Source of the DNA: Roseivirga echinicomitans
GTDB lineage: Bacteria > Bacteroidota > Bacteroidia > Cytophagales > Cyclobacteriaceae
Length of the DNA: 64,000 bases
Direction: 5' to 3'
Assembly (NCBI RefSeq): GCF_001592935.1
Contig: NZ_LRDB01000001.1
Span: 682,001 to 746,000 of the forward strand
Shown here: piece after piece, positions 1 through 64,000 of the stretch
Position numbering within the stretch: position 1 is the stretch's first letter
How the letters are laid out: each line of letters starts with the position of its first letter
The notes under the pieces: generated by a model
Databases searched by the model: none
Told to the model about the DNA's origin: nothing
The model's input: only the letters and a program-made list of their open reading frames with translations
Translations under genes and position numbers: made by a program

Positions 1-1
1 T

Positions 2-1516
2 GGTTTTGACGCCACAAGATTAGGCGCGAGAAGCATGAATTGGAGAGCAGACAAGCCTAATACTTTATACTGGGCAGTGGCCAACGATGGTGGCGACCCA
101 AATAAAGAAGTAAAAGAGCGTGACATTGTTTACATGCAAAACGCTCCGTTCAACGGTAACCCAACCAAGCTTTTGGGCACTAGCTTACGCTACTCTGGTA
201 TTCAGTGGGGCGATGAGAATCGTGCCATATTAAATGAAGGCTGGTGGGCGCAACGTTTAGACAGAGCTACTTTGATTGATCCTTCTAAACCGAACACTCC
301 TGGTCAGGTGTTGATTGATCGTGCGACCACCGATCGTTATAACGACCCTGGAAACCCAGTGATGACGAAAAATCAATATGGTTGGAATGTGCTTTTATTT
401 GACAAAGACAATTTGTTTATGCGCAGCACGGGTGGTTCGCCAGAAGGGGACAGACCCTTCTTGAGCAAATTCAACATGAAAACCAAAAAGGCGGAAATCC
501 TTTTCAGATCCGAAGCGCCTTATTATGAAAGAGTAACCGACCTGCTTTCTAAAAAAGGAGACTTGATAATCACCATGCGTGAGTCGGAGAAAGAGCCGCC
601 AAACTATTACATCCGTGACTTGAAAAAAGGCACGATGAAGGCGATCACCGAATTCCCTCATCCGCAGCCTTCATTAATGAATATTAACAAGGAGATTGTA
701 AAGTACCAGAGAAAAGATGGCGTCAATCTAAGTGCCACTTTATATACCCCTGCGGGTTATGATAAAGACAGAGATGGCCGTTTGCCCGTAATTATGTGGG
801 CTTACCCAATTGAGTACAAATCGGTAGAAACGGCTTCTCAAATTAGAGGTACACCTTATTCGTTTACCAGAGTAAGTTCAGGTTCTCCATTATTTTGGGT
901 GCTTCGTGGGTATGCTGTAATGGATGGCACTGAGTTCCCGATTATTGGAGAAGGTGAAAATGAGCCGAACGACACTTTCGTAGAGCAATTGGTGATGAAT
1001 GCCGAGGCAGCGATTGACAAAGCAGTAGAAATGGGTGTGGGCGACCGTAATAAGTTTGCCGTGGGGGGTCATTCTTATGGTGCCTTTATGACGGCCAACC
1101 TTTTGGCGCATTCCGATTTATTTGCAGCCGGGATTGCCCGAAGTGGTGCTTACAATAGAACGTTGACGCCTTTCGGTTTCCAAAGAGAGGAACGTACTTA
1201 TTGGGAAGATCCAGACCTTTACAACACCATGTCGCCATTTATGAATGCCGATAAAGTGAATGAGCCATTGCTTTTGATTCACGGTGAGGCCGACAATAAC
1301 TCGGGTACTTTCCCAATCCAGAGTATTCGTTTTTACAATGCCATTAAAGGCCACGGAGGCACCTCTCGTTTGGTCATGTTACCACACGAAAGCCATGGTT
1401 ATAGAGCCAAAGAATCGATTATGCATATGCTTTGGGAAATGGATACTTGGATGGAAACGCACGTAAAAAATGCGAAAACTAAACCAGAGAATGCTGCCAT
1501 CAATAGTAAGAAGTAA
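2..1516 (+). CDS. S9 family (prolyl oligopeptidase-type) serine peptidase, 5' end missing
   Basis: The frame is open from base 2, so the gene begins before the window; the first in-frame ATG (35) is unlikely to be the true start. The C-terminal half is an alpha/beta hydrolase peptidase domain: nucleophile motif GGHSYGAF (Ser codon 1073-1075), acid region LIHGEADNN (about 1275-1300) and catalytic His in HESHGY (about 1385-1398). The upstream part (SKFNMKTKKAEILF, YYIRDLKKGT) resembles the end of the beta-propeller that gates the active site in S9 enzymes. Relatives are about 800 residues, so roughly 300 residues are missing. Family membership is clear; substrate and location (probably periplasmic) are inferred, because any signal peptide lies outside the window. 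Confidence 0.9.
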   Translation, partial: GFDATRLGARSMNWRADKPNTLYWAVANDGGDPNKEVKERDIVYMQNAPFNGNPTKLLGTSLRYSGIQWGDENRAILNEGWWAQRLDRATLIDPSKPNTPGQVLIDRATTDRYNDPGNPVMTKNQYGWNVLLFDKDNLFMRSTGGSPEGDRPFLSKFNMKTKKAEILFRSEAPYYERVTDLLSKKGDLIITMRESEKEPPNYYIRDLKKGTMKAITEFPHPQPSLMNINKEIVKYQRKDGVNLSATLYTPAGYDKDRDGRLPVIMWAYPIEYKSVETASQIRGTPYSFTRVSSGSPLFWVLRGYAVMDGTEFPIIGEGENEPNDTFVEQLVMNAEAAIDKAVEMGVGDRNKFAVGGHSYGAFMTANLLAHSDLFAAGIARSGAYNRTLTPFGFQREERTYWEDPDLYNTMSPFMNADKVNEPLLLIHGEADNNSGTFPIQSIRFYNAIKGHGGTSRLVMLPHESHGYRAKESIMHMLWEMDTWMETHVKNAKTKPENAAINSKK

Positions 1517-1530
1517 TTGATCCGTTCATA

Positions 1531-1577
1531 CCGAAACAACGAACCGCACTTGAAAGAGTGCGGTTTTTTTGTTTCGG
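1531..1577 (+). terminator. Nested hairpin terminator between convergent genes
   Basis: Inner stem ACCGCACT (1543-1550), loop TGAAAG, AGTGCGGT (1557-1564), followed by a run of T. An outer arm CCGAAACAA (1531-1539) pairs with TTGTTTCGG (1569-1577), closing a larger hairpin around it. It follows the S9 peptidase stop by about 15 bases. The next gene is convergent, so it may also protect that gene's 3' end. Confidence 0.8.
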
Positions 1578-1643
1578 GTTTACAGTTATAAAATTCGATA
1601 TATTTATTAGAGTCAGTCACATTTATTACTGATATTATATGCT

Positions 1644-2693
1644 TTAAAACAACCCCATTTGCCCTTTGTTGGTTTTTACAAATAAGTCGGTGCGAAGCTT
1701 AGGCCTTGGCTCCGTATTTTGAAAGTATTTGGCTTTAGAAAGCTCAAACAGTCGGTTGATGGATTGCACCATTAAACCCTCGCCTCGCATTTTGGTGCTG
1801 TAACGACTGTCGTTTAGCTTGCCTCCGTGCGCCTCTTTTATTTGGTTCAGAATTTTGCTTGCCCTGTCGGGAAAAGCTTCTTGCACCCAATGTTCAAACA
1901 CTTGGCCAATGGCGCCATTTAACCGAACCATGGTATAGCTGGCGCTTCGTGCTCCAGCCTCAGAGGCGGCTTTCATAATGTCAGGAATTTCATGATCGTT
2001 CAGGCCGGGAATAATAGGGCCAATCATAATGTTTACGGGCACGTCACGCTTGGTCAGCGTTTCAATGGCCTTCAATTTTCTAGCAGCCGAAGCCGTTCTA
2101 GGTTCAAGTTTTCTTCTTACCGATTCATCCAAAGTGGTGAGGCTGAAATAAACACTAATCAGGTTGAGATCGGCCAAAGGCCCAATAATATCGAGGTCGC
2201 GGGTGATGGTGACGTTCTTGGTAATAATGCCCACAGGGTGTTTGTACTTGAGAAAAACAGCCAGCAGCTTTCGGGTAATTTCGAGCTTCTGCTCCAAAGG
2301 TTGATAGCAATCGGTATTGCCAGAAAGCACGATGGTAGAAGGCTGCCAATTGGGGTTTTGCAAATGTTTTTCCAACAACTGAGGCGCGGACTCTTTGTAC
2401 ATGATCACTTTTTCAAAATCTAGCCCGGCATTATAACCCCAGTATTCATGACTGTTTCGGGCATAACAGTAAATGCAGCCATGCTCACAACCTTGATAAG
2501 GGTTGAGGGAATAGGTCATGCCCACATCAGGGCTTTCTACTTTGTTGACAATGGTTTTTGGGAAGATGGGGATGTATTTGGTGTTTGGGTTTTGGCCATC
2601 AAACTCATCGATTGCTTCTAGGTGTTCTTGCACATATTCGTGCATCAAGAACCTGTTCTTCACCTGCTTTTGAGCGCCTCTTCCCTTAATCAT
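1644..2693 (-). CDS. PA0069-family radical SAM protein
   Basis: Radical SAM enzyme with the 4Fe-4S ligand motif CEHGCIYCYAR (CxxxCxxC) after the family-typical YSLNPYQGCEHG; the rest resembles the SplB-like TIM-barrel fold (VLSGNTDCYQPLE, GIITKNVTITRD). The frame can be extended to a TTG at 2735, but that extension is encoded by a perfect 16-bp palindrome. The family normally opens with a KGRGA motif, so the ATG at 2693 (MIKGRGAQ, 349 residues) is preferred. Reaction and substrate are unknown for the family; the SplB resemblance does not prove DNA photoproduct repair. It is a single gene, convergent with the S9 peptidase. Confidence 0.85.
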   Translation of the reverse strand: MIKGRGAQKQVKNRFLMHEYVQEHLEAIDEFDGQNPNTKYIPIFPKTIVNKVESPDVGMTYSLNPYQGCEHGCIYCYARNSHEYWGYNAGLDFEKVIMYKESAPQLLEKHLQNPNWQPSTIVLSGNTDCYQPLEQKLEITRKLLAVFLKYKHPVGIITKNVTITRDLDIIGPLADLNLISVYFSLTTLDESVRRKLEPRTASAARKLKAIETLTKRDVPVNIMIGPIIPGLNDHEIPDIMKAASEAGARSASYTMVRLNGAIGQVFEHWVQEAFPDRASKILNQIKEAHGGKLNDSRYSTKMRGEGLMVQSINRLFELSKAKYFQNTEPRPKLRTDLFVKTNKGQMGLF

Positions 2694-2694
2694 T

Positions 2695-2731
2695 AATCTA
2701 GTATTTTTAGTTTTACTAAAAATACTAGATT
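2695..2731 (-). promoter_or_regulatory. Perfect 16-bp inverted repeat abutting the radical SAM start codon
   Basis: Arms AATCTAGTATTTTTAG (2695-2710) and CTAAAAATACTAGATT (2716-2731) are perfect reverse complements around the 5-base spacer TTTTA. On the minus strand it ends one base before the ATG at 2693. It could be an operator for a dimeric regulator or an RNA hairpin that hides the start codon. There is no T tract or neighbouring gene end suggesting a terminator. The structure is certain; the function is inferred. Confidence 0.7.
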
Positions 2732-2811
2732 TCAACCAAATATTATAGCTAATAGATTGAGTATTTCTTTTGAAGTGTTATTGTTTTGGGCAGCGCTACT
2801 GCTGTGTGGTT

Positions 2812-2841
2812 TTTGTTTTCTGGGCTATTAATTTATATTTT
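2812..2841 (+). promoter_or_regulatory. Putative Bacteroidota promoter for the lipoprotein pair
   Basis: TTTG (2812-2815), 18-base spacer, TATATTTT (2834-2841), a 7/8 match to the -7 consensus TAnnTTTG. It would give a leader of about 20-25 bases before the ATG at 2869. Confidence 0.4.
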
Positions 2842-2868
2842 AGAACATAAAATTATACTTAAGCTATA

Positions 2869-4053
2869 ATGAAACCCCGATCTCAGGTATTCTCAATTTT
2901 TAGTTTCCTTCTGCTGGTTTTATTGACGGTCTCCTGTGGTACTTCAAAAGAGGTTTCTGATGATAATGTCAAATCCTACATTACCCAGATAGTCGATTCC
3001 GTTATGGTCAATCGACTTTCAACACTTCAACTATTAGACTACAACGTTGACACGAAGGAATTTTTAGTAGGTGATCTACAAACCGATGAAGTATTGATAG
3101 TCAACGAAAATGGTGATTTGGTTTTGTCATTCAATCCACATGTTGAAAGCCCAGCCTATGTTGGTGATTATGATTTCGGTTGGAGTTTTTACGGAAATGA
3201 TGGATTGGTTTGTCATAGCCACTATTATTTATATCAGTTCGATAAAAAGGGAAACAAGCTTGCCAAAATACCTTACCCTGTAGAAATAAGAAGGCTTTGG
3301 TGGTTAGATAGAGATCCAACTATGGTGGACAGTTATACTATAAATGACAGCACTGAAGTGCTTGCTTTTATCACTGAGCCTGCTGGGCCTCCCTATAACT
3401 CTCAGGCCTTTCAAGATTCGACTGTTATGCTTTACCGTATGAATTTTGAAACTGGAGAGGCTACTCCCGTAATGGAAAAACAGCCTGAAAGTGTATATCG
3501 GACTTTAGGTAAATTTGTAGACCGCGGCTTTCCTTATGTAACTAAAATCAAAAATGATCGCTTTGCTCAGGTCTATAGCATTGACTCCATGCTTTACATT
3601 TTTGATGTGGCGAATAACAACTTAGTAAACGCGATACCGCTACCAAAAGCTTTTCAACCGGAGTATGAAACGATTGAGTTTGGAGAAAAAGGAGAGCCAG
3701 ATATATTTAGAATTAATTCCTATGTGGTCTCCACTGGTGATAACATTATGGTTTCTGTAATGGGGAAAGTTCCAGAGTCGATCATAAGAGAAATATATAA
3801 AAAGGTAGATATGCTGTCTGAATCGCAGGATTATAAGGATGCAGTAAAAAAGTACATGACGAATAACCATTTACTCTTTGACGAAAACCGCTATTTGGGC
3901 GAGGTGAAATGGACTGCTGGAAATGTGGGTTATCAAAAAATCAGTAGCCCCGATGGATACTTCTGGGTTCAGCGCAGGTATGATGACGAACGTGACTACC
4001 AGACCTTTTTGAAAGTAAAAATTGTAGAAGACACCAATTCAGAAAAACCCTAA
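2869..4053 (+). CDS. Putative beta-propeller lipoprotein, first of a tandem pair
   Basis: A 394-residue protein of unknown function. A signal sequence with lipobox (LTVSCG, Cys about residue 23) predicts a lipidated protein. The body has repeated short beta-rich segments (FLVGDLQTDEVLIVNENGD, LYIFDVANNNLVNAI) of the kind seen in 6-bladed propeller lipoproteins of Bacteroidota; I could not assign a family firmly. It is clearly paralogous to the next gene, 12 bases downstream: both carry IVDS..(V/I)NRLS, SFNPH(V/I)E, YGWSFYG-like and MNFETGE segments and an identical 14-residue stretch DERDYQTFLKVKIV near the C-terminus. The pair is probably co-transcribed. Confidence 0.75.
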   Translation: MKPRSQVFSIFSFLLLVLLTVSCGTSKEVSDDNVKSYITQIVDSVMVNRLSTLQLLDYNVDTKEFLVGDLQTDEVLIVNENGDLVLSFNPHVESPAYVGDYDFGWSFYGNDGLVCHSHYYLYQFDKKGNKLAKIPYPVEIRRLWWLDRDPTMVDSYTINDSTEVLAFITEPAGPPYNSQAFQDSTVMLYRMNFETGEATPVMEKQPESVYRTLGKFVDRGFPYVTKIKNDRFAQVYSIDSMLYIFDVANNNLVNAIPLPKAFQPEYETIEFGEKGEPDIFRINSYVVSTGDNIMVSVMGKVPESIIREIYKKVDMLSESQDYKDAVKKYMTNNHLLFDENRYLGEVKWTAGNVGYQKISSPDGYFWVQRRYDDERDYQTFLKVKIVEDTNSEKP

Positions 4054-4065
4054 CCAAAGATTTGT

Positions 4066-5229
4066 ATGCTTAAGTACTCAAAAACCCTTCAACTTCTTCT
4101 CTTTACATGCTGCCTTATAACAATGGTGGCTTGCAATGGCAATAAAGAAAATTCAGAAAGCAAAATTGGAAACTTCAAAACCGAAATTGTGGACTCCTTA
4201 GTAATTAACCGACTCTCAATGGTTGAATTGCTAGATTATCAAAGTACTACAGGAGAACTTCTATTTGCAGATGTTCAATCGGGTGATTACTTGGTTATGG
4301 ACAAAGACGGTAAGGTTCTTTCATCTTTTAACCCCCATATAGAAGGACCAAACTATATGGGCAATTCTAGTTATGGCTGGAGCTTCTATGGTAAAGATGA
4401 GCTGGTGGCTTTTGGTAGGCCCTATTTTTATCGTTTTTCGAAAGCCGGCAAAATAATGGGGCGATACGAAGTACCAATAGAAACAGGAGGAGGAGTTTAT
4501 CTAGATTTTTCTCAAGAACGCATAAGGGCTTTCGAAACTCAACGTGGAACAGAAGTGTTGGCCTTGGTTTTGGAAGTTTCTGGAAAGGAAGGGAACAATC
4601 AAAACTATCAGGATTCTACTGATGCGGTTTTCAGAATGAATTTTGAGACGGGTGAAACCACTACGGTAATGCATAAAGCCCCCGACAATGTTTATCGTAC
4701 TGCTGGAGAGTACATCGACTGGGGTTACCCTTCTTTTACACTATTATCGGGCAGCACTTTTGCTTTCAGCCACCGAAGTGATAATTACCTTTATATTTTT
4801 GATGCCGAAAAAAACGAGTACCTCAATAAAATGGAAATTCCAGACGAGTTTTTGCCCAAGTATAAAGCGGTAGCCTTTGGTAGCAAAGATGACCCAGAGC
4901 TGTTAAGGGTAAATGCAAAAGTGTTTACTATTGGGGATAAAATTTTGCTCCTTAGTGTGGCACGAATACCCAATGCTGTGATGGAAGAGTTGCAACGAAT
5001 TCCTAATTTTTATGAGTCACAAGAGTTAGATGCGGCAGTAAAAAAATATATAAAGACTGATTTTCTGCTGTTCGATCAACAGCAGTTTTTAGGAAAAGTA
5101 GAATGGGATATTAACCTTAATGAGGCTTTACCCAAAGGCACAGAAAATGATTTTCTTTGGCTGAAAAGAACTTATAAAGATGAGCGTGACTACCAGACTT
5201 TTTTAAAGGTGAAGATTGTGAAAGAATGA
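4066..5229 (+). CDS. Putative beta-propeller lipoprotein, second of a tandem pair
   Basis: A 387-residue paralogue of the upstream gene, starting 12 bases after its stop. It has its own signal sequence and lipobox (ITMVACNG). Segments shared with its neighbour include LDYQSTTGELLFADVQSGD, SFNPHIEGP, YGWSFYGKDEL and the C-terminal DERDYQTFLKVKIV. The conserved C-terminus suggests a functional site rather than simple drift after duplication. Function is unknown; envelope location is inferred from the lipobox. The stop lies 4 bases from the convergent glpD stop, with no room for a separate terminator. Confidence 0.75.
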   Translation: MLKYSKTLQLLLFTCCLITMVACNGNKENSESKIGNFKTEIVDSLVINRLSMVELLDYQSTTGELLFADVQSGDYLVMDKDGKVLSSFNPHIEGPNYMGNSSYGWSFYGKDELVAFGRPYFYRFSKAGKIMGRYEVPIETGGGVYLDFSQERIRAFETQRGTEVLALVLEVSGKEGNNQNYQDSTDAVFRMNFETGETTTVMHKAPDNVYRTAGEYIDWGYPSFTLLSGSTFAFSHRSDNYLYIFDAEKNEYLNKMEIPDEFLPKYKAVAFGSKDDPELLRVNAKVFTIGDKILLLSVARIPNAVMEELQRIPNFYESQELDAAVKKYIKTDFLLFDQQQFLGKVEWDINLNEALPKGTENDFLWLKRTYKDERDYQTFLKVKIVKE

Positions 5230-5233
5230 TTTT

Positions 5234-6880
5234 CTACCCAAAAACAGAAACCTCTTGAATGGCTTTTTCCATGGCTTCTTTTTCTGAAAGCGTTTTTTCC
5301 ACAGACCAGCCAAAGTGATTTTGGAAGTCTTTAAGTATGGCATCGAGCGTAGGTTTGATGCTGTGGATATCGAAATACAAACGGCCCGTTCTGCGGATAT
5401 AGAAATCTTGAATTGAAAAGACCATTTCATTTTCTAGGCAATACCTCAATTCTGAACGAATCAATTTAAGATGGAGTGCTTTGTTGTCAAAAGCATTCAT
5501 GCCTTCAATAATTTCGTCTGTTACTTTTCCGTAATTGCTCACCAAATAACCAGCATAGTACTTTTCGAGGCCAATGACCTCTAGTTGTTCACGAATAGAT
5601 TTTCTGTATTTCTTTACTGCTTTGGCATTTTTAAAAGCGCCATTATCCAAATCAATATGGATGGTTTTGGTTTCTACAATGGGCATATCTTCTTCTTTGT
5701 GAAGGCGATCATACAAGCGATCGACTACCTTTTCAGCCATTTTTCTATAGCCCGTAAGTTTGCCACCAGCAATAGAAATCAAGCCAGTTTCCGATTCGAA
5801 GATTTCATCTTTGCGCGAAATTTCTGAAGCAGACTTTCCGTCTTCATGTATAAGTGGCCTTACTCCAGCCCAGCTCGACTCTACATCTTTGGCCTTCAGG
5901 TTTAGCTTTGGAAATGCATGGTTAGTGCCCTTGATTAAGTATTCTACATCCGCTTTTGTGGTCAAAATTTTATCCTTATCGCCAAAGTAGTCGGTGTCGG
6001 TAGTGCCTATATAAGTGATTTTTCCTCGGGGAATGGCAAAGACCATTCGCTTGTCAGGGAAATCGAAATAAATGGCCTGCTTGAGTGGGAATTTACTGTG
6101 AGGCAATACAATGTGTACGCCTTTGGTGAGGTGGAGGTGTTTGCTGGTTAAAGAATGGTTTTTCGTTCTCAGTTCATCTACCCAAGGGCCAGCGGCACTG
6201 ATGGTGGACTTGGCCTTGATCTCCATTTTTTCACCCGAAATAAAGTCAGTAGCGAAAACTCCAGCTACTTTTCCTTCCTTATAAATGAATTCATCGGCCT
6301 GCACATAATTAAGGCAGTGTGCTCCAAATCTGGAGGCGGTTTTGATAATTTCAATCGTTAGGCGGGCATCATCGGTTCGGTATTCCGCATAAATGCCACC
6401 GCCTTCCACATTTTCTTCGCTTAAAAGCGGTTCCTTTTCCAAGGTCTCTTCAATGTCCAACATTTTGCGTTGGTCCACTTTTTCTACACCCGCCAAAACA
6501 TCGTAGACCATCAAACCTATACTGGTCATGAGCTTTCCGAAAGTGCCATCCTTAATGAGCGGCAACAACATTTTTTCTGAAGTCACCAAGTTGGGAATCA
6601 GCTTGTGCAAGGTGGCGCGTTCTCTGCCCACTTCGCGTACTAGGGCAATTTCAAACTGCTTGAGGTAGCGCAAGCCGCCATGAATCAGCTTGGTGGATTT
6701 ACTGCTGGTGCCTGATGCGAAATCGTTCTTTTCAACCAACACGGTTTTAAGTCCTCTTGAAGCTGCATCGAGGGCAATACCTGCCCCCGTAATGCCTCCA
6801 CCAATGATCAATAGATCATAGTGCTGCGTTTTTGCAGTATCGGTTAGTGCTTTTCGGTTGGTGGAAGAGAGGAAGTTCAT
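5234..6880 (-). CDS. glpD: Glycerol-3-phosphate dehydrogenase (FAD-dependent)
   Basis: Oxidises sn-glycerol 3-phosphate to dihydroxyacetone phosphate and passes electrons to the quinone pool at the inner membrane. An N-terminal FAD-binding Rossmann motif GGGITGAG (about residues 27-34) is followed by Glu50, which ends the dinucleotide fold, then the family signature SSKSTKLIHGGLRYL. TTDTDYFG and SIAGGKLTGYRKMAE are typical of the substrate domain. At 548 residues it is full length, with the helical C-terminal domain of aerobic GlpD. It starts 4 bases after the glpK stop, so glpK-glpD form an operon on the minus strand. No glpF facilitator is present here. Confidence 0.96.
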   Translation of the reverse strand: MNFLSSTNRKALTDTAKTQHYDLLIIGGGITGAGIALDAASRGLKTVLVEKNDFASGTSSKSTKLIHGGLRYLKQFEIALVREVGRERATLHKLIPNLVTSEKMLLPLIKDGTFGKLMTSIGLMVYDVLAGVEKVDQRKMLDIEETLEKEPLLSEENVEGGGIYAEYRTDDARLTIEIIKTASRFGAHCLNYVQADEFIYKEGKVAGVFATDFISGEKMEIKAKSTISAAGPWVDELRTKNHSLTSKHLHLTKGVHIVLPHSKFPLKQAIYFDFPDKRMVFAIPRGKITYIGTTDTDYFGDKDKILTTKADVEYLIKGTNHAFPKLNLKAKDVESSWAGVRPLIHEDGKSASEISRKDEIFESETGLISIAGGKLTGYRKMAEKVVDRLYDRLHKEEDMPIVETKTIHIDLDNGAFKNAKAVKKYRKSIREQLEVIGLEKYYAGYLVSNYGKVTDEIIEGMNAFDNKALHLKLIRSELRYCLENEMVFSIQDFYIRRTGRLYFDIHSIKPTLDAILKDFQNHFGWSVEKTLSEKEAMEKAIQEVSVFG

Positions 6881-6884
6881 AATG

Positions 6885-8420
<1,536 letters not shown>

Positions 8421-8440
8421 CTATAATATTAGCGACTATT

Positions 8441-8463
8441 GAGCGGAAAGCCTAGAGCGGAAA
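8441..8463. repeat. Tandem 9-bp direct repeat between glpK and dgt
   Basis: GAGCGGAAA (8441-8449) recurs at 8455-8463 with a 5-base spacer GCCTA, a 14-bp period. It lies about 66-88 bases upstream of the glpK start and upstream of the candidate dgt promoter. It could be a regulator binding site; this is inferred from position only. The rest of the gap shows no gene. Confidence 0.5.
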
Positions 8464-8513
8464 ATCAATTCTATTATTTGAATGGAATGAACTTTTATTG
8501 CTGCTTCTGACTG

Positions 8514-8521
8514 TATATTTG
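8514..8521 (+). promoter_or_regulatory. Candidate -7 element of the dGTPase gene
   Basis: TATATTTG matches the Bacteroidota -7 consensus TAnnTTTG exactly and would give a leader of about 45-50 bases before the ATG at 8576. I found no convincing -33 TTG at the usual distance. Confidence 0.35.
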
Positions 8522-8575
8522 ACTCAAGTCTTTTTTACCTTTCCTGTTAAACCCTCAATACTTAGCTTTACCGCG

Positions 8576-9892
8576 ATGAATTGGTTACAACTTCTTTCTT
8601 TAGATACTCCTGATGTTCAGCAAAACCAGACGAGAACGGTTTTCGATCGTGATTTTGATCGGATTATCTTTTCTCATCCGTTCCGGAAATTGCAGGATAA
8701 AACGCAGGTACACCCCTTGCCAGAGCAGGATTTTGTACACACCCGATTGACGCACAGCTTGGAAGTGTCTAGCGTGGGCCGCTCTTTAGGAAGATTGGTG
8801 GGCAGTAAGCTCATAGAGAAGTACGACTTTCTTCAGCATAAAGTAAGTGCACATGATTTTGGCGCCATTGTGGCTGCTGCTTCTTTAGCGCATGACATTG
8901 GAAATCCGCCTTTTGGACATTCAGGTGAATCTTCCATTTCAGATTATTTTAAAAATGCGGAAGCGGAATTAAAGCCAGAAGTAAATGATGCCGAATGGTC
9001 TGACTTGATCAATTTTGAAGGAAATGCACAAGGGTTTAGACTCCTGAACCGACCGGGTTATCAGGGATTAAAATTGTCTTCAGCAACTTTAGCTGCCTTT
9101 ACAAAATACCCGCGCCCCTCATTGGTAGAAAAGCAAGAAAAGGCAAGAAGAAGCCAGAAGAAATTTGGCTTTTACGATACAGAAAGAACCGTTTTTCAAG
9201 CCTTAGGAAAAGAACTTGGCCTTGAAGTTTTAGGAACGGATCAGTTTTGTCGTCATCCGCTGGCATTTTTAGTGGAGGCTGCCGATGACATTTGCTACCA
9301 TATTATAGATTTAGAAGACGGCTGTAATTTGGGCTTGGTCACTTATGAGCAAACGGTCGAATTACTTGCCAATGTCATTGGCGATAAATTTCAACCCGAA
9401 AAATTAGAGGCCATTCATAGTCTGAAGGAGCGAATTGGAGTGCTTCGTGCCTTGGCAATTGGTCAGCTGATTCAGGAATGCGGTGATTTATTTATGGAAC
9501 ACGAAGAAAAGCTTTTGACCGCAGAATTCGATATTTCTTTGGCCGATGAAATTCCTTCAAAAGATGCCATGGCCGAAATCATAAACGTTTCGGTTGCAAA
9601 AATCTACCGCAGTCGTGGGGTAGTTGAAACGGAAGCCGCAGGTTATCGCGTGTTGAATGGACTGCTAGAAGTGCTGGTGCCTGCAACTTTGGCGGGCTTT
9701 AAAAAGAACCTTTCTGCAAAAGATAAAACGTACTTTAGGTTATTGCCCACCGAAACCCAAGCTGAGGTGAAAGAAGCTCCTTCAGCATATTTAGCCTTAA
9801 GGGCCGTGCTCGATTATGTGGCTGGAATGACCGACTCTAACGCCTTGAATTTGTACCGAAAAATTATGGGCATTTCCCTACCGGGCCGATAG
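8576..9892 (+). CDS. dgt: dGTP triphosphohydrolase (HD-domain dNTPase)
   Basis: Hydrolyses dGTP (possibly other dNTPs) to the deoxynucleoside and tripolyphosphate, controlling nucleotide pools. HD-superfamily metal ligands are visible: His60 in THSLEV, His106-Asp107 in LAHDIGNPPFGH, and an Asp in AADDICYHIIDLED. The N-terminal DFDRIIFSHPFRKLQDKTQV is the family signature. The frame extends upstream to a TTG at 8498, but the ATG at 8576 (MNWLQLL, 438 residues) aligns with the usual family start and is preferred. Substrate range cannot be read from sequence. Confidence 0.93.
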   Translation: MNWLQLLSLDTPDVQQNQTRTVFDRDFDRIIFSHPFRKLQDKTQVHPLPEQDFVHTRLTHSLEVSSVGRSLGRLVGSKLIEKYDFLQHKVSAHDFGAIVAAASLAHDIGNPPFGHSGESSISDYFKNAEAELKPEVNDAEWSDLINFEGNAQGFRLLNRPGYQGLKLSSATLAAFTKYPRPSLVEKQEKARRSQKKFGFYDTERTVFQALGKELGLEVLGTDQFCRHPLAFLVEAADDICYHIIDLEDGCNLGLVTYEQTVELLANVIGDKFQPEKLEAIHSLKERIGVLRALAIGQLIQECGDLFMEHEEKLLTAEFDISLADEIPSKDAMAEIINVSVAKIYRSRGVVETEAAGYRVLNGLLEVLVPATLAGFKKNLSAKDKTYFRLLPTETQAEVKEAPSAYLALRAVLDYVAGMTDSNALNLYRKIMGISLPGR

Positions 9893-9958
9893 CCCAAATA
9901 ACCTTTCTGTTTATAGGATAAAATGGTGAGAATCAATTTACTGAGAAGGGATTTCTAT

Positions 9959-9966
9959 TACCTTTG
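9959..9966 (+). promoter_or_regulatory. Candidate -7 element of the RND exporter gene
   Basis: TACCTTTG is an exact match to TAnnTTTG, 15 bases before the preferred ATG at 9982, giving a short leader. No clear -33 TTG at the expected distance. Confidence 0.4.
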
Positions 9967-9981
9967 TGATCTTTGAAAAAA

Positions 9982-12423
9982 ATGTGGTCTAAACTTCCTC
10001 ATATCGTTCTGAAATACAGGCTCGGCCTGATGATTCTCTTGCTCCTTTTTACGGTGTTCATGGGCTATATGGCGCGTGATGTAAAAATGGCATTTAACTT
10101 CAATACTGCCGTTCCCGAAACAGACGAGAATTATAAGTATTTCCAAGATTTTAAAAAGAACTTCGGTGAGGATGGAAATATCTTGGTGCTTGGGGTGAAG
10201 GACAGCAGTCTTTATGAGCTCGACAACTTCCTCAAGTATGAGGCGCTAAACAAAAAATTACAAAACGTAGAAGGAATCACCAACGTGATTTCGTTGGCTA
10301 CGCTTCAGAATATTACCAAAAATCAAGACAATCGGAGTTTTGAACTTTCCCCTTTAATCAAGCAAAGCCCTACCTCACAGGTGGAGTTAGACTCCTTGAT
10401 GGCCGTGGCCTTAAACCTAAAGTTTTACAGCGGTCAGTTGATGAATGTTAAGAATGGCGCTACGTTGATTCTGATCACGATGGACAGGGAGGTGCTCAAT
10501 TCTAAACTTCGGAACGATGTTGTGGCCGAGATCCAAGGGATTGGAAAGCAGTTTACTTTGGACTCTGGAATCGAGCTTCATTATTCGGGAATGCCGTTTG
10601 TGCGGACCATCATGCAAGAAATGACGGCCAGAGAGCTCAAGTTGTTCATTGTGCTATCCATTGCTATAACGGCCCTTATTCTCTTCCTATTCTTCAGGTC
10701 ATGGACAGCGGTGGTTTTTCCACTCATTGTCATTGGAGTAGTGGTGACATGGGTAATGGGAACCCTCGGAATTCTTCAGTATAACATCAATGTACTTACG
10801 GGTTTAATACCATCAATTATTATTGTTATTGGTATTCCCAATTCGATTTACCTACTGAATAAATACCATCAGGACTTTGCCAAGCATGGCAATAAAATGA
10901 AGGCGCTTAGCCTGATGATCAGAAAAATTGGCTTGGTAACTTTCATTACCAACTTCACCACCGCCATTGGTTTCTTGGTTTTGGTGACAACAGACATCAC
11001 CCTCTTGAAGGAGTTCGGTTTAGTGGCTGGAATCAACATCTTGGCCACTTTTGTGGTGAGTATGGTGCTTATCCCTGGCATCTTCTCCTACCTACCAGCC
11101 CCTAAGCCAGCACAGCTGAAGCACCTTGATTTTAAAATGACTGGGCGTATGCTCACTTTGCTCGACTTGCTAGTGCACAGACACCGTTACCGTGTTTTCA
11201 TAATCACTTTTGTGGTAGTTGGAGTGTCGCTTTATGGAGTTTCGAAACTTTATTCGGTGGCTTACATGGTGGATGATATTCCAGAAGAATCTAAGCTTAA
11301 GCAAGACCTTTACTTTTTTGAAGAGAACTTCAATGGAGTAATGCCGCTTGAAATTATTATTGATTTCGGAAAGCCGAGATCATCGCTCAATGCTAGGAAC
11401 CTACGTAAGGTAGAGCGTTTGGAAATAGGCCTAGATTCTATCGACTTCGTTTCACAACCTATTTCCATTGTGAGTTTCGCAAAGGCCATTCGACAAGCGT
11501 ATTATAATGGTGATGCCAACCGATACAGTCTTCCGAGCCCAAGTGATAGGAATGCAATCCTGAATTATTTGAGCAATCAGAAGGATAATGATGGGCTGCT
11601 GAACAGCTTTGTAGATACCACAGGTCAGGTGTTAAGAGTTTCTCTAAAAATATGGGACTTGGGCTCTGTTAAGATGGATTCGCTGATTACCCAAGTAGTG
11701 GAGCCAAGAATTGAGGAAGTGTTTGGGGATGATGATGAGGTCCATACCAGCGTAACGGGATCGACCTTATTGTTTGTAAAAGGCAATAAATTCTTGATCG
11801 AAAACCTTCAAATGTCACTGCTACTGGCTTTCGCAATTATTGCAATTATCATGGCAATCCTCTTTGCTAACTTGCGAATGATTATCATTTCTATGGTGCC
11901 CAACTTAATTCCATTGGTGCTTACCGCAGGAATCATGGGCTTTTTTGGAATTCCATTAAAGCCGAGTACTGCCCTAATTTTCAGTATTGCCTTTGGTATT
12001 TCAGTAGATGATTCTATTCACTTCTTGGCCAAGTACCGTCAAGAGTTGTTTGCGAATAAGTTCTTTGTGCCTATCGCCATCAGTAACAGTATAAAAGAAA
12101 CGGGGTCTAGTATGCTCTATACTTCCATCGTGTTGTTCTTCGGTTTTGTAATTTTCGTGTTCTCCGATTTTGGAGGAACTGTAGCTTTAGGTTTACTAAC
12201 CTCGCTTACTTTGCTTTTTGCAATGCTGACCAACCTCACTGTATTGCCAGCACTATTGATGGTTTTTGATAGCGGTAAACGAAATTTGAACTCTCACCCT
12301 CTCATTGAGCATTATGAGTTCTATATTGAAGACGAAGACGAAGAAATTGATACTCAAAGTTTATTGATTAAGAGTAACGACCCGTTTGTTGGTTCAACGG
12401 ACAAAGAGAATAAAGATTCCTAA
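9982..12423 (+). CDS. RND superfamily exporter (MMPL/patched-like)
   Basis: Large inner-membrane protein of 813 residues in two similar halves, each with one membrane helix, an extracytoplasmic domain and a bundle of about five helices (first bundle about 10640-11090, second about 11810-12270). The second bundle carries GISVDDSIHFLAKYR, a conserved charged segment of hydrophobe/phospholipid/sterol-type RND exporters. The frame can start at TTG 9973, but ATG 9982 (MWSKLPH) is the better start. The acidic C-terminal tail is cytoplasmic. Hydrophobic or lipid substrates are usual for the family; the cargo here is unknown. It precedes ileS by 38 bases, probably by chance. Confidence 0.85.
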   Translation: MWSKLPHIVLKYRLGLMILLLLFTVFMGYMARDVKMAFNFNTAVPETDENYKYFQDFKKNFGEDGNILVLGVKDSSLYELDNFLKYEALNKKLQNVEGITNVISLATLQNITKNQDNRSFELSPLIKQSPTSQVELDSLMAVALNLKFYSGQLMNVKNGATLILITMDREVLNSKLRNDVVAEIQGIGKQFTLDSGIELHYSGMPFVRTIMQEMTARELKLFIVLSIAITALILFLFFRSWTAVVFPLIVIGVVVTWVMGTLGILQYNINVLTGLIPSIIIVIGIPNSIYLLNKYHQDFAKHGNKMKALSLMIRKIGLVTFITNFTTAIGFLVLVTTDITLLKEFGLVAGINILATFVVSMVLIPGIFSYLPAPKPAQLKHLDFKMTGRMLTLLDLLVHRHRYRVFIITFVVVGVSLYGVSKLYSVAYMVDDIPEESKLKQDLYFFEENFNGVMPLEIIIDFGKPRSSLNARNLRKVERLEIGLDSIDFVSQPISIVSFAKAIRQAYYNGDANRYSLPSPSDRNAILNYLSNQKDNDGLLNSFVDTTGQVLRVSLKIWDLGSVKMDSLITQVVEPRIEEVFGDDDEVHTSVTGSTLLFVKGNKFLIENLQMSLLLAFAIIAIIMAILFANLRMIIISMVPNLIPLVLTAGIMGFFGIPLKPSTALIFSIAFGISVDDSIHFLAKYRQELFANKFFVPIAISNSIKETGSSMLYTSIVLFFGFVIFVFSDFGGTVALGLLTSLTLLFAMLTNLTVLPALLMVFDSGKRNLNSHPLIEHYEFYIEDEDEEIDTQSLLIKSNDPFVGSTDKENKDS

Positions 12424-12451
12424 AAGCCATTTTCGGCTTAGCCCATAAAAC

Positions 12452-12457
12452 AAGGAG
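12452..12457 (+). promoter_or_regulatory. Shine-Dalgarno fixing the GTG start of ileS
   Basis: AAGGAG lies 4 bases before the GTG at 12462. Clear Shine-Dalgarno sequences are uncommon in Bacteroidota, so it is useful support for a non-ATG start. Confidence 0.6.
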
Positions 12458-12461
12458 TAAA

Positions 12462-15400
12462 GTGAAAAAGTACAACGAATACAAAAACCCGAATTATGCC
12501 GAAATAGGAGAGCAAATGCTCCAGTTCTGGAAAGAGAACGGCATATTCGAAAAGTCAGTAGACACCAGAGAAGGGCAACCTTCTTTTACCTTTTATGAGG
12601 GGCCTCCATCTGCGAATGGAACGCCTGGTATTCACCACGTAATGGCGCGAACGGTGAAGGATATTTTCTGCCGTTACAAAACGCAAAAAGGCTTTCAGGT
12701 AAAAAGAAAAGGCGGTTGGGATACCCACGGTCTTCCTGTTGAACTTCAGGTAGAAAAGGAATTAGGCATTACCAAAGAAGACATCGGCAAAAAGATTTCG
12801 GTTGAAGAATACAACCAGAAATGTCGTGAGGCGGTAATGAAATTCAAAGATGAGTGGGATGATCTTACCGAGAAAATGGGCTATTGGGTAGATTTAGAAA
12901 ACCCATACATCACTTTCGAAACCAATTATATTGAAACGCTTTGGTCGCTTTTAAAACGACTTTACGATAAAGACCTTATTTATAAAGGCTACACCATTCA
13001 GCCTTATTCTCCTGCAGCAGGTACTGGTCTTAGTTCGCACGAACTGAACCAACCAGGCACTTATCAAGATGTGAAAGACACATCGATGACGGCCATGTTT
13101 AAGGTAGAAGGTACTGAAAACGACTTCTTCTTGGCCTGGACAACAACGCCTTGGACATTGCCTGCCAACAACGGTTTGGCCGTTGGCGCTGGTATTGAAT
13201 ACGTAAAGGTGAAGACCTTCAACCAATATACTTTTGAGCCAATCAATGTGATTTTGGCGAAAGATAGAGTGTCGTCATTCTTCAGTGAAAAGGCGAAAGA
13301 AATTAAGCTCGAAGACTATAAAGCGGGCGATAAGGTTATTCCTTATGAAGTGGTTGAAAGCTTCAAAGGCCGTGACATCGCTGGCAAGAGCTACGAGCAA
13401 TTGATGCCTTACATTCCGTTGGAAAAACCAGCTTTCACTATAGTGATCGCTGATTTTGTGACTACGGAAGATGGTACAGGTATCGTGCATATTTCAAAAA
13501 CATTTGGCGCAGACGATTACCGTGTTTCGGTAATGAATGACATGCCGGGCGTTTTTGTAAAAGACGAAGAAGGCAAAGATGTCCCTATTGTGGACAAGCA
13601 AGGAAAGTACGTGAAAGAGATCACGGATTTTGCTGGCATGTACGTGAAGAACGAATACTATTCCGATGCCGACCGTCCTGAAAAGTCCCTCGATGTTTTG
13701 ATTTCGATCAGGCTCAAAGAAGAAAACAGGGCCTTTAAAGTAGAAAAATACGAACACTCTTATCCGCATTGTTGGAGAACCGATAAGCCGATTTTATACT
13801 ATCCATTGGATTCTTGGTTCATCAAAACCACGGCTTATAAAGATCAACTCGTAGCACTGAACAAGACTATTAACTGGAAACCCGCTTCAACGGGTGAAGG
13901 GCGCTTTGGTAACTGGTTAGAAAACCTAGTGGATTGGAACTTGAGTCGTTCGCGCTATTGGGGAACTCCATTGCCAATTTGGGTGTCAGAAGATAAAAAA
14001 GAACAGATCTGTATCGGCTCATTGGCCGAATTGAAAGCGGAAGTAGAGAAATCAATTGCTGCTGGTTTTATGACCGAAAGCATTGGCGAAGGCTTCGATT
14101 TACACCGCCCTTATGTGGATGATGTGTACTTGGTGAGTGAAACAGGTCAGAAAATGATCAGAGAAGCTGACCTTATTGATGTTTGGTTCGATTCGGGTGC
14201 CATGCCTTATGCGCAGTGGCATTATCCGTTTGAGAACAAAGAAATTTTCGAATCGAATTTCCCAGCAGACTTTATTGCAGAAGGCGTAGACCAAACCCGT
14301 GGTTGGTTCTTTACGCTTCATGCTTTAGCAGTAATGCTCGAAGGCAAAGTGGCTTTCAAAAATGTAATTGCCAACGGTTTGGTGCTTGACAAGAACGGCA
14401 ATAAAATGTCGAAGCGATTGGGCAATGCCGTGAACCCGTTTGAAACCATCAATAATTTTGGCCCAGATGCCACACGTTGGTACATGATTTCAAATGCCAA
14501 CCCTTGGGACAACCTCAAATTCAATATTGAAGGCGTAGGCGAAGTGCAGAGAAGGTTCTTCGGAACGCTTCAAAACACCTATGCTTTCTTTGCGCTTTAT
14601 GCCAATTTAGATGGTTTCACTTTCGAGGATGCTGAAATTCCTTTGAACGAAAGACCAGAAAGTGACCGTTGGATCTTATCTCGATTGAACAGTTTAATCA
14701 AAGAAGTAGACCAATCTTATAACGATTACGAACCAACCCGCGCTTCACGTGCGATCATGGATTTTGTGACCGATGAAGTAAGTAACTGGTACGTGCGCTT
14801 GAACAGAAAACGTTTCTGGAAAGGCGATTACGATCAAGGTAAAAAAGCGGCTTACCAAACTTTGTACACTTGCTTGATGAGTGTGGCGAAATTGGCGGCT
14901 CCGGTTGCTCCATTCTACATGGATCGTTTATATCAGGATTTGAATGCGGTGTCTGGAAAGGAAACTTTCGAATCGGTACACCTTTCTGATTTCCCTGTGG
15001 CTGATGAAGCTTGCATTAATGCGGACTTAGAGGCTCAAATGATTTTGGCGCAAACCATTTCTTCGTTGACGCATTCTATTCGTAAGAAGGAAAAAATCAA
15101 AGTGCGTCAGCCTTTAACCAAAGTGATGGTGCCGGTGTTAGACGAAAAAACCAAGCAATACATTGAGGCGGTTCAAGACTTGATCATGACCGAAGTCAAT
15201 GTAAAGGCGGTAGAATATATTGATGATGCTTCGGGCATTTTAGTAAAGAAAGTAAAACCGAACTTCCGCACCTTGGGTAAAAAATTCGGTCCTCAAATGA
15301 AAATGGTGGCTGCTGCCATTGGCCAATGGACAAAGACCGAAATTGCCGAAATTGAAAAGAACGGATCGATAAATATTTTGCTGGAAGGCGAACCTGCTTC

Positions 15401-15767
15401 ACTTTTGTTGGAAGATGTAGAAATCTCTAGCGAAGATATTCCGGGCTGGTCAGTGGCTTCTGAAGGCAAGGTAACTGTGGCGCTAGACATCTTGATTACA
15501 GATGAACTTCGTGCCGAGGGTATTGCCCGTGATTTCGTGAACCGAATTCAGAATTTGCGCAAAGACATGGGACTTGATGTTCAGGACAAGATCAACATTC
15601 AAGTGGCCAAGAACGAAGCTTTGATCAACGAGGCTTTGGCAGCTAACGCGAACTACGTTTGTGAAGAAACGCAGGCATTGAGCTTGACCACAGTGGACTC
15701 GCTTTCAGAGGCGCAAACTGTTGAAATTGACGAGTGGACGCTTGAAGTGAAAATAGCAGTGGGCTAA
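12462..15767 (+). CDS. ileS: Isoleucine-tRNA ligase
   Basis: Charges tRNA-Ile; class I synthetase of 1101 residues. The HIGH-type motif reads GIHH (residues 56-59) within EGPPSANGTPGIHH, and the KMSKS-type motif reads KMSKR (residues 648-652). Between them lies the CP1 editing insertion (TTTPWTLPANNGLAVG, DFVTTEDGTGIVH). The length and sequence fit the longer, eukaryotic-like IleS clade common in Bacteroidota, which is associated with reduced mupirocin sensitivity; that is inference. The start is GTG, backed by AAGGAG. Its stop overlaps the lspA start by one base (TAATG), coupling the two genes. Confidence 0.97.
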   Translation: MKKYNEYKNPNYAEIGEQMLQFWKENGIFEKSVDTREGQPSFTFYEGPPSANGTPGIHHVMARTVKDIFCRYKTQKGFQVKRKGGWDTHGLPVELQVEKELGITKEDIGKKISVEEYNQKCREAVMKFKDEWDDLTEKMGYWVDLENPYITFETNYIETLWSLLKRLYDKDLIYKGYTIQPYSPAAGTGLSSHELNQPGTYQDVKDTSMTAMFKVEGTENDFFLAWTTTPWTLPANNGLAVGAGIEYVKVKTFNQYTFEPINVILAKDRVSSFFSEKAKEIKLEDYKAGDKVIPYEVVESFKGRDIAGKSYEQLMPYIPLEKPAFTIVIADFVTTEDGTGIVHISKTFGADDYRVSVMNDMPGVFVKDEEGKDVPIVDKQGKYVKEITDFAGMYVKNEYYSDADRPEKSLDVLISIRLKEENRAFKVEKYEHSYPHCWRTDKPILYYPLDSWFIKTTAYKDQLVALNKTINWKPASTGEGRFGNWLENLVDWNLSRSRYWGTPLPIWVSEDKKEQICIGSLAELKAEVEKSIAAGFMTESIGEGFDLHRPYVDDVYLVSETGQKMIREADLIDVWFDSGAMPYAQWHYPFENKEIFESNFPADFIAEGVDQTRGWFFTLHALAVMLEGKVAFKNVIANGLVLDKNGNKMSKRLGNAVNPFETINNFGPDATRWYMISNANPWDNLKFNIEGVGEVQRRFFGTLQNTYAFFALYANLDGFTFEDAEIPLNERPESDRWILSRLNSLIKEVDQSYNDYEPTRASRAIMDFVTDEVSNWYVRLNRKRFWKGDYDQGKKAAYQTLYTCLMSVAKLAAPVAPFYMDRLYQDLNAVSGKETFESVHLSDFPVADEACINADLEAQMILAQTISSLTHSIRKKEKIKVRQPLTKVMVPVLDEKTKQYIEAVQDLIMTEVNVKAVEYIDDASGILVKKVKPNFRTLGKKFGPQMKMVAAAIGQWTKTEIAEIEKNGSINILLEGEPASLLLEDVEISSEDIPGWSVASEGKVTVALDILITDELRAEGIARDFVNRIQNLRKDMGLDVQDKINIQVAKNEALINEALAANANYVCEETQALSLTTVDSLSEAQTVEIDEWTLEVKIAVG

Positions 15768-16387
15768 TGACTGCACAGTTCAGGCACTATAAATACTTTC
15801 TCCTCACTTTGGCGGTAATCGCCATAGACCAGACGGTGAAACTTCTGGTACATTTTAAAATGGTCTTCGGCCAAAGTGGGGAAATTAAAGTCTTTGGTGA
15901 CTGGTTCAAACTGCACTATATATTAAACGAAGGCATGGCTTTTGGCCTTCGCTTTGGCTCTGAATGGGGAAAGTTAGGGCTTACCGCTTTCCGAATGGTC
16001 GCGATGACTTTCATTGCCATTTACCTTTACAAACTGGCCAAGAAGAATCTAAAACCTGGTTTACTCTGGACGATCGCACTCATTTTAGGGGGCGCTATGG
16101 GCAATGTAATCGACAGTATTTTTTACGGAGTTTACTTAAATAACGCACCTTACGATGCCGTTACACCTTGGTTTCATGGCAAAGTGGTAGATATGTTTTA
16201 CCTCGATGTTTGGGAGGGATATATTGCAGATTGGGTTCCTCTTTGGGGTGGCAAATACATAGCGCTTTGGCCAATTTTCAACGTGGCCGATGTTTGCATT
16301 TTCTTGGGTATCGCCCTACTCCTTATTTTTCAAAAACGGTTTTTTAATCGTCCTGCAACCATCCAAAAGGAGATCACTATTGAATAG
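15767..16387 (+). CDS. lspA: Lipoprotein signal peptidase (signal peptidase II)
   Basis: Inner-membrane aspartic peptidase that cleaves the signal peptide of diacylglyceryl-modified prolipoproteins before the lipobox cysteine. The catalytic pair is visible as Asp116 in GNVIDSIFYG and Asp175 in FNVADVCIFLG. There are four hydrophobic segments. At 206 residues it is longer than the E. coli enzyme because of an extracytoplasmic insertion between the two Asp motifs (about 121-165), usual in Bacteroidota. It overlaps ileS by one base. Clients in this window include GldK, PorW and the propeller lipoproteins. Confidence 0.96.
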   Translation: MTAQFRHYKYFLLTLAVIAIDQTVKLLVHFKMVFGQSGEIKVFGDWFKLHYILNEGMAFGLRFGSEWGKLGLTAFRMVAMTFIAIYLYKLAKKNLKPGLLWTIALILGGAMGNVIDSIFYGVYLNNAPYDAVTPWFHGKVVDMFYLDVWEGYIADWVPLWGGKYIALWPIFNVADVCIFLGIALLLIFQKRFFNRPATIQKEITIE

Positions 16388-16447
16388 ACAGTTATTGTCC
16401 TTATTATAGTCACGCCTCACTTAATCACTTAACTTTTTTTAATAGTA

Positions 16448-16469
16448 AATAAATGTAGAATCATTTATT
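16448..16469. repeat. AT-rich inverted repeat in the lspA-M16 gap
   Basis: AATAAATG (16448-16455) and CATTTATT (16462-16469) are perfect reverse complements around TAGAAT. The 135-base gap is very AT-rich and also holds near-matches to the -7 element (TACATTTA 16487-16494; TAGTTTTA 16505-16512). The repeat may be a weak terminator for lspA or an operator; no clear choice. Confidence 0.4.
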
Positions 16470-16522
16470 ATATTAATTATAATTTATACATTTAACTAAT
16501 CGAATAGTTTTAATAATCAAAT

Positions 16523-19375
16523 ATGACAAACCGACTTCTAAAACTCAGTATTTGGGCAGTGCTATTGCTCGTCCTTCCATTATCGTCATTTGCTTTTCAA
16601 GAGCTTGAAAAGGATCCGTCTGTTAAGATAGGAAAGCTGGAAAATGGCTTCACTTATTATTTAAGACAGAATGCCAAACCTGAAAATCGTGTTGAATTTA
16701 GATTGGCCGTAAATGCGGGGTCAATTTTAGAAGATGACGACCAGCAAGGGTTGGCTCATTTTACGGAACATATGCTGTTCAACGGCACAAAAAACTTCGA
16801 GAAAAATGAATTGATCAGTTTTCTTCAGAAAATGGGTCTTGAGTTCGGTGGCGACTTGAACGCCTATACTAGTTTTGACGAAACGGTATACTTTCTACCC
16901 ATTCCAACAGAAGACAAAGAGAATATAGATAAAGCCTTGACGGTATTGAGTGACTGGGCGCACAATGCTACTTTCGACAACACTGAAATAGATAAAGAAA
17001 GAGGTGTTGTCATGGAAGAGTGGAGGCTTGGCCGAGGTGCAGCGCAAAGAATGAGAGAAGAAACTTGGCCAGTGGTGCTTCAAGGGTCTAGGTATGCCGA
17101 GCGACTGCCGATTGGCAAGGAGACCGTATTAGAGAACTTTAAATATGAGGCGGCCAAGAGGTTTTATGCAGATTGGTACCGACCAGATTTAATGGCAATT
17201 ATTGCTGTTGGTGATTTTGATCCTGCCGAAATGGAAGTGAAAATCAAAGAATATTTTGGTGCTATTAAGAACCCTAAAAAGCCAAAGGAGAGAAAATATT
17301 ATGATTTACCTCCGTTTAAAGGAACCCGTATTGCCGTGGCAACAGATGACGAAGCCACTGGAAGTTCAATTGCCGTGGGCTTTATTACACCAGGAACTCA
17401 TAAGCCAGAAAATACGCTAGATGATTTCAGGAAAAGTATTTTGAGTGGTTTATATGGTCAAATGATCAATCAAAGATTAAGAGAAAAAATTCAATCAGAA
17501 AACCCACCTTACTTATTCAGCTTTAGTGGATATGGAGCTTCATTAGGCAAGTACAAAAAGGAGTACAGCATTGTTATCAATGTAAAGGATGACATGTTCA
17601 AAGAAGGGCTTAAAGCTGCCATGGTGGAAAATGAGAGGGTGAGAAGATATGGTTTTACTGGTGGAGAGCTTGAAAGAGTAAAAGCGCTATACCTTAATGC
17701 ATATGATAGAATGGCCAAGGAGGCAGATAAAGCCCAATCGGGTAGCCTTGTTAATACTTATGTTCAGCATTTCTTGAATGGAGGAACCTTGTTGAGCGAA
17801 AAGCAAATGTTGGATCTCATGAATCAGGTGCTCCCAACCATTAAAGTAGAAGAAATCAACGAGTTAGTGAAAGGCTGGATTACAGAGGACAACCAAACCA
17901 TTGTCATCACGGCCAAAACAGATCAAGAAGCCAATATCCCGTCTGAAAACGAATTGAAAGCAATTATGACAGACGTGCGTACTGATCAATCGATTGAACC
18001 ATATGCGGAAGAAAAACTAGCATCGGCTTTAATGACCTCTGCACCTAAAGCTGGAAAGATTACGAGCGAAACTACCAATGAAGCTACGGGTATTACCACA
18101 CTTATTTTATCAAATGGAGCTACAGTGTATTTGAAACCTACAGATTTCAAGAACGATGAAGTACGGATGAGTGCGTATAGCGAAGGTGGTGCTTCTCTTT
18201 ATTCTGCTGATGAATTTATGAATGTTACCAATGCCAGTCAGATTGTGGGTGAATTGGGGCTTGGAGAATTTAGCCAAGTTGATTTAGGCAAATTTATGAC
18301 AGGGAAAACCGCATCCGTAGGCGCAAGCATTGGTCAATACGAAGAGAGTATGTCTGGCTTTTCGAGCTTAAAAGATCTAGAGACATTTTTCCAAATGGTG
18401 CATTTAAAGTTTACCTCCGTTCGGAACGATGAACAAGCGTTTAAAAGCTGGGTCACCAGGATGAAGACACTTTATGCCAATTTTGGTTCTAGCCCAGACA
18501 TAAAGTATCAAATAGAATCAATGAAGGTTATGTATGGAGATAACCCTTGGGCAAGAGGACTACCTTCTGCGGAGGAAATGGATCAAATTTCGCTGAAAAG
18601 AGTGACAGAGATTTATCAAGAGCGCTTTGCCGATGCCAGTGATTTCAATTTTGTATTCGTAGGGAATATAGATATGAAGGCCTTTAAGCCTTTGTTAGAG
18701 CAATACATAGCTAGCTTGCCAGCATCGAATAAAAAGGAATCTAGTAAAGATTTAAACCTACAGCCTTTACCAGGAGTAATCACCCAAAACGTGTATGCTG
18801 GAGTAGACGACAAAAGTGTGGTTACCATTACTTTGAGTGGAGACTATGAGTATACTTTAGAAAACAATGGGCTCATGAGTACTGCCGCCAGTGTTTTGAC
18901 CAATAAAATGATTGAAACACTAAGGGAAGAATTGGGTGGAGTTTATGGTGTTAATGCTCAGGCTTCACTGAGTAATACTCCAACAGAACGCTTCACTTTT
19001 ACGATTTCATTTCCTTGTAAACCTGATAATGCCGAGGCCTTAGCAGAAGCGGCCATGAAGGAATTGGAGAAACTCAAAAATGGTGAATTTACAGATGAAG
19101 ACATGCAGAAAGTGATTACTGCACGTATGCAGAATTATGATGAGCAAATTAAAACAAACGCCTATTGGCAGGGTATGATAAAAAGCTATTCAAAATCTGG
19201 AGATGGTTTTGAAGAAATCTTAAATTCAAATGAACGGGCTAAGGCTATTACAAAAGAACAGGTGGTTGGGGCTGTAAATCAGTATTTAACAGGCGAGAAT
19301 ATTATTCGAATCATTAAGCTTCCTGATGGGTATAAAGGTGATGCAAACCTGAAACAGGAGATCAAGAAAAATTAA
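16523..19375 (+). CDS. M16 family zinc metallopeptidase (pitrilysin-like), secreted
   Basis: A 950-residue protein with an N-terminal signal peptide ending near SSFAFQ. The inverted zinc motif HFTEH (residues 79-83) supplies two His ligands and the catalytic Glu; the third ligand lies in the ERGVVMEEWR segment about 80 residues on. Two tandem M16 halves are present; the C-terminal half keeps the fold and ends with the ELGGVYGVNAQAS segment, where M16 peptidases bind substrate. Probably a periplasmic or surface oligopeptidase; no lipobox seen. It stands alone, followed by a hairpin terminator. Confidence 0.92.
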   Translation: MTNRLLKLSIWAVLLLVLPLSSFAFQELEKDPSVKIGKLENGFTYYLRQNAKPENRVEFRLAVNAGSILEDDDQQGLAHFTEHMLFNGTKNFEKNELISFLQKMGLEFGGDLNAYTSFDETVYFLPIPTEDKENIDKALTVLSDWAHNATFDNTEIDKERGVVMEEWRLGRGAAQRMREETWPVVLQGSRYAERLPIGKETVLENFKYEAAKRFYADWYRPDLMAIIAVGDFDPAEMEVKIKEYFGAIKNPKKPKERKYYDLPPFKGTRIAVATDDEATGSSIAVGFITPGTHKPENTLDDFRKSILSGLYGQMINQRLREKIQSENPPYLFSFSGYGASLGKYKKEYSIVINVKDDMFKEGLKAAMVENERVRRYGFTGGELERVKALYLNAYDRMAKEADKAQSGSLVNTYVQHFLNGGTLLSEKQMLDLMNQVLPTIKVEEINELVKGWITEDNQTIVITAKTDQEANIPSENELKAIMTDVRTDQSIEPYAEEKLASALMTSAPKAGKITSETTNEATGITTLILSNGATVYLKPTDFKNDEVRMSAYSEGGASLYSADEFMNVTNASQIVGELGLGEFSQVDLGKFMTGKTASVGASIGQYEESMSGFSSLKDLETFFQMVHLKFTSVRNDEQAFKSWVTRMKTLYANFGSSPDIKYQIESMKVMYGDNPWARGLPSAEEMDQISLKRVTEIYQERFADASDFNFVFVGNIDMKAFKPLLEQYIASLPASNKKESSKDLNLQPLPGVITQNVYAGVDDKSVVTITLSGDYEYTLENNGLMSTAASVLTNKMIETLREELGGVYGVNAQASLSNTPTERFTFTISFPCKPDNAEALAEAAMKELEKLKNGEFTDEDMQKVITARMQNYDEQIKTNAYWQGMIKSYSKSGDGFEEILNSNERAKAITKEQVVGAVNQYLTGENIIRIIKLPDGYKGDANLKQEIKKN

Positions 19376-19398
19376 AGAATCTGAAGTTGAATAGAAGG

Positions 19399-19421
19399 GG
19401 CCGGCATAATGTCGGCCTTTT
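19399..19421 (+). terminator. Rho-independent terminator of the M16 peptidase gene
   Basis: GGCCGGC (19399-19405), loop ATAAT, GTCGGCC (19411-19417, one G-U pair), then TTTTCGCTTTT. It starts 23 bases after the stop. Confidence 0.8.
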
Positions 19422-19469
19422 CGCTTTTAAAAAAGAAGACTTGCTCCAGAATAATGTTACACTTTGATC

Positions 19470-20483
19470 TTACTGCCCGCTAATACTGAAAGACTCTATA
19501 TTACCATTTACATTTTCAAAAGTGACCAGTTTTTTGCCTCCATCAAATACTTTAAAAGTCAGATAGGTTCCGTCTATGGGAAGTTGAATTTCTTGACTGA
19601 GCTTCCATTCCTTGTCTTGCTTCTCAAAAACGAGAATCGTATTGAATAGCGTTCTGTTGCTGTCCTTTTTTGATTGTTGAGGAATTAACATATAAAGTTT
19701 TCCTTCCAATAACTGAGCATCCTGAACAAATACACGGCCAGTGGCGCGCATCTTAATATTTCCGTTGCCGCTTATTTTTACTCCGCTTTTACGCTCCTGT
19801 GCTAACATGTCACTGAATATTTTGAGTACGCTCAAGTCCTGTGAATGGAGTAGGTTTCCAGCTAGGTCGAATGTTTGGATCAGAGGCTGGTTCTCTCCAT
19901 AAATACTATAAATAACTTTCCCATCGGATAATATATGACTCCCCATCGTAACAGCTTTGGCCATTTCACCCATCCCCGATTCTTCTTTTTCATGGGTTAA
20001 GCTGTATTGGTGAACAGTAACCAAAGGCTCCATTAGATCAGAGTAATAGAGCTTGTCTTCAATCAGAAGGGTTTTATGATGCGTCACAACTTTCTTGAAA
20101 GGCAAACTCTCTTTGACTTCTCCTGTAAACCTGTTGAAGGGTAAGATTTTTTGAGCCAAATCAAAAACTAGAATATTGCTGTCTCCCTCAATGAGCAATT
20201 GCTGAGGCTGACTCAGTTCTTTTGGGCCAGGGCCCTCTTTTCCATAACTATCGACATAATTAAGGTTTTGATCCGTTGCGAACACTTTGAATAAACCAAT
20301 GTCAAGAAAATAAAAGAGCTTATCGTCAATTACGATGTCACTAATCTTTGCGATGAATTGGCCATTACTGAATTCATTAATAGACTTGATTTTCTGCGCG
20401 TCTATTTTTTGATTTTGCCCTTGACTGTTGAAGAAGCTGAAGAATAGGATGAGAGTGGAGGTGAATTTAACAATGTTCTTCAT
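19470..20483 (-). CDS. Putative 6-bladed beta-propeller protein, exported
   Basis: A 337-residue protein with a signal peptide (hydrophobic core LILFFSFFN, likely cleaved near SQGQ) and no lipobox cysteine, so probably periplasmic. Repeated blade-like segments such as NLNYVDSYGKEGPGPKEL, NILVFDLAQKILPFNR and VFEKQDKEWKLSQEI resemble the 6-bladed propeller family common in Bacteroidota. Function unknown. It shares this general architecture, but not obvious sequence identity, with the lipoprotein pairs at 2.9-5.2 kb and 40.2-42.6 kb. Transcribed convergently with the M16 peptidase gene. Confidence 0.7.
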   Translation of the reverse strand: MKNIVKFTSTLILFFSFFNSQGQNQKIDAQKIKSINEFSNGQFIAKISDIVIDDKLFYFLDIGLFKVFATDQNLNYVDSYGKEGPGPKELSQPQQLLIEGDSNILVFDLAQKILPFNRFTGEVKESLPFKKVVTHHKTLLIEDKLYYSDLMEPLVTVHQYSLTHEKEESGMGEMAKAVTMGSHILSDGKVIYSIYGENQPLIQTFDLAGNLLHSQDLSVLKIFSDMLAQERKSGVKISGNGNIKMRATGRVFVQDAQLLEGKLYMLIPQQSKKDSNRTLFNTILVFEKQDKEWKLSQEIQLPIDGTYLTFKVFDGGKKLVTFENVNGNIESFSISGQ

Positions 20484-20549
20484 ACAATTGAAAGTTGAAT
20501 TTATAGAATATTCAACTTCAATATAGAGCTTATTCTTAATAAGAGGCTG

Positions 20550-20867
20550 TTAAAGCAACACTACATCATTCACGATAGGACTTCCGAATTCTTTGGCCAG
20601 CAAAACCAAAATCTTGTTTTTGGACATGTTGAGTTCGTGGCGTAACGGGGCAGAGGTGAGGTGAACGTAAAGTTTTTTGTCCTTAATATAAATCTTGCTG
20701 GTGCGTTTGGCAATGGCCACGCCCATTACTTGTTCCCAAGAATTGATCAGGTTGGTTTCGTGAAATTTCTGCTCAATGTTGAATGACTTCAACATATCTT
20801 TCACCGCATCACCAATGCTTTCAGGTTGACTCTTTCTAGAGGCTCTACTATTATATCTCTCGCTCAC
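20550..20867 (-). CDS. DUF721 (DciA-like) protein
   Basis: A small 105-residue protein of the DUF721 family. The pattern INSWEQVMGVAIAKRTSKIYIKDKKLYVHL followed by SAPLRHELNMSK is diagnostic when read in pieces (SWEQVMG, IKDKKLYVHL, LRHELN). DciA members of this family load or assist the replicative helicase in bacteria lacking DnaC; whether this short form does so is inferred. The start is GTG at 20867; the next Met would cut into the conserved domain. An exact -7 match and a perfect palindrome lie just upstream. Confidence 0.8.
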   Translation of the reverse strand: MSERYNSRASRKSQPESIGDAVKDMLKSFNIEQKFHETNLINSWEQVMGVAIAKRTSKIYIKDKKLYVHLTSAPLRHELNMSKNKILVLLAKEFGSPIVNDVVLL

Positions 20868-20886
20868 TTTTTCCCAATTCAGACAT

Positions 20887-20894
20887 CAAAAGTA
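20887..20894 (-). promoter_or_regulatory. Candidate -7 element of the DUF721 gene
   Basis: On the minus strand TACTTTTG matches TAnnTTTG exactly, 19 bases before the GTG start at 20867. No clear -33 TTG was found. Confidence 0.4.
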
Positions 20895-20901
20895 CGGGTT
20901 C

Positions 20902-20913
20902 ATCTGATCAGAT
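20902..20913. promoter_or_regulatory. Perfect 12-bp palindrome between divergent genes
   Basis: ATCTGATCAGAT is its own reverse complement. It sits 7 bases upstream of the candidate -7 element of the DUF721 gene, inside the region that RNA polymerase would cover, and 47 bases before the start of the divergent gene. An operator is plausible but not shown. Confidence 0.5.
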
Positions 20914-20960
20914 TTGCCATAAATGTTAAATTAGTCAATATTTATATCAAATTCAGAATC

Positions 20961-21743
20961 ATGTTCATTAGAAAGCTTTTTAAGATTGGGGACAAGTTGA
21001 AATGGCTCAGTTTGGAGCTTTTGGTAGTTTTCATTGGAGTGTACCTTGCTTTCCTATTTAATGCCTATAGCGAAAACAAAAAGATTTCCTCAGAAAATGA
21101 AAAGGTATTGACGAGTTTAAAAAAAGAAACTGAAGAATTCAGATTAAGCTTTCCTCTTCAGGCCCAAGGAATGTTAGCCAATGTACGAAAGTGGCAAGCG
21201 GCTTATGATTCTGGTAATGTGGTAGAATACTATGATTGGCGATTTTTGGAACCCCAATACAACGATCAGGTGATAGAATATGCCATTGCTTTAAAGGGTT
21301 CTGAGATTGTGGATTTCGAATTATATGAAGCGCTGCTACAACTCAATCGTGAAATCAAACAGCTAGAACATGCTGAAAAATTGATGACAGAAACCAGCAA
21401 TAGGTTCAATAATATTCCTTCAGACTTAAGTCGTAATTCAGACCTTTATAAAGCATATAAGGCTCAAAACTTATTCCACTTTTATAAATTCATTAACTAC
21501 AGCCGTGACCGATGGTCAAACTTGTTAGCGGTTAGCAAAAAATCGCAAACCGTTGTTGATTTGATCAATCAGCGGCTTTCTACAGAAAAAAGGTTGGCAA
21601 TAGAAGTGGATATACTCAAAAGGTTTTATCCGGCACTAGATGGTGATACTACATTTATTAGGAAAATTTTCAAAGAGTCTTTCCCTGATTTTCCTGAGGA
21701 TAAATTTGAATTCGAGCTACGAAAACTCATCATAAACGAATAA
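20961..21743 (+). CDS. Membrane-anchored protein of unknown function
   Basis: A 260-residue protein starting at ATG 20961 (MFIRKLFKIGDK); the frame is open further upstream, but that stretch crosses the divergent gene's promoter. A short basic N-terminus, then one membrane helix (LELLVVFIGVYLAFLFNAY, about residues 17-35), then a mostly helical, charged domain with likely coiled coil (SENEKVLTSLKKETEEF). The topology resembles the DUF6090-type proteins of Bacteroidota; I cannot assign it firmly. No function is known. The 3' end overlaps the convergent hemW gene by 27 bases. Confidence 0.65.
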   Translation: MFIRKLFKIGDKLKWLSLELLVVFIGVYLAFLFNAYSENKKISSENEKVLTSLKKETEEFRLSFPLQAQGMLANVRKWQAAYDSGNVVEYYDWRFLEPQYNDQVIEYAIALKGSEIVDFELYEALLQLNREIKQLEHAEKLMTETSNRFNNIPSDLSRNSDLYKAYKAQNLFHFYKFINYSRDRWSNLLAVSKKSQTVVDLINQRLSTEKRLAIEVDILKRFYPALDGDTTFIRKIFKESFPDFPEDKFEFELRKLIINE

Positions 21744-22856
21744 ATCAGAAGCTATTTTATCGGCCAGAAGCTTTCCGTTATTGGTGAGCGTAATACAACC
21801 TTCTTCTACCTGAATCATGCCTTTATAGTCGATTCGCATAAGGTAATCTTCGTGCATTTTTAATAAATCAACTTTGTGTTTCTTTTGTAGCCACTCGGTA
21901 TCACAACCCCATTTAGTTCTTAGGCTGGTAAGGATGTATTCGTTGATCTGATCTTCTTTGGTCAGAATGATTTTCTCGAAAGGAATTACCCCTTCGGCTA
22001 TTCCCTTGATGTATTTGGCGTTGTTCGAAACATTGGCTTGCTTAAAATGCCCGTTAAATGAATGTGCCGAAGGGCCTATACCTAAATATTTTTCCTGTTT
22101 CCAGTAATTACCGTTGTGCTGCGATTCGTAACCAGGCTGGGCAAAATTTGAAATTTCGTATTGTTCAAAGCCGTAGCGGTCGAGTGTTTCGGTCAGTATC
22201 TCAAACTGTTGTGCAGCGTATTCTTCTTCTACATCCTTCATTTTACCTTTCGAAACCAAATGACCGAAGGCGGTTTTAGGTTCTATGGTCAGGCAATAGG
22301 AAGAAATGTGTTCGGGACGCATGTGGATTACTTTCATTAAATCCCGCTCCCAAATGTCATGGTTGTGATGAGGCAAGGCGTAAATCAAATCCACGCTGAT
22401 GTTTTCAAAACCAGCCTCTCTGGCATTATAGAAACACATTTCTGCCTCTTGAGCCGTATGTTGGCGGTTCATCCATTTTAAATGCGGTTCATGAAAAGAC
22501 TGAATTCCCATGCTCAATCGGTTGATACCAGCAGCATAAACAGATTTCAGTTGGTCAAAATCTAAGTCGTCTGGGTTAGCTTCGAGCGTAATTTCGGGAT
22601 TGCTGGCCAGGCTGAAGGTGTGCTGAATCTGTTTCATGATTCTTTTCAGCTGATCTTCATTCATCAACGAAGGAGTACCCCCGCCAAAATAGATGGTATT
22701 TATGGCTTCACCATTCAAATAATCGGCTTGTATTTCTAGTTCTTTACAAATGGCATTCACCATGCTGTCCATTTGCCCAACAGATTGGGTAAAATGGAAA
22801 TCGCAATAATGACAAGCCTTTTTGCAAAAGGGGATATGAATATATAATCCGGCCAA
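21717..22856 (-). CDS. hemW: Radical SAM heme chaperone HemW
   Basis: HemW proteins resemble oxygen-independent coproporphyrinogen III oxidase but act in heme trafficking. The 4Fe-4S motif CKKACHYC (CxxxCxxC; Cys11, 15 and 18) follows YIHIPF; NTIYFGGGTPSLM and SMGIQSFHEPHLKWMNRQH are family signatures. The frame runs upstream to 23033, but that part overlaps the divergent gene. Relatives begin immediately before AG(I/L)YIHIPFC, which places the start at TTG 22856 (379 residues). True oxidases have an extra N-terminal segment that is missing here. The 3' end overlaps the convergent gene by 27 bases. Confidence 0.88.
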   Translation of the reverse strand: MAGLYIHIPFCKKACHYCDFHFTQSVGQMDSMVNAICKELEIQADYLNGEAINTIYFGGGTPSLMNEDQLKRIMKQIQHTFSLASNPEITLEANPDDLDFDQLKSVYAAGINRLSMGIQSFHEPHLKWMNRQHTAQEAEMCFYNAREAGFENISVDLIYALPHHNHDIWERDLMKVIHMRPEHISSYCLTIEPKTAFGHLVSKGKMKDVEEEYAAQQFEILTETLDRYGFEQYEISNFAQPGYESQHNGNYWKQEKYLGIGPSAHSFNGHFKQANVSNNAKYIKGIAEGVIPFEKIILTKEDQINEYILTSLRTKWGCDTEWLQKKHKVDLLKMHEDYLMRIDYKGMIQVEEGCITLTNNGKLLADKIASDLFVYDEFS

Positions 22857-22888
22857 AGAATCGTTAATTTGAAGCTTAAATTCGCAGA

Positions 22889-24640
22889 ATGCCCAAGATA
22901 TACTTAAAGTATATTTATTGCTTATTCCTTTATGGTTTTTTATGCCTTTCTGTTCAGGCGCAGGAAAAGTATGTGCTAAGAATTGAGACTTCTGCGGAAG
23001 AACAATTGGTGCTTCGAAAATACAACTACCCAACAGAACATGTCGATTCTTTGCGCGCTGAAATGGCCGTTCGGCAGCTGATCAAGACGCTGCATTCCGA
23101 TGGGTATCTGTTAGCGAGAACCGTTTCTCGCTCCAAAGTAAATAACGAGCTCAGGCTTCAAGTTTTAGTTGGAGGAAAGTTTACTTGGTTGAAGCTGTCT
23201 TCTGGCAATGTGGAGAATTCACTTTTGCGAAGGAGTGGGCACAAGCAGACGCAATTCGAAGAGAAGCCATTTCGGTTCAATCAAGTAGCGCGGATGGAAA
23301 AATCGCTTTTGTCTTTTGCAGAAAGAAATGGCTATCCCTTTGCAAGCTTAAAGTTAGATTCACTTCGAATAGAAGAAAACCAAATTGGCGCTTCGCTGAA
23401 CCTAGATTTAGGGCCGCTGATTCTTTTCGACAGCCTTGATATTAAAAGTGATTTTGCCCTTAAGGCACGTTTTCTAGGAAACTATTTAGGGATTGTTCAG
23501 GGTAGCCCTTACGACCAAAGAAAGATTGATTATTTGGGGCAACGCTTACGCAACTTACCTTACCTCAGGCTAAGTGAGGCTTCCTCCTTAACGTTTCAGA
23601 ATTCTGAAGCCACGGTACATTTAAAAGTTCAGAAAAGGCCAGTCAACCAGATTGATGGTATAATAGGATTCCTTCCTAATTCTAATAAGTCAAATGGACT
23701 TTTGATTACAGGTCAGGTAGATATTGATCTGCTGAACCCTTTTGGATCTGGGAAGAAGATTGGACTGCATTGGCAGAAATTGAGCGAAGAAACTCAGAAC
23801 TTAAACCTGCTATATGCACACCCCAATGTTTTGGGGAGTCCGCTTAATTTTGATTTTGCTTTCGATTTTTTAAAGCAAGACACGCTTTTTACCAAACGAA
23901 TATTTGACCTGAAAATTGGTTATAACCTTAGCGGAAATAGCTTTCTGAATGCCTTTTCAAGTAGTGAAGGCACTAACTTAATTGGGACCCCAAAAATCAC
24001 AAACAATGAACTACCGGCTGTGGTAGATTTTGATTTAACCTCATACGGTTTGGGCTTTGATTGGAATAACTTTGATGATCCCTTTTTGATATCGAAGGGT
24101 ACAGGACTAAGCCTTAGGGCTTCCACCGGAAACAAGAAAATTAGTCGGAATGTTGGCTTGCCCTCAGCCGTTTACCAGGGGGTTGACCTTAAAACACTTC
24201 AGTATACTTTTGACCTCAATTTTCAGAATTATTTAAGGCTGAAGAACAACTTTGTTTTGGTGAATAAATTGAGGGGAGGATTGAAAGCCAATGACCAGCT
24301 TTTTAGAAACGATGCCTTTAGGCTAGGAGGCCTTAAAACAATTAGGGGCTTTAACGAAAACTTCTTTTTTTCGACTAAATATGCATTAGCCACACTAGAA
24401 GGTAGGTTGTTATTTGATGAAAGTTCATATTTGTTACTGTTTTCGGACTTGGCCTATTTGCGAGGAGAATTTAAAACATCTCCGACATCAGATTGGGCTT
24501 TGGGTTTGGGGGCAGGTTTGAGTTTTGCTACTTCATCGGGCGTTTTTAATTTTATTTATGCCCTAGGAAGCTCGCAGAGCACTGGGCATTTTAATTTCAA
24601 TCAATCTAAAATACACTTTGGTTATATCGCCAGATTTTAA
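22889..24640 (+). CDS. Omp85-superfamily outer-membrane protein (BamA/TamA-like)
   Basis: A 583-residue protein with a signal peptide ending at SVQAQ. Residues about 45-230 look like one or two short POTRA-type domains (RQLIKTLHSDGYL, RMEKSLLSFAERNGYPFASL). The remainder is an amphipathic beta-barrel that ends in Phe (YIARF). The barrel has GGLKTIRGFNE, matching the RGF motif of the Omp85 L6 loop. With so few POTRA units it is not the main BamA; it may be a TamA-like or specialised insertase/secretion pore. The candidate -7 TAAATTCG (22877-22884) is only 4 bases before the ATG. It abuts the DUF4271 gene. Confidence 0.8.
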   Translation: MPKIYLKYIYCLFLYGFLCLSVQAQEKYVLRIETSAEEQLVLRKYNYPTEHVDSLRAEMAVRQLIKTLHSDGYLLARTVSRSKVNNELRLQVLVGGKFTWLKLSSGNVENSLLRRSGHKQTQFEEKPFRFNQVARMEKSLLSFAERNGYPFASLKLDSLRIEENQIGASLNLDLGPLILFDSLDIKSDFALKARFLGNYLGIVQGSPYDQRKIDYLGQRLRNLPYLRLSEASSLTFQNSEATVHLKVQKRPVNQIDGIIGFLPNSNKSNGLLITGQVDIDLLNPFGSGKKIGLHWQKLSEETQNLNLLYAHPNVLGSPLNFDFAFDFLKQDTLFTKRIFDLKIGYNLSGNSFLNAFSSSEGTNLIGTPKITNNELPAVVDFDLTSYGLGFDWNNFDDPFLISKGTGLSLRASTGNKKISRNVGLPSAVYQGVDLKTLQYTFDLNFQNYLRLKNNFVLVNKLRGGLKANDQLFRNDAFRLGGLKTIRGFNENFFFSTKYALATLEGRLLFDESSYLLLFSDLAYLRGEFKTSPTSDWALGLGAGLSFATSSGVFNFIYALGSSQSTGHFNFNQSKIHFGYIARF

Positions 24641-25354
24641 GTGAATATGATCTACACACAATTGGTTAGGGCTGAAAGTAGAGATGCATTTATTGTTATT
24701 GCAATTATTTTGCTTTGTACCTATGCCGTGTCTAGGGCTGCTTTCCCAAAAGTGTTTTCGGGTATTGTTGCTCCAAATAAACTCTTTGGCTTTAGAGTGA
24801 GAGAGGATTTGGGAAGTAACTTAAGGCCATTCAGTTCAGAACACCTTTATTTCACGGCCTTAAGTTCTTTGTCATTGTCCTTTGTTGTCCTGTTCATAGC
24901 GAATGGCCTTTGGAGGGAAAACGGCTTACCAGAAATATTCATTGTCAATCATTTTGGAGTTGCCATTCTTCAATGGCTGGGTCTTTTTGTGGTACTTAAT
25001 GTGCTGGTGTATGTTAAGTTTCTGTTGATTTTAAGTTTCGGATTGCTCTTTGATTTGCGCTCCATAATCGCTCGTCACTTTGTTGATATGGTGAATGCTA
25101 CACTGGTTTTTTTTCTATTTGTGCTTCTATTTTTAGTTATAATAAGCTTCTCTTCTGTCGTGTTTCCAAAAAATCTCATTCAGCTTACATTGGCTGTATC
25201 TATTATCTTTTTCTATTATCGGGGGTTTTTAATCTATATGAGAATGCTCAACGACAGGCCTCATAGCAAGTTGTTTATATTTTCGTACATTTGCGCCACG
25301 GAACTGACCCCGCTCACAATTGGGTTGGTTCTAATAATAAACAGCCACATCTAG
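24641..25354 (+). CDS. DUF4271 integral membrane protein
   Basis: A 237-residue protein with about six membrane helices and a conserved N-terminal part (RAAFPKVFSGIV, FGFRVREDLGSNLRPF) typical of DUF4271, a Bacteroidota family often found beside a uroporphyrinogen-III synthase gene, as here. The start is GTG 24641, directly after the upstream stop, or ATG 24647; both are possible. Function is unknown; neighbourhood suggests a link with the envelope or the hemD-like gene. Confidence 0.75.
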   Translation: MNMIYTQLVRAESRDAFIVIAIILLCTYAVSRAAFPKVFSGIVAPNKLFGFRVREDLGSNLRPFSSEHLYFTALSSLSLSFVVLFIANGLWRENGLPEIFIVNHFGVAILQWLGLFVVLNVLVYVKFLLILSFGLLFDLRSIIARHFVDMVNATLVFFLFVLLFLVIISFSSVVFPKNLIQLTLAVSIIFFYYRGFLIYMRMLNDRPHSKLFIFSYICATELTPLTIGLVLIINSHI

Positions 25355-25369
25355 AAGAAGAAGTAGGGT

Positions 25370-26149
25370 ATGTCTAATAGCACACAAGAGGATAGGCTTA
25401 AACAAGTAAAGAGCATCCTAGTATCTCAACCAAAGCCATCTGATGATAAATCACCTTATTACGTTTTAGCGAATAAGTATAACATCAAAATTGATTTCAG
25501 GCCTTTTATTCAGGTTGATCCAATCAATGTTAAGGATTTCAGAAAGCAGAAGGTAGATATACTTAAACATACAGCCGTTATTTTCACGAGCAGAAATGCC
25601 GTTGATCATTTTTTTAGGCTTTGTAAAGAACTTAAAGTTGAAGTGCCTGCCGACATGAAATATTTCTGTATTTCAGAGCAGACGGCTAATTACCTTCAAA
25701 AATATATTGTCGTTAGAAAAAGAAAGATTTTTACTGGATCACGAACGGCACAAGATTTAATTGAGATTCTTAAAAAGCACAAAAACGAAAAATACGTTTT
25801 TCCTTGCTCTAACATCCGTAAGGAAGACATTCCTGTCTTTTTAGAAGAGAGTAACTATCATTTCACAGAAGCCATTATATACGAGACCGTAGCAAGCGAT
25901 CTATCGGATTTGGATGACGTTTTATATGATATTATCGCTTTTTATAGCCCTAGTGGAATAAACTCATTGTTTGTAAACTTCCCAGGATTTAAGCAGAACG
26001 ACACGAGAATAGCTGTTTTTGGCCCAACAACCGCCCAAGCTGCAAAAGATGCTGGTCTGATTAGTGACATTGAAGCTCCTTTGCCCAATGCTCCTTCTAT
26101 GACTGGTGCTCTTGAGCTCTACATAAAAAAGGCAAATAACTTAGATTGA
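25370..26149 (+). CDS. hemD: Uroporphyrinogen-III synthase
   Basis: Closes and isomerises hydroxymethylbilane to uroporphyrinogen III in tetrapyrrole synthesis. The 259-residue protein has the two-lobed HemD pattern: VKSILVSQPKP at the N-terminus, AVIFTSRNAVDHFF in the first lobe, and IIAFYSPSGINSLF with AVFGPTTAQAAKDAG in the second. HemD sequences vary widely, so assignment rests on pattern and on the DUF4271 neighbour. It starts 15 bases after the DUF4271 stop, suggesting one operon with the Omp85-like gene. Confidence 0.88.
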   Translation: MSNSTQEDRLKQVKSILVSQPKPSDDKSPYYVLANKYNIKIDFRPFIQVDPINVKDFRKQKVDILKHTAVIFTSRNAVDHFFRLCKELKVEVPADMKYFCISEQTANYLQKYIVVRKRKIFTGSRTAQDLIEILKKHKNEKYVFPCSNIRKEDIPVFLEESNYHFTEAIIYETVASDLSDLDDVLYDIIAFYSPSGINSLFVNFPGFKQNDTRIAVFGPTTAQAAKDAGLISDIEAPLPNAPSMTGALELYIKKANNLD

Positions 26150-26192
26150 TTTATATCAACGCTAAGGGAAGAATCCACTTATCTTGTAATAT

Positions 26193-26209
26193 ATTCGACT
26201 CGAGTGAAT
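26193..26209. promoter_or_regulatory. Near-palindrome upstream of the porP promoter
   Basis: ATTC-G-ACTCGAGT-GAAT: the core ACTCGAGT (26198-26205) is a perfect palindrome, extended by ATTC/GAAT pairing with one bulged G (26197). It ends 8 bases upstream of the -7 element TAAATTTG and so occupies the -33 region of the T9SS operon promoter. Possible operator; inferred. Confidence 0.45.
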
Positions 26210-26217
26210 AATTCGGC

Positions 26218-26225
26218 TAAATTTG
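26218..26225 (+). promoter_or_regulatory. Candidate -7 element of porP-gldKLMN
   Basis: TAAATTTG is an exact TAnnTTTG match, 13 bases before the porP ATG at 26239. No good TTG is present 19-21 bases upstream, which would suit an activator- or alternative-sigma-dependent promoter. Confidence 0.45.
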
Positions 26226-26238
26226 TCGTTACGAGATT

Positions 26239-27204
26239 ATGAATAGAACTTTTAGTTTTTCATTGGTTCTTCTACTGGTTGTCACCTTTCAGGCAAAAGC
26301 TCAGCAAGATGCTCAGTTTACCCAGTACATGTTCAATCAGTTGTATTACAACCCGGCCTTTGCGGGGCCTTCTGATGGAGCAACTTTAACTGCGATCCAC
26401 AGATCACAATGGTTTGGCTATGATGGTACAGTAAATCAAGGAGGAGCCCCAAGCACACAATTGATCAGTTACAACTCAAGCTTACCTCAGATAAGGGCTG
26501 GGTTTGGGATATATTTGAGTAACGACAAATTAGGCCCCACCAACAACTTACAAGTACAAACAGCACTATCTAGAAACTTGAATTTACCTAATGGGGGAAT
26601 ACTTACCGTAGGATTAAATTTAGGTCTCTTTTCAAACTCTATTGATTATGATAAGGTAGTGGTGGTAGACCCCTCTGATCCAATTTTTAACGCTGCGGGA
26701 AAAGAAGGGCAAATTCGACCCGATTTAGGACTGGGGGTCCTCTATAGAAAAGGAGGTTTTTTTGGTGGTTTGAGTTCAAATCACTTATTTCAACCGAGAT
26801 TTGACTTTGGAGAAAGCCAAGTTTCCAACCAATTGAATAGACATTTCTATTTGACAGCGGGTTATGATTATTCATTTACCCCTCAAATAACTATCACACC
26901 ATCTGTTTTACTAAAATCTGTAAGTTTGAATACTTATAACGTAGAAGTGAGCGTTATTGGCGAGTACAATAACAATCTCAGGGCTGGTTTGGCTTATAGA
27001 CAATCAGAGTCGGCCTCCCTAATAGTTGGGTACAAAATATTAAGTGATCGTTCGTTAACGCTGGCTTATGCCTTTGATTTTGTTGTAGGAAATCAAAGTA
27101 GCAAGAAACCGACATCACAGGAGTTAATGTTAATCTATAATTTTAAGTCTTCTCCAAGAATTGGAGGGCAGAGAATTATAAGAACTCCTAGGTTTAGGTA
27201 CTAA
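26239..27204 (+). CDS. porP: PorP/SprF family type IX secretion outer-membrane protein
   Basis: A 321-residue outer-membrane beta-barrel with signal peptide (cleaved near KAQQ). The opening QDAQFTQYMFNQLYYNPAFAG is the PorP/SprF signature when split as QFTQYMFN and YYNPAFAG, followed by HRSQWFGYDG. In T9SS, PorP anchors the GldK/PorK-GldN/PorN ring or surface adhesins to the outer membrane. It is directly upstream of gldKLMN, the same order as porPKLMN in Porphyromonas gingivalis, which makes PorP rather than a stray SprF paralogue the better name. Confidence 0.9.
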   Translation: MNRTFSFSLVLLLVVTFQAKAQQDAQFTQYMFNQLYYNPAFAGPSDGATLTAIHRSQWFGYDGTVNQGGAPSTQLISYNSSLPQIRAGFGIYLSNDKLGPTNNLQVQTALSRNLNLPNGGILTVGLNLGLFSNSIDYDKVVVVDPSDPIFNAAGKEGQIRPDLGLGVLYRKGGFFGGLSSNHLFQPRFDFGESQVSNQLNRHFYLTAGYDYSFTPQITITPSVLLKSVSLNTYNVEVSVIGEYNNNLRAGLAYRQSESASLIVGYKILSDRSLTLAYAFDFVVGNQSSKKPTSQELMLIYNFKSSPRIGGQRIIRTPRFRY

Positions 27205-27353
27205 GTGAACGGTTTACCTAAGTTAAGATTTTGATAATTTTCAGCCATAGACTGGATTAATGAATAGAAAACACTATTTTTCGCGCTTTATTTAATTGAT
27301 TGGCAATAAGATAAACAAGCGGTCAGTTAAGTAAAAACAAGAATTAGCTATCA

Positions 27354-28616
27354 ATGAGGAGAATATACGCTGGGTTTGCGATTTTAATGGTTGTCTCTGT
27401 ATCTACTGGATGCTCTATGTTTAAGGGCTTCTTAGGAGGTGGAGGCTCGAGTAAGGTAGAACAAATGAATGCTAGTGGGCAGTTAATGGGAGTACCCGAT
27501 CGAGAGGGGTGGATCCAAGAAACACCCTACGGAATGGTTCAGATTCCAGGGAGTACTTTTTTCATGGGGCAAGCCGATGAAGATGTTGCTGCATCTCAAA
27601 TAAATTTCAACAGACAAATCACCGTCAGTTCATTTCTGATGGATTCAGAAGAAATTTCGAATAATGAGTATCGTCAGTTTTTGAACTTTATCGATACCAT
27701 TTCCCAAGATCCTAACGAGCAGTACTGGACTCAGCAAGTAAAACAAGATGTTACTCCAAACCCAAATGTTTGGGATACTGAGTTTGCCTATCATATGGGT
27801 GATAAAATGACCCAATACTACTTTAGTCATCAAGCATTTGATAACTATCCAGTAGTAGGTATTAGCTGGGAGTCTGCAGCAAAATTTGCTGAGTGGAGAA
27901 CTGAGCACTTTAACATCGGACGTGAGGATGATTACTTTGGCACAGGTGGTGGTGGTCTTTTCGGAGGTAGAAAGAATAAGAACGCAGATCCTGCTGATGT
28001 TCAAGGTTTAGGTGGCGGCCCAGGTCAATTGGGAGCACAGCCTCAAGTGAATCAAGGGCAAGGAAATCAAACCAATACTACTTTTAAAAGCACACTTCCT
28101 GTTGAAGCGCGTTACCCTAATTTCAGACTTCCAACCGAAGCAGAATGGGAATATGCTGCTCGAGGAGGACGTGAAATCATTAAGTACCCTTGGGGTGGGC
28201 CATATACTAAGAATAAAAGCGGTTGCTTCTTGGCCAACTTTAAACCTGGTCGTGGCAACTATGATGATGATGGGTACGCATATACTTCTCCAGTTAATTC
28301 GTTCCTTCCAAATTCATTCAACTTATATAACATGGCAGGTAATGTTGCCGAGTGGTGTCTAGATGATTTTTCACCTATATACAATCCTTTGGTTTGGGAT
28401 TTGAATCCCCTATTCCTTTATAAAGAAAATGAAACAAGCAATCCGCACTATGGTAAGAAAGTAGTAAGGGGTGGGGCTTGGAATGATATATCTTATTACC
28501 TGCAAACAGGAACACGAACTTACGAATACAGAGATGTAGAATCTGCTAGTATTGGTTTCAGATGTGCGATGGATTACTTAGGCCGTTCAGGCGATGACTT
28601 CGGAACCAATTATTAA
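27354..28616 (+). CDS. gldK: Type IX secretion / gliding lipoprotein GldK (PorK)
   Basis: Outer-membrane lipoprotein that forms the periplasmic T9SS ring with GldN. Signal sequence with lipobox STGC (Cys20). The body is a sulfatase-modifying-factor (FGE/SUMF1-like) domain: MVQIPGSTFFMG, LPTEAEWEYAARGG, YPWGG, MAGNVAEWCLDDF, VVRGGAWNDISYY and SIGFRCAMDYL. Between the WRTEHFN and RLPTEAEW segments lies a Gly/Asn/Gln-rich insert (about residues 196-243). A near -7 match TATTTTTC (27275-27282) lies in the 149-base gap after porP; otherwise that gap is empty. Confidence 0.93.
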   Translation: MRRIYAGFAILMVVSVSTGCSMFKGFLGGGGSSKVEQMNASGQLMGVPDREGWIQETPYGMVQIPGSTFFMGQADEDVAASQINFNRQITVSSFLMDSEEISNNEYRQFLNFIDTISQDPNEQYWTQQVKQDVTPNPNVWDTEFAYHMGDKMTQYYFSHQAFDNYPVVGISWESAAKFAEWRTEHFNIGREDDYFGTGGGGLFGGRKNKNADPADVQGLGGGPGQLGAQPQVNQGQGNQTNTTFKSTLPVEARYPNFRLPTEAEWEYAARGGREIIKYPWGGPYTKNKSGCFLANFKPGRGNYDDDGYAYTSPVNSFLPNSFNLYNMAGNVAEWCLDDFSPIYNPLVWDLNPLFLYKENETSNPHYGKKVVRGGAWNDISYYLQTGTRTYEYRDVESASIGFRCAMDYLGRSGDDFGTNY

Positions 28617-28656
28617 CCAAATTTAACCAAATAACTTCAACCTTATCCAGACACGT

Positions 28657-29469
28657 ATGGCTAACAAATCATTTTCAGAGAAATTTTATAGCGACATAAT
28701 GCCCAAAATATATGGGCTAGGAGCTGCAGTGGTAATTATAGGAGCCCTATTCAAATTAGAAGGCTGGGCGTTTGCCAGCGAAATGCTAATTGTGGGTTTG
28801 GGTACAGAAGCATTGATTTTTGCTTTTAGTGCTTTTGAACCAAAGTCAACAGATTACACACAAAAATTATATGAGGCCAACTCAATCGGAGCCGACTCCA
28901 GTGCTCAAAGTGGCAAGGACGAGGTAAGCCTTGGTAAAATTTTGAAAGAAGCTGCAGTAAGTAAGGAAAGTCTCAAACAATTTGGTGAAGGAATGACCGC
29001 CCTAGCTGCCAATGCGAAAGGTATGTCAGATATGTCTAATGCTGTTTCGGCCACAAATACTTATGCTGATAGTGCGAAGAAAGCATCTGAAAGCTTAGGT
29101 AAAATTAATCAAAGCACAACAGCGACAGCCACAGCAATGGCGCAAATGGCCGAATCTGCAAAAGGAGCTGGAGAAATTCAGGCTCAATTGAAAACTTCGG
29201 TAGGTTCTTACCAAACACAGCTTCAAAATGCAGCAACTCAGCTAGACGCTTTGAACAAAGTTTACAAAGAAGAATTGAACGATTCACAGTCGCACGTGAA
29301 AGCAATTAAAACCTTCTATGCAAATATTGATACTGCCTTAGCAGGAGTGTCTGCTGCAACAAAAGAAGCAGAAGAATTTAAAGCTCAAATGGGCAAGCTA
29401 AATACCAATGTGAATTCACTTAACAAAGTGTATGGCGCAATGTTGTCAGCAATGAAATCATCAAATTAA
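28657..29469 (+). CDS. gldL: T9SS motor subunit GldL (PorL)
   Basis: Inner-membrane partner of GldM in the proton-driven T9SS/gliding motor. Two membrane helices (about residues 19-33 and 42-60) near the N-terminus; Glu51 lies within the second and Glu61 at its end (FSAFEP). Their ten-residue spacing is that of the functionally important Glu49/Glu59 of Flavobacterium johnsoniae GldL. The remaining 200 residues are a cytoplasmic helical domain rich in Ala, Gln and Lys with coiled-coil character, ending NVNSLNKVYGAMLSAMKSSN. Length 270, usual for Cytophagales. It is 40 bases after gldK and 11 bases before gldM. Confidence 0.95.
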   Translation: MANKSFSEKFYSDIMPKIYGLGAAVVIIGALFKLEGWAFASEMLIVGLGTEALIFAFSAFEPKSTDYTQKLYEANSIGADSSAQSGKDEVSLGKILKEAAVSKESLKQFGEGMTALAANAKGMSDMSNAVSATNTYADSAKKASESLGKINQSTTATATAMAQMAESAKGAGEIQAQLKTSVGSYQTQLQNAATQLDALNKVYKEELNDSQSHVKAIKTFYANIDTALAGVSAATKEAEEFKAQMGKLNTNVNSLNKVYGAMLSAMKSSN

Positions 29470-29480
29470 ACTGATCTATT

Positions 29481-31085
29481 ATGGCAGGAGGTAAAGAAAC
29501 CCCAAGGCAGAAGATGATTGGTATGATGTATCTCGTACTGACAGCTCTTTTGGCCTTACAGATTAAAGACGAAGTTCTCGAAAAGTTTGTATTGATGGAA
29601 GCAGGCTTGGAAACTTCAAACCAAGTGTATGCAACAAGTAATGCACAAGTTTTAACGAGTATTGACAAGGCAGCTAGAGATCAAGGAAGTAAAGATACTG
29701 ATGTAGCGGTGGTGAATGCTGCAAAAGAAGTTCGCCAAAAGACCACGGATATTGTGCAGTACCTAGCTGAGATCAAGGAAGAGGTTGGCTTGGCAACGGC
29801 CGGAAACGATAAGGATGCGGTTTATAAGCGAAGCACTTTAAAGAAATATGAAGAGCCCTCCAATTATCTTGTGGAGCAGAAGAAAGCCGATGAGATGAAA
29901 GTTCGTTTAGATACCTATAATGACGAGATGAAATCAGTTTTATCTCAAATTGGTATCAACAAAAATTGGTCATCATTGGCGCTAGATGCTAGCGAAATAG
30001 ATTTCTATAAGGATAATACAGAGGTGAAAGGGAAAGACTTTGCAAACCTCAACTTTTACAAAACACCTTTGGCTGCGGTTTTAGCACAACTGACCTTCTA
30101 TGAGAACCAAATTTACGCCCGTGAATCGGAAGCATTAGGTTTACTAGGCGGTAGAGTTGGAGCAACAGCCGTAAAAGGATTTGACCAAATTACAGGTACT
30201 GTTTTACCCGTTTCAAACGTGGTTACTGCAGGTACTGAATTTGAAGCTGAACTTTTCTTAACTGCTTCCAACTCAGCACTAGAGCCTACTATGACTTATA
30301 ATGGGTCAAAACTAACAGTTGAAAACGGAAGGGGTAAAATCAAGTTCAGAGCATCTGCAAATAACTATGTAGATAACATTTCTAAGCAGAAATTTGAAGC
30401 AGAAATTACATACAACGATGGGGGAGAGATTAAGACCATTCCTATCGTACATGAGTTTATGGTAGCTGAGCCAGTAATTCAGTTTGAATCAGAGGCCATT
30501 CAAAACCTTTATCAGAACTCTGCTAACGTTTTACAAGTGAATGTTCCTTCTTTAGGGCCTGCTTACAGCCCTAGTTTTACAGTGCAAGGCGCAGAACAAC
30601 GTGAAGGTTCCAAAAGGGGAGAGTTAGTAGTAATTCCAACAATAGGCACTAGAAATGTGGTTATTGGCGTTAGTAGTGGAGGAGCCAAAATTGGTGATAA
30701 GACTTTTACTGTAAAGTCTATACCAAGACCTAGGTTTGTGGTTAAAGTTGACGATAAAGTCTATAATGCTGAAAAGGGTTACAGTGGTATTCCAAATAAA
30801 GTAAGCTTAGTATTAGAGCCTGATCCAGATTTTCTGAAGAACTACCCTGATGACGCTCGATTCTTTGTATCAAAGGGTAAGATAATTTTGATTAAGAATA
30901 ATCGTGAGAGTGGTACTATTAATATAACCGCAGCACAAACTGATTTCGAATTGACGGCATTTAAATCTAACATGAGGGCTGGTGATAGGATTAGGGTTAT
31001 TGTAGAAGAATATACGCGCTTGAACTTTGCCAATAAGAATGAAGTGGTGAAGTATAGCGATGCACAAGAAATAAATATTAATTAA
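29481..31085 (+). CDS. gldM: T9SS motor subunit GldM (PorM)
   Basis: Forms the rotor/shaft of the T9SS motor: a single N-terminal membrane helix inside the GldL pentamer and a long periplasmic dimer of four domains reaching the GldKN ring. The start MAGGKETPRQKMIGMMYLV and the helix YLVLTALLALQIKDEVL are diagnostic. The helical D1 region (about residues 30-220) is followed by beta-rich Ig-like domains (GRVGATAVKGFDQITGTVLP onward). At 534 residues it is full length. Confidence 0.96.
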   Translation: MAGGKETPRQKMIGMMYLVLTALLALQIKDEVLEKFVLMEAGLETSNQVYATSNAQVLTSIDKAARDQGSKDTDVAVVNAAKEVRQKTTDIVQYLAEIKEEVGLATAGNDKDAVYKRSTLKKYEEPSNYLVEQKKADEMKVRLDTYNDEMKSVLSQIGINKNWSSLALDASEIDFYKDNTEVKGKDFANLNFYKTPLAAVLAQLTFYENQIYARESEALGLLGGRVGATAVKGFDQITGTVLPVSNVVTAGTEFEAELFLTASNSALEPTMTYNGSKLTVENGRGKIKFRASANNYVDNISKQKFEAEITYNDGGEIKTIPIVHEFMVAEPVIQFESEAIQNLYQNSANVLQVNVPSLGPAYSPSFTVQGAEQREGSKRGELVVIPTIGTRNVVIGVSSGGAKIGDKTFTVKSIPRPRFVVKVDDKVYNAEKGYSGIPNKVSLVLEPDPDFLKNYPDDARFFVSKGKIILIKNNRESGTINITAAQTDFELTAFKSNMRAGDRIRVIVEEYTRLNFANKNEVVKYSDAQEININ

Positions 31086-31091
31086 TTAATT

Positions 31092-32054
31092 ATGAGAACT
31101 CTCTCAGCAATTTGTTTTTTACTCTTAGTGAGTGCCAGTAGTTTTGGTCAGGCCAATTCTAATGGAGCCGCACCGATTGATAGTGTACAAAACTCAAGAA
31201 GGTATAATATTAATTCTGTTAGGCCAATCCGAAATGAGGATGTAATGTTCAGCATTAGGGTATGGTCAAAAATGGATATGAGAGAGAAGTCTAATGAAGG
31301 TTGGAATTCCAGTCATTCTAAAATTGTTGAGATCATTTTCGAAGGCATAGACCTGTGGTATAACTCTGCTGAAGGAGAAGGAATTGCTCCTTATAATCCT
31401 TTAACGCAAGGTTATGAAGCTTCAGATTTACTCTCTGATAGAAATGCATATACGGACAGGGTGATCATTGATGGAACCAAGGGTGAAGATGCTACTTTGG
31501 ATGAAGTAGAGCGCTGGAGAACTGAAGCCATTACTCGTGGGGTAGAGCCTGAGCAATACGTACAACAGAAAAGGCAAGAAAAACTGGCCCCTGACAGCAT
31601 TCCAAAGGGCCAAATTGCCATGTTGGAAATTGAGGAAGATTTGATGTTTGACAGAAATAGATCTCTGCCGATTTGGGACATTCAGTCTGTAAAGGTAGTG
31701 GCGCAATCGGATATCGCTGGTGGTATTGAAAAGGAAATGGTAAGAATCAAATACAAAGACTTGGTTGCCTATTTAGATAAGGTTTATAGTGAAAGCTTTG
31801 CCAATAAGGAGTCCAATGTAAGGGCATTTTGGTTTAACCCCCGTAACCCTCGAAACTATGGGATTAGCTTGAGTAATGCGTTTGATATGCGATTGTTTAG
31901 TTCCAATATCATCAAGTTCTCAAACCCAAGTGATGTGGCCATGGAGCAATTCTTTGAATCTCAAATTGGAGCAGGAAAGAGAAGTTTGATGGAAATTTCA
32001 AGGGATTTCAGGTATCAGCTATTAGAAACAATGCATAACCTTTGGGAATACTAA
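31092..32054 (+). CDS. gldN: T9SS / gliding protein GldN (PorN)
   Basis: Periplasmic ring partner of GldK. Signal peptide ending near SSFGQA; the mature 300 residues contain RPIRNEDVMFSIRVWSKMDM and WDIQSVKVVAQSDIAGG, typical of GldN/PorN. It starts 6 bases after gldM and ends the porP-gldKLMN cluster; a strong terminator follows. Confidence 0.95.
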   Translation: MRTLSAICFLLLVSASSFGQANSNGAAPIDSVQNSRRYNINSVRPIRNEDVMFSIRVWSKMDMREKSNEGWNSSHSKIVEIIFEGIDLWYNSAEGEGIAPYNPLTQGYEASDLLSDRNAYTDRVIIDGTKGEDATLDEVERWRTEAITRGVEPEQYVQQKRQEKLAPDSIPKGQIAMLEIEEDLMFDRNRSLPIWDIQSVKVVAQSDIAGGIEKEMVRIKYKDLVAYLDKVYSESFANKESNVRAFWFNPRNPRNYGISLSNAFDMRLFSSNIIKFSNPSDVAMEQFFESQIGAGKRSLMEISRDFRYQLLETMHNLWEY

Positions 32055-32082
32055 AAAAGGTTAGAAGTAATTATAAATGAGG

Positions 32083-32107
32083 AAGGAGGCTTATGCCTCC
32101 TTTTTTT
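32083..32107 (+). terminator. Terminator of the gldKLMN operon, overlapping the uvrC stop
   Basis: AAGGAGGC (32083-32090), loop TTAT, GCCTCCTT (32095-32102), then T residues. The convergent uvrC stop (32091-32093) lies in the loop, so uvrC transcripts also end in this hairpin and a single element may serve both strands. Confidence 0.85.
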
Positions 32108-33896
32108 GTTGGAAAAAAATCTGAATACGCCTTGCCCGACTCTCTCCGGCTATCGCAGACAGTTCTTCGAAACTCGCCTTTTCGATTCCACTCATGGTGC
32201 GAAACTCTTTGAGCAACTTGTCCACAGTAAATCTTCCAATCCCTTTCACATTCTCAAGCTCAAAGTTGAAACTATTTTTGCTTCGTAAATCACGATGGAA
32301 CGTGATGGCAAAGCGGTGGGCTTCATCTCTCAGTTTTTGGATCAACCTCAACGACTCTGACTTTTTATCAATGTGGAGCGGGAATGAATCCTCTGGAAAA
32401 TAGATTTCCTCTAGCCTTTTGGCAATTCCAATAATGGGGATTTGTCCATAAATACCCAAGGTTTTCAAGGCTTCGCAAGAAGCACTTAGTTGGCCCTTGC
32501 CTCCATCGATTACGATGAGCTTTGGCAATGGCTGATTTTCTTCCAGCAAACGCTTATATCGCCTGCCTACAACTTCTGTCATTGAAGCAAAATCATCTGG
32601 GCCAACCACTGTTTTGATTTTGAAATGGCGGTAGTCTTTTTTCGATGGACGTCCCATTTTGAAACACACCATTGAGGCAACAGGGTTGGTTCCTTGAATG
32701 TTTGAGTTATCAAAGCATTCGATATGGACGGGCAATTCCTTCAATTGAAGGTCTTTTTGCAGCTGCTTTAAGACCCTGTTTCCTTTGTCCTTTACATTGT
32801 CCAACGACTGGTATTTTTCTTTTTTCGCGAACAGTGAATTCTTCAATGAAAGTTCTACCAATTTGCGCTTGTCTCCAATTTGCGGAACAACGGGTTGGAA
32901 TGTGTCAGAACCTAAATCCAATTCCTTATTGGTCAATATTTCCTTAGTGATGCTCTGGTAACGATCTCGCATATCGACCAATAGGAGCGACAGAATTTCT
33001 TCGTCTGTTTCGTTGAGCTTTTTCTTAATCTCATTTGTTTTTGACAGGTTGATCATTCCATTTTTAATGCGGATGTAATTGACAAAGGCGTATTTTTCAT
33101 CAGAAACAATCGTGAACACATCTACGTCCGTAAGTTTTGGACTTACTATGATGGACTTGGAATGGAAGTCATCTACCAACTCCAGCTTTTCTTTAAACTC
33201 TTGTGCCTTTTCAAACTGTAATTGCTCAGCCGCTTCGTGCATTCGTTCTTTGAAGTAACTTTTAGGTAGCCCCAAGTTTCCTTTCAAAATGTTCAATGCC
33301 TGATCAACATCTTTGAGGTAATCTTCTTCGCTTTGAAAAGCTTCGCAGGGTCCCTGACAATTGCCCAAGTGGTATTCTAAGCATACTTTGAACTTCCCCT
33401 TCGCGATATTCTCTTTAGATAAGTCGTAGCGGCAAGTACGCAAAGTGAACAAGCTATTGATCAGTTTGAGTACATTGTTCATGGCCCTTACATTGGTGAA
33501 AGGCCCGAAATATCTACCGAGGGATGGAATCAGTTTACGCGTACTGTAAACCCTAGGAAAGCGTTCATTGGAAACACAGAGGTAAGGAAATGTCTTATCA
33601 TCCTTCAGTAGAATGTTGTACTTAGGCTGGTTCTGCTTAATCAGGTTATTTTCTAGCAACAGTGCATCAAACTCGGAATTGACGAGCACAATTTCGATGC
33701 TTACAATTTCGCTAACCATACGACTGGTCTTCTTACTGTGCTGTGCTGATTTATTGAAATAACTCGACACCCTCTTTTTTAGAGATTTTGCCTTCCCCAC
33801 ATAGATGAGCGTATCCTCAGCATTGTAATACCGATAGACGCCCGGGTTGTCGGGTAATTTTAAAATTTCTTGGGGTGAAAAGCGGGTCGCCTCCAT
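32091..33896 (-). CDS. uvrC: Excinuclease ABC subunit C
   Basis: Makes both incisions beside the damaged base in UvrABC nucleotide excision repair. The N-terminal GIY-YIG nuclease is visible as GVYRYY...LIYVGKAKSLKKRVSSYF (residues about 19-46). A UVR motif lies near residues 210-240 (AEQLQFEKAQEFKEKLELV). The C-terminal RNase H-like endonuclease (HIECFDNSNIQGTNPVASMV, LIVIDGGKGQLSA) is followed by a helix-hairpin-helix (VKGIGRFTVDKLL). Length 601, standard. It is the last gene of porW-PBP1A-uvrC; its ATG is 8 bases after the PBP1A stop. Confidence 0.97.
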   Translation of the reverse strand: MEATRFSPQEILKLPDNPGVYRYYNAEDTLIYVGKAKSLKKRVSSYFNKSAQHSKKTSRMVSEIVSIEIVLVNSEFDALLLENNLIKQNQPKYNILLKDDKTFPYLCVSNERFPRVYSTRKLIPSLGRYFGPFTNVRAMNNVLKLINSLFTLRTCRYDLSKENIAKGKFKVCLEYHLGNCQGPCEAFQSEEDYLKDVDQALNILKGNLGLPKSYFKERMHEAAEQLQFEKAQEFKEKLELVDDFHSKSIIVSPKLTDVDVFTIVSDEKYAFVNYIRIKNGMINLSKTNEIKKKLNETDEEILSLLLVDMRDRYQSITKEILTNKELDLGSDTFQPVVPQIGDKRKLVELSLKNSLFAKKEKYQSLDNVKDKGNRVLKQLQKDLQLKELPVHIECFDNSNIQGTNPVASMVCFKMGRPSKKDYRHFKIKTVVGPDDFASMTEVVGRRYKRLLEENQPLPKLIVIDGGKGQLSASCEALKTLGIYGQIPIIGIAKRLEEIYFPEDSFPLHIDKKSESLRLIQKLRDEAHRFAITFHRDLRSKNSFNFELENVKGIGRFTVDKLLKEFRTMSGIEKASFEELSAIAGESRARRIQIFFQQKKEA

Positions 33897-33904
33897 TGAC
33901 CTGT

Positions 33905-36232
33905 TTAGTAGATTTCGGGATCATAAATCGTAGAACCAGATGTGCTATCCTGTGGTACGAGTATGTCTTGAAACTTCTGGCAGTCGATCTCCATATCAAG
34001 GTTAACTGGACGCACAAAAAGTCCTTTCTGGAGGTTAATGGTAGTGTCCTTGTAGACCTTTTCAAAGAAGCGACCTACAATTGGAAGTGCAGTCCATGCG
34101 CCCTGCCCTTGAGCCCAGTTTTGGAAGTGGATCGCTCGGTCATCTCCGCCTACCCAAGCACCAGCTACTAAGTCTTTGGTTACAGCCATAAACCAACCAT
34201 CAGAACCATTCTGCGTTGTACCTGTTTTAGAGCCAATTGAGTTTTCAGTTTGGTTATAATCTGTAATTTTGTATTCTCTCCAAAGCCTAGCACCAGAACC
34301 GTTGGTGGTGGTTTCCTGTAACATATTTAGCATTACGTAGGCCACATCTTCACTAATGGCTCTTTTCTTTTCAGGTACTTTACTCCAGATTATATTGCCA
34401 AAGCGGTCTTCAATTTTGGTAACATAATGGGCTTCAATGTGTGTTCCTTTATTCGCAAATGTGCCAAAAGCCGAAACCATTTCTTTTACCGAAACATCTA
34501 CCGTACCAAGCGCTATAGAATAATATGGCCCTATTTCCGATTCAACCCCTAATCTTCCTGCCATTTTAGAAACGTTATCGGGTTTTACAATGTCCATTAC
34601 CCTAGCCGATATGGAGTTTACGGATTTTGCCATGGCGGTTTTCATGGTCATCTTTTCACCAGTAAAAACATTATCGGAATTCTGAGGGGCCCAAGGGTTC
34701 GATTGGCCTGGAATTGGAATCGTAATCGGTTGATCTACAAACTCATAACAAGGAGAGAATCCTTTTTCAACGGCCGTAGTATATAAAAACGGCTTAAATA
34801 ATGAGCCTGCTTGCCTTTTTCCCAATCTTACATGATCAAATTTAAAGTATTCATAATCAATTCCTCCCACCCAAGCTTTAATTTGCCCGTTATGCGGATC
34901 GGCTGCCATAAAACCTGCTTGCAAAAAGTGTTTGTAATACTTCAGTGAGTCCATTGGGCTCATAAGTGTATCAATATCTCCCTTCCAAGAGAATACTTTC
35001 ATCGGAACTTTCTTATTCAAATAGTAATCTATTGAGTCCGAACCAGCACCATATTCTTTCTCCAAGCTTCTATATCTTTGGGTTCTGGATAACGGTTCTC
35101 CCTCAATAAAACCTTTAATGACTCGACCTTGATCATCAATCCAAGGCTCGCGCATTTTTCCGTTGCCGTCTTTTAATGAGTTGAAGAAATTGGCTTGAAC
35201 TTGACGCATGGTGCTATCTACTGCTTGTTCGGCATAGCGCTGCATTCTGCTGTCAATGGTGGTGTATATTTTCAGGCCATCGGCAAATAAATCGTAACCT
35301 AAATCTCTGGCAATTACAATAAGGTCTTTCTGTACCTCTGCTCTAAAATACTGGCCTGGACCAAAGTTTTGATCTTGGGCATTATAATCAAGAACAATGT
35401 CTTGAGGGGCTAAGGTATCATAAGCTGCTTTGTCGAGGTATCCGTACTCCACCATTTGGTTCATTACCACATTCCTTCTCGACTTTGAGTTTTCTGGATT
35501 TCTTAAAGGATTATAACGAGTAACTGCTTTTTGAAGACCCACAAGTACTGCTGCTTCTTCTACATTGAGTTGTTTTGGCTTTTTGTTGAAGAAACTCTCA
35601 GCGGCAGACTGAATTCCAAAAGTGTTGTTTCCAAAACTCACTTGGTTGAAATACATAGCCATCAGTTCGTCTTTGGTATATGACCTCTCCAATCGAACGG
35701 CTAAAATCCACTCCTTGGTTTTATAAATAAGTTGGTCTAACAAACCATTAATGCCTTCTAACTTTCCTTTTTCATCTTCTTCAATAACACGTGTATCAAA
35801 TAAGTTTTTAGCCAACTGTTGAGTTACCGTACTTCCTCCTCCTTGTGGGTTGAAGGTAATCACCCCGAAAGCCGCCCTCAACATACTGCGTAGGTCAATT
35901 CCTGAATGGTTGTTGAAGCGAATATCTTCGGTAGCTTTTAGCGCATTGATCAAGTTAGGACCCAGTTGGTCATAGGTAACTGGCTTCCGGTTATCTCTAT
36001 AATAAGCACCAAGAATTTCATCATCGGCACTAAAAAGCAATGAGCTTAGATTTTGCTCCGGGTTTTCTAGTTGGCTATAACTGGGGAGTTCTCCAAATAA
36101 TTGGCCTGTATTGCTGCTTACCGCCCAGATGTATACCGGGAAGCCCACAAAAACTAAAACGAAGCCCACCCAAAGGAGTATCGTTAATTTTTTGAATATT
36201 TTTTTGTCACCTTTCTTCTCTTCCTTGGCCAT
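33905..36232 (-). CDS. Penicillin-binding protein 1A (bifunctional class A PBP)
   Basis: Polymerises and cross-links peptidoglycan. A short Lys-rich cytoplasmic tail and one membrane helix (about 17-37) precede the GT51 transglycosylase: catalytic Glu102 in ATEDIRFNNHSGID, then GGGSTVTQQLAKNLF. The transpeptidase domain has the nucleophile Ser477 and Lys480 in GSLFKP, SVN in the second motif (AKSVNSISARV) and KTG in SKTGTTQNGSDGWF. Length 775, normal. It is read from a tight operon: 2 bases after porW and 8 bases before uvrC. Confidence 0.95.
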   Translation of the reverse strand: MAKEEKKGDKKIFKKLTILLWVGFVLVFVGFPVYIWAVSSNTGQLFGELPSYSQLENPEQNLSSLLFSADDEILGAYYRDNRKPVTYDQLGPNLINALKATEDIRFNNHSGIDLRSMLRAAFGVITFNPQGGGSTVTQQLAKNLFDTRVIEEDEKGKLEGINGLLDQLIYKTKEWILAVRLERSYTKDELMAMYFNQVSFGNNTFGIQSAAESFFNKKPKQLNVEEAAVLVGLQKAVTRYNPLRNPENSKSRRNVVMNQMVEYGYLDKAAYDTLAPQDIVLDYNAQDQNFGPGQYFRAEVQKDLIVIARDLGYDLFADGLKIYTTIDSRMQRYAEQAVDSTMRQVQANFFNSLKDGNGKMREPWIDDQGRVIKGFIEGEPLSRTQRYRSLEKEYGAGSDSIDYYLNKKVPMKVFSWKGDIDTLMSPMDSLKYYKHFLQAGFMAADPHNGQIKAWVGGIDYEYFKFDHVRLGKRQAGSLFKPFLYTTAVEKGFSPCYEFVDQPITIPIPGQSNPWAPQNSDNVFTGEKMTMKTAMAKSVNSISARVMDIVKPDNVSKMAGRLGVESEIGPYYSIALGTVDVSVKEMVSAFGTFANKGTHIEAHYVTKIEDRFGNIIWSKVPEKKRAISEDVAYVMLNMLQETTTNGSGARLWREYKITDYNQTENSIGSKTGTTQNGSDGWFMAVTKDLVAGAWVGGDDRAIHFQNWAQGQGAWTALPIVGRFFEKVYKDTTINLQKGLFVRPVNLDMEIDCQKFQDILVPQDSTSGSTIYDPEIY

Positions 36233-36234
36233 GT

Positions 36235-38805
36235 CTATTGATAGAATGTATTATGAAATCTGAGGTAAGCCTCTAACTCTTTGGTTTGAAAGAGCATCTG
36301 AAAGTTATCTCGTGATATTGCAAAATTATTAAAATTTGAATCGACTTCTATTGTGAAGTTTGTTAAAGCTTTTTTGAAGGCTCTATGATAAGCCTCGACC
36401 GTTTTTTTGTCTTCAAAAGAATTGATAAACACAATGCCCAGCTTTTTACTCTCATCAAACTCCAATTGTCCCACGCTTAGTTTTAAATGAGAGAATGAAT
36501 TTTTATTGAAATTCTCAATTGCAGCTTTTAAATCAGTAGTCTTTGTTACCTCACTGTTATATACAATCGCTAAAAGGTGAAGTTGTTTAAGGTCTTCGCT
36601 GTATTCAAAGTCATCACTCCTTACGATGGTTTCCTTTATTGGGTTAACTGCTATCAACAGGTCCTTGGCGTAATTGGTCAAACGGCCTTCTGGGTATTTG
36701 GATACAAAGGTTTTTAGGGCTTCTTCATACGAAAATAAGTTTTCCGTTTTGGCTTTTAATATGGCCGAAAGCAATTCTACAGTGGGTAGAAAGTCAACAT
36801 CTTCAAAGGATTGTAAAGCACCCCGTAAAATCTGATCTGATTTTACATACTCTCCATTTTCATAGGCTTCATAAGCAGAGGCATATACTTTTTGCAATGC
36901 TTTGTTGCGTGCTTCCTTTTCAGCCAAGTAATTTGGGTTGATCAGTGTTTTGGCAATCAACGATTCAGGGAAAGCGTCAATGATTTGTTGCTTATAACCT
37001 TCGGCTTGGTTTGCATCAGTTTCAAGGTAAAGTGTATACAATGCATAAAGAGCCTCGAGTTTATACCCTGTATCAGGGTATTTTTGGACAAGCGTTTTGT
37101 AACTGGTTGCTGCCTTGGTGTCTTTTTCCAGTCCAAACCTATATACAGCACCTAACTTAAAATAAGCTTCCTGAATTTCTAAGTGCAGTTGGTCCTTTGC
37201 GTCTGGTGTGGTAGGAATAGTAGCCAGTAGTTCTTTTTTCTTTGCTGCCCTTCCTTCATCGGCTGGCGCGGCTTCTTCTGGTTTTTCAGTTGCGTCATCC
37301 GTAATACCGACTTCGGTCGATGTTTCCGTAGTGGAAGAAGCCTCTTTTGAAGAACGCCTCCAGTTGTCTTCTAGTTTTCTATTGCCCCAACGTCTTTGAA
37401 ATTCTATTGTTCCAAGCTCTACTGCCGCATCGTTGTAGTAATACCAATCACTTGAAGACGTAGTCGAAGTAAAACCACCTCCGCTAGAAGGGGAGATAAC
37501 GGAGCCTGTTGAAACTGCATTTTGTCTTTCTTCTTTCTCACGTGCTTTAGCCTCTTTTTCTTGTTGGTTCAAGTAGTTATCAAGGAAAGCATCTAATGAT
37601 ATCGCTGGTAGTTCTGCCAAAGAAAGCAGACTGTCATTCACCTGAATGGTTTTGAGCTGGGTTACAAAATTGTTGAGTACTTCTTTTCGTTTTACATGGA
37701 TTGGGTAACCATCAATATCAGACGGCATTATGGAAACCGCACTGTCATAATAATTGCTGGACAGTTCGAATTTCTCATAGATATCAAAATAGAGCTGACC
37801 AATCCTTAAATAAGAAAGTGATTGCTGTCGGGGCGAAGGCTCTTCAACCGCTACCGCTTGCAAGTAGTTGCCAATGGCCAGGTCATAATGGGTCTGCTTC
37901 TTTTCGAATTCACCCATTTCGTAATAGATCTTGCCTTGGTACTCTTTGTTTTTCCCATCCTTTAAAAGCTGAGCGTAAAACTTTCTCACCCTTTCTATTT
38001 CTGCTGTGCCATTTACTTGACTTACCTGCTGCATATTCAGCTTTGCATGGAAAGTAAGGTCATAGGGTGGAGTGCCTTCGAGAGAGGCTTTATAGTATTT
38101 ATAGGCTTCGGTATTTTGACCCTTTTCTTGTTCTATTTGGCCTAGAATAAAGTTGATTCTAGACTTAGTATCTTTTTTGGTAATCACTTCCGCCACCTCT
38201 TTGAGGTTCGTGGCCATGGCTTCATAGTCTTGCTCACGTTGATAGTAATACGCCAACATCACCTTATAATTGGCCATGTTTTCATCATTCAACTCCTCCG
38301 TTTCTAAGTAATTAGAAACCTCTTTGGCTTTATCCTTATCGCCAGCATCCATGTAGGTTTGCATTAAGGCAATCAGCGAGGCATGCCTTGTTGGATCGTC
38401 TTCGCTGGTTTGATTAATATACTGAAGGGTTTCAATAGCAAACTGAAACTCGGCCCTGAGGTGACGAATTTTACCAATAATCAGATAATTATCATCCGTC
38501 CAGTCGCTTGTTCCGTACCACTCAATAACTTGAGAAGCTTTTTTAAATGCATCGTCTAGTTTAGCCTTGTTGCTCTTTATGATACTTGAATCAATATCAG
38601 GATAGATTTTTAGTACTTGATCGTAATTATACTGGTATGAATCTTCAATTTGCTGGTTGACTTCATTTAAATATTGGTCAGCATAGAAGTATCCGTTGTA
38701 CCGAGCGTTCATGTTCTGATACCCTTTGGAATTGCAGCCTATGAAGAGCGAAGTAATGGCCAGCAGACCAAAAAATCTGGCGATATGTAAAAATCTAAAT
38801 CTCAA
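36235..38805 (-). CDS. porW: T9SS-associated TPR lipoprotein SprE/PorW
   Basis: An 856-residue lipoprotein (lipobox SLFIGC, Cys about residue 24) built of tetratricopeptide-like repeats: INFILGQIEQEKGQNTEAYKYY, GKIYYEMGEFEKKQTHYDLA, LGAVYRFGLEKDTKAATSYK. The early NMNARYNGYFYAD segment matches SprE/PorW, which is needed for T9SS function in Flavobacterium and Porphyromonas. A Ser/Thr/Lys/Glu-rich low-complexity stretch (about 440-530) splits two TPR blocks. The start is TTG 38805, the only one that keeps the signal sequence; no ATG is near. Head of the porW-PBP1A-uvrC operon. Confidence 0.88.
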   Translation of the reverse strand: MRFRFLHIARFFGLLAITSLFIGCNSKGYQNMNARYNGYFYADQYLNEVNQQIEDSYQYNYDQVLKIYPDIDSSIIKSNKAKLDDAFKKASQVIEWYGTSDWTDDNYLIIGKIRHLRAEFQFAIETLQYINQTSEDDPTRHASLIALMQTYMDAGDKDKAKEVSNYLETEELNDENMANYKVMLAYYYQREQDYEAMATNLKEVAEVITKKDTKSRINFILGQIEQEKGQNTEAYKYYKASLEGTPPYDLTFHAKLNMQQVSQVNGTAEIERVRKFYAQLLKDGKNKEYQGKIYYEMGEFEKKQTHYDLAIGNYLQAVAVEEPSPRQQSLSYLRIGQLYFDIYEKFELSSNYYDSAVSIMPSDIDGYPIHVKRKEVLNNFVTQLKTIQVNDSLLSLAELPAISLDAFLDNYLNQQEKEAKAREKEERQNAVSTGSVISPSSGGGFTSTTSSSDWYYYNDAAVELGTIEFQRRWGNRKLEDNWRRSSKEASSTTETSTEVGITDDATEKPEEAAPADEGRAAKKKELLATIPTTPDAKDQLHLEIQEAYFKLGAVYRFGLEKDTKAATSYKTLVQKYPDTGYKLEALYALYTLYLETDANQAEGYKQQIIDAFPESLIAKTLINPNYLAEKEARNKALQKVYASAYEAYENGEYVKSDQILRGALQSFEDVDFLPTVELLSAILKAKTENLFSYEEALKTFVSKYPEGRLTNYAKDLLIAVNPIKETIVRSDDFEYSEDLKQLHLLAIVYNSEVTKTTDLKAAIENFNKNSFSHLKLSVGQLEFDESKKLGIVFINSFEDKKTVEAYHRAFKKALTNFTIEVDSNFNNFAISRDNFQMLFQTKELEAYLRFHNTFYQ

Positions 38806-38883
38806 AATCTCGTTTACCCGATTAAGGAACGAAATTAAATCTTAATTAATACAAATAAAGGAAGTGGATTATCTATTAATCTA

Positions 38884-38891
38884 TATTTTTG
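38884..38891 (+). promoter_or_regulatory. Candidate -7 element of the M23-bactofilin pair
   Basis: TATTTTTG is an exact TAnnTTTG match, 19 bases before the GTG at 38911. The -33 region is not clear. The 105-base gap to porW contains nothing else distinct. Confidence 0.4.
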
Positions 38892-38910
38892 TTTCCCTTA
38901 GAAAATAACC

Positions 38911-39768
38911 GTGGCGAAGAATAAAAAAACACTCTCGAACTGGTTGAATAACAGGCATATCCTGATTATTCAGAATGAGGAAGACTTTTCTCATAAGGCG
39001 ACCTACAATTTTACTTATGCAAGGATCGTCTTTTTTAGTCTTCTCGCATTAATTATAGTTTTTGTAATTAGTTTTTATCTTGTAAATACGCTTTTGGCCC
39101 AGTGGTTTGATCCTACGCATGCCGAAAGAGAAACCAGAAAGGATTTGGTAACCATGAGCCTATCGCTGGATTCATTGGCCACAGAACTAGAAAATAGAGA
39201 TCTCTTTATTCAGAGCATGAAGCGCGTTTTGGATGGGGATCAAGCAATCGAAAATGAAGAGCTTGCAGAAACAAGTTCTGAATCAGTTCAGCTTACAAGG
39301 GATCCTAATTCTCAAGAAATTGACTCACTCTTTAAATCTGAATTTGAAACAGGAGGTGATTTTCTTCTAGGTCGAAATATGGATAACATGGAGTTGAGGC
39401 AGACCTATTTATTTTCACCTATCAGTGGTTATGTTTCTCAATCTTTCGACCCAAGAAACGAGCATTTTGGAATTGATGTGGTTTCAAAGAAAGACGAACC
39501 AGTAAAATGCATAGCGGACGGAACCGTCATATTTGCCTCATGGACACAAGATGCTGGTAATGTGATAGCCGTTCAGCACAAAGAAAATTTGATTTCAGTT
39601 TACAAACATAATTCTGCCCTCACTAAAGAAGTTGGCAATTTCATTAGTGCAGGTGAAATTTTGGCCATCATCGGAAATACTGGGGAGTTGACAAATGGCC
39701 CACATTTGCATTTTGAACTTTGGTATAATGGAAGTGCTGTGAATCCTGAAGATTTCATCGTATTTTAG
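38911..39768 (+). CDS. M23 family peptidoglycan endopeptidase, membrane-anchored
   Basis: A 285-residue protein with a cytoplasmic N-terminus, one membrane helix (about residues 38-62), a coiled-coil stalk (about 75-125) and a LytM/M23 domain. Zinc ligands His185 and Asp189 (HFGID) and His267 (GPHLHFE) are present; His233 and His265 are the probable catalytic pair, so it should be active. Cuts peptide cross-links in peptidoglycan. The start is GTG. It is paired with a bactofilin gene 27 bases downstream, an arrangement seen in shape-control modules (for example CcmA with Csd1 in Helicobacter and BacA with LmdC). Confidence 0.92.
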   Translation: MAKNKKTLSNWLNNRHILIIQNEEDFSHKATYNFTYARIVFFSLLALIIVFVISFYLVNTLLAQWFDPTHAERETRKDLVTMSLSLDSLATELENRDLFIQSMKRVLDGDQAIENEELAETSSESVQLTRDPNSQEIDSLFKSEFETGGDFLLGRNMDNMELRQTYLFSPISGYVSQSFDPRNEHFGIDVVSKKDEPVKCIADGTVIFASWTQDAGNVIAVQHKENLISVYKHNSALTKEVGNFISAGEILAIIGNTGELTNGPHLHFELWYNGSAVNPEDFIVF

Positions 39769-39795
39769 ACCCTCCCAACTCAACTATTATATAAT

Positions 39796-40221
39796 ATGTT
39801 TACATCTAAGGAAGAAAAGAGAGCTACCGAAGAACAAAGCAATACCAGTAATATTATTGGTAAAGACACGACACTCGAAGGCAGTATAGAGTCTATCGGT
39901 AATATAAGAATCGAGGGCAAAATATTTGGTCACGCCAAAGCTAAAGCCAAATTGGTGATGGGCGTAGACGCCATACTGGATGGTAATGTAACGGCCCGTA
40001 CGGCTGAAATTGCCGGAACGATTAAAGGCAACATTGAAATTTCCGAATTGCTCATATTAAAGCCCACCGCAGTAATCAATGGTGATATACTCACCAACAA
40101 ATTGGTAGTAGAGCCTGGTGCTACTTTTAATGGAGGCTGTAAAATGGGGCATTTAGCCAAAGAAATTGAAATTGGTAAGCCATTAAGTCAGACCAGAGAA
40201 GCAGCGATTAAAAGGGCTTAG
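39796..40221 (+). CDS. Bactofilin (polymer-forming cytoskeletal protein)
   Basis: A 141-residue bactofilin: a flexible charged N-terminus, then the right-handed beta-helix domain (SIGNIRIEGKIFGHAKAKA, DGNVTARTAEIAGTIKGNI, LILKPTAVINGDILTNKL, VEPGATFNGGCKMG). Bactofilins polymerise without nucleotide and position cell-wall enzymes. The upstream M23 peptidase is its likely client. Its stop is only 3 bases from that of the convergent lipoprotein gene. Confidence 0.94.
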   Translation: MFTSKEEKRATEEQSNTSNIIGKDTTLEGSIESIGNIRIEGKIFGHAKAKAKLVMGVDAILDGNVTARTAEIAGTIKGNIEISELLILKPTAVINGDILTNKLVVEPGATFNGGCKMGHLAKEIEIGKPLSQTREAAIKRA

Positions 40222-40224
40222 TTT

Positions 40225-41412
40225 TTATTTCCATTCATCACTATTTTTAAAGGAAAGCCATAATAGTGCTGCGCTTTTATTGGCAGAAATATCTGTGCTG
40301 GCCGACTTGTAAGAAAGAACCCCTTCTGGTAAATCTTGGATGAAACCGTCAATCTTATCAGCTTCGATCGTAAACACTAGCTTGTCTCCAAGCCATTTTA
40401 AGGGAACGAAAGTCCTATCTTCTAAAATGCCTTGGTTTGAAGTGAGCTTCTGATACTTTCCGTTTTTTCTGTCAATGAGTATGGAATGAAAGCTTCCGAA
40501 CTGCTCAAAGCGCAAGAAAATGTAGTTTTCGCCTACAGTATTCTTCATCCTGATTACTTTTTCGCCACTGTCTTTCACTTGCTTAGCAAGTGCTTTGTCC
40601 CCATAATAGTCTTCGTTGTCCCAAACCCAATCCTCGCCCAAATCAATTGTAAATAACGAATCGAAACTTTGTGTTACCCTATTCCATTGAAACATAGTAT
40701 TATTCATTGGGTCTTGGTATAGGATGGTTTCGCTGTAAGGCTCAAAGTTATTTGGCCCCCAATTCGTTCTGAAAGGCTCAGGGGTCTCATAGGGTAATAA
40801 GCCAGACTCATACTCTAGTTCATTGTTTAGAACCACAATATTAATTGCTTCTTTTTCTTCATATAATCGATCACTGGTATCAAAAAAGAAATGATTGTTA
40901 AATGAATAAAGACCCGTTGTTGGGTAGTTAATGGGGACGGTTTTAACAAAATCAGCATCCGGATTATAATAATTTACTCGTCTGTTTTGAGCATCATAGA
41001 CGGCTAACTGTTGTCCGTCTAACCAAGAATACCATAGTGCATGATAATCCTGAGCGGAGTCTCCCATTCTTTTAAAGTTTCGTATCAAGTTTCCATGGGA
41101 GTCAAAAAGGTGAATATCCCCATACCCGAAGGTTGACACTACTATGCTCTTGTCCCAAATATTGAAAAAGCGAATGAGCGGCAGTTCAGTATCTTTAGTT
41201 TGCTCAAGAAGGAGTAATTCTGCCGTATCGATTATGCCGTAAATAGGAACTGCTTCGCTATGCGCTTCTATGTTGTAACTGGCATAAGCCTCATTGGTCG
41301 ATTCAGAAATAGACAATGCTTCCTTAATAGACGATGCTTCCTTATGGCCATTGCAGGCGGTGATTAGCAGCACAATCAGCACGAAATAAAGGAATTTGAA
41401 ATTATAAATCAT
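40225..41412 (-). CDS. Putative 6-bladed beta-propeller lipoprotein
   Basis: A 395-residue lipoprotein of unknown function (lipobox LLITACNG). The frame extends to a TTG at 41433, but ATG 41412 (MIYNFKFLYFVLIV) gives a normal lipoprotein signal sequence. Propeller-like blades include GDIHLFDSHGNLIRNFKRMG, QLAVYDAQNRRVNYYNPDADF and YIFLRFEQFGSFHSILID. Neighbour of another propeller lipoprotein gene on the same strand, the two separated by about 60 bases. Confidence 0.72.
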   Translation of the reverse strand: MIYNFKFLYFVLIVLLITACNGHKEASSIKEALSISESTNEAYASYNIEAHSEAVPIYGIIDTAELLLLEQTKDTELPLIRFFNIWDKSIVVSTFGYGDIHLFDSHGNLIRNFKRMGDSAQDYHALWYSWLDGQQLAVYDAQNRRVNYYNPDADFVKTVPINYPTTGLYSFNNHFFFDTSDRLYEEKEAINIVVLNNELEYESGLLPYETPEPFRTNWGPNNFEPYSETILYQDPMNNTMFQWNRVTQSFDSLFTIDLGEDWVWDNEDYYGDKALAKQVKDSGEKVIRMKNTVGENYIFLRFEQFGSFHSILIDRKNGKYQKLTSNQGILEDRTFVPLKWLGDKLVFTIEADKIDGFIQDLPEGVLSYKSASTDISANKSAALLWLSFKNSDEWK

Positions 41413-41472
41413 TAGTCCGCGGCATTTACACAAAGCTTTTGAAAATGGATTCTTATTTGTTTTTCAAACGGA

Positions 41473-42636
41473 TTACCGTTCTACAATATCATAAATGTCA
41501 AAAGTCAAGTGATCTTCATCGTCTGTGTCAACCAAAACATAGATTCCGTTTTTTTGAAAAAAAACAAAGGACTCAACCATTCGGTTATTTTTCAATTCGC
41601 CTTTTACATTTAGCTCGTCATCACCTATTACAAACACTTTGTCAAAGGTTGTTGTATCTCCAAATGGATTATTAATGTCAATTTCATTTTCGTTCATTCC
41701 AGAATACCCAGCCCTTAAAAACACTTTTCTATATGGGTCATAATATATTTGCCCGTACCGCCCTTGACCGAAATAATACTTGCCACTTGTTTCCATATCC
41801 ATAGCTATTTGGATAGATGCTATCGGAACAATTGGCTTTACTATTTTACTTCCAAAGTACTTACTAATAAAACTACCGTCCGGCTTTCGAATCTGAACGT
41901 AGGGGTCGATGGGGTAGCTATATGCCCTGTACTTTTCGTTTTCCGCCCTATGGTAGCGTAACTGCTCCAACATCCACATTTCACCTTTGTAGGCGGTAGG
42001 TAGAGGGCTATGTTTTTTCTTAACCTCTAGTGTTTTTAATGAGAAGTCAAACTCTAGAGAATCAGGCAGGTTAATAAGCTTTATATAAGGTGTTTGGGCA
42101 ACTGAACTGAAATTGAATCCGGTGCTCGTTCTAAAAGCCCAACCCCTAGTCATTCCATAAGGTGCCGTTTTCCCTTCTTTGCCAAAATTATATTTGAAAA
42201 CGACATCCTTCTTGTTATTAACAATCGTTATCTGGAGTGTACTGCGAGAGTAGAACATAATGGAGTCTCCCAAAAACTCATACTCAATTGTACTGTCGAA
42301 TTTACCTAATCCATTAGGGCCTTGCTCAGGGAACTGCTGAATTGAATCGTAGGTTTGGGTCTTTAAGTTGTAATAATAAATACTATTGTTAAAGTGATTG
42401 AGAAAAGTGAAGTAGTCAGTTCCTTTCTTATTATAAGCTTGAAAGGCAACGGGCTTGTTTGATGACATAGAGTCCAAAGGAATTTTAAGCATCCCTGTTT
42501 TTATGGCCTCAACGGTAAAATCAGCATCTGGTATATCGAAGGTGGCAGGCTGTTTATCACCATTGCATGAGACTAAAAATAAGGCAAAAAAAACGGCAGT
42601 AAAAAAGGAGAAATAGTTTTTATGAAATTTATTCAT
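41473..42636 (-). CDS. Putative DUF4221-like lipoprotein
   Basis: A 387-residue lipoprotein (lipobox FLVSCNG). The longest frame starts at ATG 42684, but ATG 42636 (MNKFHKNYF) gives a standard signal sequence and lies just below a good promoter match. The mature part has YFTFLNHFNNSIYYYNL, PEQGPNGLGKFDS and a C-terminal DTDDEDHLTFDIYDIVE; these recall the DUF4221 propeller-type lipoproteins of Bacteroidota, a recollection I could not verify. Function unknown. Confidence 0.7.
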   Translation of the reverse strand: MNKFHKNYFSFFTAVFFALFLVSCNGDKQPATFDIPDADFTVEAIKTGMLKIPLDSMSSNKPVAFQAYNKKGTDYFTFLNHFNNSIYYYNLKTQTYDSIQQFPEQGPNGLGKFDSTIEYEFLGDSIMFYSRSTLQITIVNNKKDVVFKYNFGKEGKTAPYGMTRGWAFRTSTGFNFSSVAQTPYIKLINLPDSLEFDFSLKTLEVKKKHSPLPTAYKGEMWMLEQLRYHRAENEKYRAYSYPIDPYVQIRKPDGSFISKYFGSKIVKPIVPIASIQIAMDMETSGKYYFGQGRYGQIYYDPYRKVFLRAGYSGMNENEIDINNPFGDTTTFDKVFVIGDDELNVKGELKNNRMVESFVFFQKNGIYVLVDTDDEDHLTFDIYDIVER

Positions 42637-42641
42637 AGTGC

Positions 42642-42672
42642 TAAAAATAATCAACGATTTCTTTAGTTCAAA
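42642..42672 (-). promoter_or_regulatory. Putative promoter of the DUF4221-like lipoprotein gene
   Basis: On the minus strand TTTG (42672-42669), a 19-base spacer, then TATTTTTA (42649-42642), 7/8 to TAnnTTTG. It ends 5 bases before the ATG at 42636, so the mRNA would be nearly leaderless. Confidence 0.4.
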
Positions 42673-42678
42673 CAACTG

Positions 42679-42703
42679 TAGCATTACTTTTTATGTAACG
42701 CTA
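42679..42703. repeat. Imperfect 9-bp inverted repeat between lipoprotein and atp genes
   Basis: TAGCATTAC (42679-42687) and GTAACGCTA (42695-42703) pair at 8 of 9 positions (plus a G-T wobble) around TTTTTAT. It lies just upstream of the lipoprotein promoter and about 125 bases before the first atp gene. Possible operator. The rest of the gap holds only a near -7 match, TATATTCG (42813-42820), 8 bases before the atpZ-like start. Confidence 0.4.
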
Positions 42704-42828
42704 TTTCAGGACGGGACATGTTATTAAAAAAAGAGCCGTAGATAAGTTTCAACCATTTGGTCTTGTGTTGGTTCTATATTACAAGACTGATGTAACAGAA
42801 GCAGAAATCCTCTATATTCGATTTTACT

Positions 42829-43035
42829 ATGGCGCTTAAAAAAACTAATACATATCTCAAATACTCGCAACTGGGCATTCAAATGTTTGTGACTATTGGC
42901 CTATGCGGCTGGTTAGGGTTTAAAATGGATGAATGGTGGAACAGTGGTAAATCACTTTACATTATTATCATGATCTTCATTGGGGCATTCGGAGCCTTTT
43001 ATATGTTATTTAAATCTTTACCGAAAGACAACTAA
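42829..43035 (+). CDS. AtpZ/AtpI-like small membrane protein
   Basis: A 68-residue protein with two membrane helices (IQMFVTIGLCGWLGFKM and LYIIIMIFIGAFGAFYMLF) and an acidic DEW between them, typical of AtpZ. Such proteins accompany F-type ATP synthase operons, where they assist c-ring assembly or, with AtpI, ion uptake. First gene of the atp cluster. Confidence 0.8.
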   Translation: MALKKTNTYLKYSQLGIQMFVTIGLCGWLGFKMDEWWNSGKSLYIIIMIFIGAFGAFYMLFKSLPKDN

Positions 43036-43050
43036 GCCAATTCTTTGGCC

Positions 43051-43058
43051 TAAATTTG
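43051..43058 (+). promoter_or_regulatory. Exact -7 match inside the atp operon
   Basis: TAAATTTG lies 5 bases before the ATG at 43064, between the first and second genes. No -33 TTG at the normal distance. It could be an internal start of transcription or chance. Confidence 0.3.
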
Positions 43059-43063
43059 TGGCC

Positions 43064-43456
43064 ATGCAAAAGTTGAATAAACAAATTGCCCAAACTTTAA
43101 TATTTTCTGGGGTGATTGCAGCCTTAGTTTTGGGGCTACAACAAATCGAAGGTTCTGAAAGCTTTATTCATGCCCAAATCTGGCCGATTCTTATTTTCTC
43201 GGCTGTACTGGGGTTGATTATTGTTGGAATGAGCCACTGGGGAGTTAAAAACTTAGACCCACAGAGTCGCACTAATCTTTTTTTAGGAACCACAGTTTTA
43301 AGGCTAATATTCAGCATGGTCTTTATAGGCATCGTTCTTTTTAGGGGAGTTGAAGATCAAATAATATGGGTGGCGGATTTTTTCGTGGTCTATTTATTCT
43401 ATCTAGTGTTTGAAATATATACCATTCTGTCTAACTTGCGCCAAATTTCAGGATAG
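43064..43456 (+). CDS. F0 accessory membrane protein (AtpI-like), assignment tentative
   Basis: A 130-residue protein with four membrane helices. The frame can be read from 42980 but overlaps the upstream gene; ATG 43064 (MQKLNKQIAQTLIFSG) is preferred. Position between atpZ-like and atpB is that of AtpI/UncI, and the length and four-helix layout agree, but sequence is weakly conserved in this family. It probably helps F0 assembly. Confidence 0.65.
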   Translation: MQKLNKQIAQTLIFSGVIAALVLGLQQIEGSESFIHAQIWPILIFSAVLGLIIVGMSHWGVKNLDPQSRTNLFLGTTVLRLIFSMVFIGIVLFRGVEDQIIWVADFFVVYLFYLVFEIYTILSNLRQISG

Positions 43457-43468
43457 GGGTTAAAAACC

Positions 43469-44506
43469 ATGATGAGACTACCAAAGATGAATACTTCCAA
43501 AATACTGATGATTAGCCTCTTAATGGCTCTTTTTAGTGTTTCAGGTTTAAATAATTTGAGAGCCTCTAGCGATAGCGATGGAGAGGAGAAAGCGGCAGGT
43601 GGCACTGATTTTATCATGCACCACATTACTGACGCCCACGAATGGCATTTAATTACCTTAGGTCATACCCACGTTACCATTCCTCTACCCGTAATTATTT
43701 ATGATTACGAAGAGGGTATCAAAGTTCACATGTCATCTGCCTTTGTGGATGCAGATCACAATCCAATTGAAGTAGATGGTTACATGCTAGAGCACGGAAA
43801 GCTTCACTCTACCAACCAAGCCGAATTCATGGATTTATCGATTACCAAAAACGTAGCATCACTTATTATAAGTATTGTTGTTCTATCGTTGGTTTTCATT
43901 ACCGTAGCAAAGCGCTACAAAAAAGGTGTTTCAGCGCCAAAAGGTATTCAGTCGTTTTTTGAGCCTATCATCGTTTTCGTAAGAGACGATATCGCTAAAA
44001 CTAATATTGGTCATAAATATGAGCGCTTTATGCCTTATTTATTGACCCTATTTTTCTTCATTCTTTTCAACAACTTATTGGGCTTAACGCCAGGTGCAGC
44101 TAACCTTACGGGTAATATTGCTGTCACCATGACTTTGGCCTTGATCACATTCATCATTACCAATGTGAATGGAAGAAAAGCTTATTGGATGCACATTTTG
44201 TGGACACCAGGCGTTCCGCTTCCTGTTCGCCCAGTAATCCTTATTGTAGAAATTATCGGAATTTTCACTAAGCCTATTTCATTGATGCTTCGTTTGTTTG
44301 CTAGTATTACAGCTGGTCACATCGTTGTGTTGAGTATTGTAGGTTTGGGCTTTATACTTCAAAGTGTTGCAGTTGGTGTGGTGGGAACACTATTCTCTAC
44401 TGTCATTTTGATCATTGAAATTGTAGTTGCCTTAATTCAGGCCTACGTGTTTACCTTGTTCTCATCTATGTACATCGGCCAAGCCGTTGATGATGGACAT
44501 CATTAA
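43469..44506 (+). CDS. atpB: ATP synthase F0 subunit a
   Basis: Proton channel half of F0. The conserved helix with the essential Arg is MLRLFASITAGH, and FILFNNLLGLTPG marks the first core helices. At 345 residues it is longer than E. coli subunit a because of an N-terminal signal-like helix and an extracytoplasmic, His-rich segment of about 100 residues (FIMHHITDAHEWHL, GHTHVTIPLPV), normal for Bacteroidota. The start at 43469 has two adjacent Met codons; the second would serve equally. Confidence 0.96.
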   Translation: MMRLPKMNTSKILMISLLMALFSVSGLNNLRASSDSDGEEKAAGGTDFIMHHITDAHEWHLITLGHTHVTIPLPVIIYDYEEGIKVHMSSAFVDADHNPIEVDGYMLEHGKLHSTNQAEFMDLSITKNVASLIISIVVLSLVFITVAKRYKKGVSAPKGIQSFFEPIIVFVRDDIAKTNIGHKYERFMPYLLTLFFFILFNNLLGLTPGAANLTGNIAVTMTLALITFIITNVNGRKAYWMHILWTPGVPLPVRPVILIVEIIGIFTKPISLMLRLFASITAGHIVVLSIVGLGFILQSVAVGVVGTLFSTVILIIEIVVALIQAYVFTLFSSMYIGQAVDDGHH

Positions 44507-44541
44507 TTAGAATCTTTGTTTCATATATTAATAGACAAATT

Positions 44542-44802
44542 ATGTTCGCTATTTTATTAACTGCTGGTTATGCCCTTATGGGAGCTGGTATTGGTGCTGG
44601 TCTTGTTGCAATAGGCGCAGGTCTTGGTATTGGAAAAATTGGTGCTTCTGCTATGGAAGGTATGGCTAGACAACCTGAAGCTGCTGGTAAATTGCAGTCA
44701 GGGATGTTGATCATCGCTGCCCTTATTGAAGTAATCGCCTTGTTTGGTGTAGTAGTGTGTTTCTTGTTGGCTAACAACGCTGATATCACTGGTGCTCTTT
44801 AA
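44542..44802 (+). CDS. atpE: ATP synthase F0 subunit c
   Basis: An 86-residue hairpin of two helices; the ring of c subunits turns with proton flow. Helix 1 is Gly-rich (GAGIGAGLVAIGAGLGIG), the loop has ARQPEA, and the carboxylate is the Glu of ALIEVIALFG in helix 2. The residue after that Glu is Val, not Ser/Thr, and no sodium-site Gln is seen in helix 1, so a proton-type ring is expected. Confidence 0.97.
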   Translation: MFAILLTAGYALMGAGIGAGLVAIGAGLGIGKIGASAMEGMARQPEAAGKLQSGMLIIAALIEVIALFGVVVCFLLANNADITGAL

Positions 44803-44825
44803 TTTAGGTAATTGAATTAATGAAT

Positions 44826-44853
44826 TCAGGCTTGTGCGTTAGGCACAGCCTGA
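44826..44853 (+). promoter_or_regulatory. Strong hairpin between atpE and atpF
   Basis: CAGGCTTGTGC (44827-44837), loop GTTAG, GCACAGCCTG (44843-44852): a 10-bp stem with one bulged T, plus a closing T-A pair. It lies between the atpE stop and the atpF start and is followed by T-rich AGTTTAATTTTAAC. It could stabilise the atpE end of the mRNA or attenuate transcription, raising c over b. Function inferred. Confidence 0.6.
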
Positions 44854-44876
44854 GTTTAATTTTAACAAAAAGCGAT

Positions 44877-45371
44877 ATGGATTTATTACTACCAGATTCA
44901 GGATTATTAATCTACCAATTGGTAGGCTTTGTCATTCTATTATTTGTTTTGGGCAAATTTGCTTGGAAACCAATTTTAGCTGGCTTAAAAGAAAGAGAAG
45001 AAACTATCGAGAGCGCATTACTTGCTGCTGAACAAGCAAAAAATGAAATGCAGGCGCTTCAGGCAGATAATGAAAAACTATTAAAAGAGGCAAGAGCTGA
45101 AAGAGATAGTATTTTAAAAGAAGCTCTTACTGTGGCATCTACGATTAAAGAAGAAGCCAAAACAGAAACTTCTAAGATCACTGCTAGAATGATTGAAGAT
45201 GCTAAAGCAGTAATCGAAAATGAGAAAAAAGCGGCTTTAACCGATGTGAAGGTTTTAGTAGCTCGTCTTTCTCTAGAGATAACAGAAAAGCTGTTAAGAA
45301 AAGAATTGGCCGATCAGAGTGCTCAAAAAGAGCTCATCGATGGCCTTGTAAAAGATTTGAACCTTAATTAG
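44877..45371 (+). CDS. atpF: ATP synthase F0 subunit b
   Basis: Peripheral stalk of the ATP synthase: an N-terminal membrane helix (LLIYQLVGFVILLFVLGKFAW) followed by a long charged helix (residues about 40-155) that dimerises and binds delta. Length 164. The frame can be read from an ATG at 44820, but that would place the intercistronic hairpin in coding sequence and spoil the membrane N-terminus; ATG 44877 (MDLLLPDSG) is preferred. Confidence 0.95.
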   Translation: MDLLLPDSGLLIYQLVGFVILLFVLGKFAWKPILAGLKEREETIESALLAAEQAKNEMQALQADNEKLLKEARAERDSILKEALTVASTIKEEAKTETSKITARMIEDAKAVIENEKKAALTDVKVLVARLSLEITEKLLRKELADQSAQKELIDGLVKDLNLN

Positions 45372-45377
45372 GTATAA

Positions 45378-45935
45378 ATGTCTGTATACAGAATTGCTTC
45401 CCGTTATGCCAAATCACTGCTTGAACTAGCAGATGAGAAAGGTATGTTGGAAGACGTGAACAAAGACATGCTGCTATTTTCTCAAATGATTGAGGAAAAC
45501 AGGGACTTTTTACTTTTGTTAAAAAGCCCGGTAGTGCCGCATGACAAGAAATTGACCATACTCAACCAAGTATTTGAAGGTAAAGTGAACAGCCTTACTT
45601 TGAGTATATTCAAAATTCTTGCAAAGAAACATCGTGAACAATATCTTCCTGCAATTGCAACAGAGTTCCACCATCAGTACAACGTTAAAAAAGGAATAGC
45701 AGAGGCTACGGTCACTACTACCTTCCCTATTGACGCTGGTTTGAGAGCAGAATTTGAGGCAGTAGTAACGAAGATTTCTGGCAAAAAAGTAGAACTGACT
45801 GAAAAGGTAGAGAAAGACCTTATTGGTGGGTTTATTTTGAAAGTTGGAGACCGTCAAATTGACGATTCAATCAATTCTAGATTGAAAGCATTGAAATTAG
45901 AATTTAGCAAAAACCCTTACGTAAAGGAGTTTTAA
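45378..45935 (+). CDS. atpH: ATP synthase F1 subunit delta
   Basis: Joins the b stalk to the top of F1. The 185-residue protein shows the OSCP/delta pattern: YRIASRYAKSLLELA at the N-terminus and DLIGGFILKVGDRQIDDSI near the C-terminus. It begins 6 bases after atpF. Confidence 0.96.
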   Translation: MSVYRIASRYAKSLLELADEKGMLEDVNKDMLLFSQMIEENRDFLLLLKSPVVPHDKKLTILNQVFEGKVNSLTLSIFKILAKKHREQYLPAIATEFHHQYNVKKGIAEATVTTTFPIDAGLRAEFEAVVTKISGKKVELTEKVEKDLIGGFILKVGDRQIDDSINSRLKALKLEFSKNPYVKEF

Positions 45936-45962
45936 ATAATTAACACATAACTGTATCATAAC

Positions 45963-47537
45963 ATGGCAGATGTAAGACCTGATGAGGTTTCAGCAATTTT
46001 AAGAGAGCAACTCTCTAACTTTAAATCAGAAGCTGAATTAGAAGAAGTAGGTACTGTATTGCAAGTAGGTGATGGTGTAGCCAGAATCTATGGCTTGTCT
46101 AAAGCGCAATCAGGAGAACTTCTTGAATTTGAAAACGGACTGAAGGCCCTAGTATTGAACCTTGAAGAGGACAATGTAGGAGCTGTATTACTTGGTGAAT
46201 CAGCTGAAATCAAAGAAGGCGATACTGTTAAAAGAACAGGTAAGATCGCATCCATCAATGTAGGTGAAGGAATGGTTGGCCGTGTGGTTGACACCCTGGG
46301 TACTCCAATTGATGGTAAAGGACCTATTTCTGGCGAAACGTTTGAAATGCCATTGGAGAGAAAAGCTCCTGGGGTAATCTACAGACAGCCAGTAACAGAA
46401 CCTCTTCAAACAGGTATCAAAGCGATTGACGCAATGATTCCAATCGGAAGAGGCCAAAGAGAGTTAGTAATTGGTGACCGTCAGACAGGTAAAACTGCTG
46501 TAGTTATCGATACTATTCTTAACCAAAGAGAATTCTACGAAAAAGGAGAGCCTGTATTTTGTATCTATGTTGCCATAGGTCAAAAGGCATCTACTGTAGC
46601 AGGAGTAGTAGCAGCCCTTGAAAAAGGTGGTGCAATGGATTACACTGTTGTGGTATTGGCCGGTGCTTCTGATCCTGCTCCAATGCAGTTCTTCTCGCCA
46701 ATGGCGGGTGCTGCTATCGGTGAGTACTTCAGAGATACAGGAAGACCAGCTTTGGTAATTTATGATGATTTGTCTAAGCAAGCAGTAGCCTATCGTGAAG
46801 TTTCTCTTCTTTTGAGAAGACCTCCAGGACGTGAAGCTTATCCAGGTGACGTATTCTATTTGCACTCTAGACTTCTGGAAAGAGCTGCAAAAATTAACGA
46901 TAACGATGATATTGCACAGGCAATGAACGACCTTCCTCCTTCTTTAGTAGGGAAAGTAAAAGGTGGTGGTTCTTTAACAGCCCTTCCAATTATCGAAACT
47001 CAAGCAGGTGACGTTTCTGCTTATATTCCAACCAACGTAATTTCAATTACAGACGGACAGATTTTCTTGGAAACTAACCTTTTCAACTCTGGTGTACGTC
47101 CTGCAATTAACGTAGGTATCTCTGTATCAAGAGTAGGAGGTAACGCTCAAATCAAATCAATGAAGAAAGTTTCTGGAACCTTGAAGCTTGACCAAGCTCA
47201 GTTCCGTGAATTGGAAGCTTTTGCAAAGTTCGGTTCTGATTTGGATGCATCTACTAAACTTACCATTGATAGAGGTAGAAGAAACCAAGAAATTCTTAAG
47301 CAAGCGCAGTTCTCTCCATCACCAGTAGAAGAGCAAGTGGCAATTATCTATGCTTCTGTAAAAGGTCTTTTAGATAAAGTGCCAGTTGAAAAAGTGAGAG
47401 AGTTTGAGAAGGAATTCTTAACAATCATGAGAACTTCTGAAAGAGCAGCACTCGATTTATTGAAAGCAGGTAAGCTAGACGAAGCTGCTACTTCAGCAAT
47501 CGAAAAGACTGTAAAAGACTTAGCAAGTAGGTATTAA
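45963..47537 (+). CDS. atpA: ATP synthase F1 subunit alpha
   Basis: Non-catalytic nucleotide-binding subunit of F1, 524 residues. P-loop GDRQTGKT (about residues 170-177), the alpha-specific [10 protein letters not shown] segment, and [30 protein letters not shown], here quoted only as its two halves ([28 protein letters not shown]). Starts 27 bases after atpH. Confidence 0.98.
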
Positions 47538-47562
47538 TTTCATTAAGCCTAAATCGTAATAG

Positions 47563-48438
47563 ATGGCGAATTTAAAGGAAGTAAAGGAAAGAATTAAGTC
47601 GGTATCTTCTACTCAGCAGATCACCAGGGCCATGAAAATGGTTGCTGCTGCCAAGTTGAGAAGAGCTCAGGATAAGATCATTCAATTGAGACCTTATTCA
47701 GAGAAACTATCGGCCATTCTTGCCAATGTATCTGCTGGTAACAGCGATGAGTCCATGACAACTTACGCGCAAGAGCGTGAAGTTAAAAATGTACTTATCG
47801 TTCCTGTGACCTCTGATAGAGGACTTTGTGGAGCATTCAACTCAAATATCAACAAAGCATTAAATGTAGTAGTAAAAGCCCATGAGGGTGCGACTATTCA
47901 CGTGATGCCAATTGGTAAAAAAGCGTTCGATATGTCCAAAAAGCAGAAATTCACTAATGTGACTGCTTATTGGGATATGTTCTCTAAGCTGAGCTTTGAA
48001 ACCGCTCGTGAGGCAGCTGAATTTGCGATGAATGGTTATGAGGAGGGTAGATACGACAAAGTTGTATTGATCTACAACGAGTTCAAAAACGTAGCAACTC
48101 AAATCATTAGAAGCGAGCAATTGCTTCCAATCGTTCAGACAGAGCAAGACAGTGCAGCTTCTACTTCAGGTACTGACTATATTTTTGAGCCTTCAAAGGA
48201 TTTTATCGTTGAAGACTTGATTCCGAAATCGTTGAAAATTCAGTTTTACAAGGCCATATTAGACTCTAATGCTTCTGAGCATGGCGCTCGAATGACGGCC
48301 ATGGGCAAAGCAACAGATAACGCTGGTGACTTGTTGAAAGAACTGAAATTGATGTACAACAGAACACGTCAGGCAGCCATTACCAAAGAGATCCTAGAGA
48401 TTGTTGGTGGAGCAGAAGCTTTAGCTGCAGATAAATAG
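47563..48438 (+). CDS. atpG: ATP synthase F1 subunit gamma
   Basis: Central rotating shaft; 291 residues. N-terminal ERIKSVSSTQQITRAMKMVA, LCGAFNSNI and the C-terminal SEHGARMTAMGKATDNA and RTRQAAITKEILEIVGGAEA are characteristic (each quoted in part). It is the last gene here: atpD (beta) and atpC (epsilon) do not follow and must lie elsewhere, as is common in Bacteroidota. Confidence 0.97.
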   Translation: MANLKEVKERIKSVSSTQQITRAMKMVAAAKLRRAQDKIIQLRPYSEKLSAILANVSAGNSDESMTTYAQEREVKNVLIVPVTSDRGLCGAFNSNINKALNVVVKAHEGATIHVMPIGKKAFDMSKKQKFTNVTAYWDMFSKLSFETAREAAEFAMNGYEEGRYDKVVLIYNEFKNVATQIIRSEQLLPIVQTEQDSAASTSGTDYIFEPSKDFIVEDLIPKSLKIQFYKAILDSNASEHGARMTAMGKATDNAGDLLKELKLMYNRTRQAAITKEILEIVGGAEALAADK

Positions 48439-48461
48439 AAATTCAATTGTAATAAGTAGAG

Positions 48462-48493
48462 AAAGCCCTTTTGAGAAATCAGAGGGCTTTTTT
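48462..48493 (+). terminator. Terminator of the atp operon
   Basis: AAAGCCC (48462-48468) pairs with GGGCTTT (48484-48490) across a 15-base loop, followed by further T residues. It starts 23 bases after the atpG stop, confirming that atpD/atpC are not co-transcribed. Confidence 0.8.
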
Positions 48494-48494
48494 G

Positions 48495-48527
48495 TTTGCT
48501 TCTGGTTCGTAACTTTCCATACATTTG
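48495..48527 (+). promoter_or_regulatory. Putative promoter of the UbiA-like/methyltransferase pair
   Basis: TTTG (48495-48498), a 21-base spacer and TACATTTG (48520-48527), an exact -7 match. It lies directly after the atp terminator and 10 bases before the ATG at 48538. Confidence 0.5.
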
Positions 48528-48537
48528 ATCCATTGCT

Positions 48538-49377
48538 ATGAGAAAGCTTTTGATCCTTATTCAGAACCTTAGCCTTGACGTTACGGCAGGGGCTATAATT
48601 TGTAGCCTGTATATAGCCAGATTGTTCGGTGTTACCCTCGAAAACTCGATGCTCATCGGTTTGGGTGTAGCTATCTGGCTCATCTATACCATAGATCATC
48701 TTTTTGATGCTAAGAAGGGGAGTGGAAACTCAACTAACCAGCGCCATACTTTTCACCAGAAATACTTTAGGCCAATTGCCTTTGTTGCGTTGATCGTTTT
48801 TCTCATTGGAGTATTTAATCTGTACTATTTGCCTTGGGTTACTACCAAGCTAGGCTTAATACTGGCGCTATTGGTTTTGATTTACATTGGCTCTTTACAC
48901 CTACTTAAGCTCAGCAAGACATGGCATAAGGAATTGTTAGCCGCCATAATCTACAGCTTTGGAATTTTCGTTGCCCCCCTTAGCTTATTGGAACACTGGG
49001 ATGTTTTCGTGTTCTATGTTTTCGTGGTGTTTTTTCTCATTGTCATTACCAACCTACTTATATTCCCTATGTTCGAACATGAGAATGATAAAAATGGCGA
49101 TAATCAATCTATCGTGACGCTCTACGGGCAAAGGTTTGTTAGAAAAATGGCTACCGTTATTCTGGCTAATAATGTGTTGTTGATCGTTTGCGGAATGGTT
49201 TACCTCAACCCTGTTATGACTGGAGTTCGTTGGTTAAGCTCTGAGTATATTTTGTTTATGATGACTTTGGCTTTGGCTGTGCTTCTAATGTTCCCAAGCT
49301 TTTTTCAAGCTAAAGATCGTTACAGGCTGGTGGGAGATGGTATTTTCTTTTTCCCTTTGATTTACCTTTTGCTGTGA
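48538..49377 (+). CDS. UbiA-like integral membrane protein (prenyltransferase superfamily)
   Basis: A 279-residue protein with about eight or nine membrane helices. Two Asp-containing loops sit where UbiA enzymes bind Mg-prenyl diphosphate: IDHLFDAKK (Asp53, Asp57) and DKNGD (Asp184, Asp188). The first is shorter than the usual NDxxDxxxD, so activity and substrate are uncertain. The segment KELLAAIIYSFGIFVAP recalls UbiA helix 5. It overlaps the methyltransferase gene by 4 bases (GTGA), implying translational coupling. It could prenylate a small aromatic or lipid; it may instead be a divergent membrane protein without that chemistry. Confidence 0.65.
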   Translation: MRKLLILIQNLSLDVTAGAIICSLYIARLFGVTLENSMLIGLGVAIWLIYTIDHLFDAKKGSGNSTNQRHTFHQKYFRPIAFVALIVFLIGVFNLYYLPWVTTKLGLILALLVLIYIGSLHLLKLSKTWHKELLAAIIYSFGIFVAPLSLLEHWDVFVFYVFVVFFLIVITNLLIFPMFEHENDKNGDNQSIVTLYGQRFVRKMATVILANNVLLIVCGMVYLNPVMTGVRWLSSEYILFMMTLALAVLLMFPSFFQAKDRYRLVGDGIFFFPLIYLLL

Positions 49378-49997
49378 AGAACAATTTCAACCTTATCGCC
49401 CCAGTATATGATGGCTTGGTCAAAGTGATTTTTGGGTCAAAGCTGAAACAGATTCAGGCTCAATTTCTACCCCTAATTCCTGAGAATGCCGGTGTTTTGA
49501 TCATGGGCGGAGGTACTGGATGGATTATCAACGAACTGTTCAATACGGGCTTTAAAGGAAGGCTTACTTATGTAGAGGCCTCTGAAAAAATGATTTTCCT
49601 ATCCAAGAGGAACTGTGAATTCAGTGACTCAATAGACTTTATACATGGCGAAGAAAGTGATCTTCCTGTTGATAGAAAGTATGATGTGATCATCACCAAT
49701 TTCTTTCTGGATGTATTTTCCAAAACAAGATTGGACCAAGTAATAACAATCCTTTCTGAAAAACTCAATGAGGGAGGAGGGTTGTGGATCTGCTCAGATT
49801 TTTACGATACGGGTAAAACGAGCCATCGTTTTTTACTCTGGCTTATGCTCTCCTTTTTTCGAATTACTACACAACTAGAGTCCAAGCAACTTATCGATTT
49901 TCATCCTAAGCTTGAAAAGGAGGGCTATTTACGAAAACAGCATTTTCAAATGATGAATGGCCTTGTTTTCTCTTCTATATATACTAACGCACGATAA
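49374..49997 (+). CDS. Class I SAM-dependent methyltransferase
   Basis: A 207-residue Rossmann-fold methyltransferase: LIAPVYDGLVKVIFG at the N-terminus recalls UbiE-like enzymes, motif I is VLIMGGGTGWI, the acidic residue at the end of strand 2 is in TYVEASEKM, and motif IV is YDVIITNFFLD. Its start is GTG 49374, overlapping the UbiA-like stop by 4 bases. With a UbiA-like partner, a prenylated quinone or lipid is a reasonable guess for the substrate, not shown. Its 3' end overlaps the convergent giant gene by 14 bases. Confidence 0.85.
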   Translation: MKNNFNLIAPVYDGLVKVIFGSKLKQIQAQFLPLIPENAGVLIMGGGTGWIINELFNTGFKGRLTYVEASEKMIFLSKRNCEFSDSIDFIHGEESDLPVDRKYDVIITNFFLDVFSKTRLDQVITILSEKLNEGGGLWICSDFYDTGKTSHRFLLWLMLSFFRITTQLESKQLIDFHPKLEKEGYLRKQHFQMMNGLVFSSIYTNAR

Positions 49998-52900
49998 ACT
50001 TAAAGCTTTGTCGCTTGCTAGTGAACTTGTCAGCGATAACGACCATATGGAGTCCTTTACCTAGTCCTGAGGTTTCCAGTTTTATCCTTCCACTTTGAGG
50101 CTTAAGTATTACCGATTGGCTGCTGATCAAGCCCCCTGCGCTTGAGATTATTTGAACAAGCACTTCACTCTCCGCTTCAACACTGTATGCTAAGGTGATT
50201 AGTTCTCCTTGGCTTACAGGGTTAGGGAATACATTGAAGGTTTGAGAGATGATCGCCTTTTCAATAAATATTCTTTTGATTTCCGAAACGGTAGAGGTTC
50301 CATTAAAGTCCGTTTGTCTCAGTCGATAAAAGTTATTACCAGATTTGGGCGCTATGTCCACGAAGAAATAATTATTGACCTCTTCACTATTGCCAGCCCC
50401 CACTAGTGTATGTATACTTTGAAAGTCCTCCATATTTGAACCCCTTTCAATGGTATAATATGCATTGTTGTATTCGGCTGCAGTGCTCCAGTCTAACCTA
50501 ACGTAGTCCTCATTGGTTTTTTGAGCATCGAAAGATAACAGTGTAATCGGCAATGAAGTGGCTTGTAAGGAGCCTAAAGTGAAGTATTGCTTATCATTTA
50601 GGTTGACGGCAAAGGTCACCGTTTTGTTGGTCGCATTAATTGATGTTGGGGATACTAAAGTAACACCCGAAGTAAAGTTGCCATCGCTATCAAGCATTAA
50701 CCTCACCTGATTCAGGTTGTTTGTACCAATACCAGTAGGTCCTGTTACTGCTGCTAAATCGAATGTTAAGTTCACGGTTCCTACCGTTCCTGTTTCTTGA
50801 ACATACCATTCTCTGAATAATCTACCGCTCACTTGAGAAGAATTGTATTCAGTGTTTCCGTCTGCCTTTGTGCCTTCTTTTGCTACATTGTTATTTCCCC
50901 AAATCAAGAATGAGTTATCTGCAGAGAAAGCACCTGCCATTTCCATGGTCACTATAGCATCATCATTTTCACTTTTTGATTTCCATTGCTGAAAACATGA
51001 GGCATCATCACGACCAATTCCAGCAATGTCATTATTGTAAACAGATTGCTCTGACCAATCCCAAGTAATGGTTCCGGCAGAAGACAAATAATCTTCAGAA
51101 GCTGTACCTCCAGCATTTCTTGTGATTCCGTATTTGATCGCCAAATAGGACTCTACTTTTTGTTTTTCGTTCTCCGTTAGGTCATCAGAGAACACTAATA
51201 CTTCAGCAATTCTACCGTTGAATTGCGAGGCCACATTTGGGTCATCATGGTTTCCAACTCCGAATGAGCCTGGACCGGTTAATGAAGTGTTGGTAGAGGC
51301 TGAAGACCCCACAATGAGCGAATTTATGTAAAGCTGAATAGCGCTTGCAGATGTAGATTTTATTCTTGTAGCGGTTGCGATAAATGGTTCAAAGTTATTA
51401 TACACTGGCCCAGAAGCACTTCGAACGTTGAGGGTTGAGTTAGCTGAAGCATTTACGTGCACTCTTCCTTCAGAAATTCCCAGCCCATAATCATTATTAC
51501 CCCCAGAATCACCACCTCCGATAATAGCAGGAGCATCTTCAAAATTGGTAGTAGACCCACCTGCCTGACCTGTTTCAAAAACTGCAATCAATGTGAAATC
51601 TTCTGAAACATTATTCCCCCCAGAGGTTTTCATGAATGAAGCATTTGTAGAATTAGGGTCACTTATACTGATCGCTGGGTTAAAGTTAATCTGATTCGTT
51701 TGATATTTAGGCTCCACCGGTACACCACCACCTAAATTGGTTTCTGAGGCATTTCTGCCAATTGTACTCTGATCTGCCCATGTATTTAAGTCCGTATTAT
51801 TAGTTGTGCTTCCCGTGCCAGCATCTGCTTTTAACCATAAAGCCAAATCTGTTTTTATACCACCAGGTCCGCAAGTTTCACGCGCTGTACCTAAAGTAAA
51901 GTAATTGCCATTGGCAAAATTGACGTTATTAAAGGTGATCACATTTCCATTGAATGTTCCTCCCGAAATGGTTGAACCGCTGGCCATTGTTGCACTAGAG
52001 GATACTATTAATTGGAAGTTTGCAGGATTTGATGAATATCCTAATCCTGTGAGGTCAAAGGAAACAGAGGTGTTTCCAATCGTACCTGATTTGGCTACCC
52101 TCCATTTTCTCGTCATTCTTTGAGTTACGTTACCTGGCAAATCACTTGCACTCGCTCCTGACTGCAATGCGCTACCTGCATCTCTACCCCATACTAAGAA
52201 CGAATTGTCTACAGAGAAACTATTAGGGTTCGAAACGTTGTCTGTATAAATCCCACCATTCCCAATGGTTACAATGGAACCCGAATTCGCACTTTTAGAT
52301 TGTTTTTGTTGTAAGCAAGAGCCATCGTCTCTGCCTATTCCAGCAATGTCTTTATTATAAGTTGAGTTAGTCGTGGCATTCCAAATAACACTACTCGCAG
52401 AGTTTACATAGTTTTGAGCCGAATTCTGACTTAGTGTAATTCCGTATTTAATGGCTAAGTAAGACTGTATTCTTGCATGTTCTGCATCAGACGGACGTGC
52501 TGAAAATGAGATTACTTCAGCAATTTGGCCATCAAAATTATCGTTAGTGAAGGTGTTGGCATCTAAGTTTCCACCAATACGATAAGCTACATTGGTAGAA
52601 GTAAGTAAGTTACCATCACTCAAGTTTACTTGGTTGCGACCATTCACAAAAATCTCGGTACTGTTATTTGCTGCATTGTTTTTCACCCCAAACATCATGG
52701 TGGTATTATTGGCAATTGTGCCATAAGCGGCTTGTGATGTCGCTCTTCTATAACGTGTACCTGATCCTCCAATAGCATGAGTAATGATTTCGTCATTAAA
52801 AGCTCCTGTTACACTTCCCAAAGCCAAGCTGCCAAACTGATTTGAAGCGCTTCCTGGCACAGTAAATTCCATTATACTTTCTTGAGCCGAGGCAGAAGTA

Positions 52901-55551
52901 TAGGCAAGATCTGTATTAATGACCATGTAGTAGGCGGCAGAATTAAAGCCTGCTATACCTGACATTTCTTCGGTGTTACTGTCATCAAAATTAAGGGCGG
53001 GATTATAGTTTATAGAATTGCTCTCGTAGTTTGGTTCATCACCCGAAGCAGCCGAAGCGCTGTTGCTACCTGCTTGGTCGGCCCATGTAATTACATTGCT
53101 TCCATTTGTAGTAGAGCTTGGCCCAACATCAGCCTTGAGCCATAAGGTTAGGTTTGTACTTACATCGCCAGGAGCACAATCAATGAAGGCCGTACCGATA
53201 GTGAAATATTCTCCATTGGCTAGATTTACATTGCTAAATGTGAGTGTACTTCCTACTAATACACCCCCTGTAATCACCGTGGCAGAAGAAAAATCACCAT
53301 CTGAGCTATTTCCTGCCACAAGCAAACTGTAGTCAGAGGCTACAGGACTGCCTGAAACGCTTAATTTAGAAACATCAAATGCTATGGAGTTATTTCCAGT
53401 TTCACCTGTTTCGCCCGCACGCCACACTCTCTTTATGCGTTTAGAAATCAAGGGAGGAACGTCCGCAGTTTCTGTATCCGTTACAGCGGTTCCATCATTA
53501 CCCCAAATCAACCACGAATCGTTTGAAGAAAAACTTCCCCCATGGTTGATTGTTACCACGGAATTGTTGTTTTCACTTCTTGATTTTTGTTGCTCAAAAG
53601 CGGAGTTATCATCTCTTCCTATTCCGGCAATGTCCTTATTGTACTCTAAAAATCCACCAATTGAAGCTGCTGAGGTTGTATTAAAAATTACCGAGCCGGC
53701 AGAGTTTGTATAATTGATTGGAGTTGATTGATCTAGCGTAATGCCATATTTGATCGCCAAATAGCTTTCAATCTTATTGCGCTGTATAAGTGGAAAGGCG
53801 CTAGGTTCATTACAATAGATAAGTTCTGAGATTTCTCCGTAAAATGAGTTTCCACTGTTGTTTGAGCCATCATCAAACTTTATATTACCATCAGATCCAC
53901 CAAACTGAATTCCTCCAGTGTGTCGATAGAGTATACCAACGTTTCCGAATGACCCGAAACTCTGTCCGTTGAGATATGTGGTGATTGTACCAGTCCCTGA
54001 TGAATTTCCATTTTCCTCTAATGTCACAATGTACTCAGTATTCATGTTTACTGCAGTACTTACTGTGGTTACGTTTCCGTTGTTATTCCATGGTGCCCCA
54101 GGCCCGTCATTTGGAGTGTTCCATGCTGTAAGGTGGAGGTTACCGTTACGGATATAAATATTTATACCTCGTGAATTCCCTCCTTGTTTGTACAGTACCT
54201 GTCTTGTATTGATGTCACTTGCACTTGTGCGAAATGCTAGGTTAATTCCCTTTTTGGTGTAGGACGTGGCCGTATTGAAACCGTCATTATTTGATATATC
54301 TAGGCTGTTGTTGCCATTCCCAAAATCAGCCGTAGGGTTAAAGTTAATATGGCTTGAAGTACTTCTATACACCACCGTTCCAGTATTTGAGGTGGCGTCA
54401 TTATCACCTATCCACTGGTCTTGCCAGTCGGTTATGGTGCTACCATCTGTGGCAGTAGTAACTCCTACGTTGGCTTTTAACCAAGTAGTTAGGGCTGCTT
54501 TATAACCGCCAGGCCCTACAGCTGGCGAAAGACAATTGTCTGATGAAACAGCCGCGGCTACTCCAGCCACTAAGTCAAGGCCAGAAACAGATGAAAGTGT
54601 GGTGGTCGGAAAAGTACTAATGTCGGTTAAATCAATTCCAGGATTTGATTCATTTGTATCGGAAGCGAAAATTGAATAGCCATAAACAACTTGATTGGCT
54701 GCAACACCCAACTCTGTGAAAGAAACAGCAACGCCCTTAATGGCCTGAGCCGCTTGGTTAGCCATCGTGCCAATATTAAGTAATGGTAAAGGGTTTTGAC
54801 CTACCACCTGCCTTCTTAAAATCAAATAGTTATTGAAGGTTTGTCCTGTTCCGGTCCAATCAGAGGCTTCGATAAGTACAGTTGATGAATATCCATTTGG
54901 ATCACCGTTACTGTCTAACGAAGTAATCGCTGCCACACGAATATTGTCATTACCCCCTCTTTCTAAAACAGGGAAAACAGCATTGTCGGGTTCGCAGGTT
55001 GCAACACCAGTATACCAAATGATATCCACTCGTTCAATCTGAGCCTGTATAGCGTCTCCCGCCAAATCATCTTCGTTTACTAAAATGTTATCATAACCCG
55101 CATTAATATTTCCAATTTGATAAATAAGGTCGGCATCGGATACAGCCCTTGGGTCTAAGTCTAATTGATTAGGAGTAGTGCTTGTATTGATTTGATTTAA
55201 GGTATACCAAATGTTTACGAATTTACTTCCATCGGTTCGCCTTATGGCTAAGGTGTCTGGAGCCAAAAAATTGCTATAAGTATTACCGCCAACAACATAA
55301 CTCGTCACTGTAATGTCATTTCCTGTACCGTTACGCACAGTATAAACCGTACTGTTGTTAAGGCTATTACTCGCGTCAGCGGGAGCGGTTTGATTATATT
55401 GAGAATCTGGGGCAGCTGTAGAGCTTACATTAATGGCAGTAATTGGGGATTGCCCAAAGAGTATTTGGTTTGAGCATACGATCAAACACAAAACAAGAAA
55501 TCTTTTGACCAGTTTTAGTATTAACACGACACGTTTGGTTAAATACAGCAT
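49984..55551 (-). CDS. Giant secreted protein with three LamG-like modules and T9SS sorting domain
   Basis: A 1855-residue exported protein. Signal peptide (residues 1 to about 34, cleaved near LFGQ); an N-terminal beta-rich region (about 35-345); three related modules of about 430-450 residues, each opening with a W(L)KA(N/D).G motif (ALTTWLKANVG about 350, LTLWLKADVG about 805, LALWLKADAG about 1235) and ending with SYLAIKYGIT, DIAGIGRDD and a (Y/F)FT.GTA-type strand; then an Ig/Fn3-like domain (about 1665-1765); and a type A T9SS C-terminal domain opening with VFPNP (about 1775) and ending SFKFIVR. The modules look like concanavalin/LamG-fold carbohydrate-binding units. Probably displayed or released by the T9SS encoded here; ligand unknown. 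Confidence 0.9.
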   Translation of the reverse strand: MLYLTKRVVLILKLVKRFLVLCLIVCSNQILFGQSPITAINVSSTAAPDSQYNQTAPADASNSLNNSTVYTVRNGTGNDITVTSYVVGGNTYSNFLAPDTLAIRRTDGSKFVNIWYTLNQINTSTTPNQLDLDPRAVSDADLIYQIGNINAGYDNILVNEDDLAGDAIQAQIERVDIIWYTGVATCEPDNAVFPVLERGGNDNIRVAAITSLDSNGDPNGYSSTVLIEASDWTGTGQTFNNYLILRRQVVGQNPLPLLNIGTMANQAAQAIKGVAVSFTELGVAANQVVYGYSIFASDTNESNPGIDLTDISTFPTTTLSSVSGLDLVAGVAAAVSSDNCLSPAVGPGGYKAALTTWLKANVGVTTATDGSTITDWQDQWIGDNDATSNTGTVVYRSTSSHINFNPTADFGNGNNSLDISNNDGFNTATSYTKKGINLAFRTSASDINTRQVLYKQGGNSRGINIYIRNGNLHLTAWNTPNDGPGAPWNNNGNVTTVSTAVNMNTEYIVTLEENGNSSGTGTITTYLNGQSFGSFGNVGILYRHTGGIQFGGSDGNIKFDDGSNNSGNSFYGEISELIYCNEPSAFPLIQRNKIESYLAIKYGITLDQSTPINYTNSAGSVIFNTTSAASIGGFLEYNKDIAGIGRDDNSAFEQQKSRSENNNSVVTINHGGSFSSNDSWLIWGNDGTAVTDTETADVPPLISKRIKRVWRAGETGETGNNSIAFDVSKLSVSGSPVASDYSLLVAGNSSDGDFSSATVITGGVLVGSTLTFSNVNLANGEYFTIGTAFIDCAPGDVSTNLTLWLKADVGPSSTTNGSNVITWADQAGSNSASAASGDEPNYESNSINYNPALNFDDSNTEEMSGIAGFNSAAYYMVINTDLAYTSASAQESIMEFTVPGSASNQFGSLALGSVTGAFNDEIITHAIGGSGTRYRRATSQAAYGTIANNTTMMFGVKNNAANNSTEIFVNGRNQVNLSDGNLLTSTNVAYRIGGNLDANTFTNDNFDGQIAEVISFSARPSDAEHARIQSYLAIKYGITLSQNSAQNYVNSASSVIWNATTNSTYNKDIAGIGRDDGSCLQQKQSKSANSGSIVTIGNGGIYTDNVSNPNSFSVDNSFLVWGRDAGSALQSGASASDLPGNVTQRMTRKWRVAKSGTIGNTSVSFDLTGLGYSSNPANFQLIVSSSATMASGSTISGGTFNGNVITFNNVNFANGNYFTLGTARETCGPGGIKTDLALWLKADAGTGSTTNNTDLNTWADQSTIGRNASETNLGGGVPVEPKYQTNQINFNPAISISDPNSTNASFMKTSGGNNVSEDFTLIAVFETGQAGGSTTNFEDAPAIIGGGDSGGNNDYGLGISEGRVHVNASANSTLNVRSASGPVYNNFEPFIATATRIKSTSASAIQLYINSLIVGSSASTNTSLTGPGSFGVGNHDDPNVASQFNGRIAEVLVFSDDLTENEKQKVESYLAIKYGITRNAGGTASEDYLSSAGTITWDWSEQSVYNNDIAGIGRDDASCFQQWKSKSENDDAIVTMEMAGAFSADNSFLIWGNNNVAKEGTKADGNTEYNSSQVSGRLFREWYVQETGTVGTVNLTFDLAAVTGPTGIGTNNLNQVRLMLDSDGNFTSGVTLVSPTSINATNKTVTFAVNLNDKQYFTLGSLQATSLPITLLSFDAQKTNEDYVRLDWSTAAEYNNAYYTIERGSNMEDFQSIHTLVGAGNSEEVNNYFFVDIAPKSGNNFYRLRQTDFNGTSTVSEIKRIFIEKAIISQTFNVFPNPVSQGELITLAYSVEAESEVLVQIISSAGGLISSQSVILKPQSGRIKLETSGLGKGLHMVVIADKFTSKRQSFKFIVR

Positions 55552-55586
55552 AAATAAACTCTCACTTTCCTATGGCTATTAAATGG

Positions 55587-55604
55587 TTAAGGCTAGAGCC
55601 TTAA
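55587..55604. promoter_or_regulatory. Perfect 18-bp palindrome in the leader of the giant secreted-protein gene
   Basis: TTAAGGCT-AG-AGCCTTAA, 8-bp arms with a 2-bp centre, 35 bases before the ATG at 55551. A second, overlapping dyad TAAGT-AATT...AATT-ACTTA (about 55602-55621, one bulge) adjoins it. The loop is too short for a good RNA hairpin, so a DNA operator is more likely. The remaining gap to 55835 is AT-rich with three T tracts and no gene. Confidence 0.55.
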
Positions 55605-55835
55605 GTAATTCAATTAACTTAGGAAAAACAGTGCCAAGAATTTATTCCTTGCTCGCTTTGCAAAAATGATGTTTTTTTTATTATAAAACAGTAATAATTT
55701 TAAGCAAGCTTTTTTTTTGAAACTAGATTCCCAGGTTGGGATAATGGCTGTTGCGGCTTTCTTTTAAAAATTTCAGACGGATTCATTTTTTTTAGGTAGA
55801 TGAACTAGTGTACCTTTATATCGTATTAAGAATAA

Positions 55836-56693
55836 ATGTCGATTTCTGCAATGAAAAGCCACTTTTCTGTTTTCAAGTACCTCAAAATGATCAGGGGCCT
55901 AAACCTCTTGATTGTAGCGTTGACACAATACTTCACCGCTATATTTTTGCTTAGAGAAGGGCTTAATTGGGTGTTGTTAAGTGATGAAAAATTCTTTTTG
56001 CTAGTACTCTCTACGGTTATTATTACGAGTGCGGGCTATCTCATTAATGATTATTACGATGTTAAAATAGATTATGTGAACAGACCTAACCGTGTAATTG
56101 TAGGTAAAACCTTAAAAAGAAGACGGATTATTATTGCCCACACTGTTTTGAACTTTATAGGAATAGGTATTGGATTCTATATCTCTCCTATTATTGGTAT
56201 TATTAATTTTGTAGCAGCTTTTCTACTTTGGCTTTATTCCAATCAATTAAAGAGGCTTCCCTTCATCGGGAATTTTACAATTGCCATTCTCACTGGAGTC
56301 ACCTTGTTTTTAGTGGGACAATATTTCCAAGAGCGAGAATATTTGATTTTATGTTATGCGATCTTTGCGGGTTTTATAACGCTTATCAGAGAGATTATTA
56401 AAGATATGGAAGACCTCAAAGGCGATGAAAGGTTTGGCTGTAAAACCCTCCCAATCGTTTTGGGAATTGCCAAAACCAAGAAGATCATTTATGGAATCAT
56501 TTTGGTCTTTTGTATAGTGGTTTTTTTATTGATGAGTACTGTGAACATTGTTTTCCCGATCACTCTTTCAGTTGTTATGATTTTCCTCATCTTTGAGCTT
56601 TTAAAAGCGGATAAGATAAAGGATTACGGTAGACTCAGTACATTTTGTAAAGTTATTATGCTGATTGGTGTGATCAGTATGGTTTGGATATGA
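55836..56693 (+). CDS. UbiA family prenyltransferase
   Basis: A 285-residue membrane enzyme with about eight helices and both canonical Asp-rich motifs: NDYYDVKID (Asn71, Asp72, Asp75, Asp79) and KDMEDLKGD (about 190-199). Transfers a prenyl chain from its diphosphate to an acceptor. In Bacteroidota such genes are often annotated as geranylgeranylglycerol-phosphate geranylgeranyltransferase-like; the acceptor cannot be read here. A near -7 match TACCTTTA (55811-55818) precedes it. Its stop overlaps the purN ATG (ATGA). Confidence 0.88.
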   Translation: MSISAMKSHFSVFKYLKMIRGLNLLIVALTQYFTAIFLLREGLNWVLLSDEKFFLLVLSTVIITSAGYLINDYYDVKIDYVNRPNRVIVGKTLKRRRIIIAHTVLNFIGIGIGFYISPIIGIINFVAAFLLWLYSNQLKRLPFIGNFTIAILTGVTLFLVGQYFQEREYLILCYAIFAGFITLIREIIKDMEDLKGDERFGCKTLPIVLGIAKTKKIIYGIILVFCIVVFLLMSTVNIVFPITLSVVMIFLIFELLKADKIKDYGRLSTFCKVIMLIGVISMVWI

Positions 56694-57268
56694 TAAAAAA
56701 AAGAATAGCAGTTTTTGCCTCAGGCAGTGGAACCAATGCCCAAAAGATTTTTGAATACTTTGAGAATCACGAGGAGGTAGAAGTGGTGTTGCTTTTGTGC
56801 AACAAGAAAATCGCTGGAGTTTTAGAGAGGGCTAGAAACTTTAGTATTCCAACCTTTACTTTTTCTCGCAAAGAGTTTTATGAAACCCAATTGGTGTTAA
56901 ATGCGCTACGCGAGCATCAAGTTGATGTAATTGTATTGGCTGGTTTTATGTGGTTGGTTCCCGAATACTTGGTCCAAGCTTTTTCTGATAAGATTGTAAA
57001 TATTCATCCAGCCTTGTTGCCAAAATTTGGCGGCAAGGGAATGTATGGAATGCATGTGCACGAAGCCGTAAAGGCTGCTGGAGAAAAAGAGACAGGTATT
57101 ACCATTCACTTGGTGAATCAACAATATGATGAAGGCTCTATTCTAGCCCAATTTTCATGTAATCTTTCAACAAATGACGCTCCTGAGGAAATTGCTAGGA
57201 AGGTTCAAGTGCTGGAACATGAAAATTATGCAAAAGTGATTGAGAATCTAGTTCTTAATAAGTTCTAA
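56690..57268 (+). CDS. purN: Phosphoribosylglycinamide formyltransferase
   Basis: Third step of purine synthesis: formylation of GAR with 10-formyl-THF. GSGTNAQKIF near the N-terminus binds phosphate; VNIHPALLPKFGGKGMYG carries the catalytic Asn and His, and the catalytic Asp lies in QQYDEGSI. The frame can start at TTG 56684, but ATG 56690 (MIKKRIAVFASG, 192 residues) is preferred and overlaps the prenyltransferase stop by 4 bases. Confidence 0.95.
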   Translation: MIKKRIAVFASGSGTNAQKIFEYFENHEEVEVVLLLCNKKIAGVLERARNFSIPTFTFSRKEFYETQLVLNALREHQVDVIVLAGFMWLVPEYLVQAFSDKIVNIHPALLPKFGGKGMYGMHVHEAVKAAGEKETGITIHLVNQQYDEGSILAQFSCNLSTNDAPEEIARKVQVLEHENYAKVIENLVLNKF

Positions 57269-57274
57269 AATGCC

Positions 57275-57282
57275 TAGTTTTG
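57275..57282 (+). promoter_or_regulatory. Candidate -7 element of purH
   Basis: TAGTTTTG is an exact TAnnTTTG match lying just after the purN stop and 24 bases before the purH ATG, so purH may have its own promoter despite the short gap. Confidence 0.4.
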
Positions 57283-57306
57283 CGACTTAATTAAAAGCCA
57301 ACCTAG

Positions 57307-58836
57307 ATGTCGCAGGTTAAGATCAAATCCGCATTAATTTCTGTTTTTCATAAAGACAACTTAGCCCCAATCGTAAAGAAACTAGGAGCTTTAGGTGTTC
57401 AGATTTACTCAACAGGAGGTACACAAACTTTTATCGAAGAATTGGGAGTGCCAGTAACGGCTGTTGAAGACCTTACGAGCTACCCATCAATTTTTGGAGG
57501 CCGAGTAAAAACGCTTCACCCAAAGGTGTTTGGTGGAATCTTGCACAGAAGGGATAATGCGGGTGATTTAGAGCAGGCGAAAGAATTTGAAATCCCTTCT
57601 ATTGATTTGGTGATCGTTGATCTGTATCCTTTCGAAGCAACCGTAGCTTCAGGTGCACCCGAACAAGATATTATTGAAAAGATTGATATCGGTGGGATTT
57701 CATTAATTAGAGCGGCAGCAAAAAATTTCAAAGATGTGGTAATTGTTTCTACTAGAGACCAATACCCTACTTTAGAAAAGCTACTTGAAGACAAAAATGG
57801 TAGCACAGATCTAGCCGATAGAAAAGCCTTCGCAGCACAAGCCTTTGATGTGTCGTCTCATTATGACACAGCAATTTTCAATTACTTCAATCAAGATGAA
57901 GCGATTGAAAGATTTAAAGTGAGCCAAGCCGAAGGTCAAACGCTACGCTACGGAGAAAACCCGCATCAAAAAGGGCAATTCTTCGGTCCGCTAGATGAGC
58001 TTTTCGAAAAGCTGAACGGTAAAGAGCTTTCCTATAACAACCTGGTGGATGTAGATGCAGCGGTAAGTTTGATCGAAGAATTTTCTAACCATGAAAAGGC
58101 ATTTGCCATTTTAAAACACACCAATGCTTGTGGCGTTGCCATTGGCGATTCTATAAAAGAGGCTTACTTAAAAGCTTTTGCAGCCGATACCGTGAGTGCT
58201 TTTGGTGGTGTGTTAATTAGCAATCAACCGATTGACTTAGCTACTGCTGAGGAATTGAATTCACTTTTCTTTGAAGTATTGATTGCCCCTGCTTTCGATG
58301 CCGATGCTTTGGACTTGTTGAAAGGCAAAAAGAACAGAATTTTATTGGTTAAGAAACAGTCCCTAAATACTAAAAAGCAGTTTAAAAGTTTGCTGAATGG
58401 TGTTATTGTTCAGGATAGAGATTTGGTCACCGATCAGATTTCTGGCTTTAAGCAAGTGACAAAGAAAGCCACCTCTGATGCCGAAAATTTAGCGCTGGCC
58501 TTTGCGAGCAAAATTTGCAAACACACCAAGTCGAACACAATTATTCTAGCCAAAGAAGGCCAAATGCTTTCTAGCGGTGTGGGTCAAACCTCAAGGGTGG
58601 ATGCTTTGAAACAAGCTATTGAAAAAGCCAAAGCTTTTGGCTTCGACTTAAATGGAGCCGTAATGGCTTCGGATGCTTTCTTTCCGTTCCCTGATTGTGT
58701 AGAAATCGCAAAGGGTGAAGGGATTGTTGCCGTGATTCAACCAGGGGGGTCAATTAAAGATGATCTTTCAATTGAATATTGTGACAAAAACAGCATGGCG
58801 ATGGTGTTTACGGGCACTCGTCATTTTAAACATTAA
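57307..58836 (+). CDS. purH: Bifunctional AICAR formyltransferase / IMP cyclohydrolase
   Basis: Last two steps of IMP synthesis. The N-terminal MGS-like cyclohydrolase domain shows IYSTGGTQTFIEELG, SYPSIFGGRVKTLHP and IDIGGISLIRAAAKN; the C-terminal transformylase has RYGENPHQKG, KHTNACGVAIG, SAFGGVL and DAFFPFPD with the final STRHF-type GTRHFKH. Length 509, standard. Confidence 0.98.
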   Translation: MSQVKIKSALISVFHKDNLAPIVKKLGALGVQIYSTGGTQTFIEELGVPVTAVEDLTSYPSIFGGRVKTLHPKVFGGILHRRDNAGDLEQAKEFEIPSIDLVIVDLYPFEATVASGAPEQDIIEKIDIGGISLIRAAAKNFKDVVIVSTRDQYPTLEKLLEDKNGSTDLADRKAFAAQAFDVSSHYDTAIFNYFNQDEAIERFKVSQAEGQTLRYGENPHQKGQFFGPLDELFEKLNGKELSYNNLVDVDAAVSLIEEFSNHEKAFAILKHTNACGVAIGDSIKEAYLKAFAADTVSAFGGVLISNQPIDLATAEELNSLFFEVLIAPAFDADALDLLKGKKNRILLVKKQSLNTKKQFKSLLNGVIVQDRDLVTDQISGFKQVTKKATSDAENLALAFASKICKHTKSNTIILAKEGQMLSSGVGQTSRVDALKQAIEKAKAFGFDLNGAVMASDAFFPFPDCVEIAKGEGIVAVIQPGGSIKDDLSIEYCDKNSMAMVFTGTRHFKH

Positions 58837-58914
58837 AAGAATTTTTCAAACCCTAGATAATTGCGAGTAATTCGTAACTTTCAAGGATATAAAATATAGG
58901 AGACAAGACTTGAT

Positions 58915-59943
58915 ATGGGCTTTTTCGACTTTCTGACAAGTGACATTGCAATTGACTTGGGTACAGCAAATACCCTCATCATACATAAAGATAAAATCGT
59001 TGTAGACGAACCGTCTATTATTGCCATTGACCGAAACACAAATAAGGTGTTGGCCATTGGTAGAGACGCGATGAACATGCATGAAAAAACGCATGAAAAC
59101 ATAAAAACCATTCGCCCTTTGAAGGACGGTGTAATTGCCGATTTTGAGGCTGCCGAACTGATGATCAAAGGAATGATCAAAATGATTGACTTAAAGCGAA
59201 GAAGCTTTATGCCGTCATCGCACCGAATGGTAATTTGTATTCCTTCTGGAATTACCGAAGTAGAAAAAAGAGCTGTTCGAGATTCAGCCGAACATGCGAA
59301 CGCTAAAGAAGTATACATGATTTACGAACCAATTGCTGCGGCCATTGGTACAGGAATTAAGATTGATGAGCCGATGGGCTCAATGATTGTAGATATTGGG
59401 GGTGGGACAACCGAGATTGCGGTAATCGCCCTTTCTGGAATTGTTTGCGACCAATCCATCAGAGTAGCAGGAGATACCTTTACCAAGGATATTCTTGACT
59501 ACATGAGAAGACAACATAACCTTTTGATTGGAGAGCGATCTGCAGAAAAGGTAAAAATAGCCATTGGATCGGCCTTGACAGAATTGGACGATGCGCCAGA
59601 CGATTACGAAATCCGAGGCCGTGATTTAATGACGGGCATTCCGAAGGTGATTAAAATTTCATACTCTGAAATTGCTTTCGCACTAGATAAATCAGTTTCT
59701 AAAATTGAAGAGGCTGTGTTGAAAGCCCTTGAAATTTCACCGCCAGAGCTTTCTGCCGACATTTATGACCGTGGGATTCACCTAACAGGTGGTGGTGCAA
59801 TGCTTAAAGGCTTGGATAGACGTTTGGCTTTGAAAACCAAACTCCCAATCCATATTGCAGACGATCCGTTAAGGGCGGTGGTACGTGGAACAGGTGAGGC
59901 CTTGAAAAACATTGATCGATATAGAGCGGTGTTAATGACTTGA
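58915..59943 (+). CDS. mreB: Rod shape-determining protein MreB
   Basis: Actin-like ATPase that guides the elongation machinery. IDLGTANTLI (phosphate 1), IVDIGGGTTEIAVI (phosphate 2) and HLTGGGAMLKGLDRRL (adenosine motif) are intact in 342 residues. AGGAGA at 58898-58903 may act as ribosome-binding site, spaced a little far (11 bases). A near -7 match TAACTTTC lies at 58875-58882. First gene of mreB-mreC-mreD-mrdA-rodA. Confidence 0.98.
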   Translation: MGFFDFLTSDIAIDLGTANTLIIHKDKIVVDEPSIIAIDRNTNKVLAIGRDAMNMHEKTHENIKTIRPLKDGVIADFEAAELMIKGMIKMIDLKRRSFMPSSHRMVICIPSGITEVEKRAVRDSAEHANAKEVYMIYEPIAAAIGTGIKIDEPMGSMIVDIGGGTTEIAVIALSGIVCDQSIRVAGDTFTKDILDYMRRQHNLLIGERSAEKVKIAIGSALTELDDAPDDYEIRGRDLMTGIPKVIKISYSEIAFALDKSVSKIEEAVLKALEISPPELSADIYDRGIHLTGGGAMLKGLDRRLALKTKLPIHIADDPLRAVVRGTGEALKNIDRYRAVLMT

Positions 59944-59949
59944 TAATGA

Positions 59950-60804
59950 ATGGGTCAGTTATTCTCTTTTCTTTATAAGTACCGAGCCTTTTTTACATTT
60001 CTGACTCTGGAGTTGCTATGTATTTGGATGATTGTTCGAAACAACAATTACCAAAGGGTAGCATATTTCAGTGCGGCTTCTGGTTTTGTTGGAAACATCA
60101 ATGAAAGGACGAATAATATCAGCGACTACTTCAGCCTGAAAAAAGTGAACAGTGACTTAGCGGAAGAGAACGCTATGTTAAGAACGCTTCTCTTAAGAGT
60201 AACAGAAACTTCGATAGATTCCCTTAAAGCTTTTGACATTGATACCGATACTACTGACGCTATCCATTATAAATTAATTGCAGCCGAAATAGTAGACAAT
60301 TCTATCCGCCTAAGCCATAACTTCTTTAAAATAAATAAAGGAAGCAAAGAAGGAATTAAACCTGGGATGGGTGTGATTAGCCAGAAAGGTGTGGTTGGTA
60401 AAATTAGAACAGTTTCTAAAAACTATTCTAGCGGTATTTCGCTACTAAATTCAAGGAACCAAGTTTCTGCCAAAATTAAGAACTCCAACAGAACAGCTAC
60501 TATCCAGTGGGATGGTGACGGCCGTAATCCTAGAATAGCAAAACTCCTTTACATTACTAGAGAAGATGATGTCAATGTTGGAGACACTGTTGTGACTTCT
60601 AGCTTTAATGCGGTTTACCCTAAAGACATCATGATAGGAACTGTGGTCAGTGTTAAGCCTGACCAAAATCAGCGTGATTTGGAAATTGAAGTAGCCTTAA
60701 GTGTTGACTTTGGAACCTTGGCTTATGTCTATGTCATTGAAAATATATATAAGGAGGAAGAGGATTCGGTTTCTATCAACAACCCCATAGATTTTAATGA
60801 GTAG
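59950..60804 (+). CDS. mreC: Rod shape-determining protein MreC
   Basis: Periplasmic scaffold of the elongasome: cytoplasmic stub, one membrane helix (FFTFLTLELLCIWMIV), a coiled coil (about residues 55-80, VNSDLAEENAMLRTLL) and a beta-barrel domain (GMGVISQKGVVGKIRTVS, SLLNSRNQVSAKI, GDTVVTS). Length 284. Starts 6 bases after mreB and overlaps mreD by 8 bases. Confidence 0.94.
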   Translation: MGQLFSFLYKYRAFFTFLTLELLCIWMIVRNNNYQRVAYFSAASGFVGNINERTNNISDYFSLKKVNSDLAEENAMLRTLLLRVTETSIDSLKAFDIDTDTTDAIHYKLIAAEIVDNSIRLSHNFFKINKGSKEGIKPGMGVISQKGVVGKIRTVSKNYSSGISLLNSRNQVSAKIKNSNRTATIQWDGDGRNPRIAKLLYITREDDVNVGDTVVTSSFNAVYPKDIMIGTVVSVKPDQNQRDLEIEVALSVDFGTLAYVYVIENIYKEEEDSVSINNPIDFNE

Positions 60805-61312
60805 AAACCTGATCATATTGACTTTTACCGCAATAGTACTGATGCTCTTTCAGGTGCTAATTCTAAAATACTTTGTGCTTTTTGGTGTTGGTTTTTGCTT
60901 TCTGTATCTCATGTTTTTGCTTTTTCTGCCTTTAGAAATTGGCTTTGCTTCGGCCATGGTGATTGGCTTAATCGCTGGCCTAATCGTAGACTTATTTTAT
61001 AACACACTAGGCATCCATGCCTTCGCATGCGTTCTAATCATGTTCTTTCGTCCTTATTGGATGAAATGGAGCAAACCCAGAAGTGGTTACGAAATCAATG
61101 ACTTACCTATGATTACCAATTATGGGCTTAGCTGGTTCGTAATATATGCGCTACCGCTCATCTTTATTCACACCCTCACCGTATTCTTAATTGAATCAGG
61201 AGGAAATCAGTTAATGGGCTTATCAATTCTCAAATCTGTTGTTACAACCCTCATTTCACTGGTTTTTATGATCGCTATTCAGTATCTTTTTTACTCTAAG
61301 GCGAAGCGGTAA
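60797..61312 (+). CDS. mreD: Rod shape-determining protein MreD
   Basis: Integral membrane protein of 171 residues with about five helices, in the mreC-mreD-mrdA position. The helix FASAMVIGLIAGLIVDLFY followed by LGIHAFACVLI is the MreD pattern. Its start overlaps mreC by 8 bases and its last base is shared with the mrdA ATG. Confidence 0.9.
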   Translation: MSRNLIILTFTAIVLMLFQVLILKYFVLFGVGFCFLYLMFLLFLPLEIGFASAMVIGLIAGLIVDLFYNTLGIHAFACVLIMFFRPYWMKWSKPRSGYEINDLPMITNYGLSWFVIYALPLIFIHTLTVFLIESGGNQLMGLSILKSVVTTLISLVFMIAIQYLFYSKAKR

Positions 61313-63192
61313 TGTGGGACAACAGAAAGTATATAATACAGGGTTCTTTTATTTTGATTGGATTAGTTTTTTTGATCAAGCTGTTTGCCATTCAAGTATT
61401 AGATAAAGATTATAGAACCAAGGCAGAGCGAAACATCATTCAGCCTATTGTCCAATATCCTTTCAGAGGCCTTATTTACGACAGAAACAAAGAGCTCATC
61501 GTCTATAATGAGCCAGTCTATGACCTTATGGTCGTTCCCAAAGATGTTTCTATTGGCGATACCACGGAATTTTGTGAGTTGCTGGGAATAGAAAAGGAGG
61601 TTTTTTTAGAGAATATGAAAACGGCCAGATCTTACTCTAGGGTAAAACCATCGGTATTTCTAAAGAAAATATCTCATGAGGAATACGGTCGTATTCAAGA
61701 CTTGCTGTATAATTTCAGCGGATTTTTTGTAAACCCAAGAACAGTAAGGGGTTATGCTAGTCCAATTTTGGCGAACGAACTCGGCTATACGGGTGAAATT
61801 AGCAGGCGCCAATTGGACAGGGACACGACTGGCTATTATAGGTCTGGTGATAATATTGGTATCACGGGACTAGAAGAGCAATACGAAAGATTGCTAAGTG
61901 GCAAAAGAGGCGTAAGCTATAAACAAGTGAACGTTAGAGGAATTGAGAAGGGCTCCTTCAAGGATGGTGCGCTCGATACCGTTTCTGTACCTGGCACAAA
62001 CTTGATTACCACTTTCGACCTAGAACTACAGACTTATGCGGAGAGGTTATTGGCGGGCAAAACAGGCAGTATTGTCGCGATTGACCCTTCCACAGGGGAA
62101 ATATTGGTTATGGCGACCGCCCCTACTTATGAGCCAAAGATGCTTTCAGGCAGGGAGTTTGGTAAAAACTTTAGTCAAATAGCCTTAGATAGCTCAAAGC
62201 TATTATTTAACAGGGCACATATGGCCACCTACCCTGCGGGCTCGGTATTTAAAACAGTACAGGCGCTAATCGCTTTAGATGAGGGTGTAATTAAGGCCGA
62301 TGAACAGATTTTTGTCAACCTGAATGGGATTGGAGATCATGCTCCTGCAGGCTACTATGATGTGGCTCGAGGAATTGAAAAGTCTTCGAATAACTACTTT
62401 CTTGAAGTGATGAGGAGGGTGGTAAATCAGAAAAAAGACCCAAGTATTTTTACCGATTCTCGAATAGGTTTGGCCATATGGGCCGAGGCAGTAAAGAAGT
62501 TCGGTTTTGGTGCTCCACTTGGAATAGATATTCCTGGTGAGGCTTCTGGCTTGGTGCCTGATGTAGCTTATTATGATAAGATCTATAAAAACAAAGATTG
62601 GGCTTATAGTACCATTCAATCCTTGTCAATAGGCCAAGGAGAGATTTTAGTAACGCCTCTACAAGTGGCTAACCTAGCAGCCATTATTGCCAACAGAGGC
62701 CATTATATTCAACCACATTTAGTAAAAGGTTTTGAAAAGGAAGGAGTGGTTACTTTAAAACAATTTGAAAAGAACTTCACAGGAAAGGGAACTGATTACT
62801 ATCCTGCCATTATTGATGGTATGAAACGCTCCGCTCAGGGTACTCCTAGAGCACCAATTAGGGGCATTACGATTGCCAGTAAAACGGGAACAGCTGAGAA
62901 TGGCGCTAAGGATGAGACTCTAGACCACTCCGTATTTATGGCTTTTGCTCCAGTGGAGAATCCAAAAATTGCCATTGCGGTTTATATTGAAAATGCAGGT
63001 TGGGGCGGACGAGCAGCAGCGACTACTGCCAGCTTAATTATGGAAATGTATCTGAAAGGATACATTGAAAAGGATTATAGAAATAGAGAGGAATATGTGC
63101 TTAAGGGTGACTTCTTAGATGAAGAGCAGAAGAGGGAAATAGAAAGAAAGAAACTCGAAAAGGCTAGAAAGAATGCCTTATTGCAGAATTGA
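61312..63192 (+). CDS. mrdA: Penicillin-binding protein 2 (elongasome transpeptidase)
   Basis: Class B PBP that cross-links peptidoglycan during elongation with RodA. One membrane helix (about 12-27), a pedestal domain with YPFRGLIYDRNKELI, then the transpeptidase: nucleophile Ser311 and Lys314 in AGSVFKTVQ, SSN in EKSSNNYFLE, and KTG in SKTGTAENGAKD. Length 626, normal. A Lys/Glu-rich tail follows the domain. It overlaps the rodA start. Confidence 0.95.
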   Translation: MWDNRKYIIQGSFILIGLVFLIKLFAIQVLDKDYRTKAERNIIQPIVQYPFRGLIYDRNKELIVYNEPVYDLMVVPKDVSIGDTTEFCELLGIEKEVFLENMKTARSYSRVKPSVFLKKISHEEYGRIQDLLYNFSGFFVNPRTVRGYASPILANELGYTGEISRRQLDRDTTGYYRSGDNIGITGLEEQYERLLSGKRGVSYKQVNVRGIEKGSFKDGALDTVSVPGTNLITTFDLELQTYAERLLAGKTGSIVAIDPSTGEILVMATAPTYEPKMLSGREFGKNFSQIALDSSKLLFNRAHMATYPAGSVFKTVQALIALDEGVIKADEQIFVNLNGIGDHAPAGYYDVARGIEKSSNNYFLEVMRRVVNQKKDPSIFTDSRIGLAIWAEAVKKFGFGAPLGIDIPGEASGLVPDVAYYDKIYKNKDWAYSTIQSLSIGQGEILVTPLQVANLAAIIANRGHYIQPHLVKGFEKEGVVTLKQFEKNFTGKGTDYYPAIIDGMKRSAQGTPRAPIRGITIASKTGTAENGAKDETLDHSVFMAFAPVENPKIAIAVYIENAGWGGRAAATTASLIMEMYLKGYIEKDYRNREEYVLKGDFLDEEQKREIERKKLEKARKNALLQN

Positions 63193-64000
63193 GAAGAAGA
63201 GACTCCATATTAAAAAACCTGGATTGGCCCATCGTTTTCCTGTACATCATTCTTGTGGTGATGGGCTGGTTCAATATTTTCGCATCAGTTTATGATCCTG
63301 AAACTGCCTTTAATATTTTCGATATAAGTCTAAGTTCAGGCCGACAACTTTTATTCATTGGTGGTTCGGTTATCCTCATTGTCGTCATTCTCTTGCTGGA
63401 TTTTCGTATCTACGAATCTTTTGCGCCTTATCTCTATATTCTATTTATGCTTTTGCTGATGGCCGTTTTGGTCTTTGGAGCTAAAATTAACGGAGCAAGG
63501 GCTTGGTTCGACTTGGGAATTTTTCGCTTACAACCTTCAGAATTTACCAAATTGGCTACGGCTCTTTTGCTGGCCAGTTATGTTTCCAATAATAATGTGA
63601 AACTCACAGAATTCAAGCATCAGCTGATCGCACTGTTCATTATCTTCTTACCAGTTGGATTCATTATGCTCCAACCAGATTTGGGTTCTTCCTTGATCTT
63701 CTTTGCTTTTGTTCTTCCTCTTTTTAGAGAAGGACTTCCAGCCATTTACTTGATTGTGGCAGGGGCTTTTGCAATAGTTGGTGTGCTGACGCTCTTACTT
63801 TCCCTTAAGATTATCATAATCATTGCACTCATTGTGGGTATCATTTGGGTGGTGGTTACATCACGGTCCGTTTCCAATATCGTAATTACCTCGCTGTTGA
63901 TTCTTATGAGTGTTGGTTTCTCATATGGCTTCGGTTATGCTTTTGAAAACTTGGTGCCGAAATACCAGAAGGACAGAATCCTCGTCATCTTCGATTCCAA
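63189..64000 (+). CDS. rodA: Rod shape-determining protein RodA, 3' end beyond the window
   Basis: SEDS glycosyltransferase that polymerises glycan strands with PBP2. The frame stays open from TTG 63189 (LRRRDSILKNLDWPIVFLYI) to the window edge, about 270 residues of an expected 420 or so. AKINGARAWFDLGIFRLQPSE and FIMLQPDLGSSLIFF, quoted in part, are SEDS signatures (GARAWFDLG, LQPSEFTKLA, QPDLGSSL). The TTG overlaps the mrdA stop (TTGA); no ATG is near, so the start is likely but not certain. The final visible stretch KYQKDRI matches the conserved HQKDRI-type loop. Confidence 0.93.
   Translation, partial: MRRRDSILKNLDWPIVFLYIILVVMGWFNIFASVYDPETAFNIFDISLSSGRQLLFIGGSVILIVVILLLDFRIYESFAPYLYILFMLLLMAVLVFGAKINGARAWFDLGIFRLQPSEFTKLATALLLASYVSNNNVKLTEFKHQLIALFIIFLPVGFIMLQPDLGSSLIFFAFVLPLFREGLPAIYLIVAGAFAIVGVLTLLLSLKIIIIIALIVGIIWVVVTSRSVSNIVITSLLILMSVGFSYGFGYAFENLVPKYQKDRILVIFDS

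Follow-up and report, generated by a model that had tools for sequence, protein, structure and literature searches.

What might two small overlapping genes, one for a UbiA-like membrane protein with an altered aspartate motif and the other for a methyltransferase, be doing together downstream of the ATP synthase genes of Roseivirga echinicomitans? The pair lies in a stretch of 64,000 nucleotides (the window) on contig C1; the whole genome measures 4.18 Mb. Roseivirga belongs to the Cytophagales, and the pair is found in most genomes of one bacterial family, being absent in the rest. Its likely role, we believe, is in the synthesis or modification of a membrane lipid. More specifically, we favor, with a confidence that falls somewhat short of even, a two-step membrane-lipid pathway in which the UbiA-like enzyme would act first and the methyltransferase second. 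Should this be correct, a membrane isoprenoid overlooked so far would be produced by a common group of environmental bacteria, and a UbiA-type enzyme would break the textbook motif rule.

Layout of the locus

The elements discussed here are the following, in window positions:

47563-48438, forward strand: atpG (ATP synthase gamma), the conserved upstream neighbour of the pair
48467-48486, forward strand: terminator-like hairpin with a T run, between atpG and the pair
48495-48527, forward strand: possible promoter, TTTG-N21-TACATTTG, a pattern match
48538-49377, forward strand: UbiA-like integral membrane protein, 279 aa, ATG start, nine long transmembrane-type helices
49374-49997, forward strand: class I SAM-dependent methyltransferase, 207 aa, GTG start

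The ATP synthase genes, named by eye, occupy positions 43469-48438, 5' of the hairpin and the pair. As the initial annotation had it, the two reading frames of the pair overlap by 4 bases. Two Roseivirga species have the UbiA-like protein at 83-86% identity. Both genes are under purifying selection: comparing the window with two Roseivirga species, dN/dS is approximately 0.10-0.11 for the UbiA-like gene and 0.16-0.18 for the methyltransferase gene. The same annotation credited the pair with a good promoter of its own and a terminator-isolated position, and each of these claims survives in part. Namely, the quoted promoter letters are indeed present at 48495-48527, but the window contains a single match to the pattern where 3.25 would be expected by chance, for which reason we reject the pattern alone as proof of a promoter. 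It ends only 10 bases before the UbiA-like ATG, and its letters are identical in two other Roseivirga species and absent in one further genome (G320). As for the terminators, a terminator-like hairpin does lie after atpG on the upstream side of the pair, but no counterpart turned up in the hairpin scan downstream, between the methyltransferase gene and its neighbour, which lies on the opposite strand and whose end overlaps the methyltransferase by 14 bp. The 1855-aa product of this next gene (49984-55551, reverse strand) looks secreted; besides repeated modules it carries a FPNPVSQGELITL-type tail at its C-terminus, which we take to be a type IX secretion sorting signal.

Fold and conserved residues of the UbiA-like protein

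That the membrane protein is UbiA-like was confirmed at two levels, by a match to Pfam UbiA and by a predicted fold like that of solved UbiA structures. In the HMM searches, Pfam UbiA (PF01040) matches with an E-value of 2.8e-8 and 33.8 bits, just below its cut-off of 34.2, and is matched at E 0.001 by 6 of 16 relatives of the protein. The NCBIfam model NF047439 (LA_0991 family prenyltransferase-like protein) aligns along the whole protein (residues 2-278, E 3.6e-36) and scores 125.3 bits against a curated cut-off of 300, so that both models match below their own cut-offs; the menA models of NCBIfam gave no match up to E 1. The AlphaFold model (pLDDT 86.9, pTM 0.87) has nine long helices and aligns with 4tq4 (AfUbiA) at a Z-score of 18.9 and an rmsd of 3.7 over 263 residues. 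The first Foldseek matches are UbiA-type enzymes, with soluble trans-prenyl synthases coming next in the structure comparison at Z of about 15. Judged by this predicted model, the protein has the UbiA fold, the absence of which the initial annotation had seen as fatal to its proposal. In profile comparisons with the genome's own four UbiA proteins, on the other hand, only the second-motif region aligned, with a probability of 7.9, and the best single comparison, that with MenA, gave 58.7. In other words, the sequence-level link to canonical UbiA is weak, and it is the predicted fold that carries the assignment to the superfamily.

The first aspartate motif is altered, as had been reported: the protein reads DHLFD and lacks NDxxDxxxD. 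The alteration is real, but it is not peculiar to the window gene. Among 80 distinct homologues scoring above 120 bits, drawn from the loci collected, none has NDxxDxxxD and all have a DxxxD of the type Y-x-x-D-[HR]-x-x-D in its place. The second motif is present, with Asp or Glu at position 180 in all 80 and D184 in 77 (E180xxxD184 in the window protein), meaning that the first motif is reduced and the second kept throughout the family. What is more, Y50, D53, D57, R69, K131, S191 and R263 are invariant in 80/80 and H73 is kept in 78/80; in the window protein, these include the DxxxD (D53, D57), R69-H-x-F-H73, K131 and R263. The invariance of these seven residues, along with the acidic second motif, speaks for a working active site.

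How unusual the first motif is depends on the register in which it is read. According to the cited part of PMC9835599, ApUbiA and AfUbiA read DxxxD where MenA has NDxxDxxxD, and DxxxD alone therefore does not place a protein outside the superfamily. If the registers correspond, the unusual feature would be the residue four positions before the first Asp, which is hydrophobic in 80/80 homologues. According to PMC4106721, GPP binding by AfUbiA depends on N68, D72, D198, D202, R22 and K146, N68 being essential, and the MenA equivalents of N68, D72, D198 and D202 matter too. The counterpart of N68 would have been lost in the family if its DxxxD corresponds to D72xxxD76; the MAFFT alignment, for its part, sets D57 opposite the Asn of NDxxDxxxD, and not D53 opposite the second Asp. 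K131, at the start of the fifth long helix, may be equivalent to the diphosphate-binding K146 of AfUbiA. In the fourth helix, a catalytic Tyr like Y139 of AfUbiA is not prominent, position 116 being Tyr in 45/80.

A second, motif-less UbiA-like group

A profile of the methyltransferase exceeded 130 bits in 18 of 395 genomes of the phylum; we chose this threshold ourselves, as we did the 100 bits that define a strong match within the family, and 38 of the 56 genomes matched reached less than 70 bits only and were left out as generic methyltransferases. At seven loci, in the families here labelled f4 and f7, the gene in front of the methyltransferase encodes a membrane protein of some 300 aa, which matches Pfam UbiA in 7/7 and the studied UbiA-like family, by profile comparison, with a probability of 96.8% over 248 columns. 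Both Asp residues of the first motif are lost in this group (7/7), and FDIxDxxxD and the Lys are kept. Searching with these proteins matched 75 of the 395 genomes; the first motif is likewise missing from 20 further relatives whose loci were opened, and these loci yielded no methyltransferase of this type. Each of the 18 genomes with a methyltransferase above 130 bits also encodes a member of one or other UbiA-like group, the two genes standing apart in three f2, two f3 and one f4 genomes. The two groups separate into branches of their own in a 56-sequence tree, with a support of 0.78 for the first and of 0.97 and 0.82 at the splits of the second; the five canonical UbiA sequences in the tree are too few to place either group nearer to anything. 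At nine f7 loci (L176-L184), the motif-less gene stands divergently beside a gcvP-like gene of 949-961 aa, and at several f5 and f8 loci beside an M42-peptidase-like gene (all named by eye).

Is the UbiA-like protein then an enzyme at all? It could instead be a pseudo-enzyme, a lipid-binding scaffold or a transporter whose role would be to hand a membrane lipid over to the methyltransferase, a reading favored by the complete lack of NDxxDxxxD (80/80), by the loss of the first motif in the seven paired proteins and their 20 unpaired relatives, and by a Pfam score below the cut-off. That said, the metal-type acids, Lys131, Arg69 and Arg263 vary little or not at all among the 80 homologues, which exceeds what a scaffold would appear to need, and the UbiA-like gene is kept without a strong methyltransferase in 39 of 196 genomes of the family. 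We consider this alternative unlikely, while regarding it as the most serious one.

Considerably less probable is a UbiA-type terpene cyclase, which would cyclise an isoprenyl diphosphate and leave the terpene to be methylated by its partner. The cited part of PMC9835599 describes fungal UbiA-type terpene synthases with an altered first and an Asp-rich second motif, one of which works with a methyltransferase, and the FDIxDxxxD of the paired group resembles their QDxxDxxxD. However, this resemblance is short, and neither NxxxG/AxxxD, the fungal first motif, nor QDxxDxxxD occurs in the UbiA-like family in the form described there. Furthermore, no terpene genes were recognised by eye in the neighbourhoods opened.

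The methyltransferase and the quinone genes

The partner gene was correctly assigned to the class I SAM methyltransferases: its product matches Methyltransf_25 with 37.3 bits against a cut-off of 27, and its predicted structure has the class I SAM fold (pLDDT 93). It reaches none of the curated NCBIfam cut-offs, scoring 20.3 bits (E 2.8e-4) against the 158.35 of TIGR01934 (UbiE/MenG). The nearest solved chain is 3dtn, with so many near-equal neighbours that no substrate can be read from the structure. Its N-terminus contains FxxIAxxYD, which recalls UbiE when set by eye against the genome's own, and the protein also has GGGTG. Among 49 distinct methyltransferases scoring above 100 bits, Y12, G45, G47, G49, M73, L112, D113 and F143 are invariant; within FxxIAxxYD, Y12 is thus kept in 49/49 and D13 in 43/49. 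PADLOC recognised only the methyltransferase domain of mad2 (51.2 bits), a hit that we took as generic and set aside.

The initial annotation had also held that its proposal would fall if the pair proved to be the only MenA and UbiE of the genome. Both of these are encoded elsewhere, MenA (G000:C22) with 376.6 bits against a cut-off of 346 and UbiE with 268.8 against 158.35, as is heme O synthase (274.9 against 210.3), and the pair is consequently not the genome's MenA/UbiE. The window also holds a second UbiA-superfamily gene (55836-56693, forward strand; NF009513, 309.7 bits, above the cut-off of 288), which has an intact NDYYDVKID and runs into a purN-like gene; a relative of it lies directly 5' of the UbiA-like gene at locus L137 (G443, 7493-9592). 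At another locus of the source genome (L004, G000:C1:398735-402499), a UbiA-family gene is flanked by type III polyketide-synthase-like and FAD-dependent oxidoreductase-like genes (neighbours in these loci named by eye).

One can also imagine that the pair modifies menaquinone itself, by an extra methyl group or a change of the chain. This would suit the ATP synthase operon, which adjoins at 29 of 40 loci opened, the UbiE-like character of the methyltransferase and the presence of MenA and UbiE elsewhere. Nevertheless, the sequences carry no signature of a quinone-specific family, and we know of no unusual menaquinones in Roseivirga, which we also count against this idea; we give it a low probability.

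Distribution and pairing

The two-gene module is conserved far beyond its source genome. Using a 16-row profile, we found the UbiA-like protein in 163 of 196 genomes of the same family, representing 69 of 84 genera, with weak matches (E > 1e-5) in three of the 163 (G522, G534 and G539). The methyltransferase exceeds 100 bits in 124 of the 196, all of which also have the UbiA-like gene; a further 39 encode the UbiA-like protein but no strong methyltransferase, and 33 have neither. Fisher's test gives this one-way dependence (124/124) a p-value of 1e-17, which ignores kinship among genomes that are not independent. A neighbourhood survey, suggested along with the initial annotation, placed the methyltransferase directly 3' on the same strand, at a median gap of 13 bp, in 109 of 150 UbiA-like loci listed; in 6 it is separated by 352-1925 bp, and for 35 the matches listed include none downstream. 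At 29 of the 40 loci opened, atpG lies within 3 kb upstream (17/20 with the methyltransferase, 12/20 without), the gap being -1 to 18 bp in four of them. In two genomes (G505 and G535), the pair has been relocated between rplS-like and carB-like genes, named by eye. Across 60 opened loci, the neighbouring genes revealed no pathway and no neighbour that identifies a substrate.

Outside the family, the UbiA-like protein is rare, accounting for 8 of 14 strong matches among the 395 genomes of the phylum. Namely, the LA_0991 model matches 14 of the 395, none above its curated cut-off, and the same 14 are the only ones to exceed 250 bits with the 16-row profile, 19 weaker genomes all staying below 80 bits. 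At several loci lacking the methyltransferase (L134, L138, L143, L145, L146 and others), an SGNH-hydrolase-like gene, so named by eye (cluster c14, 10 members), often lies on the opposite strand between atpG and the UbiA-like gene.

The notion that this neighbourhood is inherited gene order with no functional link draws on the facts that nearly all close pairs seen fall in one family and that the neighbouring atp genes are conserved too, but it is very improbable, given that the pair stays together at new places (e.g. G505), that distant methyltransferases adjoin another UbiA-like group in two other families, and that the dependence is one-way in 124/124 (p 1e-17, for related genomes that are not independent).

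Proposed function

In the two-step pathway that we favor, the two genes would form one functional unit. The UbiA-like protein would be a membrane-embedded enzyme of the UbiA superfamily, whose DxxxD, [DE]xxxD, Lys131 and Arg69/Arg263 probably bind an isoprenoid diphosphate or a comparable lipid carrying phosphate. The UbiE-type methyltransferase would then methylate the product of this enzyme, or a later form of it, and what results may be a prenyl compound, methylated and soluble in the membrane, that differs from the menaquinone of the separate MenA and UbiE. We infer catalysis, substrate, order of steps and product alike. The UbiA-like protein often occurs without the methyltransferase, but the methyltransferase was not seen without it, which is most simply read as the UbiA-like protein acting first. 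Menaquinone is made by MenA and then UbiE, and by analogy the methyltransferase would, most simply, decorate the UbiA-like product.

Against this pathway we count the related paired group, which keeps its methyltransferase despite having lost the Asp residues of the first motif (7/7). Also unfavorable are the hydrophobic residue in place of N68, if DxxxD corresponds to D72xxxD76, the lack of a prominent catalytic Tyr like Y139, the failure of the methyltransferase to reach any NCBIfam cut-off, and the fact that no neighbour points to a substrate. Given the altered motif, its complete loss in that group and the absence of the Asn, there is an appreciable chance that no prenyl transfer takes place, and this is why our confidence stays below even. 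More doubtful still is a broader proposal, namely that a branch of the UbiA fold found throughout the Bacteroidota, in which the first Asp motif is eroded or missing and the substrate chemistry therefore different, has in several families been wired to a dedicated methyltransferase and might yield an undescribed methylated isoprenoid membrane lipid.

Comparison with known systems

What is already known here is the fold, the type of methyltransferase, and a neighbouring family that NCBI has named without a function. The conserved pairing, the family-wide change of motif and the link to a motif-less branch seem to be new; in open-licence PubMed Central, judged by title and the start of the abstract, we recognised no literature on the UbiA-like/methyltransferase family. 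The LA_0991 family (NF047439) resembles the UbiA-like protein over its full length but at a score far under 300; the name of the model carries no function, and we found no publication on LA_0991 in Leptospira in open-licence PubMed Central.

AfUbiA/ApUbiA, MenA and CtaB (PF01040) are like the UbiA-like protein in fold over 263 residues, and share with it a DxxxD towards the end of helix 2, a [DE]xxxD where helix 6 ends and a Lys at the start of helix 5. Unlike canonical UbiA, the family is without NDxxDxxxD and, in one register, has lost the conserved Asn, and it has an additional near-invariant RHxFH and Arg263. The fungal UbiA-type terpene synthases Tps1A and Fma-TC, as portrayed in the cited part of PMC9835599, have an altered first motif as well, with a methyltransferase in one cluster; they differ in that first motif and in the organisms concerned, the likeness being one of description and not of sequence. 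Finally, UbiE/MenG (TIGR01934) has the SAM fold and an FxxIAxxYD-like start in common with our methyltransferase, which nevertheless scores far below the cut-off of that model.
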